The notes under the pieces: model-generated
Database searches by the model: none
Seen by the model: only the letters and a program-made list of their open reading frames with translations
What the model was told of the DNA's origin: nothing
Program-made: the position numbers and the translations under genes
Shown: positions 1 to 64,000 of the stretch, piece after piece
Layout of the letters: every line of letters starts with the position of its first letter
How positions within the stretch are numbered: position 1 is the first letter of the stretch
NCBI RefSeq assembly: GCF_023702715.1
Contig: NZ_CP098480.1
Span: 3,596,001-3,660,000 of the forward strand
Source of the DNA: Acinetobacter sp. C32I
Lineage (GTDB): Bacteria; Pseudomonadota; Gammaproteobacteria; Pseudomonadales; Moraxellaceae
DNA length: 64,000 nt
Direction: 5' to 3'

Positions 1-147
1 GCTTTATTCAATACCGCAATGCTACATGACGATGGCATCATCGATCCGAGAGATACCCGTAAAGTATTGATATTTTTATTACAAACTATTTATGAAGCAC
101 AACAACGTGAGTTAAATCCAACACGTTTTGGTGTGTCGAGATTTTAA
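1..147 (+). CDS. atuC: Acyl-CoA carboxylase beta (carboxyltransferase) subunit, C-terminal fragment, AtuC-like
   Basis: Only the last 48 codons are in the window; the gene begins upstream. The fragment contains GIIDPRDTRKVL, a hallmark near the end of biotin-dependent acyl-CoA carboxyltransferase beta subunits (methylcrotonyl-CoA and geranyl-CoA carboxylases), and ends in RFGVSRF, the usual type of terminus. The beta subunit transfers the carboxyl group from biotin to the acyl-CoA. The matching alpha subunit lies downstream at 2314-4272. The order with the dehydrogenase and hydratase that follow matches the atu (acyclic terpene utilisation) operon of Pseudomonas, so geranyl-CoA is the likely substrate. 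A leucine-pathway (liu) beta subunit cannot be excluded from this short piece. Confidence 0.75.
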   Translation, partial: ALFNTAMLHDDGIIDPRDTRKVLIFLLQTIYEAQQRELNPTRFGVSRF

Positions 148-155
148 TTTTTAAC

Positions 156-197
156 ACCCTCATCCTAGCCTTCTCCCAGAGGGAGAGGGTTAGGGGG
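156..197. repeat. REP-like imperfect palindrome between atuC and atuD
   Basis: An imperfect inverted repeat has a left arm at 164-177 (CCTAGCCTTCTCCC) and a right arm at 181-194 (GGGAGAGGGTTAGG) around a 3-base loop. 12 of 14 positions pair if two mismatches are allowed. There is no run of T after it, so it does not look like an intrinsic terminator. It resembles the CCCTC...GAGGG intergenic palindromes common in proteobacteria, though this family resemblance is from memory. It may tune mRNA stability between atuC and atuD. Confidence 0.55.
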
Positions 198-223
198 AAA
201 ACAATTTTTAAGGAACAAAAACA

Positions 224-1384
224 ATGAAATTTACCGCAGAACATGATGCTTTACGCCGTACCACACGCCAGTTTGTTGAAAATGAATTAAACCCATTTAT
301 CCCAGAATGGGAAGAAGCGGGCCGTTTTCCGATTCATGACGTATTTAAGAAAATGGGAGACTTGGGTTTATTGGGGATTTGTAAGCCTGAAGAAAATGGC
401 GGTTTAGGACTCGATTATTCATACAACCTTGTGGTGGCAGAAGAGTTAGGTCGAGCTGCTTGTGGTGGTGTGCCACTGGCGATTGGTGTGCAAACTGATA
501 TGGCAACGCCTGCACTGGCTCGTTTTGGCAGTAAGGAACTACGCGATGAGTTTTTAAATCCTGCCATTCGTGGTGAATATGTCGCGTCGATTGCAGTCTC
601 GGAAGTGCATGCTGGTTCTGATGTGGCAGCCATCAAAACCACAGCAAAAAAAGATGGTGATGATTATGTGATTAATGGCAGCAAGATGTGGATCACTAAC
701 TCCCTGCAAGCTGATTTCTTCTGTCTATTAGCCAATACCTCTGATGACAAACCACATGTGAATAAATCCATGATTATTGTTCCTGCAAAAACGGCAGGGA
801 TTAGCTTTTCAGAACCTTTAAATAAATTGGGGATGCGCTCCACCACCACGGCACAGGTCTACTTCGACAATGTGCGTGTACCACAACGTAACTTAGTTGG
901 GGTGGAAGGCATGGGCTTTATGATGCAAATGATGCAGTTCCAAGAGGAGCGTATGTGGGCCTGTATCAATGCGGTGGGGGGCATGGAGAAAGTCATTCAG
1001 CAAACCATTGATTACACCAGAGAACGAACCACGTTTGGTCAGCCTTTAATTCATAACCAATATGTACATTTCCGTTTTGCTGAACTGATGACAGAAGTTG
1101 CGGCATTAAAAGCCTTAACCCTTCAAGCCTGTGAACAGCATATTGCGGGTGAAGATGTCACGTTAATGGCTTCAATGGCGAAGTTGAAAGCAGGGCGATT
1201 AAGCCGTGAAGTGGCAGATAGCTGTCTACAATATTGGGGTGGTAATGGTTTTATGTGGGATAACCCTGCATCGCAACTGTTCCGTGATGGTCGCTTAGGT
1301 TCGATTGGCGGTGGCGCAGATGAAATTATGCTCGGAATCATTTGTAAGCTCACCGACATTCTGCCGAAGAAACAGAAAAACTAG
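224..1384 (+). CDS. atuD: Acyl-CoA dehydrogenase, probable citronellyl-CoA dehydrogenase (AtuD-like)
   Basis: A 386-residue FAD-dependent acyl-CoA dehydrogenase of normal family length. The N-terminal helical domain opens with FTAEHDALRRTTRQFVENE. The middle domain carries the flavin/substrate-binding stretch VSEVHAGSDVAAI and MWITNS. The C-terminal helical domain has YTRERTTFGQPL and QYWGGNGFMWDNPASQLFRDGR, including the conserved arginine and glycine-rich end (GGGADEIM). The stretch GGVPLAIGVQTDMATPALARFG is very like what I recall of Pseudomonas AtuD. It would oxidise citronellyl-CoA to geranyl-CoA in the cytoplasm. An AAGGA ribosome-binding site lies upstream of the ATG. It sits between a carboxylase beta subunit and an enoyl-CoA hydratase, which supports the terpene-catabolic role; a general short-branched acyl substrate is the alternative. 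Confidence 0.85.
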   Translation: MKFTAEHDALRRTTRQFVENELNPFIPEWEEAGRFPIHDVFKKMGDLGLLGICKPEENGGLGLDYSYNLVVAEELGRAACGGVPLAIGVQTDMATPALARFGSKELRDEFLNPAIRGEYVASIAVSEVHAGSDVAAIKTTAKKDGDDYVINGSKMWITNSLQADFFCLLANTSDDKPHVNKSMIIVPAKTAGISFSEPLNKLGMRSTTTAQVYFDNVRVPQRNLVGVEGMGFMMQMMQFQEERMWACINAVGGMEKVIQQTIDYTRERTTFGQPLIHNQYVHFRFAELMTEVAALKALTLQACEQHIAGEDVTLMASMAKLKAGRLSREVADSCLQYWGGNGFMWDNPASQLFRDGRLGSIGGGADEIMLGIICKLTDILPKKQKN

Positions 1385-1394
1385 GAGCAGAAGC

Positions 1395-2225
1395 ATGACA
1401 GTTGCAACTTCTCTTGCGGGCTTAGCGTTAGATGACAGCATTCAGCTCGAACAGCAAGGCGGTATTTTAACGCTATGGCTGAATCGTCCTGAAAGCCGTA
1501 ATGCCATGAGTTTAAAGATGGTCACTGCCATTCAACAGGTGTTTAGCCAGATTACCGATGATGTATCCATTCGCGCTGTGGTTTTACGTGGTCAAGGCGG
1601 GCATTTCTGTGCAGGTGGCGATATCAAGGATATGGCTGCATTACGTGTTGAAGCAGCCAATACGGGTAGCTTAGAGCCTTATGTGGATTTTAACCGTCGT
1701 TTTGGTGCCATGATTGAACAAGTGGATCAAGCACCGCAAACCGTTGTGGTGGTTTTGGAAGGAGCAGTACTCGGTGGCGGATTTGGTCTGGCTTGTGTTT
1801 CAGATATTGCCATCAGCCGTGATACTGCACAGTTTGGCCTACCTGAAACAGGCTTAGGTATTTTGCCTGCACAGATTGCGCCTTTTGTGGTGAAGCGGAT
1901 TGGTCTGACTCAAGCCCGTCGTTTGGCGTTATTGGGTTTACGTTTTGATGGCAAGACGGCTTTGGATTTGGGTGTTGTTCACCAAGTTGCACAAGATGAT
2001 GTTGCGCTTGAACAACAGCTTACAGAGATCATTCAGCAAATTAAACGTGCTGCACCATTGGCTTCCCGTACCACCAAAGCTTTATTACATCGGACACTGA
2101 ATGAGCCTTTAGGGCAGCTTTTGGATGATGCGGCACAACAGTTTGCTCAGGCTGTCGGCGGCGCAGAAGGACAAGAAGGCACCATGGCCTTTATTCAAAA
2201 ACGTAATCCAAATTGGTTTGACTAA
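1395..2225 (+). CDS. atuE: Enoyl-CoA hydratase/isomerase family, probable isohexenylglutaconyl-CoA hydratase (AtuE-like)
   Basis: A 276-residue crotonase-fold protein. LWLNRPESRNAMS is the N-terminal signature, HFCAGGDIKDMAAL the first oxyanion-hole segment (about residues 73-86), and GAVLGGGFGLACVSDIAI the second. LPETGLGILPAQ follows in the active-site region. The start chosen is the ATG at 1395, preceded by AGGAG at 1383-1387 with a 7-base spacer, 10 bases after the atuD stop. An in-frame upstream start at 1305 would overlap atuD by 80 bases and is rejected. Its position in the atuC-D-E-F order suggests hydration of isohexenyl-glutaconyl-CoA, the carboxylated product of geranyl-CoA. A methylglutaconyl-CoA hydratase (liuC) is the main alternative. 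Confidence 0.82.
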   Translation: MTVATSLAGLALDDSIQLEQQGGILTLWLNRPESRNAMSLKMVTAIQQVFSQITDDVSIRAVVLRGQGGHFCAGGDIKDMAALRVEAANTGSLEPYVDFNRRFGAMIEQVDQAPQTVVVVLEGAVLGGGFGLACVSDIAISRDTAQFGLPETGLGILPAQIAPFVVKRIGLTQARRLALLGLRFDGKTALDLGVVHQVAQDDVALEQQLTEIIQQIKRAAPLASRTTKALLHRTLNEPLGQLLDDAAQQFAQAVGGAEGQEGTMAFIQKRNPNWFD

Positions 2226-2251
2226 AATTTCCTCCAAATCCGTTTTATTAA

Positions 2252-2296
2252 ACAAGAGGGACTTCCTCCGTTAATAGGCGGATTGAGAGGGATTTA
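2252..2296. repeat. Short intergenic repeat-like element upstream of atuF
   Basis: The gap between atuE and atuF contains GAGGGACTTCCTCCG at 2256-2270, then a short spacer, CGGATTGAGAGGGA at 2279-2292 and a T-rich edge. TCCG/CGGA can pair, and GAGGGA is repeated directly at 2256 and 2287. This form resembles short palindromic intergenic repeats I recall from Acinetobacter genomes. Pairing is weak and no T-tract follows, so a terminator function is not supported. Confidence 0.4.
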
Positions 2297-2313
2297 ATAA
2301 TCGAGATGAAACA

Positions 2314-4272
2314 ATGAGTTTTTCAAAAGTCTTAGTGGCAAACCGTGGTGAAATTGCTGTTCGTGTGATGCAAACAGCTAAAGCAATGGGCTATCAAACG
2401 GTTGCGGTGTATTCAGATGCAGATGCCAATGCCCGTCATGTCCAGCTGGCGGATGAAGCGGTTTATATCGGTGCATCTAAAGTTTCAGAATCCTATTTAT
2501 CCATTGCCAATATTATTGCAGCCTGTCAGAAGACTGGTGCGGATGCGGTCCATCCAGGTTATGGCTTTCTGTCTGAAAATACCGACTTTGCTCAGGCTTG
2601 TCTTGATCATGGTATCACTTTTATTGGGCCGACCGCTGCTGCCATCGAGTTGATGGGCAGTAAACGTCTTTCTAAAATTGCCATGATTCAAGCAGGTGTA
2701 CCTTGTGTGCCTGGTTATGAAGGTGATCAGCAAGGCCTTGATTATCTGGCTGAACAAGCTGAGAAGATTGGCTATCCTTTAATGGTCAAAGCCTCGGCAG
2801 GTGGTGGTGGGCGAGGCATGCGTTTGGTCCAAGATGCTGCTGATGTATTGGACGCATTAAAAACAGCGCGTTCGGAAGCAGAAAATGCTTTTGGTTCGGG
2901 TGAGTTGATCTTAGAGAAAGCGGTGATTGCCCCAAGGCATGTCGAGATACAGGTCTTTGGAGATACACATGGCAATTATGTGTATTTATTTGAAAGGGAT
3001 TGTTCGATTCAACGCCGTCATCAAAAAGTCGTCGAAGAAGCACCTTGTCCAGTAATGACACCTGAACTACGTCAGAAAATGGGTGAGGCTGCTGTTGCGG
3101 CAGCACAGGCGTGTGATTATGTTGGGGCAGGCACGGTCGAGTTTCTGCTTGATCAATCGGGTGAATTCTATTTCTTGGAAATGAATACGCGTCTGCAAGT
3201 CGAACATCCAGTCACTGAAATGGTCACAGGCTTGGATTTGGTGGAATGGCAATTGCGTGTTGCCAATGGCGAAACCCTGCCTTTACAACAACATGAGTTG
3301 AGCTTAAACGGACATGCGATCGAAGTCCGTTTATATGCAGAAGATCCACGTCAAGACTTCCTGCCACAAACAGGTAAAGTACTGCGTTGGCAAGCAGCGG
3401 GTGCTGATGGTAGCTTACCCAATGTCCGTATTGATCATGGCATGCTGGAGCATGGTGAAATCAGCCCATTCTATGATCCGATGGTGGCGAAAGTGATTGC
3501 CTATGGCAAGACCCGTCAGGATGCGATTCGTCTGCTTGCCAAAGCGGTGGATGATTGTGTCTTGCTTGGTGTGAATAGTAATAAGCAGTTCCTTGTCAAT
3601 TTATTGCGTCATCCGATCATTGTGGCTGGGGATACCAACACCGCATTTATTCAACAGCACTTCCAAGAGGATATCAGCCTGCACCAGCAAGTTTTGCCGC
3701 TTGAGACTTTAGCTGTGGCAGCAGCACTGTTTACCCAGCAAAATCAGAAACAAGTGGCTTGGCAAACCGGTGTGGGTATGCCGTTTCCACTGAAACTGAA
3801 ATATGCCGATCAGCAGATACTGCTGCATGTGCAAAATGATCAGCAGCAGGTCAAAGTTGAGCTATGTGACCAACAAGCAACGATCAAGATTGTAAGCATC
3901 AGTGATGTGCAGATTGTTTATAGCTTTGAAGGTGTTCGACGCAAGCTCGCTTATGTCTTTGATCAAAATCAGCTGTATCTAGATACAGGCAATGGCAATG
4001 TGCTCATTGAAAATACCACCTATGCAGTACCAGAAGCGGCTGAGGTGGTGGGTGATGGCAAAATTCGTGCACCAATGGACGGTGCGATTGTGAATTTGCT
4101 GGTCAATGTTGGAGATTCAGTAACAAAAGGACAAACCTTATTGGTGCTTGAGGCGATGAAGATTCAGCAACAAATCAAATCCGATGTCGATGGTGTTGTC
4201 GAGGAGTTGATTGGTCAAGTCGGGCAACAAGTGAAAAAACGTCAATTGTTATTAAATCTCAGCACGACTTGA
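2314..4272 (+). CDS. atuF: Acyl-CoA carboxylase alpha subunit (biotin carboxylase + biotin carrier), probable geranyl-CoA carboxylase
   Basis: A 652-residue protein with the full biotin carboxylase domain at about residues 1-450. It starts FSKVLVANRGEIAVRVM, has the ATP-grasp glycine-rich loop KASAGGGGRGMR and the catalytic segment FLEMNTRLQVEHPVTEM. A linker region follows, then a C-terminal biotinyl domain with the acceptor lysine in LEAMKI (Lys616). It carboxylates biotin with ATP and bicarbonate for transfer by the AtuC-type beta subunit whose end opens this window. It follows the hydratase by 88 bases. No atuG or atuH follows: the next gene is on the opposite strand. The methylcrotonyl-CoA carboxylase alpha subunit (liuD) is the alternative identity. 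Confidence 0.85.
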   Translation: MSFSKVLVANRGEIAVRVMQTAKAMGYQTVAVYSDADANARHVQLADEAVYIGASKVSESYLSIANIIAACQKTGADAVHPGYGFLSENTDFAQACLDHGITFIGPTAAAIELMGSKRLSKIAMIQAGVPCVPGYEGDQQGLDYLAEQAEKIGYPLMVKASAGGGGRGMRLVQDAADVLDALKTARSEAENAFGSGELILEKAVIAPRHVEIQVFGDTHGNYVYLFERDCSIQRRHQKVVEEAPCPVMTPELRQKMGEAAVAAAQACDYVGAGTVEFLLDQSGEFYFLEMNTRLQVEHPVTEMVTGLDLVEWQLRVANGETLPLQQHELSLNGHAIEVRLYAEDPRQDFLPQTGKVLRWQAAGADGSLPNVRIDHGMLEHGEISPFYDPMVAKVIAYGKTRQDAIRLLAKAVDDCVLLGVNSNKQFLVNLLRHPIIVAGDTNTAFIQQHFQEDISLHQQVLPLETLAVAAALFTQQNQKQVAWQTGVGMPFPLKLKYADQQILLHVQNDQQQVKVELCDQQATIKIVSISDVQIVYSFEGVRRKLAYVFDQNQLYLDTGNGNVLIENTTYAVPEAAEVVGDGKIRAPMDGAIVNLLVNVGDSVTKGQTLLVLEAMKIQQQIKSDVDGVVEELIGQVGQQVKKRQLLLNLSTT

Positions 4273-4292
4273 AGACAACATTAGAATAGAGC

Positions 4293-4321
4293 AAAAAGCG
4301 AGGTCTTAGCCCTCGCTTTTT
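4293..4321. terminator. Bidirectional intrinsic terminator with a stop codon in its loop
   Basis: A perfect 11-bp stem AAAAAGCGAGG (4293-4303) pairs with CCTCGCTTTTT (4311-4321). The A-tract and T-tract make it a terminator on both strands, serving atuF (plus) and the converging gene at 4306-4779 (minus). The stop codon of the minus-strand gene (4306-4308) falls in the hairpin loop. Confidence 0.9.
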
Positions 4322-4779
4322 AATAAGTGCAGCACCGCATTTAAAGAATGCTCTGAATTCCCCAGTAATTCTTGTGTTGCAAATTCGGCCAAGGCTTGTT
4401 CATGCGCTAACAAATACTGGAGAAAGTCTTGTGTGTTGGCATCTGCGTGTTGCTGCATCCGCTCAAACGTTGCCATAAACGGCTGCGTACCTTGTTTCAG
4501 TAAATGCATGGACAGTTTCCAAGGCAGTTTAGCCATCGCAACCCCTGATGCTTTGGCCTGTAACTTAACATGCAAACGAATCGTCGCTGTTTGACCTTGT
4601 TGGATTAAGAACTGCTGTAACTTGTGCAGGGTTTGGGTTTCCAGTTTGGCCAGCGTTTGCCATTTTTGTTGTTGCTCAATTGAGCGTGTATGTTTGGCTG
4701 CATTTAAAAAGATCAGTTCACCCAGTATTTCTGATTCAAGTGCAGTATTCAGATCTTGTTGATATTGTGGGTAATGCAT
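4306..4779 (-). CDS. Small helical protein of unknown function, possibly ferritin-like
   Basis: 157 residues, no signal peptide or membrane segment, rich in leucine, glutamine and charged residues with long predicted amphipathic helices. The opening (ALESEILGELIFLNAAKH) and the regular spacing of Glu/His suggest a four-helix, ferritin/rubrerythrin-like fold, but a full set of metal-ligand motifs is not evident, so this is a guess. It is alone on the minus strand, converging with atuF, and shares the terminator at 4293-4321. I do not recognise the family. Confidence 0.6.
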   Translation of the reverse strand: MHYPQYQQDLNTALESEILGELIFLNAAKHTRSIEQQQKWQTLAKLETQTLHKLQQFLIQQGQTATIRLHVKLQAKASGVAMAKLPWKLSMHLLKQGTQPFMATFERMQQHADANTQDFLQYLLAHEQALAEFATQELLGNSEHSLNAVLHLLKSEG

Positions 4780-4856
4780 TCCTTAGATTTCCATGAATAA
4801 CAATCGATGGGTTAATCTATTATAAATAGCATAAAAAATATTCAAGACAAGCACTT

Positions 4857-4885
4857 AACCATCTATGGCTGTCATATAGATGGTT
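4857..4885. other. Hairpin downstream of the foldase-like gene
   Basis: AACCATCTAT (4857-4866) and ATAGATGGTT (4876-4885) form a perfect 10-bp stem with a 9-base loop, just past the stop of the minus-strand gene at 4895. No clear U-tract follows on the minus transcript, so it may be a 3'-end stabilising hairpin or a weak terminator. Confidence 0.5.
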
Positions 4886-4894
4886 TAAGCTAAA

Positions 4895-5824
4895 TTAAGG
4901 AAACATTTTCAAACGTAAATTTTCTAAACGACTTTGATATTGCTTTTGCCATTCTTCATTTGGCAGTTGTGTTTTTAACGGCTCCATCTCTTGTTGTAGC
5001 TGTTGTACAGCCTGCTGATATTGATTGACTTGTTGCTGTTGTTGAACTTCACGTTGTTCACGCTGCTGTACATCTTGGCGTTGCTGTTCGGTGAGATAGC
5101 GTTGTTGTAACATCTGCTTTAAGCGTTGCGTTTCAGCAGGGCTATGTTGTCCTTGATTGATTAAACCGAGTGCTTGTTCATAAAGCCCCATTTTATTTTC
5201 TTGTTGAGCTGCATCAGGGTACTGTTTTTGTAGCTGCTCAAATGCTTTTAAACGTTTTTCAGCACTAAGTTTCTGATTCTGCGCCAAATCATTGTAGGCA
5301 AACCGATAATCTGCATAACCACGCTCTTGCCCAAAACCCAGCATCGCTTCGGCTTGCCCCAAGGTTTGTTCTCTGAGCTTCCACAAAGTATCAAAGCGTT
5401 CTTTGGGCGATAACGACGTTGATAACACCGTGTTTTGCATACGCTGTTCATATTGCGGCATACGTTTTATTAGATTTTCCACCAAATGTGCAAAGTTTTG
5501 ATCTGGATAATTGGCTAAAGCTTTTGCTAAAGCTGTATTACAGTCGGATACAGGGCAGTTGGCTTTAAAATCATTGAGAAACTCGGTGATATTGCCGGGT
5601 TGCTGTTGTAGTGTTTTTAATTGTTTTAAAAGTGACTCTTGAAAAACTTCATCCTTGGTTTTGTTTGGCATGCCTTCATTACTCACCTGTGTTGATGAAT
5701 CTTGAGATGATGCGGTGGATTTGGTTTGTTGAATTGCAGCGGAAGAGGCAGTGCTCTTCCAAACTACAATCCCAACCAAGACCACGACAACAATAAGCAT
5801 TGTTAGCAATAGTCTTTTATTCAT
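4895..5824 (-). CDS. Lipase-chaperone (Lif/foldase)-like periplasmic protein paired with the sphingomyelinase
   Basis: 309 residues: one N-terminal membrane anchor (about residues 5-24), a Ser/Thr/Gln-rich linker, then an almost entirely helical periplasmic part that ends in Gln-rich helices. This matches the plan of lipase-specific foldases (Lif/LimB): anchor, variable linker, mini-domain, extended helical arm. The segment LREQTLGQAEAMLGFGQER followed by LSAEKRLKAFEQLQKQYP looks like the conserved LG-x-E..FG / LS..EK / LE..LP region of that family. The RxxFDYxLSALGE motif of the first mini-domain is not seen, and a CPVSDC pair stands nearby. It begins 12 bases after the sphingomyelinase stop, the usual enzyme-then-foldase order. 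It probably helps fold that enzyme before type II secretion. The family call is by eye. Confidence 0.65.
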   Translation of the reverse strand: MNKRLLLTMLIVVVVLVGIVVWKSTASSAAIQQTKSTASSQDSSTQVSNEGMPNKTKDEVFQESLLKQLKTLQQQPGNITEFLNDFKANCPVSDCNTALAKALANYPDQNFAHLVENLIKRMPQYEQRMQNTVLSTSLSPKERFDTLWKLREQTLGQAEAMLGFGQERGYADYRFAYNDLAQNQKLSAEKRLKAFEQLQKQYPDAAQQENKMGLYEQALGLINQGQHSPAETQRLKQMLQQRYLTEQQRQDVQQREQREVQQQQQVNQYQQAVQQLQQEMEPLKTQLPNEEWQKQYQSRLENLRLKMFP

Positions 5825-5836
5825 ACCGAATTCCGT

Positions 5837-7180
5837 TTATGGCCCGTAATTAAATTGCCCCATCACAGGGAAGTGATCTGAAAGATCCCATGTCATATAC
5901 AGTGGGTCCGCTGTGGTACGTAAGATACGCACATCGTTACGAGACTGAGTCGGTTGACGGTGGTTATTTGATGCCACCACATAGTCTAGATATTCGACTG
6001 TTGCACCACCTGAACCTGCTGCTCCAGCCAACTTATTCACGCGTGGGTCAAAGGTCGATTCAGTATAACCCGTACTTGGTGCTGCGGTCGCATTCAGATT
6101 GGTTAACATGTCTTGATAATCTTGCGGCCATAACAGTTTATTGACATTGAAATCACCGCCCATGAGCACAGCATCAAAACTTGGGATATTTTGTTGATTT
6201 ACCAATTGGCGAATTTGTTTGAACTGAACCTGACGCAATGCGCGTGCTGCATCGGTATCAAAAGAAGCGGTATGCGTAGAGGTGACATGATACGCCTTAC
6301 CATTCTTAATGATTTCTGCGTACAACACGCCTTTATCCGCAAAACAATCAGTTCCTGTACAGTCTGGATAAATCAATTGTGCTGTTTTGACGATTGGATA
6401 ACGGCTCACAATCACCAAGCCACTATCAAACAAGTTATAACCAGAACCGACTGGAATATGCGTTTGATATGGGTACTGTTGTGCCAGTTGATTCAGCATG
6501 CCTGTACGCGATGAAGCAAAGGCTTCTTGCATCATAATCACATCGTAACCGTTTAAATGATTTGGTAGTTCAGCCAAGCGTTCGCTGATTTTACTCGCCA
6601 CCATCGGCAGGGCATAAATATTGTAAGTCAGTACTTTTAGCTCATCGGCACTGGCTGAAACAGGCTCTTGAAGCGTGTTTTGATGAATGGTGTAGTGGAA
6701 ATCATCATAGCCCCCCGTGTATTCAGCTTTTACTGCTGCTTGTGCAGATAAACCGCCATAAGTTGTGCTAATACGGTGGACATCACGATCTGAATACCAT
6801 GGTGATGTTGTGGTCGCCGTTTGAATCCCATGTTTAATATTACTACCCGACCAGGTTCCCGTCATGGTTTGTTTTAAAGTGACTTGCGAATTGCCACTGC
6901 TGAGAACGGTATCAAAGTTATAGGTTTTACCAGATTTGATCCCAGTATAACGGTTGATACGTAATACTCTTTTGGTCTCGTAGGGTGCAAGTTGAGTCGC
7001 TTCCTGCGCCCATTCATTGCCTTGCTGTAAGCTTGCCCCAGTTTGATTGACTTGTATTGATACGGTTTGTGGCGTGGTATTGGTCACAAACACGTAGGAA
7101 TCAGCCAAGGTCTGTTGGGTAGAAAAACCACTGATTAAGAGCGCGACCCCTGCGCCTAGTTTTAAGCTCTTCAGCTTCAT
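5837..7180 (-). CDS. Secreted sphingomyelinase C-type phosphodiesterase (endonuclease/exonuclease/phosphatase fold)
   Basis: 447 residues from the ATG at 7180, which begins a clear Sec signal peptide (MKLKSLKLGAGVALLISGF, cleavage near TLA-DS) and is preceded by GGAGAG at good spacing. A longer in-frame start at 7246 lacks these features. An N-terminal beta-rich domain of about 180 residues precedes a DNase I-like catalytic domain. Visible motifs are LTYNIYALP, MMQEAF (metal-binding Glu), THTASFDTD, GGDFNV and the catalytic SDHFPV. These match bacterial neutral sphingomyelinases, which hydrolyse sphingomyelin to ceramide and phosphocholine; the substrate here is inferred. It is probably exported through the general secretory pathway and then across the outer membrane. 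The downstream foldase-like gene is likely its partner. Confidence 0.82.
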   Translation of the reverse strand: MKLKSLKLGAGVALLISGFSTQQTLADSYVFVTNTTPQTVSIQVNQTGASLQQGNEWAQEATQLAPYETKRVLRINRYTGIKSGKTYNFDTVLSSGNSQVTLKQTMTGTWSGSNIKHGIQTATTTSPWYSDRDVHRISTTYGGLSAQAAVKAEYTGGYDDFHYTIHQNTLQEPVSASADELKVLTYNIYALPMVASKISERLAELPNHLNGYDVIMMQEAFASSRTGMLNQLAQQYPYQTHIPVGSGYNLFDSGLVIVSRYPIVKTAQLIYPDCTGTDCFADKGVLYAEIIKNGKAYHVTSTHTASFDTDAARALRQVQFKQIRQLVNQQNIPSFDAVLMGGDFNVNKLLWPQDYQDMLTNLNATAAPSTGYTESTFDPRVNKLAGAAGSGGATVEYLDYVVASNNHRQPTQSRNDVRILRTTADPLYMTWDLSDHFPVMGQFNYGP

Positions 7181-7537
7181 CTTTATCTCTCCATAGTGCT
7201 TAATAATGTTTGAACAAATACATATTTCATTGTTGAAATTATTCATTTGTGAAAATTTTATGATTGTTATTTGTTCGAAAATTATAATAATGAAAAAATA
7301 TTGCTAAATCATTTAAATTTCTAACCGCTCATCTGATGTTTTTAAAAACAATATTTTATTCCATATTTTTGGCTGAAATAGGGATTTTTTAACAGATTGG
7401 GATAGTTATTTAGTGAAATATAGGAAAAGTAATGATTCAAAAAAGAAAATTGAAAAGTAATCTATTTATTATAGAGGCTATAAATGAACAAAATCTGACA
7501 AGCTGGCGATGCCTGTCAGATTTTGTGATGAGAAAAA
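7181..7537. other. AT-rich intergenic region upstream of the sphingomyelinase
   Basis: About 360 bases with no supported gene. It holds the ribosome-binding site and presumably the promoter of the sphingomyelinase operon (minus strand) and the terminator at 7491-7524. The rest is very AT-rich with no repeat I can define. A 67-codon plus-strand reading frame starting at 7432 runs antisense into the Roadblock gene and is not supported. Confidence 0.6.
7491..7524 (-). terminator. Intrinsic terminator of the Roadblock/GTPase operon
   Basis: AAATCTGACA (7491-7500) pairs perfectly with TGTCAGATTT (7514-7523) around a 13-base loop. On the minus strand the stem is followed by T-rich sequence, and it lies 14 bases past the stop of the gene at 7538. 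Confidence 0.75.
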
Positions 7538-7957
7538 TTAAGCTTGGTCAGCGTCGACGATTGCACTGCTGGTTTGTTTCAAACTATAGAGCAGCTGTCC
7601 TAATAAGACATCTTTATTACTTAAAGTCACCATGACCATGGGATGATGAGGGGCAGGGATTGAAGTTAGAATAGCCTTACCATTTTCAGCATCCAAGGTA
7701 ATACTTTGGCATCCCGTCAGTTGGATTTCATTGAGAAACGCCGTTACCATAGCCAAGATTGAACTGCTGACAGCCGCAAGTTTGGTGCTGTTATAAGGAT
7801 TCTTCTTGTAAATGGAGGCAAGCTCAAAACCATCGGTAGAGCAGAGCATAATATAATCGACGCCTCGGATATTGGTTAAAATATCATTGGCCTGCGCTTT
7901 GGCAAACTGAATCAGCTCTTTAGGTGCTGTACGTTGCTGACTGGGAATACTGAACAT
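7538..7957 (-). CDS. Roadblock/LC7 domain protein, distal member of a GTPase module
   Basis: 139 residues with the alpha/beta layout of the Roadblock/LC7 family: a starting helix, then IRGVDYIMLCSTDGFELASIY (strand-turn-strand), a central helix LAAVSSSILAMVTAFLNEI, and a second sheet half (SITLDAENGKAILTSIP, MVMVTLSNKDVLLGQLLYSL). Such proteins act as GTPase-activating or binding partners of small Ras-like GTPases (for example MglB for MglA). It is the last gene of a minus-strand run and lies 22 bases after the GTPase gene, which makes that GTPase its probable partner. No signal peptide; cytoplasmic. Confidence 0.82.
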   Translation of the reverse strand: MFSIPSQQRTAPKELIQFAKAQANDILTNIRGVDYIMLCSTDGFELASIYKKNPYNSTKLAAVSSSILAMVTAFLNEIQLTGCQSITLDAENGKAILTSIPAPHHPMVMVTLSNKDVLLGQLLYSLKQTSSAIVDADQA

Positions 7958-7979
7958 AATTCTTCTCTTTATAAAGTAA

Positions 7980-8522
7980 TTAATTTGTTGCTTTTAAATT
8001 GACTTCTAATGCTGCAATGAGCGATTCAATCATCAGCAAAATATGTTCTTGTTTACGGGCATCAATAAAAAATAAGGGATATTGATAGTCATTTTGGATT
8101 AACCACTCGCGATAGATGGTCGTAGGTTGCCCCTTGTTTTCATCCACGTGGGTGATGCCAATAGAAATGTTCTTGGTATAATCCTTGAAGGTATCTAAAT
8201 AGCCTTCAAGCTCTTCAATCGGTACTTTACTGTTGTGGTCAACCAATAAAATAACGCCCAAAGCACCTTGGCAAATCACCGGCCAAATGAAATCAAAGCG
8301 TGATTGACCAGGAGTACCGTATAAACCTACTTTTACACCGTCATCTAAAGTAATCTCGCCATAATCTATACCTACCGTAGTTTGCATTTTGTTATGGGCC
8401 TGACTATCTGTATTGAATGCTTCGGTTGCGAGGACAGGAATTTCTGAAAGCGATTTGATTGCTTCGGTTTTCCCTGCGCCCATGCTTCCTGCAAAGACAA
8501 TTTTATATTGTTGGAGAATCAT
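7980..8522 (-). CDS. Small Ras-like GTPase (MglA/COG2229 type)
   Basis: 180 residues. The P-loop is GSMGAGKT at residues 12-19. A switch I threonine lies in TTVGIDYG (about 48-55). The G3 segment is GTPGQ at 69-73 instead of DxxGQ, a form typical of MglA-like and conservon GTPases. The G4 position reads THVD at 124-127 instead of NKxD. It likely cycles between GTP and GDP states under control of the Roadblock proteins encoded on either side, and in other bacteria such pairs set polarity, motility or signalling. It is 8 bases downstream of the 322-residue gene and 22 bases upstream of the second Roadblock gene. Confidence 0.85.
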   Translation of the reverse strand: MILQQYKIVFAGSMGAGKTEAIKSLSEIPVLATEAFNTDSQAHNKMQTTVGIDYGEITLDDGVKVGLYGTPGQSRFDFIWPVICQGALGVILLVDHNSKVPIEELEGYLDTFKDYTKNISIGITHVDENKGQPTTIYREWLIQNDYQYPLFFIDARKQEHILLMIESLIAALEVNLKATN

Positions 8523-8530
8523 ATTAATCC

Positions 8531-9499
8531 TTAAAGCCCAAAGCGGCGTCTGATCTTGCCGAAAAATTTATTTAAAAAACCTTGTTGTTCAATTGTTTGT
8601 TCAGTCGTTTCGATTCGTAAGTAATGACTTTCTGAAGCAGGGATAATGCCGCCATTGTCAGAAATAATGCAGGCAGCGATAAATTGTTGAACCGTTTGAA
8701 TAGGAAGTTTTAATTGTGTTGCTACTTGATAGAGTTGGGCTCCTTGTATAAAGCAAGCAGAAAGCAATAAAGTGGTTTTACGGTCAGTGCTTTGAGCTGG
8801 CTGAGGCCAATATTCAATTTTGTAGTATTCATTTTCATTTGGGGCTAAACGCTGAAACTCGAGTGAATGCCAGAACAGGTTCCATAACCAATCTTGCAGG
8901 TTATATTCAACTTTGCGAGAAACTTTGGTGAAGTTTGAGGTGGTCGCAAATTCATATTTAAAACTATGGTTGGTTTGCGTATGGGTGCGGGTTGGTTCTA
9001 GCCATGCAATTTGACTCCGCGTATCAATAATGGCCAAAGTACCGTGATCATCAAACAAATGTAGACGGGCATTTTCAGGATTTAACATGTCGGTTAAATA
9101 CTTTTCATTGATGGCATTATGTGTCGAGGTCGATTCTATCTTCGGTTGTTGCGCCTGTTGATGGGTGATATAGCTTAAAAGGCGAAGATGAATCCAGTTT
9201 TTTAATGCATCAGTATGCTGAAAAGGCAAGTAAAGTGTATTGTGTTCTTCTATATGTTGTGAGCCTTCTCCTTTTGAAATTTTTAAGCAGGGAAGTTGTT
9301 TTTGTTCTAAAATACGTTGAATACCTTCGGTTTCAAAAAAATTTTCATTTATTAATAATAAGTCGATATTAGGATCGGCAATATTGATCCAATTAATGCC
9401 AAATTCATGAGGTATTGTTTTTCTAAGTTCTATTTTTAACTCATCTGAAACTTTTAAACTTATACCTGAAATTGCGATATTAATGCAATGTCCATTCAT
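8531..9499 (-). CDS. Uncharacterised protein of the Roadblock/GTPase operon
   Basis: 322 residues, no signal peptide or membrane helix. The N-terminal ~100 residues alternate strands and helices (INIAISGISLKV, IDLLLINENFF, LPCLKIS) like a degenerate receiver or Rossmann-type domain, without a clear phospho-acceptor set. The C-terminal third contains LYQVATQLKLPIQTVQQFIAAC, which could be a helix-turn-helix-like module and then ends in a basic tail (KFFGKIRRRFGL). I do not recognise the family. Its tight linkage to the GTPase suggests an effector or adaptor of the switch. Confidence 0.6.
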   Translation of the reverse strand: MNGHCINIAISGISLKVSDELKIELRKTIPHEFGINWINIADPNIDLLLINENFFETEGIQRILEQKQLPCLKISKGEGSQHIEEHNTLYLPFQHTDALKNWIHLRLLSYITHQQAQQPKIESTSTHNAINEKYLTDMLNPENARLHLFDDHGTLAIIDTRSQIAWLEPTRTHTQTNHSFKYEFATTSNFTKVSRKVEYNLQDWLWNLFWHSLEFQRLAPNENEYYKIEYWPQPAQSTDRKTTLLLSACFIQGAQLYQVATQLKLPIQTVQQFIAACIISDNGGIIPASESHYLRIETTEQTIEQQGFLNKFFGKIRRRFGL

Positions 9500-9653
9500 A
9501 GTATCACTTTAATATTTTATAAAATATTGGACTGCACAAAATTAGTCTAATACTAAAGACTAATAATAGACCGCTTGCATATTTATATTTTCTTATAATG
9601 AAAATATTAAATATACAAGAAGTCTAATATATTAAGTATTTTGAAACTTAGAA

Positions 9654-10013
9654 TTAAGCAAAGTCTAATTCTTTTTCAAATGTTTTTAATTCGTGGCGAG
9701 CCATCGCAAGGTTAGATTTACTACGGTCTAATACGAGATAAAGGAATAAGTTGCCATTGCTTTCTAATGGACGGATTAAGTGGTATGCCTTGCCCAGAGT
9801 GATTAGAATGTCTTCGATATCATCGTTCAGTTTCAGTGAGTTAGCTACACGGCGTTTTGCTCGAATAACTTCGGTATTACCCGCAGCTGCCAGTTCTAAG
9901 TCAATTGAACCCCCACCTTGAGTTGCTAGCGCCAAACCACTTTCTGTATCGACTAATGCTGCTGCAACGAACCCATCAATATTTGTTAAGCTTTCTAATG
10001 AAATTTTAGCCAT
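9654..10013 (-). CDS. Roadblock/LC7 domain protein, first member of the GTPase module
   Basis: 119 residues, a minimal Roadblock/LC7 domain. [19 protein letters not shown] is the first strand pair, [19 protein letters not shown] the central helix, and [18 protein letters not shown] plus [11 protein letters not shown] the second half. The ATG is preceded by AGAGAT. It is the first gene of the module and is separated from the 322-residue gene by 154 AT-rich bases, so it may also be expressed on its own. It probably forms a homodimer or a heterodimer with the other Roadblock protein to act on the GTPase; this is inferred from the MglB family. Confidence 0.85.
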
Positions 10014-10400
10014 GATTTTATCTCTACTAATACATCTTTGTTTATGAATTTATATTCGCCACTTCTGTTTTTGATTGGTTTTCAAAAGTAGTTAATCTCA
10101 TTATAGGAAACTCTTTTATTAAATCAATCATACTTTAAAATAATTGAATTGACTGATTTGCTAATAATTGACAATTTTTGTCAAACAAACAAATAAAAAT
10201 ACTAATTAAGGATTGGAATTTATTTTTAGTGTGATTTTATTCACATTAATATTGGGGTTTAAGTGAGAGCTTTGATTGTAAATAAATGTAAAATATTTTT
10301 TATTAATATAGGTGAATTAATATTTTAAATAAAGTTAATTGAATAATAAGCCTATGATAAAGAAAGTAATCATACTTTCTTTATCATTTGAATACTAAGC
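10014..10400. other. AT-rich intergenic region with a terminator and the Roadblock promoter
   Basis: 387 bases without a supported gene. The left part must hold the promoter of the Roadblock operon (minus strand) and the right end holds the terminator at 10354-10387. The remainder is AT-rich with scattered poly-A/T runs and no coding pattern. Confidence 0.6.
10354..10387. terminator. Intrinsic terminator after the sspA-sspB operon
   Basis: ATGATAAAGAAAGTA (10354-10368) pairs with TACTTTCTTTATCAT (10373-10387), a perfect 15-bp stem with a 4-base loop. It lies 13 bases past the stop of the gene at 10401. It is AT-rich with no strong U-tract, so termination strength is uncertain. Confidence 0.65.
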
Positions 10401-11063
10401 TTAAACTGAAATCAATTGGCAATAAGAACAATACAAAAAGATCAGAATGACCAATGCCACGATAGGGGAAACGATATAGGCCCAAGTTGGAATTTCTGGC
10501 GTTTCCACCTCAGCAACAGGTTCATGATCGTGTGCAATAGGCTGTGCTTGATGAACCATTTGGTTGAACTCTTGCATGGTCGCTTCGAGTGACACTTCTT
10601 GCTGAATAACGGGTTTTGAACCGAGTAATTCAGTGAGTTGATTGGTCGACCAGACCCAGTCTTCAGCTTGCCCAGATAAGTGTTCGATTTGGCCCAATAA
10701 CAGTTCGGTCAGTCCGGTTTGACCAAAACTACCGGTTTGGTCAAGTTGCTTGAGCTCAGTCAGTTGCAGAGCGAGCACATCTGAAAGGCTATTTTCCAAT
10801 TCAGTGCTTTTAAGTGTCGACTGATTATGGGCTGAAGTGGTGAGATGGCGAGCGACTTCTTGAATATACAGTGGATCAGCTGTTTGGACTTCTTGATAGA
10901 GTTTTTGTGGATTCTGCTTCCATAAACTAATCAATTGTCCAAGGGCCAATACGTTTACTTCATCAATATACGCTTGTTTTTCTTTAGGAGAATATTGACC
11001 AAAAAGTTGTGGTTTTTGAATTTTAATTTGTTCAGCAAAATATTGAACTAAGTCAAATGCCAT
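10401..11063 (-). CDS. Tail-anchored protein of unknown function downstream of sspB
   Basis: 220 residues: a soluble, helix-rich, Gln/Leu-rich N-terminal part of about 185 residues, then one strongly hydrophobic segment (WAYIVSPIVALVILIFLYC) at the extreme C-terminus followed by only about six residues. That is the layout of a C-tail-anchored inner-membrane protein facing the cytoplasm. It starts 15 bases after sspB and is probably co-transcribed with sspA-sspB. I do not recognise a family or catalytic motif. Confidence 0.7.
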   Translation of the reverse strand: MAFDLVQYFAEQIKIQKPQLFGQYSPKEKQAYIDEVNVLALGQLISLWKQNPQKLYQEVQTADPLYIQEVARHLTTSAHNQSTLKSTELENSLSDVLALQLTELKQLDQTGSFGQTGLTELLLGQIEHLSGQAEDWVWSTNQLTELLGSKPVIQQEVSLEATMQEFNQMVHQAQPIAHDHEPVAEVETPEIPTWAYIVSPIVALVILIFLYCSYCQLISV

Positions 11064-11078
11064 CGTGCCTATCCTCGC

Positions 11079-11504
11079 TTAATCTAAAATTCTGAGTGAA
11101 GGTTTCTTTTTCGTTGTTTCAGTTTCTTGCTTTGTTTCTTCAACTGGCGTTACAGCTGTCTCTTCGGTCTCTGCATATTCAGAAGGATCGAAAAACAGGC
11201 CTTGACCATTTTCTCTGGCATAAATACCTAATACCGCACGAATCGGCACATAAATTTCTTTTGCAACACCACCAAAGCGTGCAGAGAAGGTAATGGCATC
11301 ATTACTCATGTGCAGCTGATGAATGGCATGAGGCGCAAGATTTAAAACAATTTGACCATCTTTCACAAATTGTAGTGGAACATCGGTATGCGGTTGTGTT
11401 GCATCCACCAATAAATAAGGGGTGAGCTGGTTATCGCAAATCCATTCATAAATGGCACGAGCAAGATATGGGCGTGTAGGCGTAAAAGTTATTTGCTCAG
11501 ACAT
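11079..11504 (-). CDS. sspB: Stringent starvation protein B, ClpXP adaptor
   Basis: 141 residues with the SspB fold: TPTRPYLARAIYEWICDNQLTPYLLVDA at the start, VPLQFVKDGQIVLNLAP and AITFSARFGGVAKEIYVP in the substrate-binding barrel, and YARENGQGLFF. A flexible acidic linker leads to a C-terminal KKKPSLRILD, equivalent to the ClpX-tethering (XB) tail of the E. coli protein. It delivers ssrA-tagged and other substrates to ClpXP. It lies 14 bases downstream of sspA, the usual pair. Confidence 0.93.
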   Translation of the reverse strand: MSEQITFTPTRPYLARAIYEWICDNQLTPYLLVDATQPHTDVPLQFVKDGQIVLNLAPHAIHQLHMSNDAITFSARFGGVAKEIYVPIRAVLGIYARENGQGLFFDPSEYAETEETAVTPVEETKQETETTKKKPSLRILD

Positions 11505-11518
11505 AATTGAAAAACTTA

Positions 11519-12178
11519 TTAAATCGTAGAAATCAATTCATTGTAGCTGTTTTTTTCTTGAGCTGTCATTGATTTAATGAACGATGGTCGGCTAAAGATA
11601 CGATGACAATACAAGAATATAGGCCGACAGTGCTGTGCAGGGAGTTCAACGCCCATACTTTTCAGACGGAGGAAGATTGGAGCGAGCATACAATCTAAAA
11701 TTGAAAATGTTTCCGACATAAAATAAGGGAAATGTTGAAACAGAGGGGTGAGTGAAATCAAGGTATCTCTCAGTTCTTTCTGTGCTTTCAGTTTTTGTTT
11801 TGGGTCCAGCGTATCTGTGTGTCTCAACATGTGATCAGCCAATTTGAACCAATCTTGTTCAAAGCGCCAGATATATTGCCGTTGTTCTGCGCGCGCCATC
11901 GGGGCGTCGGCATAGAGTTTATTTTGACGATAGCGATCATCTAAATATTCAGCAATGACATTGGCTGAAAATAGCTTTAGGTTTTGCTCAATCAACATGG
12001 GAAGTTGATTATAGGGATTGAGATCAGCTAAATCCTCATCTTCATGATCCGTAATAATCAGTTGGTATTTGATTTGTTTTTCAGCGAGTAAAAAACGAAT
12101 CCAGTGGGAACGGAAATCATCTGCATGGCTATAAAGCGTAATGCCTTGGACTGGGGTTGGGGGATTTTCTAGAGACAT
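11519..12178 (-). CDS. sspA: Stringent starvation protein A, RNA polymerase-associated GST-fold protein
   Basis: 219 residues with an N-terminal thioredoxin-like half (ITLYSHADDFRSHWIRFLL, NPYNQLPMLI, FSANVIAEYLDDRY) and a C-terminal helical half as in glutathione S-transferases, but without an obvious catalytic residue. This is the SspA pattern. SspA binds RNA polymerase under starvation or acid stress. It stands first in the sspA-sspB-tail-anchored gene run, which is downstream of and parallel to rplM-rpsI, with a plus-strand lipoprotein gene between. Confidence 0.92.
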   Translation of the reverse strand: MSLENPPTPVQGITLYSHADDFRSHWIRFLLAEKQIKYQLIITDHEDEDLADLNPYNQLPMLIEQNLKLFSANVIAEYLDDRYRQNKLYADAPMARAEQRQYIWRFEQDWFKLADHMLRHTDTLDPKQKLKAQKELRDTLISLTPLFQHFPYFMSETFSILDCMLAPIFLRLKSMGVELPAQHCRPIFLYCHRIFSRPSFIKSMTAQEKNSYNELISTI

Positions 12179-12305
12179 AAGTCCAAAAAATTATGATTGA
12201 CTGTTTAGAATACTAAAATTAACGTTGGAAATCACTTAAAGCTGAATAATATGCTTGTTACGGAATAGATTTATGATTCAACAAGTTCAAAGAGAGAGAA
12301 AGGTA

Positions 12306-12704
12306 ATGAAACAATACGATGTTGCTGTACTTTGTGCTGCATTATTACTGGGTGGTTGTGTGAGCTCACCAACAGGATCTGAGCAGGGCGATGTCTTATC
12401 AGTAGAGCGTGGAGCCGCTGCTGATGCTGTGGTTGCTGATGCGGCTGATGATGATAGTGGGCAACAATATGGTGGGATCAAAAAACAGTATGTGGTTAAA
12501 GGTTGTAAAGTGACGATTTATAACGATGGACCAATCCAGATGGTGAATGAAAAAACCGACCAGCCATGCGATGCACCAATCCCGAAAGATCATCAATTTT
12601 CGAAAACTACGCGAAGCTATCAAGAAAATGGTTGTACGATCACGGAGTTTGCTTCTGCCGATGGTACTGGTGATGCGATGATGGATTGCTCTAAAAAGAA
12701 ATGA
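12306..12704 (+). CDS. Small lipoprotein of unknown function
   Basis: 132 residues from the ATG at 12306, which gives a clean lipoprotein signal (MKQYDVAVLCAALLLGGC, lipobox LGGC, acylated Cys18) and follows an AGAGAGAAAGG purine run. A longer in-frame start at 12255 would bury the signal. An Ala/Asp-rich linker is followed by a small domain with four further cysteines (KGCKVTIY, QPCDAP, NGCTITEF, MDCSKKK), probably two disulfides. It sits alone on the plus strand between the two minus-strand operons rplM-rpsI and sspA-sspB. Family not recognised. Confidence 0.75.
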   Translation: MKQYDVAVLCAALLLGGCVSSPTGSEQGDVLSVERGAAADAVVADAADDDSGQQYGGIKKQYVVKGCKVTIYNDGPIQMVNEKTDQPCDAPIPKDHQFSKTTRSYQENGCTITEFASADGTGDAMMDCSKKK

Positions 12705-12720
12705 CGAAAAGCAGGCCATA

Positions 12721-12750
12721 AAAAAACCTCGGAAGATTCCGAGGTTTTTT
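12721..12750. terminator. Bidirectional intrinsic terminator between the lipoprotein gene and rpsI
   Basis: AAAAAACCTCGGA (12721-12733) pairs perfectly with TCCGAGGTTTTTT (12738-12750) around a 4-base loop. Flanking A- and T-tracts allow termination in both directions, for the lipoprotein (stop 12704) and rpsI (stop 12769). Confidence 0.93.
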
Positions 12751-12768
12751 GTCCAATTCGTAAAACGA

Positions 12769-13155
12769 TTAACGTTTAGAGAATTGAGGACGTTTACGAG
12801 CTTTACGTAAACCAAGTTTCTTACGTTCAACTTCACGAGCATCACGAGTAACGAAACCAGCTTGACGAAGAGCAGGTTTTAAAGTTTCGTCAGCAGCGAT
12901 CAATGCACGAGTAATACCGTGACGGATAGCGCCTGCTTGACCACCAATACCACCACCTTTAACAGTGATGTAAAGGTCAAATTTTTCAGTAACTTCTAAA
13001 AGCTCTAAAGGCTGACGCACAACCATACGAGCAGTTTCACGACCGAAATATTGCTCAAGTGTACGGTTGTTAATTACGAGTTTACCTGTACCAGCTGATA
13101 AGAAAACACGTGCAGTTGCGGTCTTACGGCGACCTGTACCATAATTAGTAGCCAT
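12769..13155 (-). CDS. rpsI: 30S ribosomal protein S9
   Basis: 128 residues, the normal length. [16 protein letters not shown] at the start, [19 protein letters not shown] in the middle and the basic C-terminal tail [18 protein letters not shown] ending in Lys-Arg that reaches the P site. Second gene of the conserved rplM-rpsI operon, 12 bases after rplM. Confidence 0.98.
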
Positions 13156-13167
13156 GTGCTGTATCCC

Positions 13168-13596
13168 TTAGATGTCCAAAACTTGTGGCTGTTGAGCAGT
13201 ATGAGGATGCTCAGTACCAGCGTACACTTTCATTTTTTTGATCATTGCATAACCAAGAGGACCTTTTGGTAACATACCTTTAACAGCTTTTTCTAAAACT
13301 GCTTCAGGTTTGTGAGCAATTAACTTCTCGAAGTTAGTCTCACGGATACCACCAGGGAAACCAGTATGGCGATAGTATTTCTTATCAAGTGATTTGTTAC
13401 CAGTCACTTGAACGTGTTCAGCATTGATCACAACGATGTAATCGCCAGTGTCAACGTGAGGAGTATAAGAAGTCTTGTGCTTACCGCGTAAACGACGAGC
13501 GATTTCAGTCGCAAGGCGACCTAAAGTTTTGCCAGAAGCATCAACAACATACCAGTCGTGTTGAACTTCAGCTGGCTTAGCGCTGAGAGTTTTCAT
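13168..13596 (-). CDS. rplM: 50S ribosomal protein L13
   Basis: 142 residues, the normal length: [60 protein letters not shown] and [21 protein letters not shown] are all typical. First gene of rplM-rpsI. The untranslated region just upstream carries a perfect 8-bp hairpin (13621-13646) that could be a leader element. Confidence 0.98.
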
Positions 13597-13620
13597 TTAA
13601 ACCACTACCTATTATAGTTG

Positions 13621-13646
13621 GTTTGGACGGTAAAATCTGTCCAAAC
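13621..13646 (-). promoter_or_regulatory. rplM: Inverted repeat upstream of rplM (leader hairpin or operator)
   Basis: GTTTGGAC (13621-13628) and GTCCAAAC (13639-13646) are perfectly complementary around a 10-base loop, 25-50 bases upstream of the rplM start. A TATAAT on the minus strand (about 13611-13616) lies between it and the ATG, but no good -35 stands at the right spacing, so a promoter farther upstream with this hairpin in the leader is as likely. In E. coli the rplM-rpsI operon is known to be autoregulated by L13 through its leader. Confidence 0.5.
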
Positions 13647-13863
13647 AAAAGGAGACCGAATTCTACATGAGTTTATAAAAACACACAAGAAAAAATCACC
13701 TGAGACGTCACAAATTGCTGCAATGTGACTGATTTGGGAACTAATATGCGCTGAGCTGAGTGATCTATTATTTAGCTTGAGAGGGGATTGGGTTTGATCT
13801 ATTATTTTTATAGCAAACATTTGAAATAAATAGAAGTATTTACCTCTTCTCTTGGGGAATTTG

Positions 13864-14487
13864 ATGAAGTTGTCGTTTTCTACAAAAATTGTTGTAGTCA
13901 CATTATTGATCGGCGTTTGTTCAACACAAACCAATGCACGACGACTTTATAAATGGGTAGATCAAACCAGCGTCACCAATTATTCAGAGTTTCAGCCCAA
14001 AGAGGGTACCAGTCGCAAGCTTGAGGTGCTAGAAAGTCGTGGCAACGATCACGTTGACCCTGCGATGGCTGTGACTACGGAAATGAAAGCGATTGAGATT
14101 CCTGTCGATCAAATGAATTTACAAGGGCAAGCGACCAATACAACGGCACAGCCTGTTCAGCAACCAACCACACAAACGGTGGTGAAACAAGGTGTGATTG
14201 CAGCTCCATATATACGTCCAACCAGTGCCGTGGTTGCGACAACGCCTGTAGAGAAGAAAGAGACTCAGGTTGTACAGGTAGCTGAAAAAAAAGAAACAGT
14301 TAGCAATCCATTGGCAGATAAAGCCGCGAGTGCTGTTGCTGTCCCTGAGAAAAAAGAAGAAGTAGTGGTAGCGCAGGCTGAAAAGAAAGTACAGCCTAAG
14401 ATCAATCCATGGACACGCAAGGTTGAGTTCGTACCTTCTAATTTAGTTCCGCAGAACCTGTCTAAAGCACCGCCAACTGAGCGCTGA
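13864..14487 (+). CDS. DUF4124-domain exported protein with Lys/Glu-rich linker
   Basis: 207 residues from the ATG at 13864, preceded by TTGGGGAA. A signal peptide (MKLSFSTKIVVVTLLIGVC, cleavage near TNA-RR) precedes a DUF4124-like segment, RRLYKWVDQTSVTNYSEFQP. This short domain is common in secreted or periplasmic proteobacterial proteins and is of unknown function. The rest is Pro/Thr/Gln/Val-rich and contains four spaced EKK(E) units between about residues 130 and 180. It is followed 65 bases later by a small membrane protein gene. Confidence 0.72.
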   Translation: MKLSFSTKIVVVTLLIGVCSTQTNARRLYKWVDQTSVTNYSEFQPKEGTSRKLEVLESRGNDHVDPAMAVTTEMKAIEIPVDQMNLQGQATNTTAQPVQQPTTQTVVKQGVIAAPYIRPTSAVVATTPVEKKETQVVQVAEKKETVSNPLADKAASAVAVPEKKEEVVVAQAEKKVQPKINPWTRKVEFVPSNLVPQNLSKAPPTER

Positions 14488-14552
14488 GGTATCTGCTTGA
14501 TTGAGCGGGTAAAATAATGTTTTATGAGCGTGAATCCAAATAAAGAAGAGTC

Positions 14553-14906
14553 ATGATATTGCGCGTTAAACAGTTTTTTTGGGGCTGCCTGTTCGGTTTT
14601 GTAGCAACCTATGTGGTGCTGGTTACCTTGTCCTGTAGCTATTACGGTTTCAGTGGTATGGTTGGCGTGGCTTTAGTGAGCATGTTGATACATTTCACTC
14701 CTTTTCCATATCTGTTTTATTTCGCAGGTGGACTGATTTTTTTATTCATCCCGGCACAGGGTTTTCCCCATATTCATCGTCAGCTGTGGAAATGGCTTTT
14801 TATTGCCAGTGTTGTGGCGGTGTTTTTAATTTTCTTTTCAGAAATTGCTCATCAGTTCGGCTGGCTAAATACAGAGTTTCATTTGCCACGAAAAGCTGAA
14901 GACTAG
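14553..14906 (+). CDS. Small membrane protein of unknown function
   Basis: 117 residues with three strong hydrophobic segments (about residues 7-30, 34-68 as one or two helices, and 82-100) and a short charged C-terminal tail. No family recognised. It follows the DUF4124 gene with only 65 bases between and precedes the long hairpin at 14910-14972, so the two may form an operon. Confidence 0.6.
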   Translation: MILRVKQFFWGCLFGFVATYVVLVTLSCSYYGFSGMVGVALVSMLIHFTPFPYLFYFAGGLIFLFIPAQGFPHIHRQLWKWLFIASVVAVFLIFFSEIAHQFGWLNTEFHLPRKAED

Positions 14907-14909
14907 ATT

Positions 14910-14972
14910 CCTGACCAGAAACATTGCGAAGTTTATATAAACTTAAGTTAGGCAATTTTCTGGCAGGTTTTT
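14910..14972 (+). terminator. Long interrupted palindrome acting as a likely terminator
   Basis: A 58-base hairpin: CCTG, CCAGAAA and ATTGC on the left (14910-14927) pair in order with GCAAT, TTTCTGG and CAGG on the right (14952-14967). The centre is a perfect 16-base palindrome AAGTTTATATAAACTT (14929-14944). A T-run follows at 14968-14972. It begins 3 bases after the stop of the small membrane protein. Confidence 0.7.
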
Positions 14973-15127
14973 ACGAATTTACAATGCAGTGCGATGACAT
15001 TTCCTTTTGCATTGGTTCAAGAGAATAGGCAGGGATGACGTTTAAACTATATTTATAAAAATGTAGGGCTGTAGCTGTTTTTAGATTTTGGTTACACTAG
15101 AAGGGAATCAAAAGCTTGGCGGTATGT

Positions 15128-16096
15128 ATGCTTCCTTTATATGTCACTTCAGGTGAACCTGCTGGAATTGGACCTGATATTTGTCTGAGTCTTGCTGATC
15201 GTGTGGATGAACGTCCGCTGGTGGTATTGGCTGATATTGAAATGTTGCAACAACGTGCCAATCAGTTAGGAATCAAGGTCGAGCTGATTGCATATCAAGG
15301 GCAGTCCCAGTCCAGTTTGAAAGGACAACTTTTTGTTGAGCATGTGCCTTTAGCCAAAACGGTTATTTTAGGACAGCTAGATTCAGCCAATGCGGCTTAT
15401 GTGTTGGAACAATTACGTCGTTCGGCCGATTATGCGTTGTCTGGGCAGAGTGTGGGTGTGGCTACAGCACCTGTACAAAAATCAATTATTAATGACGCGG
15501 GCATCGCATTTAGCGGACATACCGAATATTACCAAGAGTTTGCTGGTATTGAGCGTGTGGTGATGATGCTGGCAACCAAAAGCTTACGTGTTGCCTTAGC
15601 GACGACTCATTTACCGTTGCGGGATGTGCCTGATGCCATTACCACAGAGCGTCTACAGCAAGTCATTGATATTTTAATTTATGATTTAAAAACCAAATTT
15701 AAAATCGCTGCACCACGTATTTTAGTGTGTGGTCTGAATCCGCATGCAGGTGAGGATGGCTATTTAGGTCGGGAAGAAATTGAGGTAATCAATCCAGTGT
15801 TGGAAAGTTATCGCGCGCAGGGGATTAACATGAGCCTCAGTTTACCCGCAGATACCTTATTTACCCCAGAAAATTTAAAAGATGCTGATGCTGTTTTAGC
15901 GATGTATCACGATCAGGGCCTACCTGTGTTAAAATCACAAGGCTTTGGTGAAGCTGTTAACATTACATTAGGCTTACCATTTATTCGAACTTCGGTCGAT
16001 CATGGTACCGCACTTTCTCTTGCAGGCACTGGACAGGCAAAAGCATCAAGCTTGCATGTCGCAGTGGATTTAGCACTTGATTTAGCCCGTCAGTGA
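15128..16096 (+). CDS. pdxA: 4-hydroxythreonine-4-phosphate dehydrogenase
   Basis: 322 residues if started at the ATG at 15128. A TTG at 15116 would add four residues and is better spaced from AAGGGA at 15101, so the start is uncertain. VTSGEPAGIGPDICL opens the protein. Zn-ligand and substrate regions are visible: SGHTEYYQEFAG, CGLNPHAGEDGYLGREE and AMYHDQGLPVLKS, with TSVDHGTALSLAGTG near the end. PdxA oxidises 4-phosphohydroxy-L-threonine in pyridoxal phosphate synthesis. It is 31 bases upstream of rsmA, a widely conserved linkage. Confidence 0.95.
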   Translation: MLPLYVTSGEPAGIGPDICLSLADRVDERPLVVLADIEMLQQRANQLGIKVELIAYQGQSQSSLKGQLFVEHVPLAKTVILGQLDSANAAYVLEQLRRSADYALSGQSVGVATAPVQKSIINDAGIAFSGHTEYYQEFAGIERVVMMLATKSLRVALATTHLPLRDVPDAITTERLQQVIDILIYDLKTKFKIAAPRILVCGLNPHAGEDGYLGREEIEVINPVLESYRAQGINMSLSLPADTLFTPENLKDADAVLAMYHDQGLPVLKSQGFGEAVNITLGLPFIRTSVDHGTALSLAGTGQAKASSLHVAVDLALDLARQ

Positions 16097-16127
16097 TGGG
16101 CAAGAAATTATTCACGTTGGAATTATT

Positions 16128-16940
16128 ATGTATCAAATTAATGCCCTAAACCCTAAAGATGAAGGGCATCAGGCTCGAAAACGTTTTGGTCAAAACTTCT
16201 TACATGATCAACGTGTGATTGCCAAAATTGTACGCTCAGTGAATCCGCGTGCGGGCGAAAATATTGTCGAAATCGGACCAGGTTTGGCGGCATTGACTTC
16301 ACCTTTAATTGGCGAATGTGATGCGTTAACTGTGGTTGAGCTGGATCGCGATTTGGCTGCGGGCTTACCGGGTCGTGTGCCACATCCTGAGCGTTTGACC
16401 ATTATTGAAGCCGATGCGTTGAAATACGACTTCACACAACTGTTTCAAGATGGTCGTCCACTGCGCGTGGTAGGGAACTTACCATATAACATTTCAACAC
16501 CTTTGTTGTTCCATCTCTTGGAGTTTGGTGACAAAGTCAAAGACATGCACTTTATGTTGCAAAAGGAAGTGGTTGATCGTATTACAGCAACGCCAAACAC
16601 CAAAGAATATGGTCGTTTATCGGTAATGATCCAGTATTACTGTAAGCCAACCTTCTTGTTTGAAGTGCCACCAGGCTCATTCAATCCGCCACCAAAAGTG
16701 ACCTCAGCAGTGTTTCGTTTAGAACCTTATGAGGTTAAACCGATTGTGGCAAAAAATGAGAAAGCATTGGCACGTTTAGTGGGGCATGTGTTTACGCAAC
16801 GACGTAAGACCTTGCGCAATAGCTTAAAAGGCATGTTGGTGGAAGATGGCTTTGAGAAAGCAGGCGTTGATCCGATGGCACGTCCAGAAACCTTAAGCCT
16901 AGCTGACTTTGTCGCACTCTCTGATCAGATGGTGGCTTGA
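16128..16940 (+). CDS. rsmA: 16S rRNA (adenine1518-N6/adenine1519-N6)-dimethyltransferase
   Basis: 270 residues, usual length. ARKRFGQNFLHDQ is the N-terminal signature, VEIGPGLAALT the SAM-binding motif I, and NLPYNIST the catalytic NLPY motif. LQKEVVDRITA and the C-terminal helical domain with FTQRRKTLRNSLKGM follow. The enzyme dimethylates two adenosines in the 16S rRNA helix 45 loop (KsgA). Its stop overlaps the apaH start (TGATG). Confidence 0.97.
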   Translation: MYQINALNPKDEGHQARKRFGQNFLHDQRVIAKIVRSVNPRAGENIVEIGPGLAALTSPLIGECDALTVVELDRDLAAGLPGRVPHPERLTIIEADALKYDFTQLFQDGRPLRVVGNLPYNISTPLLFHLLEFGDKVKDMHFMLQKEVVDRITATPNTKEYGRLSVMIQYYCKPTFLFEVPPGSFNPPPKVTSAVFRLEPYEVKPIVAKNEKALARLVGHVFTQRRKTLRNSLKGMLVEDGFEKAGVDPMARPETLSLADFVALSDQMVA

Positions 16941-17779
16941 TGTCTAAGCGCTATAACTATGTCATTGGTGATGTACAAGGTTGTTTTGAAGCACTGAAAG
17001 CGTTGCTAAAAGAAATCCGCTTTGATCCAGACCAAGACTTTTTATGGTTTGCGGGTGATCTGGTTGCACGTGGTGAAAACTCGGTGGGTGCTTTACGCTT
17101 TATTAAAAAACTGGCGGATCGTGGTGCTGCTGCAACTGTACTGGGTAATCATGACCTGACCTTGATTGCCTGCGCACGAGGTTTTAAAAAGGCCAAAGAC
17201 AAAGATCATACTCAAGAAGTGATTGATGCCATTGATGGCGATGAGTTGATTGATTGGTTGCGTAAACAGCCATTAAGCCTATCTCCAAATGTACAGACTT
17301 TGATTACTCATGCAGGTGTGCCGTGTATCTGGAATGCTGAACAAACTGTGGCATTGGCACAAGAAGTACAGCAGGTGGTGGGTCATGACAATCTTTCGGT
17401 TTTGGATGGCTTTCTTGCCGAGATGTATGGTTCACAACCTGATCTATGGTCAGATGAACTCACAGGTATGGCACGCTTACGCTGTATTACCAATTATCTC
17501 ACTCGAATGCGGTTAACTGATGCAACAGGCCGTTTAGAGTTTGATTTTAAAGATGCGCTCGATGCACCGATGCCTGAGGGTTTCCAACCATGGTTTGAGT
17601 TTGAAAGTCAGGCAGCACAGACCCATCAGTTGATTTTTGGACATTGGGCGGCTTTGCAGGGCAAGACCATTAGCGCTCAAATTCAAAATGTCGATGGTGG
17701 CTGTGTTTGGGGACAGCAATTAATGGCGTTCCGTTTGGAAGATCAACACATGTTTGCGGTGGATAATCCTTTGGCTTGA
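16940..17779 (+). CDS. apaH: Symmetrical bis(5'-nucleosyl)-tetraphosphatase (Ap4A hydrolase)
   Basis: 279 residues from the ATG at 16940 that overlaps the rsmA stop. Metallophosphoesterase motifs: YVIGDVQGCF, FAGDLVARGENS, VLGNHDLTL, THAGVP and FGHWAALQG, giving the two-metal site. ApaH splits Ap4A to two ADP. Enterobacteria place apaG between ksgA and apaH; here apaG is absent and the two genes are fused translationally by overlap. The terminator at 17799-17835 follows. Confidence 0.95.
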   Translation: MSKRYNYVIGDVQGCFEALKALLKEIRFDPDQDFLWFAGDLVARGENSVGALRFIKKLADRGAAATVLGNHDLTLIACARGFKKAKDKDHTQEVIDAIDGDELIDWLRKQPLSLSPNVQTLITHAGVPCIWNAEQTVALAQEVQQVVGHDNLSVLDGFLAEMYGSQPDLWSDELTGMARLRCITNYLTRMRLTDATGRLEFDFKDALDAPMPEGFQPWFEFESQAAQTHQLIFGHWAALQGKTISAQIQNVDGGCVWGQQLMAFRLEDQHMFAVDNPLA

Positions 17780-17798
17780 TCCGTTGGTGATCTCTTTT

Positions 17799-17835
17799 AA
17801 ATGCCCATTTTTATACTAAAATTGGGCATTTTTTA
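17799..17835 (+). terminator. Intrinsic terminator of the pdxA-rsmA-apaH operon
   Basis: AAATGCCCA (17799-17807) pairs with TGGGCATTT (17823-17831), with extra A/T pairing in the loop, followed by a T-run. Confidence 0.85.
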
Positions 17836-17905
17836 TTTTAAGACTGTCAAAAAACTGTCATAGACTGATCATTAAAGTGTCAAATAATGTTTTTAAGCTG
17901 AAAGC

Positions 17906-19207
17906 ATGAAAATAACGACACAAATGGATGGCGATATGCAGAGTACATACGCGACATCTCTATTCAAGCAAGAGTTTCCTGAAAATTTTAAATTTTACTT
18001 TAAAAGGAAACAACTCAAAAATAAACAAGATGAATTGTCTGAACTTCGTGATTTAGTTCGTCCTCGTCTCCGAATCGCCATTGTAACCGAAACATGGCCA
18101 CCCGAAATCAATGGTGTGGCGCTGTCGATGATGCAATTGTGCCAAGGTCTACAACGACTTGGACATAAGATTTTATTGGTACGACCAACCCAAAAAGCAG
18201 TCTGTACCGAATTTCACCCTGAACAAGAATGCTTGGTGATGTCACAGCCGATTCCGAAATATCCAAGTATTCAGTTTGGTTGGCCGCAATATATTAAAGT
18301 GTCCAAAGCCTTTGAAAAATTTGCTCCAGATGTTGTGCATATCGTCACAGAAGGGCCTTTGGGTTTAACTGCCTTACAAGCAGCAAAATCAAGAAAAATC
18401 GCAGTCTCCAGTGGTTTTCATTCAGCCTTTCATGATTTCAGCCGCTTCTTTGACTTGGCTTTCTTGGTTAAGCCGATTCAGCGCTATTTAACGTGGTTTC
18501 ATAACAGTACCGATGTGACCTGTGTGCCGAGTCAATATACCGAACAAGCTTTACGTGGTTTCGGTGTGACGTGCCCATTGGTGGTGGTCGGGCGTGGTGT
18601 GGATACTGAAAAATTCTCGACCAAACATCGTTCACAACAACTGCGCCAACAATGGGGTGTCGATGCCGATACCCGAGTGATGTTGTATGTTGGGCGTTTA
18701 TCACCCGAAAAAGAAGTCGATGTACTGATTAAAAGCTTTCATGCATTACAGGCGCAACAAGGCAAAAATAGCAAATTTGTGATTGTCGGTGATGGCCCAG
18801 ATCGTGCCCGTCTAGGCAAGATGGCACAATCGGATGACATTATCTTTATGGGCAGTCTGAGTGGCCGTGAACTCTCAGCCGCGTATGCCAGTGCTGATGT
18901 GTTTGCCTTTGCCAGCCAAGCCGATACTTTTGGTAATGTAGTTCTAGAGGCGATTGCCAGCGGCTTAGCGGTGGTGGCTTATGATTATGTCTGTGCCCAT
19001 CAGCATGTACAACCGAATGTCACTGGTTGGTTGAGTCCATTGGGGCAAACAGATCATCTTATTCAATCGATTTGCCAATTACCTGCCTTGCCGCAATTAC
19101 GACAAATGGGCTTGTTGGCCAGTGAAAGTGTGCAGCAAAGTAGTTGGCAGTTCCCAGTACAACAATTAGAACAAGCATTGTACCAAGTCGTGAGGAGTCT
19201 CCCATGA
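17906..19207 (+). CDS. GT4-family glycosyltransferase, probable lipid-linked sugar transferase
   Basis: 433 residues with a GT-B fold. The N-terminal acceptor domain begins RIAIVTETWPPEINGVALS after a basic, charged extension of about 50 residues. The C-terminal nucleotide-sugar domain has YVGRLSPEKEVDVLI, VIVGDGPDRARL and DTFGNVVLEAIASG, the E-x7-E region. It resembles GDP-mannose-dependent alpha-mannosyltransferases and glycolipid glucosyltransferases; donor and acceptor cannot be decided by eye. It is followed 38 bases later by a PAP2 phosphatase, suggesting a shared membrane-lipid or glycolipid task. Cytoplasmic or membrane-peripheral. Confidence 0.82.
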   Translation: MKITTQMDGDMQSTYATSLFKQEFPENFKFYFKRKQLKNKQDELSELRDLVRPRLRIAIVTETWPPEINGVALSMMQLCQGLQRLGHKILLVRPTQKAVCTEFHPEQECLVMSQPIPKYPSIQFGWPQYIKVSKAFEKFAPDVVHIVTEGPLGLTALQAAKSRKIAVSSGFHSAFHDFSRFFDLAFLVKPIQRYLTWFHNSTDVTCVPSQYTEQALRGFGVTCPLVVVGRGVDTEKFSTKHRSQQLRQQWGVDADTRVMLYVGRLSPEKEVDVLIKSFHALQAQQGKNSKFVIVGDGPDRARLGKMAQSDDIIFMGSLSGRELSAAYASADVFAFASQADTFGNVVLEAIASGLAVVAYDYVCAHQHVQPNVTGWLSPLGQTDHLIQSICQLPALPQLRQMGLLASESVQQSSWQFPVQQLEQALYQVVRSLP

Positions 19208-19245
19208 CCGCGACTTAAGCTACTCTCAAAAAGAGGAGAAATCGT

Positions 19246-19797
19246 ATGAATCTTCAAAATGCAAAAATAAAAATACTCGATTTAGATTTAAAGGGCTGTG
19301 TTTACCTCAACCATCTGTCTCAGTCCCAACGGATCGCTTTATTTTTTAAAACGATCAGTCGTTTGGGGGATGGGCCATTTTGGTATGTCATGTTGTTGTC
19401 TGTATGGGCAATGCAAGGTCTGGCATACGGTCTGCAAATATTATATGTGATTGCGGCAGGTTCTGTCGGAACCTTGATCTATAAGTTTTTAAAAAATAAA
19501 ACCACACGGCCAAGACCCTATCAGGTGCATCAGGTGATTGTGTTGGGTGAGCGACCACTCGATCATTTTAGTTTTCCATCAGGCCATACTTTACATGCGG
19601 TCATGGTGACCATCACTTTGGGCTATATTCAACCGCTACTATTGCTATTGATGTTGCCATTCACCATTTTGGTTGCCTTATCTCGAATGGTACTCGGTCT
19701 GCATTATCCAAGTGATGTGATTGTGGGGGCGATGATTGGTGCATCGGTTGCCAGTGGGATTATCTTGTTCGCGCCAACTGCCAATATCGCTTTGTAA
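19246..19797 (+). CDS. PAP2-superfamily membrane phosphatase
   Basis: 183 residues with several membrane segments. All three PAP2 signatures are present: KNKTTRPRP (K-x6-RP), FPSGHTLHA (PSGH) and SRMVLGLHYPSD (SR-x5-H-x3-D). Members remove phosphate from undecaprenyl diphosphate, phosphatidic acid or related lipids on the periplasmic face. The preceding glycosyltransferase gene makes a glycolipid substrate possible. GAGGAG precedes the ATG. Confidence 0.88.
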   Translation: MNLQNAKIKILDLDLKGCVYLNHLSQSQRIALFFKTISRLGDGPFWYVMLLSVWAMQGLAYGLQILYVIAAGSVGTLIYKFLKNKTTRPRPYQVHQVIVLGERPLDHFSFPSGHTLHAVMVTITLGYIQPLLLLLMLPFTILVALSRMVLGLHYPSDVIVGAMIGASVASGIILFAPTANIAL

Positions 19798-19893
19798 GGT
19801 GTTTTATCTCGAATTTAGCGACAGAACACTATCTCTTAATTTGTATGATTTGTTAAAGTACGCTCAATTACATTCATTTATTTAGGTTGTCAT

Positions 19894-20094
19894 ATGGGCT
19901 TACGTTGGACAGATACGATTGATATTGCGATTGAACTCACCGAAGCACACCCAGATGTAGATCCACAATGGATTCGTTTTACTGATTTACATGCATGGGT
20001 ATGTGCTTTGCCTGACTTTAGTGATGACCCAAATAAGTCAACTGAAGGTTTGCTTGAAGCCATTCAAATGGCATGGCTAGATGAAGTTCGTTAA
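19894..20094 (+). CDS. iscX: Fe-S cluster assembly protein IscX
   Basis: 66 residues, the full family length. LRWTDTIDIAIELTEAHPDVDP, the RFTDLHAWVCAL block, and the C-terminal acidic LLEAIQMAWLDE match IscX (YfhJ), a small acidic protein that binds IscS and iron and modulates cluster assembly. Here it stands alone between a PAP2 phosphatase and ndk, away from an isc operon. Confidence 0.93.
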   Translation: MGLRWTDTIDIAIELTEAHPDVDPQWIRFTDLHAWVCALPDFSDDPNKSTEGLLEAIQMAWLDEVR

Positions 20095-20201
20095 AAATTC
20101 GTCAGAAAACGCTTAAGTTTTGCATATTCAAGCTGATTATTAGCGATGACATCGGTATAATGCGGCAAATTTTTTAGTTAAAACCATAATAGGAGTCAAT
20201 C

Positions 20202-20633
20202 ATGGCGATTGAACGTACTTTATCTATCGTAAAACCAGATGCAGTATCTAAAAACCACATCGGCGACATCTTTGCTCGTTTCGAAAAATCAGGTTTGAAA
20301 ATTGTTGCAACTAAAATGAAACACCTTTCTCAAGCTGATGCTGAAGGTTTCTATGCTGAGCACAAAGAACGTGGTTTCTTTGCTGACTTAGTTGCATTTA
20401 TGACTTCTGGTCCAGTGGTTGTTTCAGTTCTTGAAGGCGAAAATGCAGTTCTTGCTCACCGCGAAATTTTAGGCGCTACAAACCCTAAAGAAGCTGCTCC
20501 TGGCACAATCCGCGCTGACTTCGCTGTAAGCATCGACGAAAACGCTGCTCACGGTTCTGACTCAGTTGCTTCTGCTGAGCGTGAAATCGCTTACTTCTTT
20601 GCTGATAACGAGATTTGCCCACGCACTCGTTAA
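20202..20633 (+). CDS. ndk: Nucleoside diphosphate kinase
   Basis: 143 residues, normal length. [17 protein letters not shown] at the start and the active-site [16 protein letters not shown] with the phosphorylated histidine (His118 region). It equilibrates NTP pools. The upstream sequence has AGGAG before the ATG and a TATAAT at 20156-20161. Codon choice looks optimised, as expected for a highly expressed gene. A terminator follows. Confidence 0.97.
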
Positions 20634-20648
20634 TCCAAAGTATTCAAG

Positions 20649-20684
20649 CCAGATAAGTGGTATACTACTTATCTGGTTTTTTAT
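20649..20684 (+). terminator. Intrinsic terminator of ndk
   Basis: CCAGATAAGT (20649-20658) pairs perfectly with ACTTATCTGG (20667-20676) and is followed by a T-run. Confidence 0.93.
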
Positions 20685-20754
20685 TTTTTATAGATTGAGT
20701 TGTGCAAATAATGCACGGCTATTTTTAGCGCTGATATTGTTTAGGTAAATGTAC

Positions 20755-21990
20755 ATGAGTTCTGCAGTGGTCGTTTCATCAGAAAATTTAGATGAAAAAC
20801 AACAGTCTGTTTCTACGCCTGTCGTTCATGCTGCCGAGAAAAAAGTAAATTTACTTGGCATGTCTCGAGCTGAACTAGAAAAATTCTTTGAAGATTTGGG
20901 CGAAAAAAAGTTTCGCGCAGGTCAGGTCATGAAATGGGTTCATCAATATTTTGTGACTGATTTTGCTGAGATGAGCAATATCTCCGGCAAATTACGTGAA
21001 AAACTTGAAAAGATTTGTGAAATTAAAGCGCCTGAAGTGGTGCATCGTAACTACTCCAAAGATGGTACCCGAAAGTGGGTGTTCCGTGTCGGGGATGGTG
21101 AAGGTTCTCTAGTCGAAACTGTCCTGATTCCTGCCGAAGATAAAACAGGTGCACGTAAAACCCTGTGTATTTCATCACAAGTGGGTTGTGCGCTGGATTG
21201 TTCATTTTGTTCGACGGGTAAACAGGGTTTCCAACGTGACCTCACACCTGCAGAAATCATTGGTCAATTGTGGATGGCAAACTATTCCTATATGGAAGAT
21301 GTGCCAGTCGCTGAACGCGAACGTACCGTGACCAATGTGGTGATGATGGGTATGGGTGAGCCTTTACTCAATTATGATGCTGTACTCAGTTCCATGCAGT
21401 TGATGTTGGATGACTTCGCTTATGGTATGTCAAAACGCCGTGTGACCTTATCGACATCGGGCGTCGTACCGAAAATTGATCAATTGGCACAGGACATTGA
21501 TGTCGCTTTGGCGATTTCATTACACGCGCCAAACGATGAACTTCGTAATGAATTGGTGCCGATTAATAAAAAATATCCATTACAGCAATTAATCGCGGCT
21601 TGCCAACGTTATCTCGCTAAAGATGGCAATGAAAGCTCTCGTCGTCACGTGACCATCGAATATGTGATGCTCGATGGCGTGAATGACCAACCTGAGCACG
21701 CACAACAGTTATTAAAACTGTTAAGAAATCTACCGAGTAAGATCAATCTTATTCCATTTAACCCGTTCCCGCATGCGCCTTATGGTCGTTCGAGCCGTAA
21801 CCGAATTATTGCCTTCCAAAAAACTTTGTCGGATGCAGGATTTGTGTGTACGATTCGTCAGACACGTGGCGATGATATTGATGCTGCATGTGGACAGTTG
21901 GTAGGACAGGTCGCTGACCGTACTCGTCGTGCCGAACAATGGAAAAAGAAAGTGGCGCAACGACAAGAAATTTTGCGCACACAAGGATAA
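20755..21990 (+). CDS. rlmN: Dual-specificity 23S rRNA A2503 / tRNA A37 C2-methyltransferase
   Basis: 411 residues from the ATG at 20755 (an ATG at 20749 is too close to AGG at 20743). Radical-SAM cluster motif CALDCSFC lies in [18 protein letters not shown], and [19 protein letters not shown] and ISLHAPND follow. The second catalytic cysteine lies in AACGQL near the end. An N-terminal extension of about 30 residues precedes the usual [19 protein letters not shown] start. RlmN makes 2-methyladenosine in 23S rRNA and some tRNAs. It begins the long run to der. Confidence 0.96.
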
Positions 21991-22006
21991 TACTTGGGGA
22001 AAGGCG

Positions 22007-22813
22007 TTGAAGATCACTCGAACAAAAACGATTATAAGCACGGCTGTTGGGTTTATTTTATTGAGCTTAACTGCGTGTCAATCGACATCGACAGCATTAA
22101 AAAAAGATCCAGAAAAAGCAGTGCAAGTGCGTACTCAACTTGCTGCCGAATATATCCGTAATCGTGATCTAGATGCAGCCAAGCGCTCGCTGGACCAAGC
22201 CCTAAAAGTCGACTCTCGTGATGCCAATGCCAACATGATGATGGGCATCTTGCTGCAACAAGAAGGCAGCGCCAGTAATATGGAAAAGGCAGAAGCTTAT
22301 TTTAAGCGGGCAATTTCCTCAGAACCAGACAATGCACAAGCGCGTAATAATTACGGTACATATTTGTATCAACAGCAACGCTATAATGAAGCAATTGAGC
22401 AATTTACCCGTGCGGGTGCAACTTTAGGCTATGAACAACGGTTTCAGTCGTTGGAAAACCTAGGGCGAATCTATTTAAGATTGGGCGATGCTGCGAATGC
22501 TGAAAAATCATTCAAACAGGCGCTACAAGCGAATCGAAACGCAACCATTTCAATGTTAGAGTTGGCGGAAATTTTCTATTTGCAACAAAATAATAGAGAT
22601 GCATCGCAACTATACGAACAATATGTTCGTAATGTAGGACAGAAAAACCAAGGTGCTCGAGCACTTTGGATTGGTTTACGCATTGCTCGAGCGAATGCGG
22701 ATCAATTAGGAATGCAAGTGTTAGTCAATCAACTGCGTGCACTCTTTCCTGATAGTCCAGAATATCAACGTTATTTGCAATTACAGTACAGTACTGAGGC
22801 CGTATGGAAATAA
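22007..22813 (+). CDS. pilF: Type IV pilus biogenesis lipoprotein PilF/PilW (TPR)
   Basis: 268 residues if it starts at the TTG at 22007, which has GGGGA at 21996-22000 with a 6-base spacer. An ATG far upstream would overlap rlmN by 62 bases and would destroy the signal peptide. The signal ends in the lipobox LTAC (SLTACQST). Six or so TPR repeats follow (for example ANMMMGILLQQEG, ARNNYGTYLYQQQRYNEAI). PilF is the pilotin that delivers the secretin PilQ to the outer membrane. Position after rlmN and before rodZ is conserved in related gamma-proteobacteria. Confidence 0.9.
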   Translation: MKITRTKTIISTAVGFILLSLTACQSTSTALKKDPEKAVQVRTQLAAEYIRNRDLDAAKRSLDQALKVDSRDANANMMMGILLQQEGSASNMEKAEAYFKRAISSEPDNAQARNNYGTYLYQQQRYNEAIEQFTRAGATLGYEQRFQSLENLGRIYLRLGDAANAEKSFKQALQANRNATISMLELAEIFYLQQNNRDASQLYEQYVRNVGQKNQGARALWIGLRIARANADQLGMQVLVNQLRALFPDSPEYQRYLQLQYSTEAVWK

Positions 22814-23598
22814 ATCCAAATTCACATCAGCCAACTGGCACAACCTCGCCATCGTCAACCTTAGGAAATATTCAACGACCTGGTGAGTATTTGCGTCAAA
22901 TTCGTATTGCACAAAAGAAAGAAATTGAAGAGATTGCAAACGTATTGAATATGCCTGTCAAAACCTTGACAGCATTGGAGCAAGATGATTATAAATCATT
23001 GCCAGAAGCGACCTTCATCAAAGGCTATTACCGTGCTTATGCAAAGCATTTAAATGCAGATGCCAGTGCGATTATTCAGCGTTTTGATGAAATCTATGTT
23101 AATGATACTGGACTGAAAGCCAGCCATGCCTTGAATAATTCTCCGATTAAAATTATGGGGAAATTATCAGGTTCGAAAAGCGTGCGTAACCGTATCTGGT
23201 TAAAACGCATTGCAATCGTGGCGGCCGTTGCAGTTTTAGCATGGTTGGCGGTTATGGCGGTGCAGAATTGGACATCAAGCCATAAAGATGAAGATGATGT
23301 GCCTAAGATCAAAAATTCGGATGTTCAGATTTTGCCGATGGGGAATACCACCACTGCAACATCTGGTGACCAATTGGTCTTGAATTTTAACCGACCAACT
23401 TCTGTGCATATTGTCGATGCAACAGGTAAAGTATTGGCAACAGGTCGTCAAGCATCGACTTTGACTTTAAGTGGTGAATCGCCATTTCAAATTCGTTTAG
23501 ATGACGCGACCGCAGTCGCATTGACTTTAAATCAGGAGCAAATTTCCTTGTCTCCATATACAGTCAATGGAAAAGCAGAATTCCGTTTGTCTCGTTAA
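22804..23598 (+). CDS. rodZ: RodZ-like HTH/transmembrane protein
   Basis: 264 residues: a cytoplasmic RodZ-type helix-turn-helix (PGEYLRQIRIAQKKEIEEIA, TLTALEQDDYKSLPEATF, GYYRAYAKHL), one membrane helix (IAIVAAVAVLAWLAVMAV, about residues 137-155), and a periplasmic DUF4115-like domain ending QISLSPYTVNGKAEFRLSR. RodZ links MreB to the cell-wall elongation machinery. It overlaps pilF by 10 bases. Confidence 0.88.
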   Translation: MEINPNSHQPTGTTSPSSTLGNIQRPGEYLRQIRIAQKKEIEEIANVLNMPVKTLTALEQDDYKSLPEATFIKGYYRAYAKHLNADASAIIQRFDEIYVNDTGLKASHALNNSPIKIMGKLSGSKSVRNRIWLKRIAIVAAVAVLAWLAVMAVQNWTSSHKDEDDVPKIKNSDVQILPMGNTTTATSGDQLVLNFNRPTSVHIVDATGKVLATGRQASTLTLSGESPFQIRLDDATAVALTLNQEQISLSPYTVNGKAEFRLSR

Positions 23599-23620
23599 TG
23601 CCAAAGAGTAGAGCTATACG

Positions 23621-24736
23621 ATGATTGTGAATCCAATTAAACGCCGTCCAACACGAAAAATCCGTGTCGGTTCGGTGTATGTCGGTGGTGATGCCCCGAT
23701 CAGTGTTCAAAGTATGACCAATACTGAAACCTGTGATGTGGATGCAACTGTGGCGCAAATCCAGCGCTGTGCAGATGCAGGTGCGGATATCATGCGTGTT
23801 TCAGTACCGTCGATGGAAGCAGCAGAGGCGTTTGGCGCGATTCGTAAGCGCGTTTCTGTACCTTTGGTGGCAGATATTCATTTTGATCATCGTATTGCTT
23901 TAGCGGTTGCGGATTATGGCGCAGACTGTTTACGGATCAATCCGGGTAATATCGGTTCGGATCAGAAAGTGCGTGAAGTGGTTGCTGCGGCAAAACATCA
24001 CGGCATTTCGATTCGTATTGGGGTCAATGCAGGCTCATTGGAAAAAGATTTACAAGTCAAATATGGTGAGCCAACAGGGCAGGCCTTACTTGAATCGGCA
24101 ATGCGTCATATCGACATTCTAGACCGTTTAGATTTTCATGAGTTTAAGGTCAGTGTCAAAGCATCGAATGTGTTCCTGACCATGGATGCCTATCGTCTGT
24201 TGTCTCAACAGATTGATAATCCGCTGCATCTTGGTGTAACTGAGGCTGGCATTTACCGTACTGGTACAGTCAAATCAGCGATTGCCTTGGGCGGACTGTT
24301 GATGGAAGGCATTGGCGATACCATGCGTATTTCGCTGGCTGCTGAACCAGAAGATGAAATTAAAATCGGTTTTGATATTTTAAAATCGTTGGGCTTACGC
24401 TCAAACGGGATTAATTTTATTGCTTGTCCAAGCTGTTCGCGTCAGGAATTCAATGTGATTCAAGTGATGCAGGCCTTGGAAGAGCGTTTAGAAGATATTC
24501 GTACTCCGATGGATCTATCTGTGATCGGGTGTAAAGTGAATGGTCCTGGTGAAGCCAAAGAAGCGGATATCGGGATTGTCGGTGCATCACCTCGTTCACT
24601 GGTCTATCGAAATGGTGAAAAGAGCCATTTAATTGATACAAATCAGCTGGTTGATGAAATTGAAACAATGGTTCGTCAACGTGTTCAAGAGCTTGAAGAA
24701 GCAAAATCTAAAGTCATTATTCGTAGTTCATCATGA
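23621..24736 (+). CDS. ispG: 4-hydroxy-3-methylbut-2-en-1-yl diphosphate synthase (flavodoxin)
   Basis: 371 residues, usual length. [19 protein letters not shown] at the start, LRINPGNIG in the TIM barrel, and the [4Fe-4S] cysteines in [13 protein letters not shown] and [12 protein letters not shown]. IspG converts MEcPP to HMBPP in the MEP isoprenoid pathway. Its stop overlaps the hisS start by four bases. Confidence 0.97.
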
Positions 24737-26025
24737 GTTCAATCGTCGCTATCAAAGGTTTTAATGACACCCTTCCAACGCAAACTGCGGCTTGGAGAAG
24801 TCTGGAACAACAACTTGCATCGTTAATGGATGCATATGGTTATCAACAAATCCGTTTGCCAATCGTTGAGCAAACAGGTCTATTCAAGCGTGCCATTGGT
24901 GATGCGACTGATATTGTTGAAAAAGAAATGTATACCTTTTTCGACAAAGGTACACCGCCAGAATCACTGACCTTGCGTCCTGAAGGAACCGCAGGTTGTG
25001 TACGTGCGATGTTGGAGCATAACTTGCTGCGTGGTGCGACACCACGAGTCTGGTACCTCGGGCCAATGTTTCGCTATGAAAAACCGCAAAAAGGTCGTTA
25101 TCGCCAATTCCACCAATTTGGTGTGGAAACTTTTGGTGTTGCAACACCTGATATCGATGCTGAAATCATTTTAATGACCGCACGTTTATGGAAACGTATG
25201 GGTGTGGCAGAACATGTGCGCTTAGAGTTAAATACTTTAGGTGAAATGGATGAGCGTGCAGCCTATCGTGCAGCCTTGGTTGAGTTTTTAAGCCAGCACA
25301 AAGATGCCTTGGATGAAGACTCACAACGCCGTTTAAGCACCAATCCATTACGTATTCTGGATTCTAAAGTTGAATCAACGCAAAAGATTTTGGAAAATGC
25401 GCCGAAGCTGCATGATTTCTTAAAAGAAGATTCAATCCATCACTTCCAACAACTGCAACAATACCTGACGGATGCAGGAATTGAGTTTGTGATTAACCAA
25501 AAGCTTGTTCGTGGCTTGGATTATTACAACAAGACCGTATTTGAATGGACCACCACTATGTTGGGTTCACAAGGTACCGTATGTGCCGGTGGTCGTTACG
25601 ATGGTTTGGTTGGACAGCTCAAAGGTAAAGCAGATCAATCTGTGCCTGCCGTTGGTTTTGCCATGGGGATGGAACGCTTACTGTTATTGGTTGAACAGGT
25701 CGCAGAAGTCAAAGATGCACGTGATTGTGAAATCTTCTTGTTAGCTGAACCTGCATATCAAGCCAAAGCCTTGGTCTTGGCTGAGCAAATTCGTGATCAG
25801 TTAGAAGCTGCAAACAGCTCGCTTCGTTTAAAAACGGGTTCACAAGGCAGTATGAAAAGCCAAATGAAAAAGGCCGATCAATCAGGTGCAACCTATGCGG
25901 TGATCTTGGGTGAGCGTGAGTGGGAATCTCAGCAATTATTGGTGAAAGAGCTTGCCACAGCTGAGCAATCACAAGTTGCACTCACTGAGCTGACGCCATT
26001 TTTTATCGAAAAATTTAAACAATAA
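24733..26025 (+). CDS. hisS: Histidine-tRNA ligase
   Basis: 430 residues, class II synthetase. KGFNDTLP at the start, motif 2 [21 protein letters not shown], the histidine-binding [15 protein letters not shown], motif 3 [12 protein letters not shown], and the C-terminal anticodon-binding domain. Overlaps ispG (ATGA) and is followed by yfgM. Confidence 0.98.
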
Positions 26026-26054
26026 ATTGCAAAATTTAGGAAAAGGACAATCAC

Positions 26055-26753
26055 ATGAGTTTAAGTGATGATGAACAACTCGACCAGTTAAAGTCGTTTG
26101 CCAAAAAATATGGTTCTGCAATGATTAGCGGAATTCTCATTGCCTTGATTGCCTTTTTCGGATGGGAATACTGGCAAAAGAAAAACCTTGCTGAAGCCCA
26201 GAACCAAACAGCAAAGGTACAGAAGTTGATGGATGAGGCGAAAGCGGCATCAGGTCAACCAAATGCCTTTGCCAGCTTATCTGAAACAGCAGATAAAATT
26301 GTGAAAGATGATGCGGATTCTGCACAAGCGATTCAAACACAATTTATCATGGCGAAACTTGCCTATGACAAGCAAGACTACGCCGCTGCTGAAAAAGCCT
26401 TGAAGAAAGTTGAAACTTCAAAAGTTAAAGATGCAGGTTTGGTGCAAATTGTTAAATTACGTTTGGCTGATGCACAATTAGCGCAAAGCAAATATGATGA
26501 AGCGTTGAAAACCCTAACGAGCGTGACTGATCCAGCGTTCAAGGCGACTGCTGATGAACTTCGCGGTGATATTTTTGTTGCGAAAAAAGACAATGAGTCT
26601 GCGCGTAAAGCGTATCAAAGTGCATGGGATAACCTGCTCGAGCGTAAACAAGAGCGTCAGCTTTTACAAATTAAACTCGAAAGTGTTGGCGTTTTAGTGG
26701 ATGATCCTGAGTTTGAGCGCCCGATCTTAGATACCAAAGTGGATGAGTCTTAA
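26055..26753 (+). CDS. yfgM: YfgM-like tetratricopeptide inner-membrane protein
   Basis: 232 residues with one N-terminal membrane anchor (GSAMISGILIALIAFFGWEYW, about residues 20-41) and a periplasmic helical, TPR-like region rich in Ala/Lys (AKLAYDKQDYAAAEKAL, RLADAQLAQSKYDEAL). YfgM is an ancillary SecYEG/PpiD-associated chaperone. Lies between hisS and bamB as in many gamma-proteobacteria and overlaps bamB by one base. Confidence 0.9.
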   Translation: MSLSDDEQLDQLKSFAKKYGSAMISGILIALIAFFGWEYWQKKNLAEAQNQTAKVQKLMDEAKAASGQPNAFASLSETADKIVKDDADSAQAIQTQFIMAKLAYDKQDYAAAEKALKKVETSKVKDAGLVQIVKLRLADAQLAQSKYDEALKTLTSVTDPAFKATADELRGDIFVAKKDNESARKAYQSAWDNLLERKQERQLLQIKLESVGVLVDDPEFERPILDTKVDES

Positions 26754-27895
26754 TGCAGAATAAACTAAAACTACCTTTGGCAATTGCAATTGCTTCAGCT
26801 TTACTCGTTGGTTGTTCAAGCAATAAAGTAAAAGAAGCAAAACCGAATCCATTGCCAAAGATCACGCAAGAGCAAAATTTAAACCTTGTGTTTTCACAAA
26901 GTGTTTCGTCTACCGATGCTGCTGAAGCGTTACGCTTGCAGTTGGATACAGACAATGGTGTGATTTTTGCGATTGACCCAGATGGTCAGGTTTCTGCATA
27001 CAAAGGTAAACAGCGTCTTTGGAAAAGTAAAATTACCAAACAAGAACTCACTGCTGGTGTAGAAGCAGGTGAGGGAATTGTGGTCAGCGGTAATCGCAAA
27101 GGTCAGTTATTTGCTTTAGACCAAGCGACTGGTGAGCAAAAATGGACTGCGAAATTGTCGGGTGCCATTCTATCTCCATCGCTGATTCAGTCGGGTCGTG
27201 TGATTACCATTGCCAATGATGGTACGGTATTTGCGCATGATGCAGCGACCGGACAACAGGTTTGGGCGTATAAGCTACCGAATGTGCAATTTAGTTTGCG
27301 CGGTCAGCCAGCACCTGTGAGCTTGGATGAGCGTACTGTGCTGATTGGTTCTGCCAATGCCTATATTTATGCGTTAGATATCATCAGCGGTGTGCCACGT
27401 TTCCAACGTCGTGTGGCAATTAGTGAAGGTCGTTCAGATATTCAGCGTTTAGTGGATGTGGTGGGTGATCCGGTTGTTTCAGGTCAATATCTGGTGACAA
27501 CAAGCTTCCAAGGCCAAGTCACGGTAACGGATCTTGCAACACAACGTGTGGTGTGGAGCGAAGATGCCAGCAGCACCAACAGTGCTGAAGTTGCAGATGA
27601 TAAAGTCTTCGTTGCGACCACAGATGGCAAGTTGAATGCATATAACTTGGCAACAGGTGAGTTGGTTTGGCAAAATGAAGAATTGTTGAATCGTAAGCTC
27701 AGTAATCCTGTCATGTTAGGACAAAATCTGGTCGTAGGTGATTTGGATGGTGTACTGCATTTGATTAATCCTGCTTCGGGTAAGTTGATTGGCCGTGCCA
27801 AAACCAGTGGTGAAGTGCGCTCATTACGCGTGATTGACAATCAGCTCTATGTTGCAACACGAAAAGGTGCATTAACCATTTGGCAGAATCGTTAA
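26753..27895 (+). CDS. bamB: Outer-membrane assembly lipoprotein BamB
   Basis: 380 residues. Signal peptide with lipobox LVGC (ALLVGCSSN), then an eight-bladed PQQ-like beta-propeller shown by repeats such as FALDQATGEQKWTAKL, FAHDAATGQQVWAYKL and NAYNLATGELVWQNE. BamB is a scaffold of the BAM complex that inserts beta-barrel proteins. Last but one gene of the run; a terminator follows at 27951. Confidence 0.96.
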   Translation: MQNKLKLPLAIAIASALLVGCSSNKVKEAKPNPLPKITQEQNLNLVFSQSVSSTDAAEALRLQLDTDNGVIFAIDPDGQVSAYKGKQRLWKSKITKQELTAGVEAGEGIVVSGNRKGQLFALDQATGEQKWTAKLSGAILSPSLIQSGRVITIANDGTVFAHDAATGQQVWAYKLPNVQFSLRGQPAPVSLDERTVLIGSANAYIYALDIISGVPRFQRRVAISEGRSDIQRLVDVVGDPVVSGQYLVTTSFQGQVTVTDLATQRVVWSEDASSTNSAEVADDKVFVATTDGKLNAYNLATGELVWQNEELLNRKLSNPVMLGQNLVVGDLDGVLHLINPASGKLIGRAKTSGEVRSLRVIDNQLYVATRKGALTIWQNR

Positions 27896-27950
27896 TTTTG
27901 CGCTAGCTTGTGGTAAAATGCACAATTAGCTATTGCTAATAAAAGAATGA

Positions 27951-27985
27951 TCGGGGATTTTGTTTAAACAAAACCCCGAATTTTT
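27951..27985 (+). terminator. Intrinsic terminator after bamB
   Basis: TCGGGG (27951-27956) pairs with CCCCGA (27974-27979), with further A/T pairing (TTTTGTTT/AAACAAAA) in the interior, followed by five T. Confidence 0.88.
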
Positions 27986-28071
27986 ATTGTGATTACTTGA
28001 TCACCAAAATCTTCCATACTGTTTCTGATACGATGTCATCAACGATGGCTCGTCTGAATTAAGGTTAATTT

Positions 28072-29481
28072 ATGAAACCCGTTATTGCGCTTATTGGTCG
28101 TCCAAACGTCGGAAAATCAACGCTATTTAACCAAATCACCAAAAGTCGTGATGCTTTGGTTGCTGACTTCGCTGGTTTAACTCGTGACCGCAAATATGGC
28201 GATGCGGTTTTTCAGAATAAATCGTTTATTGTTGTTGATACCGGTGGTATTGGTGAGAATGAAGGCGGCATTGATTCATACATGGCAGAGCAGTCAAAAA
28301 CGGCGATCCATGAAGCAGACATCATTGTGTTTGTTGTGGATGCACGTGCTGGCTTATTGGCATCAGACGAACAAATTGCCCGTGAACTGCGTACTCTGGG
28401 TAAAAAAGTTTACTTGGTTGCCAATAAAGTTGATGGTGTTCATGCTGAGGCTGCGCTGGTTGAGTTTTATAAACTGGGTATGGGTGAGCCATTACAAGTT
28501 GCTGCGAGCCACGGGCGTGGTGTTCAGCAAATGCTTGAAGATGTATTGGCTGAAGTTCCTGAAGATGAAAATCCAGAAGAACATAATAAAAACACAGGTC
28601 TGCGTTTAGCGATTATTGGTCGTCCAAACGTGGGTAAATCGACTTTGGTAAACCGTTTATTGGGTGAAGAGCGTGTGGTTGCGTTCGACCAACCAGGTAC
28701 AACACGCGACTCGATTTATATTCCTTATGAGCGTGATGGCCGTCAATATACCTTGATCGATACAGCTGGTGTACGTCGTAAAGGTAAAGTCGATGAGATG
28801 ATTGAGAAATTCTCAATCGTGAAAACACTGCAAGCCATGAAAGATGCCCATGTCGTGGTGGTTGTGGTCGATGCCCGCGAAGGAATTGTTGAACAAGACT
28901 TGCATTTGATTGGTTATGCGCTGGAAGCAGGCCGTGCCATGGTGATTGCGATCAACAAATGGGACAACATGACCGAGTATGATCGTAAGCAATGTAAACT
29001 CGATGTGGAACGTCGTTTTGACTTTATTCCATGGGCGAAGATTCATTTGATTTCGGCATTACATGGGACGGGTGTGGGCGAGCTTTATCCATCGATTCAC
29101 CGTGCTTATGAATCTGCAAACCTAAAAGTTTCTCCTGCGAAACTGACTCAGATTTTAAGTGATGCAACAGATGCACATCAGCCACCAATGATCAGTGGTC
29201 GCCGTATTAAAATGCGTTATGCGCATATGGGCGGACAAAATCCACCAACCATCGTGATCCATGGTAATAAGGTGGATAAGACACCTGCGGACTATCGTCG
29301 TTACTTGGAAAACGTATTCCGTAAAGTCTATAAACTTGAAGGAACACCGGTTCGTATTGACTTTAAGACGTCAGAGAACCCATTTGAAGGGCGTAAATCA
29401 CAAGTTGATGAGCGTGTAGCGGCACGTAAACGCCGTTATGTTCAGAAGTTCAAGAAAGCGGAAAAGAAATTCAAGCGTTAA
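28072..29481 (+). CDS. der: Ribosome biogenesis GTPase Der (EngA)
   Basis: 469 residues with two tandem Era-like GTPase domains. P-loops are [15 protein letters not shown] (residues 7-21) and [15 protein letters not shown] (about 181-195), G3 motifs DTGGIG and [10 protein letters not shown], and G4 motifs NKVDG and NKWDN. A C-terminal KH-like domain with a basic tail follows. Der acts in 50S subunit maturation. It has its own upstream region after the bamB terminator. Confidence 0.98.
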
Positions 29482-29496
29482 GCTGCAATTGATCCC

Positions 29497-29526
29497 AAAA
29501 GCCCAAAGTTTGCTTTGGGCTTTTTT
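29497..29526 (+). terminator. Intrinsic terminator of der
   Basis: AAAAGCCCAAAG (29497-29508) pairs with CTTTGGGCTTTT (29513-29524), followed by further T. It isolates the pigment cluster from the housekeeping run. Confidence 0.93.
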
Positions 29527-29646
29527 GATGTTATTATTTTTGTTAATTAATATAAACAATGCGTGATTTTATTTAGTTTTACTTATCTTAGGATTTTATT
29601 GAAAAATAAATAATATAAGACATTGAAATATAATGAAAATTATTTT

Positions 29647-29674
29647 TTGTTAAATTTCGTCCGAGTGCTATAAT
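29647..29674 (+). promoter_or_regulatory. Promoter of the aryl-polyene cluster
   Basis: A consensus TATAAT (29669-29674) is preceded by TGC, making an extended -10, and by TTGTTA (29647-29652) at 16 bases. The predicted start near 29681 gives a leader of about 50 bases to the first cluster gene. The surrounding 100 bases are very AT-rich. Confidence 0.65.
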
Positions 29675-29733
29675 GCCACCGCAAAATTTCTACAAATTGA
29701 TTATTTTTTAAACTATATTGGATTGTGCATGGC

Positions 29734-30348
29734 ATGTTGAAACTCCATCTAACGCAGCCTCAGTTTATGGATGCACAGCAAAATTATGCTGCGTTGGACA
29801 CGATTCCTGCCATGCAACGTCGTCGTTTATCTGCGTTGGCAAAAATGGCATTAAGCAGCGCTTTGACAAGCCTAAATGGCCAGCGTGTTGATTATATTGT
29901 CTGGGCCTCCCGCTATGGGGACGAACAAAAAACCTTGGATATTCTTCAAGACGTATTACAACAACAGACACCATCACCAACACAATTTTCAACCTCAGTT
30001 CACAATGCGATCGCAGGCTTGTATTCGATTCTATGTCAGGATGCGACGCCTTCGACAAGTTTAAGCTGTGAATGGACGGAAGCATTGATCGAGGCTTATG
30101 CAGTTTTAAAATCAACAGCTACCGTACAACGTGTGTTGGTGGTGGCATATGATCAAGCCTTGCCAAATGTTTATGCTGATGCGGTTGAGTTTCCCACATT
30201 TGCGTTGGCAAGCATCGTCAGTCTAGAACAGCCCAATTTGGAAGTTTTACAGCTTAATGGCTCAGAATCATTAGAAAGTTTGGCTTTTTACCAGTTTTGG
30301 CAGGCTGCAGAAGTTGGCCAATCGGTGTTGAGATGGAAAAAATGTTAA
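29734..30348 (+). CDS. Beta-ketoacyl synthase-like chain-length factor of aryl-polyene synthesis (ApeC-like)
   Basis: 204 residues from the ATG at 29734 (a GTG at 29725 would add three). It has a reduced ketosynthase N-terminal fold without a catalytic Cys-His-His set: YIVWASRYGDEQKT, the block QFSTSVHNAIAGLYSI where a full enzyme carries its active site, and RVLVVAYDQALP. This is the Ketoacyl-synt_2 type found as a chain-length factor partner of ketosynthases in aryl-polyene clusters. It likely pairs with the ketosynthase at 42398. First gene of the cluster, overlapping the next by 16 bases. Confidence 0.78.
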   Translation: MLKLHLTQPQFMDAQQNYAALDTIPAMQRRRLSALAKMALSSALTSLNGQRVDYIVWASRYGDEQKTLDILQDVLQQQTPSPTQFSTSVHNAIAGLYSILCQDATPSTSLSCEWTEALIEAYAVLKSTATVQRVLVVAYDQALPNVYADAVEFPTFALASIVSLEQPNLEVLQLNGSESLESLAFYQFWQAAEVGQSVLRWKKC

Positions 30349-31154
30349 AGCTGAATCAGATTAAACAGAAAGCCAATTATGCTTGGCGTGTTGCAGCAAC
30401 AGGTTTCAGCTTTGCAAGTTTTGGTGCGGGCGGGGTTGGGATTGCAACGGTTATCGCACCTTTGGTTCATTTAAGCAGTCGCGATCCAGTTGTGCGTCAG
30501 CAGCGCGCGCAGCAGGTGATTCATTACAGCTTTAAGGGCTTTACTGAAATGATGGTCAAACTTGGCGTCATGACCTACTCCGTAGAGGGACTGGAAAAAC
30601 TGCAACATAGCCGCCAAGAGTTGGTGATTGCCAATCATCCGACCTTGATTGATGTGGTAGTGATGATTGGATTGATGCAGCAGGCCAATTGTGTGGTAAA
30701 GCAATCGCTTTGGTCTAATCCATTTACACGTGGTCCAGTGCGTAGTGCGGGTTATATTTTAAATGCGGGTTCGCAGCAGTTTATTGAAGACTGTGTGCTT
30801 CGATTAAAACAGCAAGGTGCAGCTTCATTACTGATTTTTCCTGAGGGAACGCGAACCGAAAAAGGCGAATGTCTGAATGAGTTCCAACGCGGCGCTGCAA
30901 ATATTGCGATTCGTGCCAATGTGCCGGTACGTCCAGTTTTGATTAGATGTACGCCATCGACCTTAACTAAAAATGAAAAATGGTATCATGTGCCGGCACA
31001 GCCTTTTCATATCGAGATTAAGGTATTGGATGCAATTGAAGTCCAAGATATCTTGGCAGATTCAGACGTATCACCGAAACAGGTGCGTCAGTTGAATCAA
31101 GGTTTTTATCAAATTTTTAATAATGAGTTATCGAAAAATGAGCAATCTTGCTGA
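30333..31154 (+). CDS. PlsC-type 1-acylglycerol-3-phosphate acyltransferase-like protein of the pigment cluster
   Basis: 273 residues (ATG 30333; ATG 30342 also possible). PlsC/LPLAT motifs: NHPTLIDV (H-x4-D), the block ending GPVRSAGYIL, FPEGTRTEKGE, and NVPVRPVLIR. A hydrophobic N-terminal stretch suggests membrane association. In aryl-polyene clusters such acyltransferases are thought to attach or remodel the lipid part that anchors the pigment in the outer membrane; that role is inferred. Overlaps both neighbours. Confidence 0.8.
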   Translation: MEKMLKLNQIKQKANYAWRVAATGFSFASFGAGGVGIATVIAPLVHLSSRDPVVRQQRAQQVIHYSFKGFTEMMVKLGVMTYSVEGLEKLQHSRQELVIANHPTLIDVVVMIGLMQQANCVVKQSLWSNPFTRGPVRSAGYILNAGSQQFIEDCVLRLKQQGAASLLIFPEGTRTEKGECLNEFQRGAANIAIRANVPVRPVLIRCTPSTLTKNEKWYHVPAQPFHIEIKVLDAIEVQDILADSDVSPKQVRQLNQGFYQIFNNELSKNEQSC

Positions 31155-31398
31155 TGAATTAAAGCAAATGATTATTGATGTTCTCGCACTTGAGGATATT
31201 GGCATCAGTGATATTGAAACTGAGGCACCACTTTTTGGTGAGGGTTTGGGCTTAGACTCAATTGATGCGCTCGAGTTGGGCTTGGCATTGAAAAAACGCT
31301 ATAACATTCATTTGAATGCAGAATCAGATGAAACCAAACAACATTTTAAATCAGTTCAAAGCTTAGTGGCTTTGGTTGAAGCGCAGCAAGCAGGTTAA
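31138..31398 (+). CDS. Acyl carrier protein 1 of the aryl-polyene cluster
   Basis: 86 residues from the ATG at 31138 (ATG 31123 would overlap the previous gene more). The phosphopantetheine site is GLGLDSIDALELG, with Ser as acceptor. It carries intermediates of the polyene synthase. Placed 11 bases before a second carrier protein; the two tandem ACPs correspond to the ApeE/ApeF pair. Confidence 0.88.
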   Translation: MSNLADELKQMIIDVLALEDIGISDIETEAPLFGEGLGLDSIDALELGLALKKRYNIHLNAESDETKQHFKSVQSLVALVEAQQAG

Positions 31399-31409
31399 GG
31401 AGTAGATCG

Positions 31410-31658
31410 ATGTTAACTCAAGAACAGGTGCTGGCAAAGTTAAGAGAGTGGATGCAGGATTTATTCGAAATTGAACCTGATGATATCCAACTTGATTCCA
31501 ATTTATATGAAGATCTCGATGTAGACAGTATTGATGCTGTCGATCTGGTGGTTAAAATTAAAGAACTGACCGGCAAGCAAGTCAAGCCAGAAGACTTTAA
31601 AGCGGTCAGAACCGTACAGGATGTTGTTGCGGTTATTCAGAACATGACCGCTGAATGA
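31410..31658 (+). CDS. Acyl carrier protein 2 of the aryl-polyene cluster
   Basis: 82 residues with the carrier site DLDVDSIDAVDLV. More acidic than the first ACP in its surface helix. AAGGAG-type site (AAGGAGTAGATCG) precedes the ATG. Overlaps the next gene by four bases. Division of labour between the two ACPs (starter against chain) is plausible but not shown by the sequence. Confidence 0.9.
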   Translation: MLTQEQVLAKLREWMQDLFEIEPDDIQLDSNLYEDLDVDSIDAVDLVVKIKELTGKQVKPEDFKAVRTVQDVVAVIQNMTAE

Positions 31659-32206
31659 GACATCTCCTTAGAGGGGTATTGATCACATTTTTTGTGTTGT
31701 ACCCCTTTATTGTTGGATGGAGCCTGTCGCATGGACAGTTCATCTGGGTCAGCGTTTTACTGATCGTTTTGGGTGTGAGTCGCTTGCTCAGTGCCAAAAA
31801 AGATTTGCTGTTACCGCTGACAGGCTTAGCCATAATTTGCGGAGGACTGAGCCTGATTTTAAAAGATCATGCTTGGCTCAAGCTTTATCCTGTGGGCATG
31901 AGTCTTGGTGCGTTGATCATTTTTGCACTGACACTGTATCGACCACCGTCCATGATTGAGCGTTTTGCGCGTCTGGTTGAGCCTGATCTGCCAGCCTCTG
32001 GCGTAGTATGGACACGGAAAGTCACCGTGGTTTGGTGCTTCTTCCTTGCAATAAATGCCATGATTGCACTGATAACAGTATTTGCACCCATGACGTATTG
32101 GATCATTTATAATGGCTTTGTGTCTTACCTATTGATGGGAATCTTATTCCTCGGTGAGTACATCTTGCGAAAAAGACATCAACGTTTAAATCAAACGACC
32201 CCTTAA
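31655..32206 (+). CDS. COG4648-type membrane protein of the pigment cluster (ApeG-like)
   Basis: 183 residues with about six hydrophobic segments. Typical block: PPSMIERFARLVEPDLP followed by WTRKVTVVWCFFLAINAMI and TYWIIYNGFVSYLLMGILF, ending in a basic tail RKRHQRLNQ. This uncharacterised inner-membrane family is a regular member of aryl-polyene and xanthomonadin clusters, between the ACPs and the ligase. Function unknown. Confidence 0.82.
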   Translation: MRHLLRGVLITFFVLYPFIVGWSLSHGQFIWVSVLLIVLGVSRLLSAKKDLLLPLTGLAIICGGLSLILKDHAWLKLYPVGMSLGALIIFALTLYRPPSMIERFARLVEPDLPASGVVWTRKVTVVWCFFLAINAMIALITVFAPMTYWIIYNGFVSYLLMGILFLGEYILRKRHQRLNQTTP

Positions 32207-32212
32207 AATATT

Positions 32213-33886
32213 ATGCCTATTTCTTTTTATAATGATGCTGATTCAGCGAATGCGTTGTGTATTAGCTCTGAATTAAAAACAATTTCTTATGCCGATTTTT
32301 GGCAAGACGTCGCTGAACAAACCGCTGCAATCAGGGGATTGAGCCAAGAGACTTGGGCATTGTGGGAACAAGATAGTTACCAGTTTTTGCTATTATTTTT
32401 TGCAGGCTTATTGGCCAATAAAAAAATCATTTTACCTCCCAATCGTGTTCGAGATTTAGAACAACAATTGGCCCAGCAACAGATTTACTTTCTGAGCAGT
32501 CAGCCTGTTGCTGCGACTGTGAATGTAGACGAAAGCTTTTCGCAACTGATTCGTATACAAGATGATGATTTTTTAAATCAGGCTGAGATCATATTCTTTA
32601 CCTCGGGTTCAACAGGCGAACCGAAAAAGATTGAACGTACTTTGAAGCAACTGCTCAATGAAGTGGTTGGCTTAGCCAGTAGTTTTCAGTTCAAGCAGAA
32701 AAGCGTGGCCATTGCGACAGTCAGTCACCAGCATATTTATGGCTTACTGTTCAAACTGCTTTTACCACTCGCAACAGGACGTCATTTTTTTAATCCGCAA
32801 TTGGCGTTTCCAGAGGATGTCATCCAAGCTCAACAGCGTTTAGCCCAACAAGGGTGGAGCAACTACTTGATTTCCAGTCCAGCTTTATTGAAACGCTGGA
32901 CGCAGGATCTGGTCTTGCAGCAGTGTGAACTGGTGTTCAGTTCGGGTGGCAAATTAGATGCAGGTGTCCGACCACATTTGAATGTTCCGATTGTTGAAGT
33001 ACTCGGGAGCTCAGAAACCGGAGGCATTGCACATCGTCAATATGATGATGCGGCATGGACAGCTTTTAATAATGTTGAGATTCAGATTGCTGCAAATACC
33101 CAACTCATGGTGCGAAGTAACCATGCAGGTGAGTCCGGCTGGATTATCACGGGCGATGCTGCGGAGTGGATCAATATCGACCATAAGCAATTCAAACTTT
33201 TAGGTCGCTTGGACCGTATTATCAAGTTGGAAGAAAAGCGCTTGAGTCTGGATGCGATTGAGCACAGTTTGAATACCTTGCTGGAAGTAGAGCAAAGCCA
33301 CACACTCTTACTTGAACATCAGCATCGGCAAATTCTGGCAGCGATAGTGGTGCTCAGTGCCGAGGCTCAACAGCAATTAATGACGATAGGTAAAGCCGCT
33401 TTTGTCAAACAGTTGAAGCAGCAGCTACAGTATCAGCTGGAAAGCATTGCCATTCCGCGACAGTGGCGTTTTTTGAGCCAGATCCCACAAAATACCCAGT
33501 CAAAACGCGATAAAAATTATTTAAAAGCATTATTTAGCCCGATGTTACAGCCAGTCGTGTTATCGCAATGGCAACAACAGGATGAACAATATTTCAGCCT
33601 TGAGTTTCCTGCTGAACTGGAATGTTTTAAGGGGCATTTCCCAACCCAACCGATTTATCCGGGTGTGGGGCAGATTGGCTTTATTCAGCAGTTTGCCAAG
33701 AATAGTTGGTCTGATTTACAGTGGTGTCAGGGGTTTGAGCAATTGAAGTTTCAAAACCTGATTCGTCCTTATGCGGTGGTGCAATTAAAATTAAGCCGTA
33801 AATTACATAAAATCAGCTTTGAAATCACCTCAGCGCAACAGATCTTGGCTTCAGGGCGTTTATTGTTTGCGCTTGAACAGGTCTAG
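32213..33886 (+). CDS. Fused AMP-dependent acyl/aryl ligase and hotdog dehydratase (ApeH-ApeI fusion)
   Basis: 557 residues. Residues 1 to about 440 form an acyl-activating (adenylate-forming) enzyme: FFTSGSTGEPKKIERT (P-loop), VLGSSETGGIAHRQ, ITGDAAEWI, LGRLDRIIKLEEKRLSLDAIE, and a terminal QSKRDKNYL catalytic-lysine region. The last ~110 residues are a FabA/FabZ-like hotdog domain with LECFKGHFPTQPIYPGVGQI, where His and the GV turn fit a 3-hydroxyacyl-ACP dehydratase. These two functions are the separate ApeH and ApeI in the described E. coli-type cluster. It would activate the aromatic starter onto an ACP and dehydrate during chain growth. Confidence 0.85.
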   Translation: MPISFYNDADSANALCISSELKTISYADFWQDVAEQTAAIRGLSQETWALWEQDSYQFLLLFFAGLLANKKIILPPNRVRDLEQQLAQQQIYFLSSQPVAATVNVDESFSQLIRIQDDDFLNQAEIIFFTSGSTGEPKKIERTLKQLLNEVVGLASSFQFKQKSVAIATVSHQHIYGLLFKLLLPLATGRHFFNPQLAFPEDVIQAQQRLAQQGWSNYLISSPALLKRWTQDLVLQQCELVFSSGGKLDAGVRPHLNVPIVEVLGSSETGGIAHRQYDDAAWTAFNNVEIQIAANTQLMVRSNHAGESGWIITGDAAEWINIDHKQFKLLGRLDRIIKLEEKRLSLDAIEHSLNTLLEVEQSHTLLLEHQHRQILAAIVVLSAEAQQQLMTIGKAAFVKQLKQQLQYQLESIAIPRQWRFLSQIPQNTQSKRDKNYLKALFSPMLQPVVLSQWQQQDEQYFSLEFPAELECFKGHFPTQPIYPGVGQIGFIQQFAKNSWSDLQWCQGFEQLKFQNLIRPYAVVQLKLSRKLHKISFEITSAQQILASGRLLFALEQV

Positions 33887-33896
33887 GAGTCCGCTG

Positions 33897-34637
33897 ATGT
33901 TGAACTTTGGCATTGTTATTCCTGTGTATAACCATCCGCACTATCTTGCTGATCTTGTTGAGTATCTGGAACAATTTCAATGTCCGATTATTCTCGTCAA
34001 TGATGGTAGTGATGCCGAATGTACGGCAATTCTGCATCAACTGGCACAACAGCATCCATTGGTTGATTTAGTGGAACATCAGACCAACCAAGGCAAGGGG
34101 CAAGCGGTCATGACGGGGTTGCGACATGCTGCTCAGTGCGGAATGACGCATGCGCTGCAATTAGATGCGGATGGTCAGCATTGCTGGGAGGATGTGCCGA
34201 AATTTATCGAGCAGTCGCAGCAACACCCCCAAGCGATGGTGATTGGACAGCCAATCTTTGATGACTCGGTACCGAAGAAACGCCTGTATGGACGTTATGT
34301 CACGCATTTTTGGGTGTGGTTAAACAGCTTATCTTTCGAGATTAAAGACAGTATGTGTGGGTTCCGAATCTACCCCTTGGCGAAAACTATAGCCATACTC
34401 GATGCGGCTCCATTTCAACCAAGAATGGGCTTTGATAGTGAAATCTTGGTCCGCTTAAAATGGGAGAATACCCCCTTTGTCAATGTGCCTACACGAGTCA
34501 TTTATCCTGAACATGGGGTGTCACATTTTAATGTGTGGCGGGATAATCTGGGCTTAAGTCAGGCACACGCCCGATTATTCGCAGGGATGCTGCTGCGTTT
34601 TCCTAAGCTGATTTGGCATAAGTTGAAGGCGGACTGA
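33897..34637 (+). CDS. GT2-family glycosyltransferase of the pigment cluster
   Basis: 246 residues from the ATG at 33897, with AGGAG at 33885-33889; a longer in-frame start at 33819 lies inside the previous gene and is rejected. GIVIPVYNHPHYLADLV, ILVNDGSDAECTAIL, NQGKGQAVMTGL and the DxD-like LDADGQHCWED place it near dolichyl-phosphate-mannose/polyprenyl-phosphate glycosyltransferases. It would glycosylate the lipid anchor or the pigment. Overlaps the next gene by one base. Confidence 0.85.
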   Translation: MLNFGIVIPVYNHPHYLADLVEYLEQFQCPIILVNDGSDAECTAILHQLAQQHPLVDLVEHQTNQGKGQAVMTGLRHAAQCGMTHALQLDADGQHCWEDVPKFIEQSQQHPQAMVIGQPIFDDSVPKKRLYGRYVTHFWVWLNSLSFEIKDSMCGFRIYPLAKTIAILDAAPFQPRMGFDSEILVRLKWENTPFVNVPTRVIYPEHGVSHFNVWRDNLGLSQAHARLFAGMLLRFPKLIWHKLKAD

Positions 34638-35569
34638 TGACGACACCGCAAACTTCACAGGATACATGGCACCAGATTAAGGAACGCGGCGGACTGTTGC
34701 CGCTGATGCTGATGCTTGGTTTTTATCGCTGTGGCGGACGTTGGCTATGCCGTGTGGTACTGTATTTCATTATTATGTGGTATTGGCTGTTTGCGGTAAC
34801 AGCTCGACAGGCTTCTTTACAATATTTACAACGTTTGCATCAATTTGCAGGATCTCAGTCGCCGTTTACAACAATGCCGAACTGGACCAATAGCTATACG
34901 CATTTCATGCAGTTTGGTGAGTGTATTCTGGATAAAATTGAGGGCTGGTTAGGGCATATTCCCGAGCAAAAACTGCAATTGTTTGGGCATGAGCACTTCC
35001 AGCAACACTATCAAAAAGGTGCGATTATTGTGGTGTCGCATTTTGGCAATATTGAGCTACTGCGGGCGCTAAAATCAGAGCATCCACAAAAAATTAATGT
35101 ACTGGTGTATCAAAAACATGCCTCACAATTTAATCAGTTTTTAAAAAAAATTAATGATAAGGCTGATGTCAATTTGATTGCAGTAGATGAACTTGGTATT
35201 GAAACTGCGATGCTGTTACAGGAAAAGATGGAGCAGGGGGAGTGGGTGATCGTGGCGGCGGATCGGATTCCTGTGCAGTCAGATCGAGTGCAAAGCATCC
35301 AGTTTTTGGGACATGAGGCTGCATTACCACAAGGGGCATGGATTTTGGCCAATTTACTGAAAGTTCCTGTACTGGCAGTATTTTGTTATCGCGCCGAGCA
35401 GAAGTTTCAGGTACATATTCATGCGATTGCCGAGCAAGTTGATTTACCGCGCAAAACCCGATTAAGTAGCATGCAACAGATCACCCAATCCTATGTCGCC
35501 GTATTAGAACAGCATTGCTTACGGGCACCGTATCAATGGTTTAATTTTTATCAGTTTTGGACAAAATAA
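34637..35569 (+). CDS. LpxL/HtrB-like lysophospholipid acyltransferase of the pigment cluster
   Basis: 310 residues: an N-terminal membrane segment (VVLYFIIMWYWLFAV), then the LPLAT core with VSHFGNIELLRAL (H-x4-E), VIVAADRIPVQ and GAWILANLLKVPVLAVF. Lipid A late acyltransferases share this form. In aryl-polyene clusters this gene probably acylates the glycolipid carrier. Starts at an ATG overlapping the glycosyltransferase stop and ends one base before the ammonia-lyase start. Confidence 0.82.
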   Translation: MTTPQTSQDTWHQIKERGGLLPLMLMLGFYRCGGRWLCRVVLYFIIMWYWLFAVTARQASLQYLQRLHQFAGSQSPFTTMPNWTNSYTHFMQFGECILDKIEGWLGHIPEQKLQLFGHEHFQQHYQKGAIIVVSHFGNIELLRALKSEHPQKINVLVYQKHASQFNQFLKKINDKADVNLIAVDELGIETAMLLQEKMEQGEWVIVAADRIPVQSDRVQSIQFLGHEAALPQGAWILANLLKVPVLAVFCYRAEQKFQVHIHAIAEQVDLPRKTRLSSMQQITQSYVAVLEQHCLRAPYQWFNFYQFWTK

Positions 35570-35570
35570 C

Positions 35571-37136
35571 GTGAATGCAAGTCAAAGTGAAGCAATGCTC
35601 AAGCCAGTTCTGATTGTCGGCGAGCAGCCACTCAGTATTGAAGATGTGGTGGCGGTTGCTCGACAACAGCGTCAAGTGGCTTTACCGACAGCAACAGCTT
35701 GGCGTGAATTGATTCAGCGCGGTGCAGATTTTCTGGATCAGCTGTTGCTGGATGAAGGCGTGATCTACGGTGTTACCACAGGCTATGGGGATTCATGTCT
35801 GGTTGAAATTCCGATGCATCAGGTCAACGAATTACCTTTACATCTGTCACGTTTTCATGGCTGTGGTCTCGGTGAAAATCTGGATTTAATCACTGCCCGT
35901 GCGGTGGTGGTGACTCGCCTTTGTTCACTTGCACGAGGTTATTCAGGGGTGTCTTTGGCCTTGCTAGAGCGTCTGGTCTGGATGCTGAATGAAAACATTA
36001 TTCCAGTGATTCCATCGGAAGGCTCTGTCGGGGCGAGTGGTGATCTGACGCCTCTGTCCTATATTGCAGGTGCTTTGGTTGGTGAGCGTGATGTCTATGC
36101 ACAAGGCAAGATTGTGCCGATTGCACAAGTCTATGCTGAGCAAGGCTTGGACGCCTTGGTGTTACGTCCAAAAGAAGGCTTGGCACTGATGAATGGTACC
36201 GCGGTGATGACGGCGATTGCCTGCTTAAATTATAAAAAAGCAGAACAGGTGGCTTTGGCTAGTACCTTGATTACCGCTTTAAATGTCTTGGCCTTAGAAG
36301 GTAATCCAAGTCATTTTGATGAAGTCTTATTTGCTCAAAAACCGCATCAAGGTCAGCAGCAGATTGCCCAGCAATTACGCGAATGGTTGAACAGTGAAGT
36401 GCAGACAGCACACCAAAGTCCACGTTTACAGGATCGCTATTCTTTACGCTGTGCACCACATATTATTGGGGTGTTTGAAGATTCAAAAACCTGGTTGCGT
36501 CAATTTATCGAAAATGAATTAAATTCCAGCAATGATAATCCGCTGATTGATCCTGTGAATTTACGGGTGCTGCATGGTGGTCATTTCTATGGCGGGCATA
36601 TTGCGCAAGCCATGGACAGTTTGAAGATTATGATCGCCAATATTGCCGACTTGATGGACCGACAAATTGCACAGCTGGTTGACCATAAAATGAATCATGG
36701 TTTAGCACGCAATTTAACGGGTGCCAGTGCCGAGCGCCTGCCTTTGAATCATGGTTTTAAAGCGGTACAAATTGGGGTTTCGGCTTGGACCGCTGAAGCC
36801 TTGAAACATACCTTGGCCGCGTCTATTTTCTCACGTTCGACCGAATGCCATAACCAAGACAAAGTCAGTATGGGGACCATTGCCGCCCGAGATGCGACTC
36901 GGGTCATTACCTTGACGCAGCAGGTTTTGGCGGCCTTATGCTGTGCCAGTGTACAGGCCGTGCATTTAAAAGGTGTTGAATCTCAATTAAGCCCGCCTCT
37001 AAAGGCCTTTGTCGAGTGGACCTTACAAAGTTTTGCACTACTGCAAGAAGATCGTCCTTTACAAACTGAACTACAACAGATTATTGATCGTTTCGACAAC
37101 TTTGAATTGTTCAATCAATTCCAGCAACAGGTCTAG
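35571..37136 (+). CDS. Aromatic amino acid ammonia-lyase (HAL/TAL/PAL family)
   Basis: 521 residues, GTG start (an in-frame ATG at 35595 is possible). The MIO-forming Ala-Ser-Gly lies in GSVGASGDLTPLSYIAG, and the active site has YGVTTGYGDS, LALMNGTAVM, NSSNDNPLIDP and the FxGxHxAQ-like block GGHFYGGHIAQAMD. The selectivity loop reads LHLSRFHGCGLGE, which is neither a plain histidine-ammonia-lyase nor a plain Rhodobacter tyrosine-ammonia-lyase loop. Its place in the polyene cluster points to making a cinnamate or 4-coumarate starter from Phe or Tyr; histidine utilisation (hutH) is unlikely because no hut genes are near. Confidence 0.85.
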   Translation: MNASQSEAMLKPVLIVGEQPLSIEDVVAVARQQRQVALPTATAWRELIQRGADFLDQLLLDEGVIYGVTTGYGDSCLVEIPMHQVNELPLHLSRFHGCGLGENLDLITARAVVVTRLCSLARGYSGVSLALLERLVWMLNENIIPVIPSEGSVGASGDLTPLSYIAGALVGERDVYAQGKIVPIAQVYAEQGLDALVLRPKEGLALMNGTAVMTAIACLNYKKAEQVALASTLITALNVLALEGNPSHFDEVLFAQKPHQGQQQIAQQLREWLNSEVQTAHQSPRLQDRYSLRCAPHIIGVFEDSKTWLRQFIENELNSSNDNPLIDPVNLRVLHGGHFYGGHIAQAMDSLKIMIANIADLMDRQIAQLVDHKMNHGLARNLTGASAERLPLNHGFKAVQIGVSAWTAEALKHTLAASIFSRSTECHNQDKVSMGTIAARDATRVITLTQQVLAALCCASVQAVHLKGVESQLSPPLKAFVEWTLQSFALLQEDRPLQTELQQIIDRFDNFELFNQFQQQV

Positions 37137-37145
37137 GAGCGACAG

Positions 37146-37574
37146 ATGCAGGCAGATGTAATCATTGAAATCCCGTTTCATGATGTGGATACCATGAATG
37201 TGGTCTGGCATGGACATTATTTAAAGTATTTCGAAATTGCGCGTTGTAAGTTATTGGAACAGTTTAATTATAACTATAACCAGATGAGAGCATCGGGCTA
37301 TGCGTGGCCTGTGATTGAAAGCCATGTGCGTTATGTGCAGGGCATCGAGTTTGAACAGAAAATTAAAGTTCGTGCGATTTTAAAAGAATGGGAAAACCGT
37401 TTAAAAATTGAATATCTGATTCTTGATGCAAACACTGGACGACGTTTAACCAAAGGCTATACCACGCAAGTGGCTGTGAATATGGAGACCCGAGAAATGT
37501 GTTTCCAGTCACCGCAAATTTTACTGGATTGTTTAAATGCATGGGATGCGTTTAAGGAGCACCCGCATGGTTAA
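37146..37574 (+). CDS. Acyl-CoA/ACP thioesterase, 4-hydroxybenzoyl-CoA thioesterase-like hotdog protein
   Basis: 142 residues. IPFHDVDTMNVVWHGHYLKYF is the catalytic motif (Asp, Asn/His) of the hotdog thioesterase family, followed by EIARCKLLEQF. Likely releases or hydrolyses an acyl or aryl thioester in the cluster. AGGAGCGAC precedes the ATG. It overlaps the LolA-like gene by 8 bases. Confidence 0.83.
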   Translation: MQADVIIEIPFHDVDTMNVVWHGHYLKYFEIARCKLLEQFNYNYNQMRASGYAWPVIESHVRYVQGIEFEQKIKVRAILKEWENRLKIEYLILDANTGRRLTKGYTTQVAVNMETREMCFQSPQILLDCLNAWDAFKEHPHG

Positions 37575-38247
37575 TTCTGGTTTTTTGAATCTAAACTGCC
37601 TTGTTGCATTGATGCAGCAGCGTGCTTGCTGGTTATTACACAGTCTTGTTGTCAGTGTATTGCTCAGCTTGAGTATTTCAGCATCGGCACATGCGGATCA
37701 GGTCTCGACGATTTTTAATCAGCTTGCTAAAAGTGAACTCATCCGCGCCGATTTTGAACAGCAAAAAAAGTTGGCAAGTTTAAACAAGACTTTTGTTTCC
37801 AATGGCACACTGACCTTTGCCAAATCTAATGGCGTGCTTTGGCAAATTAAACGACCTGTGCAAGCAGATTTGATCGTAACCCAAAAGAAACTCATCCAGA
37901 AAACACAACGAACCTATAGTCAGATCCAGATTGACCAATCGCCTTATAGCTCGGTTGCGACCTTGTTTTTGCAACTGATGTCGGGGGATGACAAAGCTTT
38001 GGCGAAGAATTTTAATGTGTTATCCGCTAATTACAGCCCGACAGGCTGGAATATCGCGTTAACACCTAAATCAGCGCTATTTAAAAAGTTGTTCCTGAGA
38101 ATTGATGCGCAAGGACAACAGTATGTGAATAAGATCGTGATTCAAGAGCAGGCCAATAACAGCACCACGATTTTATTCCGTAATCAAACCACTCAACAGA
38201 ATCAACTGACGGCTGCTGAAGATGCGCTTTTCCAATTGGCAAAATAA
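37567..38247 (+). CDS. LolA-like outer-membrane lipoprotein carrier homologue
   Basis: 226 residues from the ATG at 37567, preceded by AAGGAG at 37554. Signal peptide (SLVVSVLLSLSISASAHA, cleavage before DQ). LIRADFEQQKKLASLNKTFVS, GVLWQIKRPVQADLIV and LFLQLMSGDD resemble LolA/DUF6782-like carriers with an open beta-barrel that holds acyl chains. In aryl-polyene clusters it presumably carries the lipidated pigment across the periplasm. Overlaps the exporter gene by 26 bases. Confidence 0.82.
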   Translation: MVNSGFLNLNCLVALMQQRACWLLHSLVVSVLLSLSISASAHADQVSTIFNQLAKSELIRADFEQQKKLASLNKTFVSNGTLTFAKSNGVLWQIKRPVQADLIVTQKKLIQKTQRTYSQIQIDQSPYSSVATLFLQLMSGDDKALAKNFNVLSANYSPTGWNIALTPKSALFKKLFLRIDAQGQQYVNKIVIQEQANNSTTILFRNQTTQQNQLTAAEDALFQLAK

Positions 38248-40534
38248 ATTCACAGCCATCTGGTTAATTATTTTAACCATTGTTGGACTTGCGCTGGCAG
38301 TGGCATGGGTCAAAAAAGAGATCCATATCCAGACCAATATTTTTGCTTTACTGCCTGAAACGCAAAAAAATCCTGAGCTTGCTAAAACACAGCAATATAT
38401 GAGTGATCAACTGAATGAGAAAGTTTTTGTCGTTTTAGAGAGCTCCGATCAACAGGCCTTAGCGCAAGCGACTCAACTGTTCCAGCAGAAACTGCAACAA
38501 AGTGATTTATGGCAGCCGCTTAAGCCACAACTCGATTTAGAACAATTTTCCAAACAGTTATATCAGCATCGGGCAGGCTTACTGAGCCATCAAGATCGGC
38601 AGTTTTTACAGCAACAGGATTATGAGGCACTGACCGAAAAAAGCCTGATGCAGTTAATGAGTGTCGGGATGCCGATTACCGCGACCTCACTACAGCAAGA
38701 CCCTTTATTGCTGTTTCCACGCTATATGTTGAGTGTGGCCAATCAGCTTTCAAGCAATGTTGAGCTGGAAGATGGTTTTGCAACCATTCATGATGAGCAA
38801 AAGACCTCACGCTTATTGGTTCTGCAATTAAAACAGAGTCCTTATAATATTGATTATCAGGAACAGGTCAGCGCTTGGATTGAACAGCTACAGCCTGAGC
38901 TGAGTAGGTTGCAGGTTCAATCGCATTGGACGGGGACCATTTTATTTTCTAATTATGGAACCCAGTCAGCCAAGCAGGAAATTTCAACCATTGGCCTCGG
39001 TTCGACCTTGGGCTTGATCCTGTTGGTCTGGTTTGGCTTTCGTTCATTCCGGCCGCTCATGACTGAATTTATCGCGGTGTCGACGGGGAGCTTACTGGCG
39101 TTTGCGGTGACGCATCTGGTGTTTGGTGAAATCCATCTGATGACTCTGGTTTTTGGTGCCAGTCTGATCGGTGTGTGTGTCGATTTCTCTTTCTATTTTA
39201 TGGCAATGCAATCGCAGCACCGTAAACTGGATGGCTTTAGGATTCTTAGACCGTTGTTACCAAGCTTATTTATGGGCTTAATGACCACGGTTGTGGCCTA
39301 TATTTTTCTGAGCTTTACGCCGTTTCCTGCCTTTAGGCAAATTGCGGTGTTTTCAATTGTCGGTTTGGTCGCTGCCTGGATCACCAGTGTATTGCTCCTA
39401 CCGCGCTTAGCTCCGCTGAATGCACAAGCTGCAATTCGACGCTTAGCTTGGATTGGAATGGCCAGACAATGGTTTCAGCAACATCAAAAACTACGCTATG
39501 GCTTTATTTTGAGTATCTTGCTGATTGGAGGAGGCAGTCTATTTGCTCTGCAATCCAATGATGATATTCGGAACTTGCAAAGTATGGATGCCAAGCTGAA
39601 ACAGGAAGATCAATATATTCGTTCTTTGTTTGCCCAGCAGCAAAGCAGTGATTATTTTGTTGTGCGTGCACACTCCAGTGCTGAGCTTGAGCAGCAAGAA
39701 GCACAATTGATTGATCAATTGCAGCAATTGCAAACTCAGGGGCAGATTGACGGTTTTCAAGCTTTGGGACAATGGATTCCTCCTTTGGCCCAGCAGCAAC
39801 AAAATGTGCGGCTACTTCAGCAGATTCCTGCAACCGCACTGAAAAAGTATGCGGAAAGCATGGGGTTAAATTTTGTTGATCTACTGCAATGGCAACAACA
39901 ATTGCAGCAGCAACCTTTACTCACGGCACAGGTGTTTCAACAACATCCTTTGGCATTTTTACAGCTCAGTCCTACCGAACGTCTGGTTATGGTTCGTGGG
40001 GTGAAGCAGGCGCAGCGATTACAGCAATTGCAATCCGTACAGATTGATTTCCAACAACCTGTCAGCACACTGTCTAGTGCGTTTGCACAGCATCGTCAGC
40101 AAGCGCAGCATTTATTGATCTATGCCTTATTTGGATTGGCGCTGGGTTTGGGCTTAGTTTACGGCAGGCGTTCGATTATGCCGCTGGTTTTGCCTGTGAC
40201 TTTGGCACTCATCAGTACCTTTGCGGTACAGGCATGGTTGGGTGTAGAAATTAACTTGTTCAGTATTATGGGAACCTTCTTGATCATTGGGATCGGTGTG
40301 GATTATGCGATTTTCTATCGGCATGGACATGACCATCCACAAGTGGTTGGCATGGCGCTGTTTTTGTGTATGATGTCGACTTTATTGGGCTTTGGACTAT
40401 TATCATTGAGTCATACTTATGCGATTCATTGCTTCGGTCTAACCGTTTTATTGGGTGTGATCTTTTCATTTGTTTATGCAACTTTGCTTACACCAGCTGA
40501 TCAGCACCATATTGTGAATTTAGAAGAGCATTAA
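38222..40534 (+). CDS. MMPL/RND-superfamily exporter of the pigment cluster
   Basis: 770 residues. One N-terminal membrane helix, a periplasmic domain, a block of about five helices (from GLGSTLGLILLVWFGF to ITSVLLLPRL), a second periplasmic loop very rich in Gln, and a final block (LLIYALFGLALGLGLVYGRR onward). GVCVDFSFYF and GIGVDYAIFY are the charged MMPL motifs in the membrane. Half-size RND proteins of this type are constant members of aryl-polyene clusters and probably extract the product from the inner membrane. Confidence 0.88.
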   Translation: MRFSNWQNKFTAIWLIILTIVGLALAVAWVKKEIHIQTNIFALLPETQKNPELAKTQQYMSDQLNEKVFVVLESSDQQALAQATQLFQQKLQQSDLWQPLKPQLDLEQFSKQLYQHRAGLLSHQDRQFLQQQDYEALTEKSLMQLMSVGMPITATSLQQDPLLLFPRYMLSVANQLSSNVELEDGFATIHDEQKTSRLLVLQLKQSPYNIDYQEQVSAWIEQLQPELSRLQVQSHWTGTILFSNYGTQSAKQEISTIGLGSTLGLILLVWFGFRSFRPLMTEFIAVSTGSLLAFAVTHLVFGEIHLMTLVFGASLIGVCVDFSFYFMAMQSQHRKLDGFRILRPLLPSLFMGLMTTVVAYIFLSFTPFPAFRQIAVFSIVGLVAAWITSVLLLPRLAPLNAQAAIRRLAWIGMARQWFQQHQKLRYGFILSILLIGGGSLFALQSNDDIRNLQSMDAKLKQEDQYIRSLFAQQQSSDYFVVRAHSSAELEQQEAQLIDQLQQLQTQGQIDGFQALGQWIPPLAQQQQNVRLLQQIPATALKKYAESMGLNFVDLLQWQQQLQQQPLLTAQVFQQHPLAFLQLSPTERLVMVRGVKQAQRLQQLQSVQIDFQQPVSTLSSAFAQHRQQAQHLLIYALFGLALGLGLVYGRRSIMPLVLPVTLALISTFAVQAWLGVEINLFSIMGTFLIIGIGVDYAIFYRHGHDHPQVVGMALFLCMMSTLLGFGLLSLSHTYAIHCFGLTVLLGVIFSFVYATLLTPADQHHIVNLEEH

Positions 40535-40552
40535 AAATTTTAATTGGGGGCA

Positions 40553-41845
40553 ATGATGATACAAACAGCCGATGTGGTAATTATTGGTGCTGGACCTTCA
40601 GGCAGTTCAGCCGCAGCCTTGCTTCGTCAAAAAGGTTATGCGGTCACGGTGATTGAAAAACATTATTTTCCGCGCTTTTCAATTGGTGAATCTTTGTTGC
40701 CACAGTGCATGGTGTTTTTAGAAGAAGCGGGCTTATTAGAAACTGTACGGGAACATGTTCAATCCCGCGCATTCCAGTTTAAAAATGGCGCGGCATTTTT
40801 GTGTGGTGAAAAACGTAGCCATTATGATTTCACTGAAAAATTTAGCGAAGGGCCTGGCACCACATGGCAAGTTCGCCGAGCTGATTTCGATCACTTACTG
40901 GCTCAACAAGCACAGCAATATGGTGCGGATATTCGTTTTGGGCATGAAGTTATTGCGATCGATGTTGAGGTGGAACACCCTGTTTTAACCGTGCTAGATG
41001 AGGCGCAGCAGCACTATCAGATTCAAGCCAAGTTTTTATTGGATGCCAGTGGTTTTGGTCGCATCTTACCGAAGTTTTTAGATTTAGAAAGCCCATCCAA
41101 TTTCCCAGTGCGTCGTGCCTTGTTTACCCATATTGAAGATGGAATTGGTGATCGTGCTGATTTTGACCGTGACAAAATTTTAATTACCGTGCATGAAAAA
41201 GACCGCCGTGCTTGGTATTGGCTGATTCCTTTTGCTGATGGCCGTGCTTCCTTTGGTGTGGTGGCAGAGCAGGATTTCTTTGATCATTATCAGGTTGAAG
41301 ATGCTGCTCAGAATGAACCAGATTTGTTATTGAAACGGATTCTAGCCGATGATCCTGCATTATCTCAGGTCTTAGCACAGGCGAAATTTGATACGCCTGT
41401 ACGTACCTTGGTTGGTTATTCGGCAAATGTTAAACATTTGGCAGGTCGGAATTATGCCTTGTTAGGCAATGCAGGCGAGTTTCTCGATCCTGTATTTTCA
41501 TCGGGTGTGACCATTGCATTAAAATCTTCCAGTCTGGCAATTCCTTTAGTTGATCGAGTGTTGCAAGGTGAACAGGTGGATTGGATGCAAGCCTACGAAT
41601 TACCGCTGCGTAAAGGGATTAAAGTGTTTCGTGCTTATGTCGAGTCTTGGTACGAAGGCGAGTTTCAGGATGTGGTATTCGCAAGTAATCAAAATGACAA
41701 CATTCGTCGGATGGTTTCATCATTACTGGCAGGTTATGCGTGGGATGACCAAAATCCGATTCATAAAAATGCCAAACGCCGTTTAAGCACCTTGGCCGAG
41801 TATTGCCGTGAAGGCGTCGCGCAAGAGAAAGCCTTAGAGGTTTAA
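40553..41845 (+). CDS. FAD-dependent oxidoreductase with flavin-halogenase-type motifs
   Basis: 430 residues from the ATG at 40553. FAD-binding GAGPSGSSAAALL at the N-terminus, then HYFPRFSIGESLLPQ. A tryptophan-halogenase-like WxWxIP motif appears as AWYWLIPF (about residues 220-227), and NAGEFLDPVFSSGV fits the F-x-x-P-x-x-S-S-G motif of flavin-dependent halogenases. Family members also include geranylgeranyl-reductase-like enzymes, so it may halogenate the aromatic head or reduce/desaturate the chain. The flavin reductase it would need is not seen nearby. Follows the exporter by 18 bases. Confidence 0.8.
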   Translation: MMIQTADVVIIGAGPSGSSAAALLRQKGYAVTVIEKHYFPRFSIGESLLPQCMVFLEEAGLLETVREHVQSRAFQFKNGAAFLCGEKRSHYDFTEKFSEGPGTTWQVRRADFDHLLAQQAQQYGADIRFGHEVIAIDVEVEHPVLTVLDEAQQHYQIQAKFLLDASGFGRILPKFLDLESPSNFPVRRALFTHIEDGIGDRADFDRDKILITVHEKDRRAWYWLIPFADGRASFGVVAEQDFFDHYQVEDAAQNEPDLLLKRILADDPALSQVLAQAKFDTPVRTLVGYSANVKHLAGRNYALLGNAGEFLDPVFSSGVTIALKSSSLAIPLVDRVLQGEQVDWMQAYELPLRKGIKVFRAYVESWYEGEFQDVVFASNQNDNIRRMVSSLLAGYAWDDQNPIHKNAKRRLSTLAEYCREGVAQEKALEV

Positions 41846-41846
41846 T

Positions 41847-42401
41847 ATGCAACGGATCTGGATCAACATATTATGCTGTAGCATGTTGCTGTTGAGTGGC
41901 TGTCAACTGACGCCCCATGCACAGGGACTGAAAAGCAACCATTGGCCAGCACAGCAATATCAACGGCAAGATCAAGTTGAAGTGCAGTGGAAGGATAAAA
42001 GCTTTAGCTTCTTACTGTATCAACAGCAGCAAGGTCAGCAACTCAGTCTGCTTGCTTTGGGCTTAACTGGACAGCCTTTGTTCCAATTACAGTTTGATGG
42101 GCAGCAGGTCAAGGTACAGCAACGCATTGATCAGATGCGCCTACTGCCTTTTGAGTTTGTGGTTCGAGATCTGTTATTCGCAACCTATCCTCAGTTTGCT
42201 CAGTTAGGACAACAGTCTGTTCGGGTACAACAATCGGCAACGCAACAGCAAGTTTTTATTGCTGAAAAGGCGGTATTAGCAATTCAAACTCAAGACAATA
42301 GCATTGAGCTTGATAATCTGCAGGTACCGTACCGCATGACCTTGAGTCCGATTGAAAATACCTTGAATGGCGATCAATCTGAGCAAGGAGCGCAGCCATG
42401 A
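41847..42401 (+). CDS. DUF3261-type lipoprotein of the pigment cluster
   Basis: 184 residues, lipoprotein signal with lipobox LSGC (CSMLLLSGCQ). A LolB-like, Gln-rich beta-sheet domain follows (FSFLLYQQQQGQQLSLLALG, LLPFEFVVRDLLFATYPQF). DUF3261 proteins recur in these clusters and may act as the outer-membrane acceptor for the LolA-like carrier; that is inference from the Lol system. Overlaps the ketosynthase by four bases. Confidence 0.8.
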   Translation: MQRIWINILCCSMLLLSGCQLTPHAQGLKSNHWPAQQYQRQDQVEVQWKDKSFSFLLYQQQQGQQLSLLALGLTGQPLFQLQFDGQQVKVQQRIDQMRLLPFEFVVRDLLFATYPQFAQLGQQSVRVQQSATQQQVFIAEKAVLAIQTQDNSIELDNLQVPYRMTLSPIENTLNGDQSEQGAQP

Positions 42402-43591
42402 GTCAATCTTTATCTCAGTTGCAAGCAGTCGGTATTCCCATCAGTGTTGGGCTGTCTGCATTGGGTCAGGATATTCAGCACATTCGTGAAGGTTTAACGA
42501 TTCCTGACAATACCCTGACACTGGAAGCAGGATTTTTAGCGGATCGCGCTGTTTGGGTTGGACGCTATGCAGAGGCATTGATTGAGACTGTGCCTGAATC
42601 GCTAAGTCGATTTGACTCGCGTAATCTGCGCTTTGCTTTGACCGCTCTGCAAAAAATTGAGACTGAACTTCAACAGCAAATTGCCAGTATTGATTCAAAA
42701 CGTCTCAGTATTGTAATGGGGACTTCGACTTCGGGAATATCCGATAGTGAGCTGTTATTGAAACAGTATTTTGATGGGAATGCTGCCATTGAAATTATGC
42801 ATCAGCCGCAAGAAATGGGCTGCCTAGCCAAAGCTTTACAAGGCTATCTCGGTTGGCAAGGAGCGGCTTATACCATTTCGACGGCCTGTTCTTCCAGCGC
42901 CAAGGCCTTTGCCGCAGGACAACGTTTAATTCAGGCAGGTTTAGCTGATGCCGTATTGGTCGGTGGGGTGGATACCTTATGCCAACTGACCTTAAATGGT
43001 TTTAACAGTTTGGAAAGTTTATCGGCAGATATTTGCCAACCCTGCGGTATCAATCGAGATGGTATTAATATTGGCGAAGCCGCAGCTTTATTTTTGCTGA
43101 CCAAAACCTCCGCACCGATCATGTTATATGGTGTGGGTGAATCGATGGATGCATGGCATATTTCTGCGCCGCATCCTGAAGGTCTAGGGGCAGCGACCGC
43201 GATGCAGCGCGCCTTGGACAGTGCAGCGATAACAGCGCAAGAGGTGGGATATATCAATTTGCATGGAACTGCCACACCGCAAAATGATGCGATGGAAATC
43301 AAAGCTGTTCGACAAGTCTTTCAAGGCTTGAATGTGTCCTTAAGTAGCACCAAGCATAAAACCGGACATTGTTTGGGAGCGGCGGGTGCGATAGAAGCGT
43401 TTATCTGTACTCAACTATTAAAAGATCAAAGCGGCTTGCCTTTGCATCAACAGGTTGAGCTTGATCCTGAGCTGGCGGATCAAAACTATGTCACAGATGC
43501 TCGGCAGGCCGAGAACATTCGCTATGTGTTGAGTAATTCTTTTGCCTTTGGTGGCAGCAATATCAGCTTGTTATTTGGGGTACAGCACTAA
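42398..43591 (+). CDS. Beta-ketoacyl-ACP synthase (condensing enzyme, ApeO-like)
   Basis: 397 residues with the Cys-His-His triad: ISTACSSSAKAFAAG (Cys), INLHGTATPQNDAME (His) and SSTKHKTGHCLGAAG (Lys and His). NSFAFGGSNISL closes the protein. It is a full elongating ketosynthase and would pair with the chain-length factor at 29734. A start at the ATG overlapping the DUF3261 stop. Abuts the dehydratase gene with no gap. Confidence 0.87.
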   Translation: MSQSLSQLQAVGIPISVGLSALGQDIQHIREGLTIPDNTLTLEAGFLADRAVWVGRYAEALIETVPESLSRFDSRNLRFALTALQKIETELQQQIASIDSKRLSIVMGTSTSGISDSELLLKQYFDGNAAIEIMHQPQEMGCLAKALQGYLGWQGAAYTISTACSSSAKAFAAGQRLIQAGLADAVLVGGVDTLCQLTLNGFNSLESLSADICQPCGINRDGINIGEAAALFLLTKTSAPIMLYGVGESMDAWHISAPHPEGLGAATAMQRALDSAAITAQEVGYINLHGTATPQNDAMEIKAVRQVFQGLNVSLSSTKHKTGHCLGAAGAIEAFICTQLLKDQSGLPLHQQVELDPELADQNYVTDARQAENIRYVLSNSFAFGGSNISLLFGVQH

Positions 43592-44023
43592 ATGAAATTA
43601 GATGCGATTGAATATATTCCACATCAACAACCTATGGTCTTTATTGATCATTTGCTCGAAGTCAAAGACGGTTATGCGATTGCCGAATTGACCATTCGTC
43701 CTGAATTAATGTTCTGTGAAGCAGCGGGTTTACCGACGTGGACAAGTATTGAAATTATGGCGCAAACCATTAGTGCCTATTCAGGTTGGATGGGGCAACA
43801 ATTACAGCAAGCACCAAAAGTGGGGTTTTTGTTGGGAACACGCAAGCTACATTTACCCTTTGCGTATTTTGCGCTTGGACAGACCTTGAGGATTCGGGTC
43901 GAGCAGCAATATCTGCATGAAGGTCTGGGGCAGTTTTCTTGCGAGATTGATGGTGCTGAGCAGGTGATCAGTGCCTTACTCAGTGTTTATGAACCAACTG
44001 ATCAATCGACATTGGCATTATAG
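43592..44023 (+). CDS. Hotdog-fold 3-hydroxyacyl-ACP dehydratase (ApeP-like)
   Basis: 143 residues with a FabZ-like beginning IPHQQPMVFIDHLLEV, the helix TWTSIEIMAQTISAYSGW carrying the catalytic Glu and the conserved AQ, and KVGFLLGTRKLHL. It supplies the second dehydratase activity of the cluster besides the domain fused to the ligase. Confidence 0.85.
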   Translation: MKLDAIEYIPHQQPMVFIDHLLEVKDGYAIAELTIRPELMFCEAAGLPTWTSIEIMAQTISAYSGWMGQQLQQAPKVGFLLGTRKLHLPFAYFALGQTLRIRVEQQYLHEGLGQFSCEIDGAEQVISALLSVYEPTDQSTLAL

Positions 44024-44037
44024 TTTTAGGAACAACA

Positions 44038-44763
44038 ATGAATAGAAGAATATTGGTCACGGGTTCAAGTCGTGGCATTGGTAAAGCAATCGCATTGCAA
44101 TTGGCTCAGGCGGGTTTTGACGTAACCATTCACGCCCGCTCACGTGAGGCTGAGGCAGCTCAGGTGGTTGAGCAGATTCAAAAGCTTGGGCAAAACAGCC
44201 ATTATTTATTATTTGATGTGAATGAACGTGAGCATGTCAAAAGTTTATTAGAGCAAGATGTTGAACAGAATGGCGCTTTCTATGGCGTGGTACTGAATGC
44301 GGGTCTCACCCATGACGGTGCTTTCCCTGCATTGACAGATCAGGATTGGGATGAGGTCATTTCGACCTCTTTAGACGGTTTTTATAATGTGCTTAAACCC
44401 TTGATCATGCCGATGATTCACTTACGCAAAGGTGGGAGAATCGTGACGCTTTCTTCGGTCTCAGGCATTATGGGTAATCGTGGACAGGTGAATTATAGTG
44501 CAGCAAAAGCGGGCTTGATTGGGGCAACCAAGGCATTGGCTTTGGAATTGGCCAAGCGCAAAATTACCGTGAACTGTGTGGCGCCTGGTCTGATTGAAAC
44601 GGAAATGGTCACCGATGAAGTCAAAGAGCATGCATTAAAAATGATTCCAATGCAGCGCATGGGGCAGGTGGATGAAGTGGCGGCTGTGGTGAAATTTCTC
44701 TGTTCAGATGAAGCCTCTTATATTACCCGTCAGGTGATTTCGGTCAATGGAGGACTGATTTGA
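44038..44763 (+). CDS. 3-oxoacyl-ACP reductase, FabG-like (ApeQ-like)
   Basis: 241 residues, short-chain dehydrogenase. TGSSRGIGKAIAL binds NADPH, NAGLTHDGAF is the NAG motif, Ser in LSSVSGIMG and the YSAAKAG catalytic Tyr/Lys pair are present, and the end IETEMVTDEVKEHAL fits FabG. Reduces the 3-keto group during polyene extension. Its stop overlaps the next start (TGATG). Confidence 0.9.
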   Translation: MNRRILVTGSSRGIGKAIALQLAQAGFDVTIHARSREAEAAQVVEQIQKLGQNSHYLLFDVNEREHVKSLLEQDVEQNGAFYGVVLNAGLTHDGAFPALTDQDWDEVISTSLDGFYNVLKPLIMPMIHLRKGGRIVTLSSVSGIMGNRGQVNYSAAKAGLIGATKALALELAKRKITVNCVAPGLIETEMVTDEVKEHALKMIPMQRMGQVDEVAAVVKFLCSDEASYITRQVISVNGGLI

Positions 44764-45986
44764 TGAAGCGTGTTGTGGTTACAGGCATGGCAGGAATTAC
44801 CTCGCTGGGTGAAAATGCGGATGACATCTTTGCTCAATTCCATGCGGGTAAAAGCGGTATTTGCTATATGTCTGAGTGGGAGCAATATCCAGATTTAAGA
44901 ACCAAGCTTGCAGGCCCAGTGACAGATTTTCAAGTCGCCAAGCATTTTAACCGTAAGGTGACACGAGGCATGGGGCGTGTCGCGTTAATGTCGGTCATCA
45001 GTGCTGAGAATGCCTTGCAAGATGCAGGCTTAATCGGTCATGAGATATTGAGCAGTGGTGAGGCTGGCGTGGCCTTTGGCTCATCTGCAGGCAGTGTGGA
45101 TGCGGTGCGCGAGTTTGGCAATATGCTGATTGATCAAGACATGAGTAAGATCAATGCCACCACCTATATCCGCATGATGTCACATACCAGTGCTGTGAAC
45201 ATGACCGTTTATTTCGGTCTGAAAGGGCTTACCTTGCCAACCTCGAGTGCATGCACCTCAGGTTCAATGGCGATTGGTCAGGCCTATGAAGCGATTAAAT
45301 ACGGTAAACAAACGCTTATGCTTGCAGGCGGCGCGGAAGAGCTGAGTGCCGCAGGTGCCGCCGTTTTTGATGTTTTATTGGCGACCAGTGGGATGAATGA
45401 TCATCCTGAAAAATCACCACGACCGTTTGATACACGACGAGACGGCTTGGTGATTGGCGAGGGCGCTGGTTGTTTGATTCTTGAAGAATATGAACATGCC
45501 AAGCAGCGCGGCGCTACCATTTATGCCGAGATCATTGGCTATGCGAGCAATACCGATGGGCAGCATGTGACCAAGCCTGATAGTGAGCGGATGGGGCAAT
45601 GCATGCAAATGGCATTGAAAGATGCCCAACTGGATGCCAGCCAGATTGATTATGTCAATGCGCATGGTACTTCAACCGATCAAGGTGACATTGCTGAAAG
45701 CCAAGCTACGGCAAGGATTTTAGGACGTAAACCGATTAGCTCATTAAAGAGCTATTTTGGGCATACCTTGGGAGCGTGTGGGGCAATTGAAGCTTGGTTG
45801 GGTATAGAAATGATGCAGCGAGGACAATTGATTCCAACCTTGAATCTGGATGAAATTGATCCACAATGTGGTGATTTAGATTATATTACCCAGCAAGTGA
45901 GGGCGAGTGAGATCAATATCATGATGAGTAATAACTTCGCTTTTGGTGGGATTAATACCTCACTGATTTTTAAACGAACAACATAA
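44763..45986 (+). CDS. Beta-ketoacyl-ACP synthase II-like enzyme (ApeR-like)
   Basis: 407 residues from the ATG at 44763. FabF/FabB-type condensing enzyme with TSSACTSGSMAIGQA (catalytic Cys), VNAHGTSTDQGD (His) and LKSYFGHTLGACG (Lys-His), ending NNFAFGGINTSLIF. It is longer and closer to housekeeping FabF than the other ketosynthase and may start the chain or broaden elongation. Confidence 0.88.
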   Translation: MKRVVVTGMAGITSLGENADDIFAQFHAGKSGICYMSEWEQYPDLRTKLAGPVTDFQVAKHFNRKVTRGMGRVALMSVISAENALQDAGLIGHEILSSGEAGVAFGSSAGSVDAVREFGNMLIDQDMSKINATTYIRMMSHTSAVNMTVYFGLKGLTLPTSSACTSGSMAIGQAYEAIKYGKQTLMLAGGAEELSAAGAAVFDVLLATSGMNDHPEKSPRPFDTRRDGLVIGEGAGCLILEEYEHAKQRGATIYAEIIGYASNTDGQHVTKPDSERMGQCMQMALKDAQLDASQIDYVNAHGTSTDQGDIAESQATARILGRKPISSLKSYFGHTLGACGAIEAWLGIEMMQRGQLIPTLNLDEIDPQCGDLDYITQQVRASEINIMMSNNFAFGGINTSLIFKRTT

Positions 45987-46004
45987 CAAGTAAGGGGCAT
46001 CATA

Positions 46005-46439
46005 ATGTCAATCAAACAACTATTCTTAGCAACTGTATTAACGGCTGGTTTTGCTGCATCTGTTCAAGCTGCGGATACTGTGCATAATCTGGATTTTAAA
46101 GCGGCGGTAGACCGTGCAGTTGCTGATGGAACCCTCGATGGAACGGTCAAGTTTTATCTTAAAGGTACTAAATCAGGTGGGAAAGTATTAGAACAAGATA
46201 TTGTCACCAATCAGAAAACCAATGGTTTTGGGAAGTCTGCAGAAAAGTCATGTGATTGGGTGCTTCGTTCGGCATTAATCCAGTTAGACAAAGCAGCAAA
46301 AGCGCGTGGTGCCAATGCAGTGACCAATATCGTGAGTTATTTTAAAAAGAATGAATCACAAAATTCGACCACTTATCAATGTTATAAAGGTATGGCAGTG
46401 GCCAGCGTTGCATTGAAAGGCGATATTGTGAAGTTTTAA
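46005..46439 (+). CDS. Small exported protein of the pigment cluster (often mis-named excinuclease subunit)
   Basis: 144 residues with a signal peptide (LFLATVLTAGFAASVQA, cleavage before AD). The mature part is small, with two conserved-looking cysteines (KSCDWVLRSAL, TYQCYKG) and RGANAVTNIVSYFKK. Homologues in such clusters are sometimes labelled excinuclease ATPase subunit, but no ATPase motif exists here. Periplasmic; function unknown. Confidence 0.75.
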   Translation: MSIKQLFLATVLTAGFAASVQAADTVHNLDFKAAVDRAVADGTLDGTVKFYLKGTKSGGKVLEQDIVTNQKTNGFGKSAEKSCDWVLRSALIQLDKAAKARGANAVTNIVSYFKKNESQNSTTYQCYKGMAVASVALKGDIVKF

Positions 46440-46461
46440 GTGATTTGATCAGGTTGAGCCA

Positions 46462-47115
46462 ATGACGCTACGTGAAATTGAAATCCATGTTCAGGCATTG
46501 GCACAACTGCTTGAAAAGCCTAAAACCGATTTTGCTGATTTAAGCAGCTTTAACCATTATAAAAAACAGCAAATCAGGGACTATCGTAATCATCTGTTGG
46601 CGCAACGACTGCAAAGTGATGTTGAAACACTTAGTTTTTCTAGACATGAACATGGTAAGCCCTTTTTAAGCTCGCATGCATTGCATTTTAACCATACCCA
46701 TAGCCAGCAATATTATGCCTTGGCCATGAGTGAACGGGTCAAAGATCTTGGGATTGATGTCGAGGAACTCGATCGTAAAGTGCGTTTTGATGCCTTGGCA
46801 CAACATGCCTTTCATGCCGAAGAATACCAAACTTGGCTGCAGCAAGATCAGGACCCGGAATATTGGCTGCGGGTCTGGACCACCAAAGAGGCGGTATTGA
46901 AAGCGTCAGGTCTTGGTATCCGTTTAGACCTGAATAGTTTGAATACGCAGGTGCATGCATCCAATCATGGAGGTCTGTGTTCTCACCCCTTAATCGGTCA
47001 CTTTGCCTATCAACATTTTATTCTCAATCAGAAGATGGTGCTGACCGTGGCATGGCGAGCAGAGCCATCGTGTCGTGGTTTCCAGTTTCCACGCATTCAG
47101 ATCATTCAGCATTAG
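46462..47115 (+). CDS. 4'-phosphopantetheinyl transferase, Sfp/AcpT type
   Basis: 217 residues with the Sfp-type motifs LGIDVEELDRKVR (metal-binding Asp/Glu) and WLRVWTTKEAVLKASGLGI (W-x-x-KEA-x-x-K). It would convert the two apo-ACPs of the cluster to their active form. Last plus-strand gene of the cluster, converging with the NCS1 permease and sharing the terminator at 47125-47151. Confidence 0.9.
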   Translation: MTLREIEIHVQALAQLLEKPKTDFADLSSFNHYKKQQIRDYRNHLLAQRLQSDVETLSFSRHEHGKPFLSSHALHFNHTHSQQYYALAMSERVKDLGIDVEELDRKVRFDALAQHAFHAEEYQTWLQQDQDPEYWLRVWTTKEAVLKASGLGIRLDLNSLNTQVHASNHGGLCSHPLIGHFAYQHFILNQKMVLTVAWRAEPSCRGFQFPRIQIIQH

Positions 47116-47124
47116 AGAACAACC

Positions 47125-47151
47125 ACCATCAATGCAGTCATTGATGGTTTT
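47125..47151. terminator. Bidirectional terminator between the pigment cluster and the NCS1 permease
   Basis: ACCATCAATG (47125-47134) pairs perfectly with CATTGATGGT (47139-47148) around the loop CAGT, followed by TTTT. The stop codon of the minus-strand permease (47138-47140) lies at the loop/stem boundary. Confidence 0.82.
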
Positions 47152-48604
47152 GAGGAAGATTCAAGCTTTGCTGATGACGGATAGTTTTTGCTTTTATAAC
47201 GACACTTTCCCGAGAGAGGCTATAGTAAAAACTGCTGCCAAGAATCACCCCAATAAACCAGTTGAAGGGTGCCAAAAACTGAAAACTCGGAATAAGCACC
47301 AACAGCAGGCCGATACTGACTGCTGCCACTAAGCTCATCACCGCTTTTTTATTGATGCCTTTTTGATAGTAATAGGCTGCTGTGGGTTGATCGCTGAATA
47401 AGTCATCGACCCGTATTTTTTGTTTGTTAATCAGATAAAAGTCAGCAAGTAGAATACCAAACAGTGGACCGATAAAAGCGGCTAAAGTATCAAGGGTATA
47501 GTGAATCAGTTCTGGGGAGTTAAATAAATTCCATGGGGTGATAAAGATGGAACCGATCGCTGCAATCATGCCTGCTCTGCGAAAATTAAGAAAACGAGGC
47601 GCAAGATTAGAAAAATCAAAACCTGCCGAAACGAAATTCGCCACAATATTAATGCCTATGGTCGCGGTTAACACCGTCAATAAACCGAGCACCACCACCA
47701 ATCCGTTATCGATCATGGCAACCGTTTCGAGTGGATCATGCACCATTTTTCCAAAAACACTAAAGGTACCTGAAACAATCATCACCACAATGATGGCAAA
47801 GAAAATAAAGTTAAACGGCAGTCCCCAAAAGTTCCCTTTTTTAACCTGTTGCATATCTTTGCCATAACGAGAGAAATCCCCAAAGTTGAGTAAGGGACCT
47901 GAGAAATAAGACACCACCAATGCAATGGCCACAATGGTTTGCATGATTTGCTGATTGATGCTGAGCTGTTTGTCACTGAGATTAAAGGAAATATTATGCC
48001 AACCCGCTTTCCACACCAGCCATAAGGCCAGTGCGAACATCACTACATAGACCATTGGACCTGCCCAATCAATAAAGACCTTGATGGTGTCCATGCCTTT
48101 CCAGAAAACCAATGCTTGTATCGCCCAGATAAAACCAAAACAGATCCAGCCAATCGTACTTAGACCCGCAAACTCTGTCAGTGTAAGCGGGTGTAAGGCA
48201 GGATAGAACTTAAGTAGAATCATCATCAGGGCATTGGATGCCAGCCAGGTTTGAATGCCATACCATGAAACCGCAATCAGGCCGCGAATTAAGGCTGGAA
48301 TATAGGCCCCATAAATCCCGAAGGCTTGGCGAGAGATGACGGCATAGGGAACCCCTGAAATTTGACTGGGCTTTGCGACCAAGTTCGCCGCAACTTGAAC
48401 AATCACGATACCAATGAGTAAGGCAAGCAGAACTTGCCAGCTGGCAAGACCGAGTGAAAATAAGCTCGCTGCGACCACATAGCCGCCCATACTATGCACA
48501 TCGGACATCCAAAAGGAAAAGATGTTGTACCAAGTCCAATTTTGTTGAGCAGGGATGAGATCTGCATTGGAGAGTTTAGGACTATAGTTCGGGTTATCGC
48601 TCAT
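47138..48604 (-). CDS. NCS1-family permease (hydantoin/allantoin/nucleobase type)
   Basis: 488 residues with about 12 membrane helices. NCS1 features: WTWYNIFSFWMSDVHSMGGYV at helix 1, ISGVPYAVISRQAFGIYGAYIP, SWYGIQTWLASNAL and LLNFGDFSRYGKD, and the soluble tail. Family members import cytosine, allantoin, uracil or hydantoins by Na+ or proton symport. The divergent racemase of the hydantoin/allantoin type suggests a 5-substituted hydantoin or allantoin as substrate. An operator-like site stands 21-36 bases upstream of its ATG. Confidence 0.85.
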   Translation of the reverse strand: MSDNPNYSPKLSNADLIPAQQNWTWYNIFSFWMSDVHSMGGYVVAASLFSLGLASWQVLLALLIGIVIVQVAANLVAKPSQISGVPYAVISRQAFGIYGAYIPALIRGLIAVSWYGIQTWLASNALMMILLKFYPALHPLTLTEFAGLSTIGWICFGFIWAIQALVFWKGMDTIKVFIDWAGPMVYVVMFALALWLVWKAGWHNISFNLSDKQLSINQQIMQTIVAIALVVSYFSGPLLNFGDFSRYGKDMQQVKKGNFWGLPFNFIFFAIIVVMIVSGTFSVFGKMVHDPLETVAMIDNGLVVVLGLLTVLTATIGINIVANFVSAGFDFSNLAPRFLNFRRAGMIAAIGSIFITPWNLFNSPELIHYTLDTLAAFIGPLFGILLADFYLINKQKIRVDDLFSDQPTAAYYYQKGINKKAVMSLVAAVSIGLLLVLIPSFQFLAPFNWFIGVILGSSFYYSLSRESVVIKAKTIRHQQSLNLPQNHQ

Positions 48605-48624
48605 GACGGGTCTTCAAGATAAAC

Positions 48625-48640
48625 AACTGTTCAGACCAGT
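48625..48640. promoter_or_regulatory. Operator-like site 1, FadR/GntR type (permease side)
   Basis: AACTGTTCAGACCAGT, identical over 16 bases to the site at 48731. The core TGTTCAGACCA is one base off the TGGTCNGACCA form bound by FadR-like GntR regulators. It lies just upstream of the permease start. Confidence 0.65.
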
Positions 48641-48730
48641 ATGCAGAAATTAAGCCAACTTCTTTTTATTGTTTTAAATTCATTGTTAATTAATTGATTA
48701 TATTTGTTTAAATATTTAATTTTAGATTTT

Positions 48731-48747
48731 AACTGTTCAGACCAGTT
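48731..48747. promoter_or_regulatory. Operator-like site 2, FadR/GntR type (racemase side)
   Basis: AACTGTTCAGACCAGTT: AACTG and CAGTT are inverted half-sites around 7 bases. The first 16 bases repeat site 1 exactly, 106 bases apart start to start. It is about 50 bases upstream of the racemase ATG. Confidence 0.65.
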
Positions 48748-48795
48748 GGATTGAAATATGATCGATCTTATTTTTTGAATTAAAAATGTGCAGAA

Positions 48796-49509
48796 ATGAG
48801 AAACGCGACTCGAATTCAGATCATTAATCCAAATACCTGTGTTGAAATGACAACGTCGATAGGTGATGCTGCGCGTCGGGTGGCAGCCGTAAATACAGAA
48901 ATTATTGCTCAATCTCCTGAGAGAGGTGTTGTCTCGATAGAAGGGCACTATGATGAGGCAATCTCAGCTGTGGGGGTGCTTGAGTTAATTCAACAGGGCA
49001 AAGCACAGCGGGTCGATGGGCATATCATCGCCTGTTTCGGCGATCCAGCCTTGCATGCGGCCAGAGAGCTGGCTCAAGCGCCTGTGATTGGAATTGCCGA
49101 AGCTGCATTTCACGTGGCAAGTCTGGTGGCAACAAAGTTTTCTATTGTGACAACGCTATCAAGAACCAAGATTATTGCTGAACATTTATTGCAGCAATAT
49201 GGATTTGAACGAAAATGTGCACAGATTCGATGCATAGATCTCCCCGTATTGGCATTGGAACATGATAAGCAAGCGGCATATGAAAAATTATTGGCAAGCT
49301 GTCAGCAAGCTAAAATGCATGATGGGATTGGTGCAATTGTATTGGGTTGTGGCGGCATGGCCGAGATGGCAGATCAGGTCAGTCTAGAGCTTGGTATTCC
49401 GATTATTGATGGGGTTCGGGCTGCGGTAAAACTGATTGAAAGCTTGCATGGTTTAGGCATTCAAACCAGCAAGTGGGGAGATTATGATTATCCATTAATG
49501 AAAGGATAA
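48796..49509 (+). CDS. Aspartate/glutamate/hydantoin racemase family protein, probable hydantoin or allantoin racemase
   Basis: 237 residues. RIQIINPNTCVEMTTSI is the start typical of hydantoin/allantoin racemases (HyuE/HpxA type). The two catalytic cysteines are in IIACFGDPAL and IVLGCGGMAEM. It interconverts enantiomers of hydantoins or allantoin so that a stereospecific hydrolase can act; no hydrolase is in this window. Divergent from the NCS1 permease with a 191-base shared control region. Confidence 0.88.
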   Translation: MRNATRIQIINPNTCVEMTTSIGDAARRVAAVNTEIIAQSPERGVVSIEGHYDEAISAVGVLELIQQGKAQRVDGHIIACFGDPALHAARELAQAPVIGIAEAAFHVASLVATKFSIVTTLSRTKIIAEHLLQQYGFERKCAQIRCIDLPVLALEHDKQAAYEKLLASCQQAKMHDGIGAIVLGCGGMAEMADQVSLELGIPIIDGVRAAVKLIESLHGLGIQTSKWGDYDYPLMKG

Positions 49510-49586
49510 TTCAGTGCAACTGCGTGTGGAAATATAGATAGATGATGAGCGTCTGTTTGGAGATGACTTTTCTTTGCAGCGCATAC

Positions 49587-49615
49587 AAAAATGCCAGCAT
49601 TTCGCTGGCATTTTT
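49587..49615. terminator. Bidirectional terminator between the racemase and secF
   Basis: AAAAATGCCAGC (49587-49598) pairs perfectly with GCTGGCATTTTT (49604-49615) around a 5-base loop, with A and T tracts on both flanks. Confidence 0.93.
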
Positions 49616-49634
49616 AGTTTAAAGAAGAACTGAT

Positions 49635-50603
49635 TTAAGGAATCTCTTCTTCTTCAAATTCAGGTTTAACTTGAACGATAAAGTCCTGACGATTCAGACC
49701 ACGCCATAATGCGAATGCTGTACCGATATAGATCGATGAGTAGGTACCGACAAAGATACCGACAAACATTGCCATAGAGAACCAGTGTAAGCCATCACCG
49801 CCTAAGAACATCATGGCAAGGACCACGAGTAATAAGGTCATCGAGGTGTGAATGGTACGACGTAAGGTTTCTGTTAAGGCAATATCTACGATTTCACGAG
49901 GGCTTGCACCACGAATCTTACGGAAGTTCTCACGGATACGGTCCGAAACAACGATGTTATCGTTGAGCGAGAAACCAATCACCGCAAGTACAGCCGCTAA
50001 TACGGTTAAGTCGAATGGCCATTGGAACAGCGCAAAGGCACCAAAAATGATGATAATGTCATGGAATAATGACATTACAGCACCGACTGCCATTTTAAAC
50101 TCAAAGCGAACGGTGACATAGATCAACATTAAGATCAATGCCAGCGCAACCGCACCCGCAGAGCGTACATACAGTTCATTACCCACAGCACCACCGACAG
50201 AGTCCACTTTGTGAACTTCTACGGTGTTATTCGGTAATTGAACTGCTTTAGTGATGCTATTGCTTAGATCTTCAACATTTAGGTCTTCTTGTACTGGCAT
50301 ACGTACGATGAGGTCAGTACTACTGCCTAAAGTTTGTACCACAGCATCTTTAAAGCCTGCACGATCAAGTGCTTGAACCACTTGCGCAGGTTGAACCCCT
50401 TGCTTGTAGTTTAATTCAGCCGAGATACCACCGGTAAAGTCCAAACCAAGATTGAGGCCTTTCGTTACGATAAAGAAGATACTGGCAATGGTAATCAGAA
50501 TCGAGAAGATAGCCGCAGGTTTGGCAATCTTCATGAATGGGATGATTTTTAGATCATCTGGGCGACCGTATTGCTTTGAGTCTTGTTGAGTCAGATCAGT
50601 CAT
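49635..50603 (-). CDS. secF: Protein translocase subunit SecF
   Basis: 322 residues, six membrane helices. GLNLGLDFTGGISAEL in the first periplasmic region, VGNELYVRSAGAVALALILMLIY, LAAVLAVIGFSLNDNIVVSDRIRENFR (conserved SecF helix 4 loop) and the C-terminal helices. Works with SecD and YajC to use the proton gradient for late export steps. 10 bases after secD. Confidence 0.96.
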   Translation of the reverse strand: MTDLTQQDSKQYGRPDDLKIIPFMKIAKPAAIFSILITIASIFFIVTKGLNLGLDFTGGISAELNYKQGVQPAQVVQALDRAGFKDAVVQTLGSSTDLIVRMPVQEDLNVEDLSNSITKAVQLPNNTVEVHKVDSVGGAVGNELYVRSAGAVALALILMLIYVTVRFEFKMAVGAVMSLFHDIIIIFGAFALFQWPFDLTVLAAVLAVIGFSLNDNIVVSDRIRENFRKIRGASPREIVDIALTETLRRTIHTSMTLLLVVLAMMFLGGDGLHWFSMAMFVGIFVGTYSSIYIGTAFALWRGLNRQDFIVQVKPEFEEEEIP

Positions 50604-50613
50604 GTGAATCTCC

Positions 50614-52515
50614 TTAAATACTCAACTTGTTCAAATTACGGCGTTTGCCATAAATGAGCTGTACGATTGCGCGCGTTACTGTAATTGCAGTAAACATCGA
50701 ACAAATAATACCAATCATCAAGGTGACTGCGAAGCCTTTGATCGGACCTGTACCAATCGCGAATAAAATAAACGCAACAATGAACGTGGTTAAGTTCGAG
50801 TCAAGAATGGTGTTATAGGCGCGATCATAACCGGCCACAATCGCCTGTTTCGGCGAGGCACCCCAGAGCATTTCTTCTCGTATTCGTTCACAGATCAGGA
50901 CGTTGGCATCGACTGCCATACCAATGGTAATTACGATACCTGCAATACCCGGCAGGGTGAGGGAAGCCCCAATCCAAGACATTACCGTTAAGATCATGGC
51001 AAGGTTGAAGACCAAGGCAAAGTTCGCGATTAAACCGAATAGACGGAAGAACACCACCATCCAGATCGCAACCAGTAAGAAACCGATTTGGGTCGATAAC
51101 ACACCCTTATCAATGTTTTCTTGACCCAAGCTTGGACCCACGACACGTTCTTCAACGAAGTACATCGGCGCAGCCAAAGCACCTGCACGAAGCATCAAGG
51201 CAAGCTCAGCCGCTTCTTGTGGTGAATCTAGACCCGTAATACGGAATTGTGAACCCAATACCGCTTGGATCGTCGCAGCGTTAATCACCACAGATTCAGT
51301 ATATGGGGTGCGAACTTCTGTTTGAACGCCTGTATTTGGATCAGCAACATAAGAGATTTTTTGTTTATTTTCGATAAACAAAACGGCCATGCGCTTGCCG
51401 ACAGCACCACGAGTGGCATCTGCCATCAACTTACCGCCAGAAGAGTCTAGGGTGATGTTTACTTCAGCACCACCAGAGTCTTGGCTAAAGCCAGAACTTG
51501 CATTTTGAACACGTTCACCGGTCAAAATACGGTTACGCTGTAACAGCAATTGACGACCACTGTCTAAAGACTGATAAGCAAAGACTTCGGTCCCAGGAGG
51601 AAGCGGCTGACCATTATATTTACCCGTATATGGATCGATATATTGATCATTACTGTCCGCAACCAAACGGAACTCGAGGTTCGCCGTACGACCCAAGACA
51701 CGTTTTGCTTCTGCGGTATCTTGTACACCCGGTAATTCAACCACAATACGATTGCTACCTTGGGTTTGTACCAGAGCTTCAGCCACACCAAGTTCGTTAA
51801 TACGATTACGTAGCGTGGTTAAGTTTTGATTCACTGCATAAGATTGAATTTCCTGACGACGAGTGTCGGTATAATTCAGTCTTAAAGTTGCACCAGATGA
51901 GGTTGCAACCGCTTGTTGAGTAAATTCATTACCATTGCGACGTAAAAAATCAGCCGCTGCATCACGGTCTGCATTGCTGGCAAACTGGACGGTAATGGTG
52001 TTGTTACTTAACGCAAGGTTGTTAAATTTGATTTTGTTATCACGGAATTGACGACGCAAATCAGTCGCTGATGTTTCCATACGCTGACTAATTGCTTTAT
52101 CCATGTCGACTTCGAGCAAGAAGTGTACACCGCCACGTAAGTCCAAACCGAGTTTCATCGGTTTTGCCCCAATCTTTTGCAACCACTCAGGTGTGGTTGG
52201 TGCAAGGTTGAGTGCAACTACATAGTCATCACCTAAATCACGGCGTAACACTTCTTTAGCTTTTAACTGCGCTTCAGAAGAGCTTAAACGTAATAATGCC
52301 GCGTTATTGGTAAAGCTATTGTCGTGACTGCTAATGTTGGCAGTTTTTAAAATCTGCTCAGCTTTTTGCACGATCGTCTGATCAATTTTGGTGCCTGCTT
52401 TTGCCCCCGAAATTTGGACAGCAGGTTCATCTGGATACAGACTTGGAAGTGCATATAACGTACTGATCACAAGTACCACAAGGATCAGTAAATATTTCCA
52501 TGCAGGGTAACGCAT
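50614..52515 (-). CDS. secD: Protein translocase subunit SecD
   Basis: 633 residues. MKLGLDLRGGVHFLLEVD, the P1 periplasmic domain with LRNRINELGVAEALVQTQG and RIVVELPGVQDTAEAKRVLGRTANLEF, and the membrane block IGFLLVAIWMVVFFRLFG with GMAVDANVLICERIREE. RND-like partner of SecF. 51 bases after yajC on the minus strand. Confidence 0.97.
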   Translation of the reverse strand: MRYPAWKYLLILVVLVISTLYALPSLYPDEPAVQISGAKAGTKIDQTIVQKAEQILKTANISSHDNSFTNNAALLRLSSSEAQLKAKEVLRRDLGDDYVVALNLAPTTPEWLQKIGAKPMKLGLDLRGGVHFLLEVDMDKAISQRMETSATDLRRQFRDNKIKFNNLALSNNTITVQFASNADRDAAADFLRRNGNEFTQQAVATSSGATLRLNYTDTRRQEIQSYAVNQNLTTLRNRINELGVAEALVQTQGSNRIVVELPGVQDTAEAKRVLGRTANLEFRLVADSNDQYIDPYTGKYNGQPLPPGTEVFAYQSLDSGRQLLLQRNRILTGERVQNASSGFSQDSGGAEVNITLDSSGGKLMADATRGAVGKRMAVLFIENKQKISYVADPNTGVQTEVRTPYTESVVINAATIQAVLGSQFRITGLDSPQEAAELALMLRAGALAAPMYFVEERVVGPSLGQENIDKGVLSTQIGFLLVAIWMVVFFRLFGLIANFALVFNLAMILTVMSWIGASLTLPGIAGIVITIGMAVDANVLICERIREEMLWGASPKQAIVAGYDRAYNTILDSNLTTFIVAFILFAIGTGPIKGFAVTLMIGIICSMFTAITVTRAIVQLIYGKRRNLNKLSI

Positions 52516-52566
52516 TCGCTTTCTTCTTAAATGAAAAAGTCGTGCTGAGGCACGACTATTTTATGA

Positions 52567-52896
52567 TTAAAGGTTATTTAATGTGCCTTCAGGTAATACT
52601 GAAATGACACTCGCACGTTGAATTTTTACCTCAACACCACGAGTGAGTTCAACAACTGCAAAGTCACCTTCAAGTTTGGTAATTCTCCCCATTAAACCAC
52701 CAGCAAACACGATCTCGCTGCCTACACCCAAGCTTTCGATTAAAGAACGGTGTTCTTTAGCACGTTTTGCTTGAGGTCTCCAGATCAAGAAATAGAAGAT
52801 TGCGATGAATACCGCGATCATCAATAAGTTTGCCATAAGGCTTGGACCTTGTGCCGCAGCAGGTGCAGCGTGAGCAGTAGAGATGAAAAAACTCAT
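52567..52896 (-). CDS. yajC: Preprotein translocase subunit YajC
   Basis: 109 residues: one membrane helix (LLMIAVFIAIFYFLIWRPQAKRAKEH) with the conserved FYFLIWRPQ end, then a small cytoplasmic domain SLGVGSEIVFAGGLMGRITKL. Ancillary part of SecDF-YajC. Between tgt and secD as usual. Confidence 0.95.
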   Translation of the reverse strand: MSFFISTAHAAPAAAQGPSLMANLLMIAVFIAIFYFLIWRPQAKRAKEHRSLIESLGVGSEIVFAGGLMGRITKLEGDFAVVELTRGVEVKIQRASVISVLPEGTLNNL

Positions 52897-53004
52897 TTCG
52901 ATTTCCTAAAATTAAAAGGCAAAAAATTAACAATAAATCCCAATTCGTTTTGCAATGTACCTTGTCTTGCGATCAGGCGCAAATCTTGATGCAAATCGTT
53001 CCGC

Positions 53005-54505
<1,501 letters not shown>

Positions 54506-55081
54506 TTAAAAATTCGGCTTATAGTCAAAGTTTTCAGTCGCCAGATTATCCTTAAACGGGCGAATGGCTTTCTTGGATAAAGTTAGTGTATTGATCAGGT
54601 TATTCGGGAACACTTCGATTTGGTTATTAAATAATTCTACGTTGCGGTTAAAGATGGTAATGGCTGCACCGACATTTTCGTTTTGTTCCTGAATATCATC
54701 CATCATCTTGCTATACAGCGCATCGGCTTTCAGTTCTGGATAATTTTCGACCACCACATTCAGGCTACGAATCAGTTCCTTACTCATTTTCTCAATCTGT
54801 TGTAACTGTGAAATATCCGTGTCATTCACATTCAGGTTGAGAATCTGCTGACGCAATTCAGTGACTTTTTCCAAGGTGGATTTTTCAAATTGAGTATATT
54901 GATCCAGCGTCGCTTCCAAGGCTTCTAAGGTCTTTACTTTTTGACGTTCGAAGTTAGCCACTTCTGACCATGCCCGTTTGGTGGCATTAAAATAACGCAC
55001 GATATTATTGCGGATAGAAATGCCCCACACGATCAGTGCGACAAAAATTCCCAAGAAGATCAGTAAACCTGTCATCGCCAT
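54506..55081 (-). CDS. LemA-family membrane protein
   Basis: 191 residues: one N-terminal membrane helix (TGLLIFLGIFVALIVWGISI), the signature YFNATKRAWSEVANFERQKVKTLEALEATL, and a helical coiled body with LNVVVENYPELKADALYSKMMDDI and NVELFNNQIEVFPNNL. The LemA family is widespread, of uncertain role, possibly in envelope stress or protease-linked functions. 25 bases downstream of the 342-residue gene. Confidence 0.9.
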   Translation of the reverse strand: MAMTGLLIFLGIFVALIVWGISIRNNIVRYFNATKRAWSEVANFERQKVKTLEALEATLDQYTQFEKSTLEKVTELRQQILNLNVNDTDISQLQQIEKMSKELIRSLNVVVENYPELKADALYSKMMDDIQEQNENVGAAITIFNRNVELFNNQIEVFPNNLINTLTLSKKAIRPFKDNLATENFDYKPNF

Positions 55082-55106
55082 TCCCCTTATTGTTATTGCT
55101 CAATGA

Positions 55107-56135
55107 TTAGCGAATTAAATTCAGCATCAATTGTTGAAACTTATGATATTGCGGCATGGTCATGGTTCTTAAGTGTCCACGTAATGCGGGAATATCCTGA
55201 ATGTCACTGCGTTTACTGGCGGTTTGGAAAAGATTTTGTTCGCCGACATAACACATGATTTGCTCCTCATGATGATAAATTAAATCGCCTGTAAAATGTT
55301 GAAAAAAATCATGTAATTTTAAGGTCAGGCTAGGGCTGACTTCTTTTGCGAGTCGGTGTTGATCTAAGCCAAAAATATTCAATTCTTGGTTAATCAAAAT
55401 ATCGCTGCTTTGCCATGAACTGGTATAAGGTTCAAAAAAACGAGAACGTTGATTGCTGACCGCAATCCCTAAGGCTGGCATTTGAAAAATAAACGCGCCC
55501 CACAAGTCTTTATGGATTTCTTTAACGATTTTTTTATCTGTGCCTTGATCCTGCAGAATCGGCATTTCACTGACATAGTGATACTGAAACAGTAGAACTT
55601 GATGTTCTGTGTTGCCATCATGCCATGTGGTCGACGCGTATTGGGTAATTTCGTTAGATTCATTGCCGCGATTAAATAGGGGGAAATGTTGCTTTAGCTT
55701 GCTGATCACCAAAAGTGGTTGCGCTTGAATCGGTAAATAAGCCGGCAATTGCTGGAACTGCAAACCATAGCGTAATACGGTCATTCGTTCTTCTAGATAA
55801 TTGATGACGCGTGTTAATGGCTCTTGTGGTTCATAGAGTAGATAGGCCAAAAAACCAGTCAAAAATGCCCCGAGTAGACTCCAGATATATTGAATATGCG
55901 GATGTAGAAAATAACCCAAAACCAAGGTGCCAATACTGATCAGTGCTAATAAATAGGGTAGGACATTAAAAAAACGCATGCTGTGATCGTCACGCCAAGG
56001 ATGCAAGGCATCTAATAGAGCTTGATCACTATGCGCTTTCTGTCCAACATCCCACAGTCGTGCAATATTGCGAAAAACCTGCGCATTTTTTCTATGTCTG
56101 ATGTGTAGCGCTTGTTGTACAGTGTCGATCGGCAT
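55107..56135 (-). CDS. Two-helix membrane protein of unknown function paired with LemA
   Basis: 342 residues: a cytoplasmic N-terminal ~50 residues, two close membrane helices (VLPYLLALISIGTLVLGYF and YIWSLLGAFLTGFLAYLLY, about residues 56-100), then a soluble alpha/beta domain of about 240 residues. Such a plan is seen in DUF3137-like proteins that sit beside lemA, but I cannot confirm the family. No catalytic motif. It begins the two-gene unit inserted between queA and tgt. Confidence 0.6.
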   Translation of the reverse strand: MPIDTVQQALHIRHRKNAQVFRNIARLWDVGQKAHSDQALLDALHPWRDDHSMRFFNVLPYLLALISIGTLVLGYFLHPHIQYIWSLLGAFLTGFLAYLLYEPQEPLTRVINYLEERMTVLRYGLQFQQLPAYLPIQAQPLLVISKLKQHFPLFNRGNESNEITQYASTTWHDGNTEHQVLLFQYHYVSEMPILQDQGTDKKIVKEIHKDLWGAFIFQMPALGIAVSNQRSRFFEPYTSSWQSSDILINQELNIFGLDQHRLAKEVSPSLTLKLHDFFQHFTGDLIYHHEEQIMCYVGEQNLFQTASKRSDIQDIPALRGHLRTMTMPQYHKFQQLMLNLIR

Positions 56136-56313
56136 GGAAATAATCGTTTCATTATAATTGGTCTGTCTTGTTTGAATTATGCGTTAAATTTCAGAAACTA
56201 AGAAGTCTATAATCTGCATCTAGTTGAGTTTTATTATTTTGAATGAATGACTTTTACCAAAGCTTTTTTATAGGAACAATCGACTAAACCGTAATTTAGT
56301 CGATTGATCAGTA

Positions 56314-57351
56314 TTAAGCGTCGAGCTTATCCACCAACATTGCATCGCCATAACTAAAGAAGCGATAACGTTGCTCCACCGCATGGGTATAAGCAGCCAA
56401 GATATTGTCTCGATTCGATAGAGCAGACACCAACATCAGTAAGGTCGATTCTGGTAAATGGAAATTGGTAATCAAACGATCCACGATACAGAATTGATAA
56501 CCTGGATAGATAAAGATTTGAGTATCACCTGTCCACGCTGCAATTTGACCTTGATTGGCTTGAGCTGCACTTTCTAAGGCACGGGTCGCCGTAGTTCCGA
56601 CTGCAATGATTTTATTACCACGCGCTTTGGTGGCCAAAATCAGGTCAATGGTCGCTTGAGGTACGTCACACCATTCACTGTGCATAATGTGATTGGTAAT
56701 GTCTGTGGTACGCACAGGCATAAAAGTCCCTGCACCGACATGTAGCGTGACAAAGGTCTTTTGCACGCCTTTGGCTGCTAGTTTTTCTAATAAGCCTTGG
56801 TCAAAATGCAGACTGGCTGTTGGCGCTGCAACACTGGCAATTTTTTCAGGGTCGTGGAACACGGTTTGATAACGTTCGGTATCAATCTCTTCGGCTTCAC
56901 GGTTGAAATAAGGTGGAATCGGCAGTTGACCGTATTGATCCAGTACCGACAAAATTGGTTGTGAAAACTTCACCACAAACAGATTTTCATGGCGACCTTG
57001 TACCGTGACAGGAACAGCATCTTCACCGATATACAGTTCTGCACCTGCTTTGGGTGAGTTACTTGATTTGATATGGCAATGGGCAGTGTGGGTATCCAAC
57101 ATGCGTTCAACCAGAACTTCGATTGCACCACCTGTGGCACGTTTACCTTTTAAGCGCGCTTTCATGACTTTGGTGTCATTCAGTACCAGCAAATCACCAT
57201 CTTCGAGCAGGTCAAGAATATCGGTAAAGGCGTGGTCGTGATATTGACCTTGCGCATCGATATGCAGCAGGCGAGATGCGCTACGGCTGTCTAATGGATA
57301 GCGAGCAATAAGTTCATCGGGGAGATCAAACGAAAAGTCGGAGAGTTGCAT
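56314..57351 (-). CDS. queA: tRNA preQ1(34) S-adenosylmethionine ribosyltransferase-isomerase
   Basis: 345 residues from the ATG at 57351, beginning [19 protein letters not shown]; an upstream in-frame start at 57369 only adds six residues. [50 protein letters not shown] and [17 protein letters not shown] are QueA hallmarks. Makes epoxyqueuosine from preQ1 tRNA using the ribosyl part of SAM. Confidence 0.97.
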
Positions 57352-57478
57352 ACATCTAAAACATTGCAAAAATTGGGCGTAGTATAGTCTTTTTTGGGTT
57401 TTCTCGCTGAGTTCGCGTGTTTATTGATAGAAAAATATCTGAGTGATTTAAAAGTGAGCAATAAGCGTGAGTTAGTGT

Positions 57479-57508
57479 TTGACAATAAAATCAAACAGGT
57501 TATTATAC
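57479..57508 (+). promoter_or_regulatory. Promoter of tRNA-Leu
   Basis: A consensus TTGACA (57479-57484), 16 bases, then TATTAT (57501-57506). The predicted start near 57513 is about 20 bases upstream of the mature tRNA. Confidence 0.75.
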
Positions 57509-57531
57509 GCAACACAAAGCATCGCACTCTT

Positions 57532-57618
57532 CCCGAGGTGGTGAAATTGGTAGACGCGGCGGACTCAAAATCCGCTGTCAGAGATGACGTGTCGGTTCGA
57601 GTCCGACCCTCGGGACCA
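57532..57618 (+). tRNA. tRNA-Leu (anticodon CAA)
   Basis: 87 bases. Acceptor CCCGAGG pairs with CCTCGGG, then discriminator A and an encoded CCA. D-arm region GTGAAATTGGTAGAC, anticodon arm GCGGA-CTCAAAA-TCCGC (anticodon CAA, reads UUG), a long class II variable arm with stem GTCA/TGAC, and T-arm GTCGG-TTCGAGT-CCGAC. Confidence 0.97.
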
Positions 57619-57628
57619 AGATTCAAAG

Positions 57629-57662
57629 ACCCCAAGCTGGTATTAAAGGCTTGGGGTTTTTT
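57629..57662 (+). terminator. Intrinsic terminator after tRNA-Leu
   Basis: ACCCCAAGC (57629-57637) pairs perfectly with GCTTGGGGT (57649-57657), followed by a T-run, 11 bases past the tRNA end. Confidence 0.93.
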
Positions 57663-57883
57663 AATGGGAAAATTTAATTTAAAAATTACAGGGCTGAAAT
57701 ATTTTTGATAAAGAGCAAGATTGGATACTCAATTATAAAATTGGTCATTTGATACCACATCAAATTTTAGTTGGGGGATTAAGGCTAATACAAAAAATAA
57801 TTCAGTCTTAAGTCTGTGAAAAAGAGTACATTATCACCTAATAACAATGAATCGAATAGCTATAGTTGAATTAAGGAATAATA

Positions 57884-59239
57884 GTGCACTCGCCAAAATT
57901 TATAAAAGTAAATCATGATGCTGAAATTACTAACCCTTTTGATGGTGATTTATGGGATCGGAAAGCACTTGCTGATCGACTTGAGCAATTTATTGAACCG
58001 CTCAATATTGGTATGACGATTGCCCTTGATGCAGAATGGGGGGTAGGCAAAACTTGGTTCGTTAAAAATTGGATAAAACAACTTAAAGATCATGGATTTA
58101 AAGTTTTATATCTTGATGCATTTGCACAAGATTATGTAGACGATCCTTTTATTTCTATCTCTATGGAAATAGCGAAATGTTTAGAAGATGAGAAAGGTGG
58201 TACAGAAAAATTTGTCGAACATATTGGGGATATTTATAGAGCTGCTTTGCCTAGTTTCCCCATGATTTTGTGGACAATTACAACCACTTTGGTTGGAGCA
58301 GGTGCTTTAGCGAAACCATTCTCAGACATAATTGAGCGTCTCCAAGAGGGTAGTGGTGAAGCAGGTAAAGAAATTGGCAATTTGATTGATGATCAATTAA
58401 AAGCTCATCTATCAGCTCAAGTAGAAAATTATGAAAATGAAAAAAACTCATTACAATATTTTAAAGATGAACTAATCCATTTAACTAAAGACCTAGATAA
58501 GCCACTTGTTTTTGTAATAGATGAATTGGATCGATGTAAGCCTGAATTTGCCATACGTTTAATTGAGCGAATCAAACATTTCTTTGATGTACCCAATATT
58601 GTTTTTGTACTTTCTGTAAATAAAAAGCAGTTAGAGCAATCAATAAATAGTTCTTATGGATTTTCTGAAGATGCTAACTATCTAGAAAAATTTATTGATA
58701 TAACAGTTCATTTGAAAAATAAAGAATTGGATGAGGAAAAGTATAAAAATATTTTAGATGAGTATGGTAAAAAATTAGGTATTCAGCAGTGGGAGAGTGG
58801 TTATCTACTTGCTTGTATGATTTATAAACCAAATGCCAGACAATTGATTAAAATATTGAATAGATATTCATTTCTCAAAATAAATCAAAACTCTGGTGGT
58901 TGCATGATTTTATTCATTGTTTTAATTTTTCAGGAACTTCGGTTGATTTCTCCATTTAATCAATCTAATTTTGTTCGTTACTTCCATGATTCACATTTTT
59001 CTGTTTTGAGTAATTATTATGAGGCTCAACGCTTGCGTTATGCACCCTCACAATATAATTATACTTTTTATGAATTTTTGAGTGATAGATACAAGCATCT
59101 TGGCGGGTTTTTAAAATACTTTTCAAATTCCGCTGGGCAGAAGAATAGTGATGTTCTAATTAGCTATTTCCCAAATGAAATTTCCAGTGCTGACCTTATT
59201 GAAAGCTGGGATTATTATATTCATGTTATTGGTAACTAA
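57884..59239 (+). CDS. KAP-family P-loop NTPase
   Basis: 451 residues, GTG start with AAGGA at 57873. Walker A is DAEWGVGKTWFV (about residues 48-59), Walker B LVFVIDELDRCKPEF, and the KAP-typical NIVFVLSVNKKQLEQSI follows. A hydrophobic segment (FPMILWTITTTLVGAGALA) lies between Walker A and B, as in KAP proteins with inserted membrane helices. KAP NTPases occur in anti-phage systems and at the membrane; here no partner gene is beside it. Codon use is visibly AT-richer than its neighbours. Its place directly after a tRNA gene suggests acquisition. Confidence 0.85.
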   Translation: MHSPKFIKVNHDAEITNPFDGDLWDRKALADRLEQFIEPLNIGMTIALDAEWGVGKTWFVKNWIKQLKDHGFKVLYLDAFAQDYVDDPFISISMEIAKCLEDEKGGTEKFVEHIGDIYRAALPSFPMILWTITTTLVGAGALAKPFSDIIERLQEGSGEAGKEIGNLIDDQLKAHLSAQVENYENEKNSLQYFKDELIHLTKDLDKPLVFVIDELDRCKPEFAIRLIERIKHFFDVPNIVFVLSVNKKQLEQSINSSYGFSEDANYLEKFIDITVHLKNKELDEEKYKNILDEYGKKLGIQQWESGYLLACMIYKPNARQLIKILNRYSFLKINQNSGGCMILFIVLIFQELRLISPFNQSNFVRYFHDSHFSVLSNYYEAQRLRYAPSQYNYTFYEFLSDRYKHLGGFLKYFSNSAGQKNSDVLISYFPNEISSADLIESWDYYIHVIGN

Positions 59240-59472
59240 TTTAAAAGGCAGGGCTGGTTCATCCTATATATTGAAGATTGACGAATAAGTTAAAAATATA
59301 AGAGGTCTATTGTTCCCGATGTTTAAATTTAATGAAATTTCACGTTTTGTTGCGAATTGATTGAATCAACAATTGCCTTTTCTGTTAAAGTTTGTTAATA
59401 CTAAGTGATAGTTTTCACATTTTTTTTATAAAACGTAAAGAACCGTATAACGAAAATATTCGAGAGGCGGGA

Positions 59473-60744
59473 ATGACGATTCAATTATTAGAACTACAGC
59501 AAGCCGAAAAGTTAAGTGCTTGTAAAATCTCTCTTTCTTTGGGGCTAACTTCAGAGCAGAATTTGCTTGAGCAATTTTTACAGTTCAACCGAAAACTGAT
59601 GCAAGCCAGTACCGCATTGCTGTCATTTCACCAAGAACCTTACCTTTGGCATCGTTGCCCTGAAAAACTCAAAGCTATTGATTCTGCAAAAATTACTAAA
59701 AGTCTAAATACCCTATTTGTGAATGGAGATCTGGTCGATAGCAACCATCCGCAATACTCAACCTTACTGGCATTTCTCGCACCCCTAAAAAAGAAAATCC
59801 AAACCGCGATCGCTCTACATCTTAGACATCCAGACCAAACTTCACTTGGCTATATCATCCTGTTTGATGAGGCTGCACAAGGTTTTAGCGATCTACAAAA
59901 ACAACTCCTGCAAGAACATTGTGTCAACTTCATGCAACAACTGGAATTGAAGTTTAACCATGACGAACTGAAAGAACTATACGAACAAGAAGCTGCACTC
60001 AATTTTAGTAAAACCAAATTCTTTTCGATTATTTCCCATGACTTACGTGCACCATTTCATGGGCTACTAGGCTTCTCAGAAATCTTAGCCAAAGAACGTG
60101 AAACCTTAGACGAGTCTAGCATTCAGAATATTGCCGACTATCTTTATGAGACTTCGCAATCGACCTATAACTTATTAGAAAGCTTGCTCAATTGGGCGAT
60201 GGCGGAAGGTGGACGTTTTGTCTATCACCCGATCAATTTTAAGCTGCGCCAGATCACCAATATCGTGACCGATATCCTGAAAACTTTGGCGATTAAGAAG
60301 AATATTCAACTGATTAATGAAGTTGATGAAAATCTTAAAGTCTATGCTGATATGAATATGATCACCTCGGTGATTCAGAATTTGGTATCTAACGCGCTGA
60401 AATTTACCGATGTGGATGGTACGGGCAAAGTCTATATCCAAGCACAGCATAAAGGCACTTATGTTGAAGTCTATGTCAAAGACACTGGCCTCGGCATGAC
60501 TCAACAACAAATCAACGATCTGTTCCAGCCACGGATTACCATGAGTTATAAAGGCACCGCAGGAGAGAAAGGTGCAGGTCTAGGCTTAAGTCTGTGTAAG
60601 CGCTTTGTAGAAATGAATCTGGGTGAAATCAATGTCAGCTCCAATGAAGGCGAAGGTACAGTGTTTACCGTGTTGCTGCCAATCGAACGTGAACAGGTTG
60701 ATTTATGTACGGATCAACAAAAAAGCAAAGCTAAATTAGTCTAA
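59473..60744 (+). CDS. Cytoplasmic sensor histidine kinase
   Basis: 423 residues from the ATG at 59473, preceded by GAGGCGGGA. No membrane helix. The N-terminal ~180 residues look GAF-like. A HisKA dimerisation domain follows with FFSIISHDLRAPFHGLLGFSE (phospho-acceptor His in SHDLRAP), then the ATPase domain with VIQNLVSNALKFTD (N box), VKDTGLGMTQQ (G1) and GAGLGLSLCKRFVEM (G2). No response regulator gene is adjacent, so it is an orphan. It precedes glnE by 48 bases. Confidence 0.88.
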   Translation: MTIQLLELQQAEKLSACKISLSLGLTSEQNLLEQFLQFNRKLMQASTALLSFHQEPYLWHRCPEKLKAIDSAKITKSLNTLFVNGDLVDSNHPQYSTLLAFLAPLKKKIQTAIALHLRHPDQTSLGYIILFDEAAQGFSDLQKQLLQEHCVNFMQQLELKFNHDELKELYEQEAALNFSKTKFFSIISHDLRAPFHGLLGFSEILAKERETLDESSIQNIADYLYETSQSTYNLLESLLNWAMAEGGRFVYHPINFKLRQITNIVTDILKTLAIKKNIQLINEVDENLKVYADMNMITSVIQNLVSNALKFTDVDGTGKVYIQAQHKGTYVEVYVKDTGLGMTQQQINDLFQPRITMSYKGTAGEKGAGLGLSLCKRFVEMNLGEINVSSNEGEGTVFTVLLPIEREQVDLCTDQQKSKAKLV

Positions 60745-60792
60745 AGAGATTTTAAAGATAAGCTTGTAACTGATATAACTAACCTAGATGAC

Positions 60793-63564
60793 ATGACATC
60801 AGTCGAGCCTTTTTATATGAATGCGCAACAGCTACAAAAAACCTTAGTTGCAAGCCAATATGCTGAACAAGTTTTAAATTTATACACATTACAATTAGAA
60901 CAAGACTATTCCGAAGATCAATTTCTTGACTCGCTGTCGACTGAAACCATTTATCAAAAAGTGCAACTGGCTGTGGCGGAAGTCACTGATGAACAATCAT
61001 GGATGAAAGCCTTACGCGTACTCCGTGCCAAGCTCATGTTTCGCTGGATTTGGCAAGATGCCAATCAACTGACCAATGTGGTGACGTTGACACGTGAGTT
61101 ATCCGATTTTGCCGATGCCAGTATTTGTGCCGCCAAAGCTTTTGCATTACCGCCTTTATTAGCCAAACATGGCGAGCCAATTGGTTATTCAGGTCAGTTA
61201 CAAGACCTGATTGTGATTGGCATGGGCAAGCTCGGTGCCCAAGAGCTAAATCTTTCCAGTGATATTGACCTGATTTTTGCCTTCGATGAACAAGGCGAAA
61301 CCAATGGGCGTAAATGTATTGATGTACAGCAGTTCTGCATTCTGTGGGGACAGAAGCTGATTTATCTGCTCGATCATATTACCGCTGATGGTTTTGTGTT
61401 CCGTGTTGATATGCGTTTGCGTCCGTGGGGCGATGGTTCGGCATTGGCAATTAGCCATAGTGGTCTAGAAAAATATCTGAGCCAGCATGGGCGTGAATGG
61501 GAACGTTATGCCTGGATTAAGGCGCGCGTGATTACAGGTGGCAAAGCGGGCGAAGAATTGCTCGACATGTCGCGTCCTTTTGTATTCCGTCGTTATGTCG
61601 ATTATTCCGCTTTCGCCGCCATGCGTGAAATGAAAGCCATGATCGAGCGTGAAGTCATGCGTCGTAATATCGAAGAAGATATTAAGCTTGGTGCAGGTGG
61701 GATTCGTGAAATCGAGTTCATCGTGCAGGTGTTCCAGTTGATCTATGGTGGATCGAAGCGTGAACTGCAAGATCGCCAATGTTTGGTCAATTTGCATCAT
61801 TTGGGTGAAGCTGAATTGCTGGATCAGCAAGCAGTGATTGATTTGGAAGATGCCTATCTATTCCTAAGACGTGTCGAACACGCGATTCAAGCCTTGAATG
61901 ATCAGCAAACTCAATCCTTGCCAACCGAACCTGAACTCAGACAACGGATGTTGGATACGCTTGGCTTTGCCGATTGGGCTGCCTTCTTGGATGTGTTGAA
62001 TCAGAAACGTGACAAGGTCAAAGTCCAGTTTAAGCAGTTGATTCAGGAAAAAGAGTTTGCTGAGCCAGTTGATGATTTTGTGCAGCTTGAGCAAAAACTC
62101 AATGCCGTATTGGATGATGATGCCAAGAATTTAATTCAAAACTTTTGGCATGGTCAGGCATTACGCAAAATCCCAGCCAGTGCCTTAGAGCGTTTAAAGA
62201 AGTTCTGGCCACATTTGATCGAAGCGATTTTACAGTCGGATCAACCACAAATGGCGCTATTGCGTTTGATGCCATTGGTTGAATCGGTGCTGCGTCGTAC
62301 CGTCTATCTGGTCATGTTGATGGAAAGTCGTGGCGCGTTACAGCGACTGGTCAAGATGGCAACGGTTAGTCCATGGATCTGTGAAGAACTGGCGCAGTAT
62401 CCTGTGTTGTTGGATGAATTCCTGTCGATGGATTTTGGTCTGCCACAACGCAAAGATCTGGAAGATTCACTGCGTCAACAATTGCTACGCATCGAGATTG
62501 ATCAAGTTGAAGATCAGATGCGGGTGTTGCGCTTATTTAAAAAGAGTAATGTATTGACGGTTGCCGCCAGTGATGTACTGGCAGAAAGTCCATTGATGAA
62601 AGTCTCCGATGCCCTGACTGATATTGCTGAAGTCAGTGTACAGGCGACTTTGCGTTTGGCTTATGAGGCGGTTGCACAGCGTCATGGCTATCCTGTTGGA
62701 AATGATGGACAGCGTTGCAGTCTCGATAACAAAGGCTTTGCCGTGATTGCCTATGGCAAATTGGGTGGCATTGAGTTGGGTTATGGTTCAGATTTAGATT
62801 TGGTGTTTATCCATGCCTTTGAAGAGCAAAGTGAAACCGATGGCCGTAAGGGCATTAGTGGGGCCGAGTTTGCCATTCGTGTGGCACAGAAGTTTATGTC
62901 CCTGATGACCACGCAAACCTTGGACGGGCGTGTCTATGAAATTGACACCCGTCTGCGGCCATCGGGTGAAGCGGGGATGCTGGTCACCAGTTTAAAAGCT
63001 TATGAGCAATATCAACAAAAGAGTGCCTGGTTATGGGAGCATCAAGCCTTGGTGCGTGCTCGCTCAATTGCGGGAGATGCTGGATTATGCACGCAATTTG
63101 AACAGATCCGCTGTCAAATCTTGACGCAAGTACGTGATGAAAATGTGGTGCGTGAAGAAGTGTTGAAAATGCGTCAAAAGATGAAAGATCATTTGGGATC
63201 ATCTTCTGAGCAAAAAAAACATGGGATTTTTCATTTAAAACAGGACTCAGGTGGTATCGTTGATATCGAATTTATGGCACAGTATGCTGTGCTTGCATGG
63301 AGTGGGACGAATACAGATCTCGCCCATTTTTCCGATAATGTAAGAATTCTAGAAGATGCTGCTAAAGCAGGCTGCTTATCCAGTGAAGATGCCACAGCAT
63401 TAATACACGCTTATCTCCGTGAACGAGCTGAGAGCCACCGTCTAGCGCTTGCAAATCAATCTATGCAAGTCAATGCTGCGGATTGGCACGATACCCGCGA
63501 GATCGTTTGCAAGTTATGGCAAAGATTAATTGATCCAACTGCGCAAGCAGTGGAAAGTGAATAA
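60793..63564 (+). CDS. glnE: Bifunctional glutamine synthetase adenylyltransferase/deadenylase
   Basis: 923 residues. Two nucleotidyltransferase domains: the N-terminal deadenylase with VIGMGKLGAQELNLSSDIDLIF and the C-terminal adenylylase with IAYGKLGGIELGYGSDLDLVF, each having the G-S-D-x-D site. Helical GlnD-UR/PII-binding segments lie between. Controls glutamine synthetase activity according to nitrogen status. An ATG at 60817 is an alternative start. 29 bases before ilvE. Confidence 0.96.
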   Translation: MTSVEPFYMNAQQLQKTLVASQYAEQVLNLYTLQLEQDYSEDQFLDSLSTETIYQKVQLAVAEVTDEQSWMKALRVLRAKLMFRWIWQDANQLTNVVTLTRELSDFADASICAAKAFALPPLLAKHGEPIGYSGQLQDLIVIGMGKLGAQELNLSSDIDLIFAFDEQGETNGRKCIDVQQFCILWGQKLIYLLDHITADGFVFRVDMRLRPWGDGSALAISHSGLEKYLSQHGREWERYAWIKARVITGGKAGEELLDMSRPFVFRRYVDYSAFAAMREMKAMIEREVMRRNIEEDIKLGAGGIREIEFIVQVFQLIYGGSKRELQDRQCLVNLHHLGEAELLDQQAVIDLEDAYLFLRRVEHAIQALNDQQTQSLPTEPELRQRMLDTLGFADWAAFLDVLNQKRDKVKVQFKQLIQEKEFAEPVDDFVQLEQKLNAVLDDDAKNLIQNFWHGQALRKIPASALERLKKFWPHLIEAILQSDQPQMALLRLMPLVESVLRRTVYLVMLMESRGALQRLVKMATVSPWICEELAQYPVLLDEFLSMDFGLPQRKDLEDSLRQQLLRIEIDQVEDQMRVLRLFKKSNVLTVAASDVLAESPLMKVSDALTDIAEVSVQATLRLAYEAVAQRHGYPVGNDGQRCSLDNKGFAVIAYGKLGGIELGYGSDLDLVFIHAFEEQSETDGRKGISGAEFAIRVAQKFMSLMTTQTLDGRVYEIDTRLRPSGEAGMLVTSLKAYEQYQQKSAWLWEHQALVRARSIAGDAGLCTQFEQIRCQILTQVRDENVVREEVLKMRQKMKDHLGSSSEQKKHGIFHLKQDSGGIVDIEFMAQYAVLAWSGTNTDLAHFSDNVRILEDAAKAGCLSSEDATALIHAYLRERAESHRLALANQSMQVNAADWHDTREIVCKLWQRLIDPTAQAVESE

Positions 63565-63593
63565 TTGTGTAAAAAGAAAATGGAGTATGTGCG

Positions 63594-64000
63594 ATGAGTT
63601 TGGCTGATCGTGATGGTTTTATTTGGCAAGATGGAAAATTAGTTGATTGGCGTGATGCAAAAATTCACGTCTTAACTCATACACTACACTACAGCATGGG
63701 TGTCTTTGAAGGCGTCAGAGCTTACGAAACCCCGAATGGTACAGCAATCTTCCGTTTGCAAGATCATACTAAACGCTTATTAAATTCAGCAAAAATTTAT
63801 CAAATGAATGTTCCATTTGATCAAGCGACACTAGAACAAGCACAAATCGATGTGGTGCGTGAAAATAAATTAGCATCTTGCTATTTACGTCCATTGATTT
63901 GGATTGGTTCTGAAAAACTCGGTATTGCCGCAACAGACAACACCATTCATGCCGCAGTTGCAGCATGGGGCTGGGGTGCATACCTAGGTGAAGAAGCAAT
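63594..64000 (+). CDS. ilvE: Branched-chain amino acid aminotransferase, N-terminal part (runs off the window)
   Basis: The first 135 codons are present. DGFIWQDGKLVDWRDAKIHVLTHTLHYSMGVFEGVRAYE is the fold-type IV PLP enzyme start of IlvE, with RLQDHTKRLLNSAKIY and YLRPLIWIGSEKLG following. The PLP lysine lies beyond the window. ATG at 63594 with TGGAG at 63581-63585. It catalyses the last step of Val, Leu and Ile synthesis. Confidence 0.93.
   Translation, partial: MSLADRDGFIWQDGKLVDWRDAKIHVLTHTLHYSMGVFEGVRAYETPNGTAIFRLQDHTKRLLNSAKIYQMNVPFDQATLEQAQIDVVRENKLASCYLRPLIWIGSEKLGIAATDNTIHAAVAAWGWGAYLGEEA

What the first reader, a model, noticed from the sequence alone, without database searches (positions are those of the whole stretch)
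4895..7180. Sphingomyelinase-type enzyme paired with a lipase-foldase-like gene
A secreted DNase I-fold phosphodiesterase with sphingomyelinase motifs (MMQEAF, GGDFNV, SDHFPV) is followed after 12 bases by a membrane-anchored, helical protein with the plan of lipase-specific foldases. Foldases of this kind are known to serve alpha/beta-hydrolase lipases, and no lipase gene is in view. The RxxFDYxLSALGE segment that contacts lipases is not visible, as would be expected if the client had changed. This may be a foldase recruited to an unrelated enzyme fold.
Basis: partly seen in the sequence, partly recalled or inferred. Interest (0 to 1): 0.72.

Follow-up and report, generated by a model that had tools for sequence, protein, structure and literature searches.

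The report
Foldase relative paired with a sphingomyelinase
In one branch of secreted membrane-lipid-cutting enzymes, found in several groups of marine, soil and water bacteria, the enzyme gene was followed in every case looked at by a gene for a relative of a helper protein known for folding an unrelated enzyme, the lipase, which suggests that the helper changed customers long ago.

Summary
On the minus strand, 5837-7180 encodes a secreted sphingomyelinase-C-type enzyme (447 aa; all-beta N-domain plus DNase I-fold catalytic domain). After 12 bases, 4895-5824 encodes a 309-aa, probably membrane-anchored helical protein that passes the Pfam lipase-foldase cut-off (37.7 bits against 25.7). Modelled from an alignment without lipase foldases, it ranks the solved lipase foldases first in the PDB, though with modest scores. 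The lipase-contact motif is absent in 69 of 69 relatives.

The pairing is not local. In Acinetobacter 36 of 36 such enzyme genes, and 80 of the 80 loci kept by a genome scan, 50 of them from other genera, have the partner next. More distant sphingomyelinases lack it. Paired enzymes sit on one side of one supported branch; their partners are split from lipase foldases by one branch. In four Vibrio and Moritella loci both enzyme-foldase pairs lie side by side.

Best reading: an old branch of the lipase-foldase superfamily dedicated to folding a non-lipase, probably before type II secretion. Chaperone function is inferred, not shown. New variant of a known kind.

The parts
5837..7180 (-). Secreted sphingomyelinase-C-type phosphodiesterase, 447 aa: signal peptide about aa 1-26 (by eye), all-beta N-domain about 27-175, DNase I-fold catalytic domain 177-445
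4895..5824 (-). Helical protein of the Lipase_chap superfamily, 309 aa: predicted N-terminal anchor helix aa 3-23, low-confidence stretch 16-52, helical body 57-307; proposed foldase of the SMase
5825..5836 (-). 12-base gap between the two genes, same strand; fits one transcript
   Evidence: gaps of 1-20 bp in 35 of 36 Acinetobacter genomes

Best explanation
The two genes are an enzyme and its own foldase. The SMase goes through the Sec pathway to the periplasm. The second protein, held in the inner membrane by its N-terminal helix and reaching out on a flexible linker, clasps the enzyme with a helical body related to the EHD-MD2 part of lipase-specific foldases and helps it reach its native, secretion-ready form; the folded enzyme then leaves, most likely by type II secretion. 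The partner descends from the same superfamily as lipase foldases but lacks the lipase-contact motif and the C-terminal tail and serves an unrelated fold. Shown: the genes, family relation, linkage, fold ranking, missing motif, one-branch trees. Inferred: operon transcription, membrane anchoring, binding, folding help, type II export.
For: Homology to lipase foldases: Pfam above cut-off; profile-profile probability 97.8, E 1.2e-12 (22 Acinetobacter partners) and 98.1, E 8.8e-14 (27 partners of many genera). Fold: of 350,542 PDB chains the top three for the model are the lipase foldases 9g8u_B, 2es4_D and 2es4_E, the first with probability 0.97; the 69 rows behind the model hold no lipase foldase. 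Linkage: 36 of 36 in Acinetobacter (175 genomes); 80 of 80 kept loci, 50 of them outside Acinetobacter. Client split: 47 of 49 lipase-foldase loci hold a lipase and none an SMase; in L170 and L147 both pairs lie together and the lipase-side foldase keeps the motif. One supported branch each in the partner and SMase trees. In one genome (G085) both genes are broken together. The genome has a GspD. Precedent: LipB and CpaB are specific membrane-anchored chaperones of type II substrates in Acinetobacter (PMC4713064, passages and section 15 read).
Confidence: 0.78

Rival explanations
1. The partner is a secretion adaptor or holdase that delivers the already folded SMase to the type II machine, without steering its folding.
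For: Predicted N-terminal helix and linker; the genome has a GspD; CpaB is a T2SS chaperone of a different type (PMC4713064).
Against: The conserved region is the client-clasping part of lipase foldases, whose known role is steric folding help.
Confidence: 0.12
2. The partner is a periplasmic inhibitor that keeps the SMase silent until it leaves the cell.
For: A clasp around an enzyme can block it; the genes are very close.
Against: Bacterial membranes rarely hold sphingomyelin (recalled), so there is little to protect; the relatives are activators of their clients.
Confidence: 0.06
3. The partner is an ordinary lipase foldase that lies by chance next to an SMase and serves a lipase elsewhere.
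For: P. aeruginosa LipB also serves LipC, encoded far away (PMC4713064); several sources name Acinetobacter partners lipase secretion chaperone.
Against: 80 of 80 linkage; separate stronger lipase-foldase matches in the seven SMase genomes looked at singly; motif absent in 69 of 69; separate branch.
Confidence: 0.02

Closest known systems
Lipase-specific foldases (Lif, LipB, LipH; Pfam PF03280)
   Same: N-terminal membrane helix (predicted), variable linker, all-helical body, gene beside a secreted lipolytic enzyme; significant profile match over the EHD-MD2 part; nearest solved structures 9g8u and 2es4
   Different: Client would be a DNase I-fold phosphodiesterase, not an alpha/beta hydrolase; RxxF[DE]Y motif absent; the window protein ends one residue after its LRLKMF segment, where the Acinetobacter lipase foldases measured go on for 18-28 residues; separate supported branch
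CpaB, chaperone of the protease CpaA in Acinetobacter
   Same: Membrane-anchored dedicated chaperone of a non-lipase type II substrate, encoded next to it (PMC4713064, passages seen)
   Different: The paper reports an SRPBCC-type domain for CpaB; not compared here by sequence or structure
PlcR, partner of the PlcH phospholipase C/sphingomyelinase of P. aeruginosa
   Same: A chaperone forms a complex with a secreted enzyme that has sphingomyelinase activity (PMC8634861, passage seen)
   Different: PlcH is placed in another phosphoesterase superfamily (PMC2673038, abstract start in the listing) and uses Tat and Xcp type II export; PlcR was not compared here
Bacterial sphingomyelinase C of Bacillus, Listeria and Staphylococcus
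   Different: The window enzyme adds an all-beta N-domain, scores below the TIGR03395 cut-off and comes with the foldase-like partner

Membership tests
Lipase_chap superfamily (Pfam PF03280) | Score over the curated Pfam cut-off | tested here: met
   37.7 bits against 25.7; across genera 13 of 27 partners match at E 0.01
Lipase-specific foldase (Lif) proper | MD1 motif RXXFDY(F/C)L(S/T)A (as given in PMC13381987) | tested here: not met
   Loose form [RK]..F[DE][YFK]: 18 of 18 Acinetobacter lipase foldases, 0 of 69 partners, 0 of 74 distinct partner rows; the bare start [RK]..F[DE] does occur in 24 of the 74
Lipase-specific foldase (Lif) proper | Encoded beside an alpha/beta-hydrolase lipase | tested here: not met
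   No lipase match in the window; 4 of 80 SMase loci have a lipase near, and there a lipase-foldase match lies next to the lipase, in L159 only a piece at the contig end
Lipase-specific foldase (Lif) proper | NCBIfam equivalog lipase secretion chaperone | tested here: not met
   34.7 bits against a cut-off of 285
Lipase-specific foldase (Lif) proper | Membrane anchor, linker, helical body MD1-EHD-MD2 | tested here: inconclusive
Lipase-specific foldase (Lif) proper | Binds and activates its client | not testable with these tools
   No two-chain prediction or assay was made
Sphingomyelinase C (TIGR03395) | Score over the curated equivalog cut-off | tested here: not met
   149.9 bits against 248.2; E 9.7e-44, so related but not a certified equivalog
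Bacterial SMase C / DNase I fold superfamily | Catalytic fold and conserved acidic, Asn and His residues | tested here: met
   Fold match; N187, E219, H303, D343, N345, D435 and H436 invariant in the 62-row alignment; their roles are recalled from B. cereus SMase, not tested

The most novel reading that the evidence does not exclude
The lipase-foldase scaffold is not lipase-specific. A single old event gave it a new customer of an unrelated fold, a clade of N-domain sphingomyelinases, and the pair has since stayed together across several gammaproteobacterial groups, the foldase changing much faster than its client. In Aeromonas it may even work without the MD1-like domain, so that EHD and MD2 alone would suffice for steric folding help.
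Probability: 0.6. Interest if true: 0.82.

Novelty: new variant of a known kind. Interest (0 to 1): 0.7.

Why it matters
Lipase foldases are a textbook case of a one-client steric chaperone. A sister branch with a client of another fold gives a natural experiment on which contacts steer folding and which are client-specific, and how a dedicated chaperone can change customers. It also suggests a function for genes that sources call hypothetical, ParA, chromosome segregation ATPase or lipase chaperone, and says what may be needed to obtain this group of sphingomyelinases as active enzymes.

Tried and rejected
Chance similarity from a glutamine-rich helical protein: rejected for the window protein by shuffles (best of 200 is 0.9 bits against 21.6 real). 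The same control shows that direct lipase-foldase similarity does not beat the shuffles for 14 of 27 partners; all 27 beat their own shuffles with the Acinetobacter partner profile, in which two of the 27 rows (the window protein and L121) are themselves included.

Idea that the extra N-domain of the SMase calls for the foldase: rejected. L208-L210 and L180-L182 have an N-domain-like part but no foldase match in the DNA held beside them. In L209 a gene on the other strand has a weak match (E 0.0019) that I count as chance.

Idea of recent recruitment in Acinetobacter: rejected by the spread and the trees. The first count of 78 of 80 had two misses, L159 and L165; one search showed the partner in both, in L159 cut by the contig end.

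My first motif count used a looser pattern for lipase foldases than for partners; one search repeated it with the same patterns, with the same outcome.

PDB sequence searches with the partner gave only chance-level hits. The fold of the SMase N-domain alone was not searched; the rows of the structure search cover the catalytic part. The promoter and terminator scan found nothing clear for the pair. Literature: searches (no paper) showed no paper on the pairing, judged from listings (of 46 and 84 only 15 of 16 and 12 of 24 papers were listed) and from passages of those opened; the library is open-access only.

Not examined: 65 of the 145 relatives (only the best 80 are kept), and 15 of the 45 places, so the exact edge of the pairing is not known.

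Full report

What is missing. The lipase-contact motif of the MD1 domain, given as RXXFDY(F/C)L(S/T)A in PMC13381987 (passages seen), is found in the loose form [RK]..F[DE][YFK] in 18 of 18 Acinetobacter lipase foldases and in none of 69 partners, or of 74 distinct partner rows over three alignments; the bare start [RK]..F[DE] occurs in 24 of those 74. In the profile alignment the window protein ends just after LRLKMF, where the lipase foldases with a readable segment go on for 18-28 residues. Instead, 25 of 27 partners share a close cysteine pair in the MD1-like part; the two Aeromonas rows lack that part. PMC13381987 reports that EHD and MD2 make the stable contacts with the lipase and that MD1 contacts are transient, which fits what is kept here.

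Linkage. Of 175 Acinetobacter genomes, 146 have a Lipase_chap match and 36 a TIGR03395 match. In 36 of 36 the gene directly downstream on the same strand is the partner, at 1-20 bp in 35. In the 36th (G085) both genes lack their first part through frame breaks, so the pair seems to have decayed together. A scan of named genomes with an SMase alignment, which knows nothing of the partner, found 145 relatives and kept 80: 30 Acinetobacter, many of them the same assemblies as above, and 50 others. The Acinetobacter partner profile hits the next gene in 78 of 80; the other two have it as well, one cut by the contig end. In 28 of 80 the two genes overlap by 1 or 4 bases (read).

Limits of the linkage. 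In a sample of 293 genomes of the order, 29 have an SMase-like match, at 45 places. Of the 30 loci held, the seven best-scoring enzymes (539 bits and up, our own among them) have the partner and the 23 others (449 bits and below) do not; four of these 23 hold under 800 bp downstream, and L209 has a weak match on the other strand, which I count as chance. In 369 genomes of the class, 11 loci beside our own have a distant relative and none shows the partner in the DNA held. A tree of 23 paired and 17 unpaired SMases, two paired rows being identical, splits them by one branch (99/99); with the midpoint root the paired ones nest among the unpaired. Paired enzymes carry TH[TA]A[SA][FS]D at the conserved histidine in 23 of 23, unpaired in 0 of 17. 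So the partner was probably gained once.

Against a lipase client. Of 49 loci around lipase foldases, 47 hold a lipase (11 of these lipases built the profile) and none an SMase. Of 80 SMase loci, four hold a lipase near: L147, L159, L170, L171. There a lipase-foldase match lies beside the lipase; in L170 and L147 it keeps the motif as RDTFEYF. In a tree of 27 partners and 24 lipase foldases one branch with 100/100 parts the two; some rows there are long and long branches meet at that split, so its support may be inflated. The window's genome also has its own lipase foldase elsewhere.

Rates. Over 23 loci the SMases share 57% identity on average, the partners 30%, with correlated distances (r 0.70; shared descent alone would also correlate them). 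Both genes are under purifying selection.

Mechanism. The genome has a GspD over the family's cut-off. In Acinetobacter, LipB and CpaB are membrane-anchored chaperones needed for type II export of a lipase and a protease; the paper's table of known and putative cases names no sphingomyelinase (PMC4713064, section 15 read). The likeliest course is Sec export, clasping by the anchored partner in the periplasm, folding, release and type II secretion. Only the genes, their kinship and their linkage are shown; binding, folding help and route are inferred.

Novelty. No paper on the pairing showed up, judged from listings and opened passages in an open-access library. Sources name Acinetobacter partners lipase (secretion) chaperone, chromosome segregation ATPase or hypothetical, and Vibrio ones hypothetical or chromosome partitioning protein ParA. 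By its tested features the protein belongs to the Lipase_chap superfamily but not to lipase-specific foldases proper; it probably works like one, for another client.

Noticed in passing
window 7538-10013 (-): Upstream lie an MglA-like small GTPase (7980-8522), two small ORFs that look roadblock/LC7-like (7538-7957 and 9654-10013) and a 322-aa ORF (8531-9499); names from reading the sequence, not from a search.
   Followed up: no
L069 (G085), same assembly as L118 (A. sedimenti): Both the sphingomyelinase and its partner are broken near their starts.
   Followed up: partly
L170 1879-6276; also L171, L147, L159: A lipase with a lipase-foldase match lies beside the sphingomyelinase plus its partner: two enzyme-foldase pairs in one place (in L159 both ends are cut by the contig).
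   Followed up: partly
L206 and L207 (sphingomyelinase start): These two paired enzymes have lipobox-like N-termini (by eye), so the client may sometimes be a lipoprotein.
   Followed up: no
L162, L174 and other Aeromonas loci: The partner is only 261-265 aa in the six Aeromonas loci with a match, and the two aligned rows lack the MD1-like part with the cysteine pair.
   Followed up: partly
P0242-P0247, P0250 (Vibrio): Partner-like proteins are deposited as chromosome partitioning protein ParA, which looks like a misannotation.
   Followed up: no
L079 and L085 (G121): A lipase-foldase gene matches PF03280 in two pieces about 870 bases apart, perhaps an insertion.
   Followed up: no
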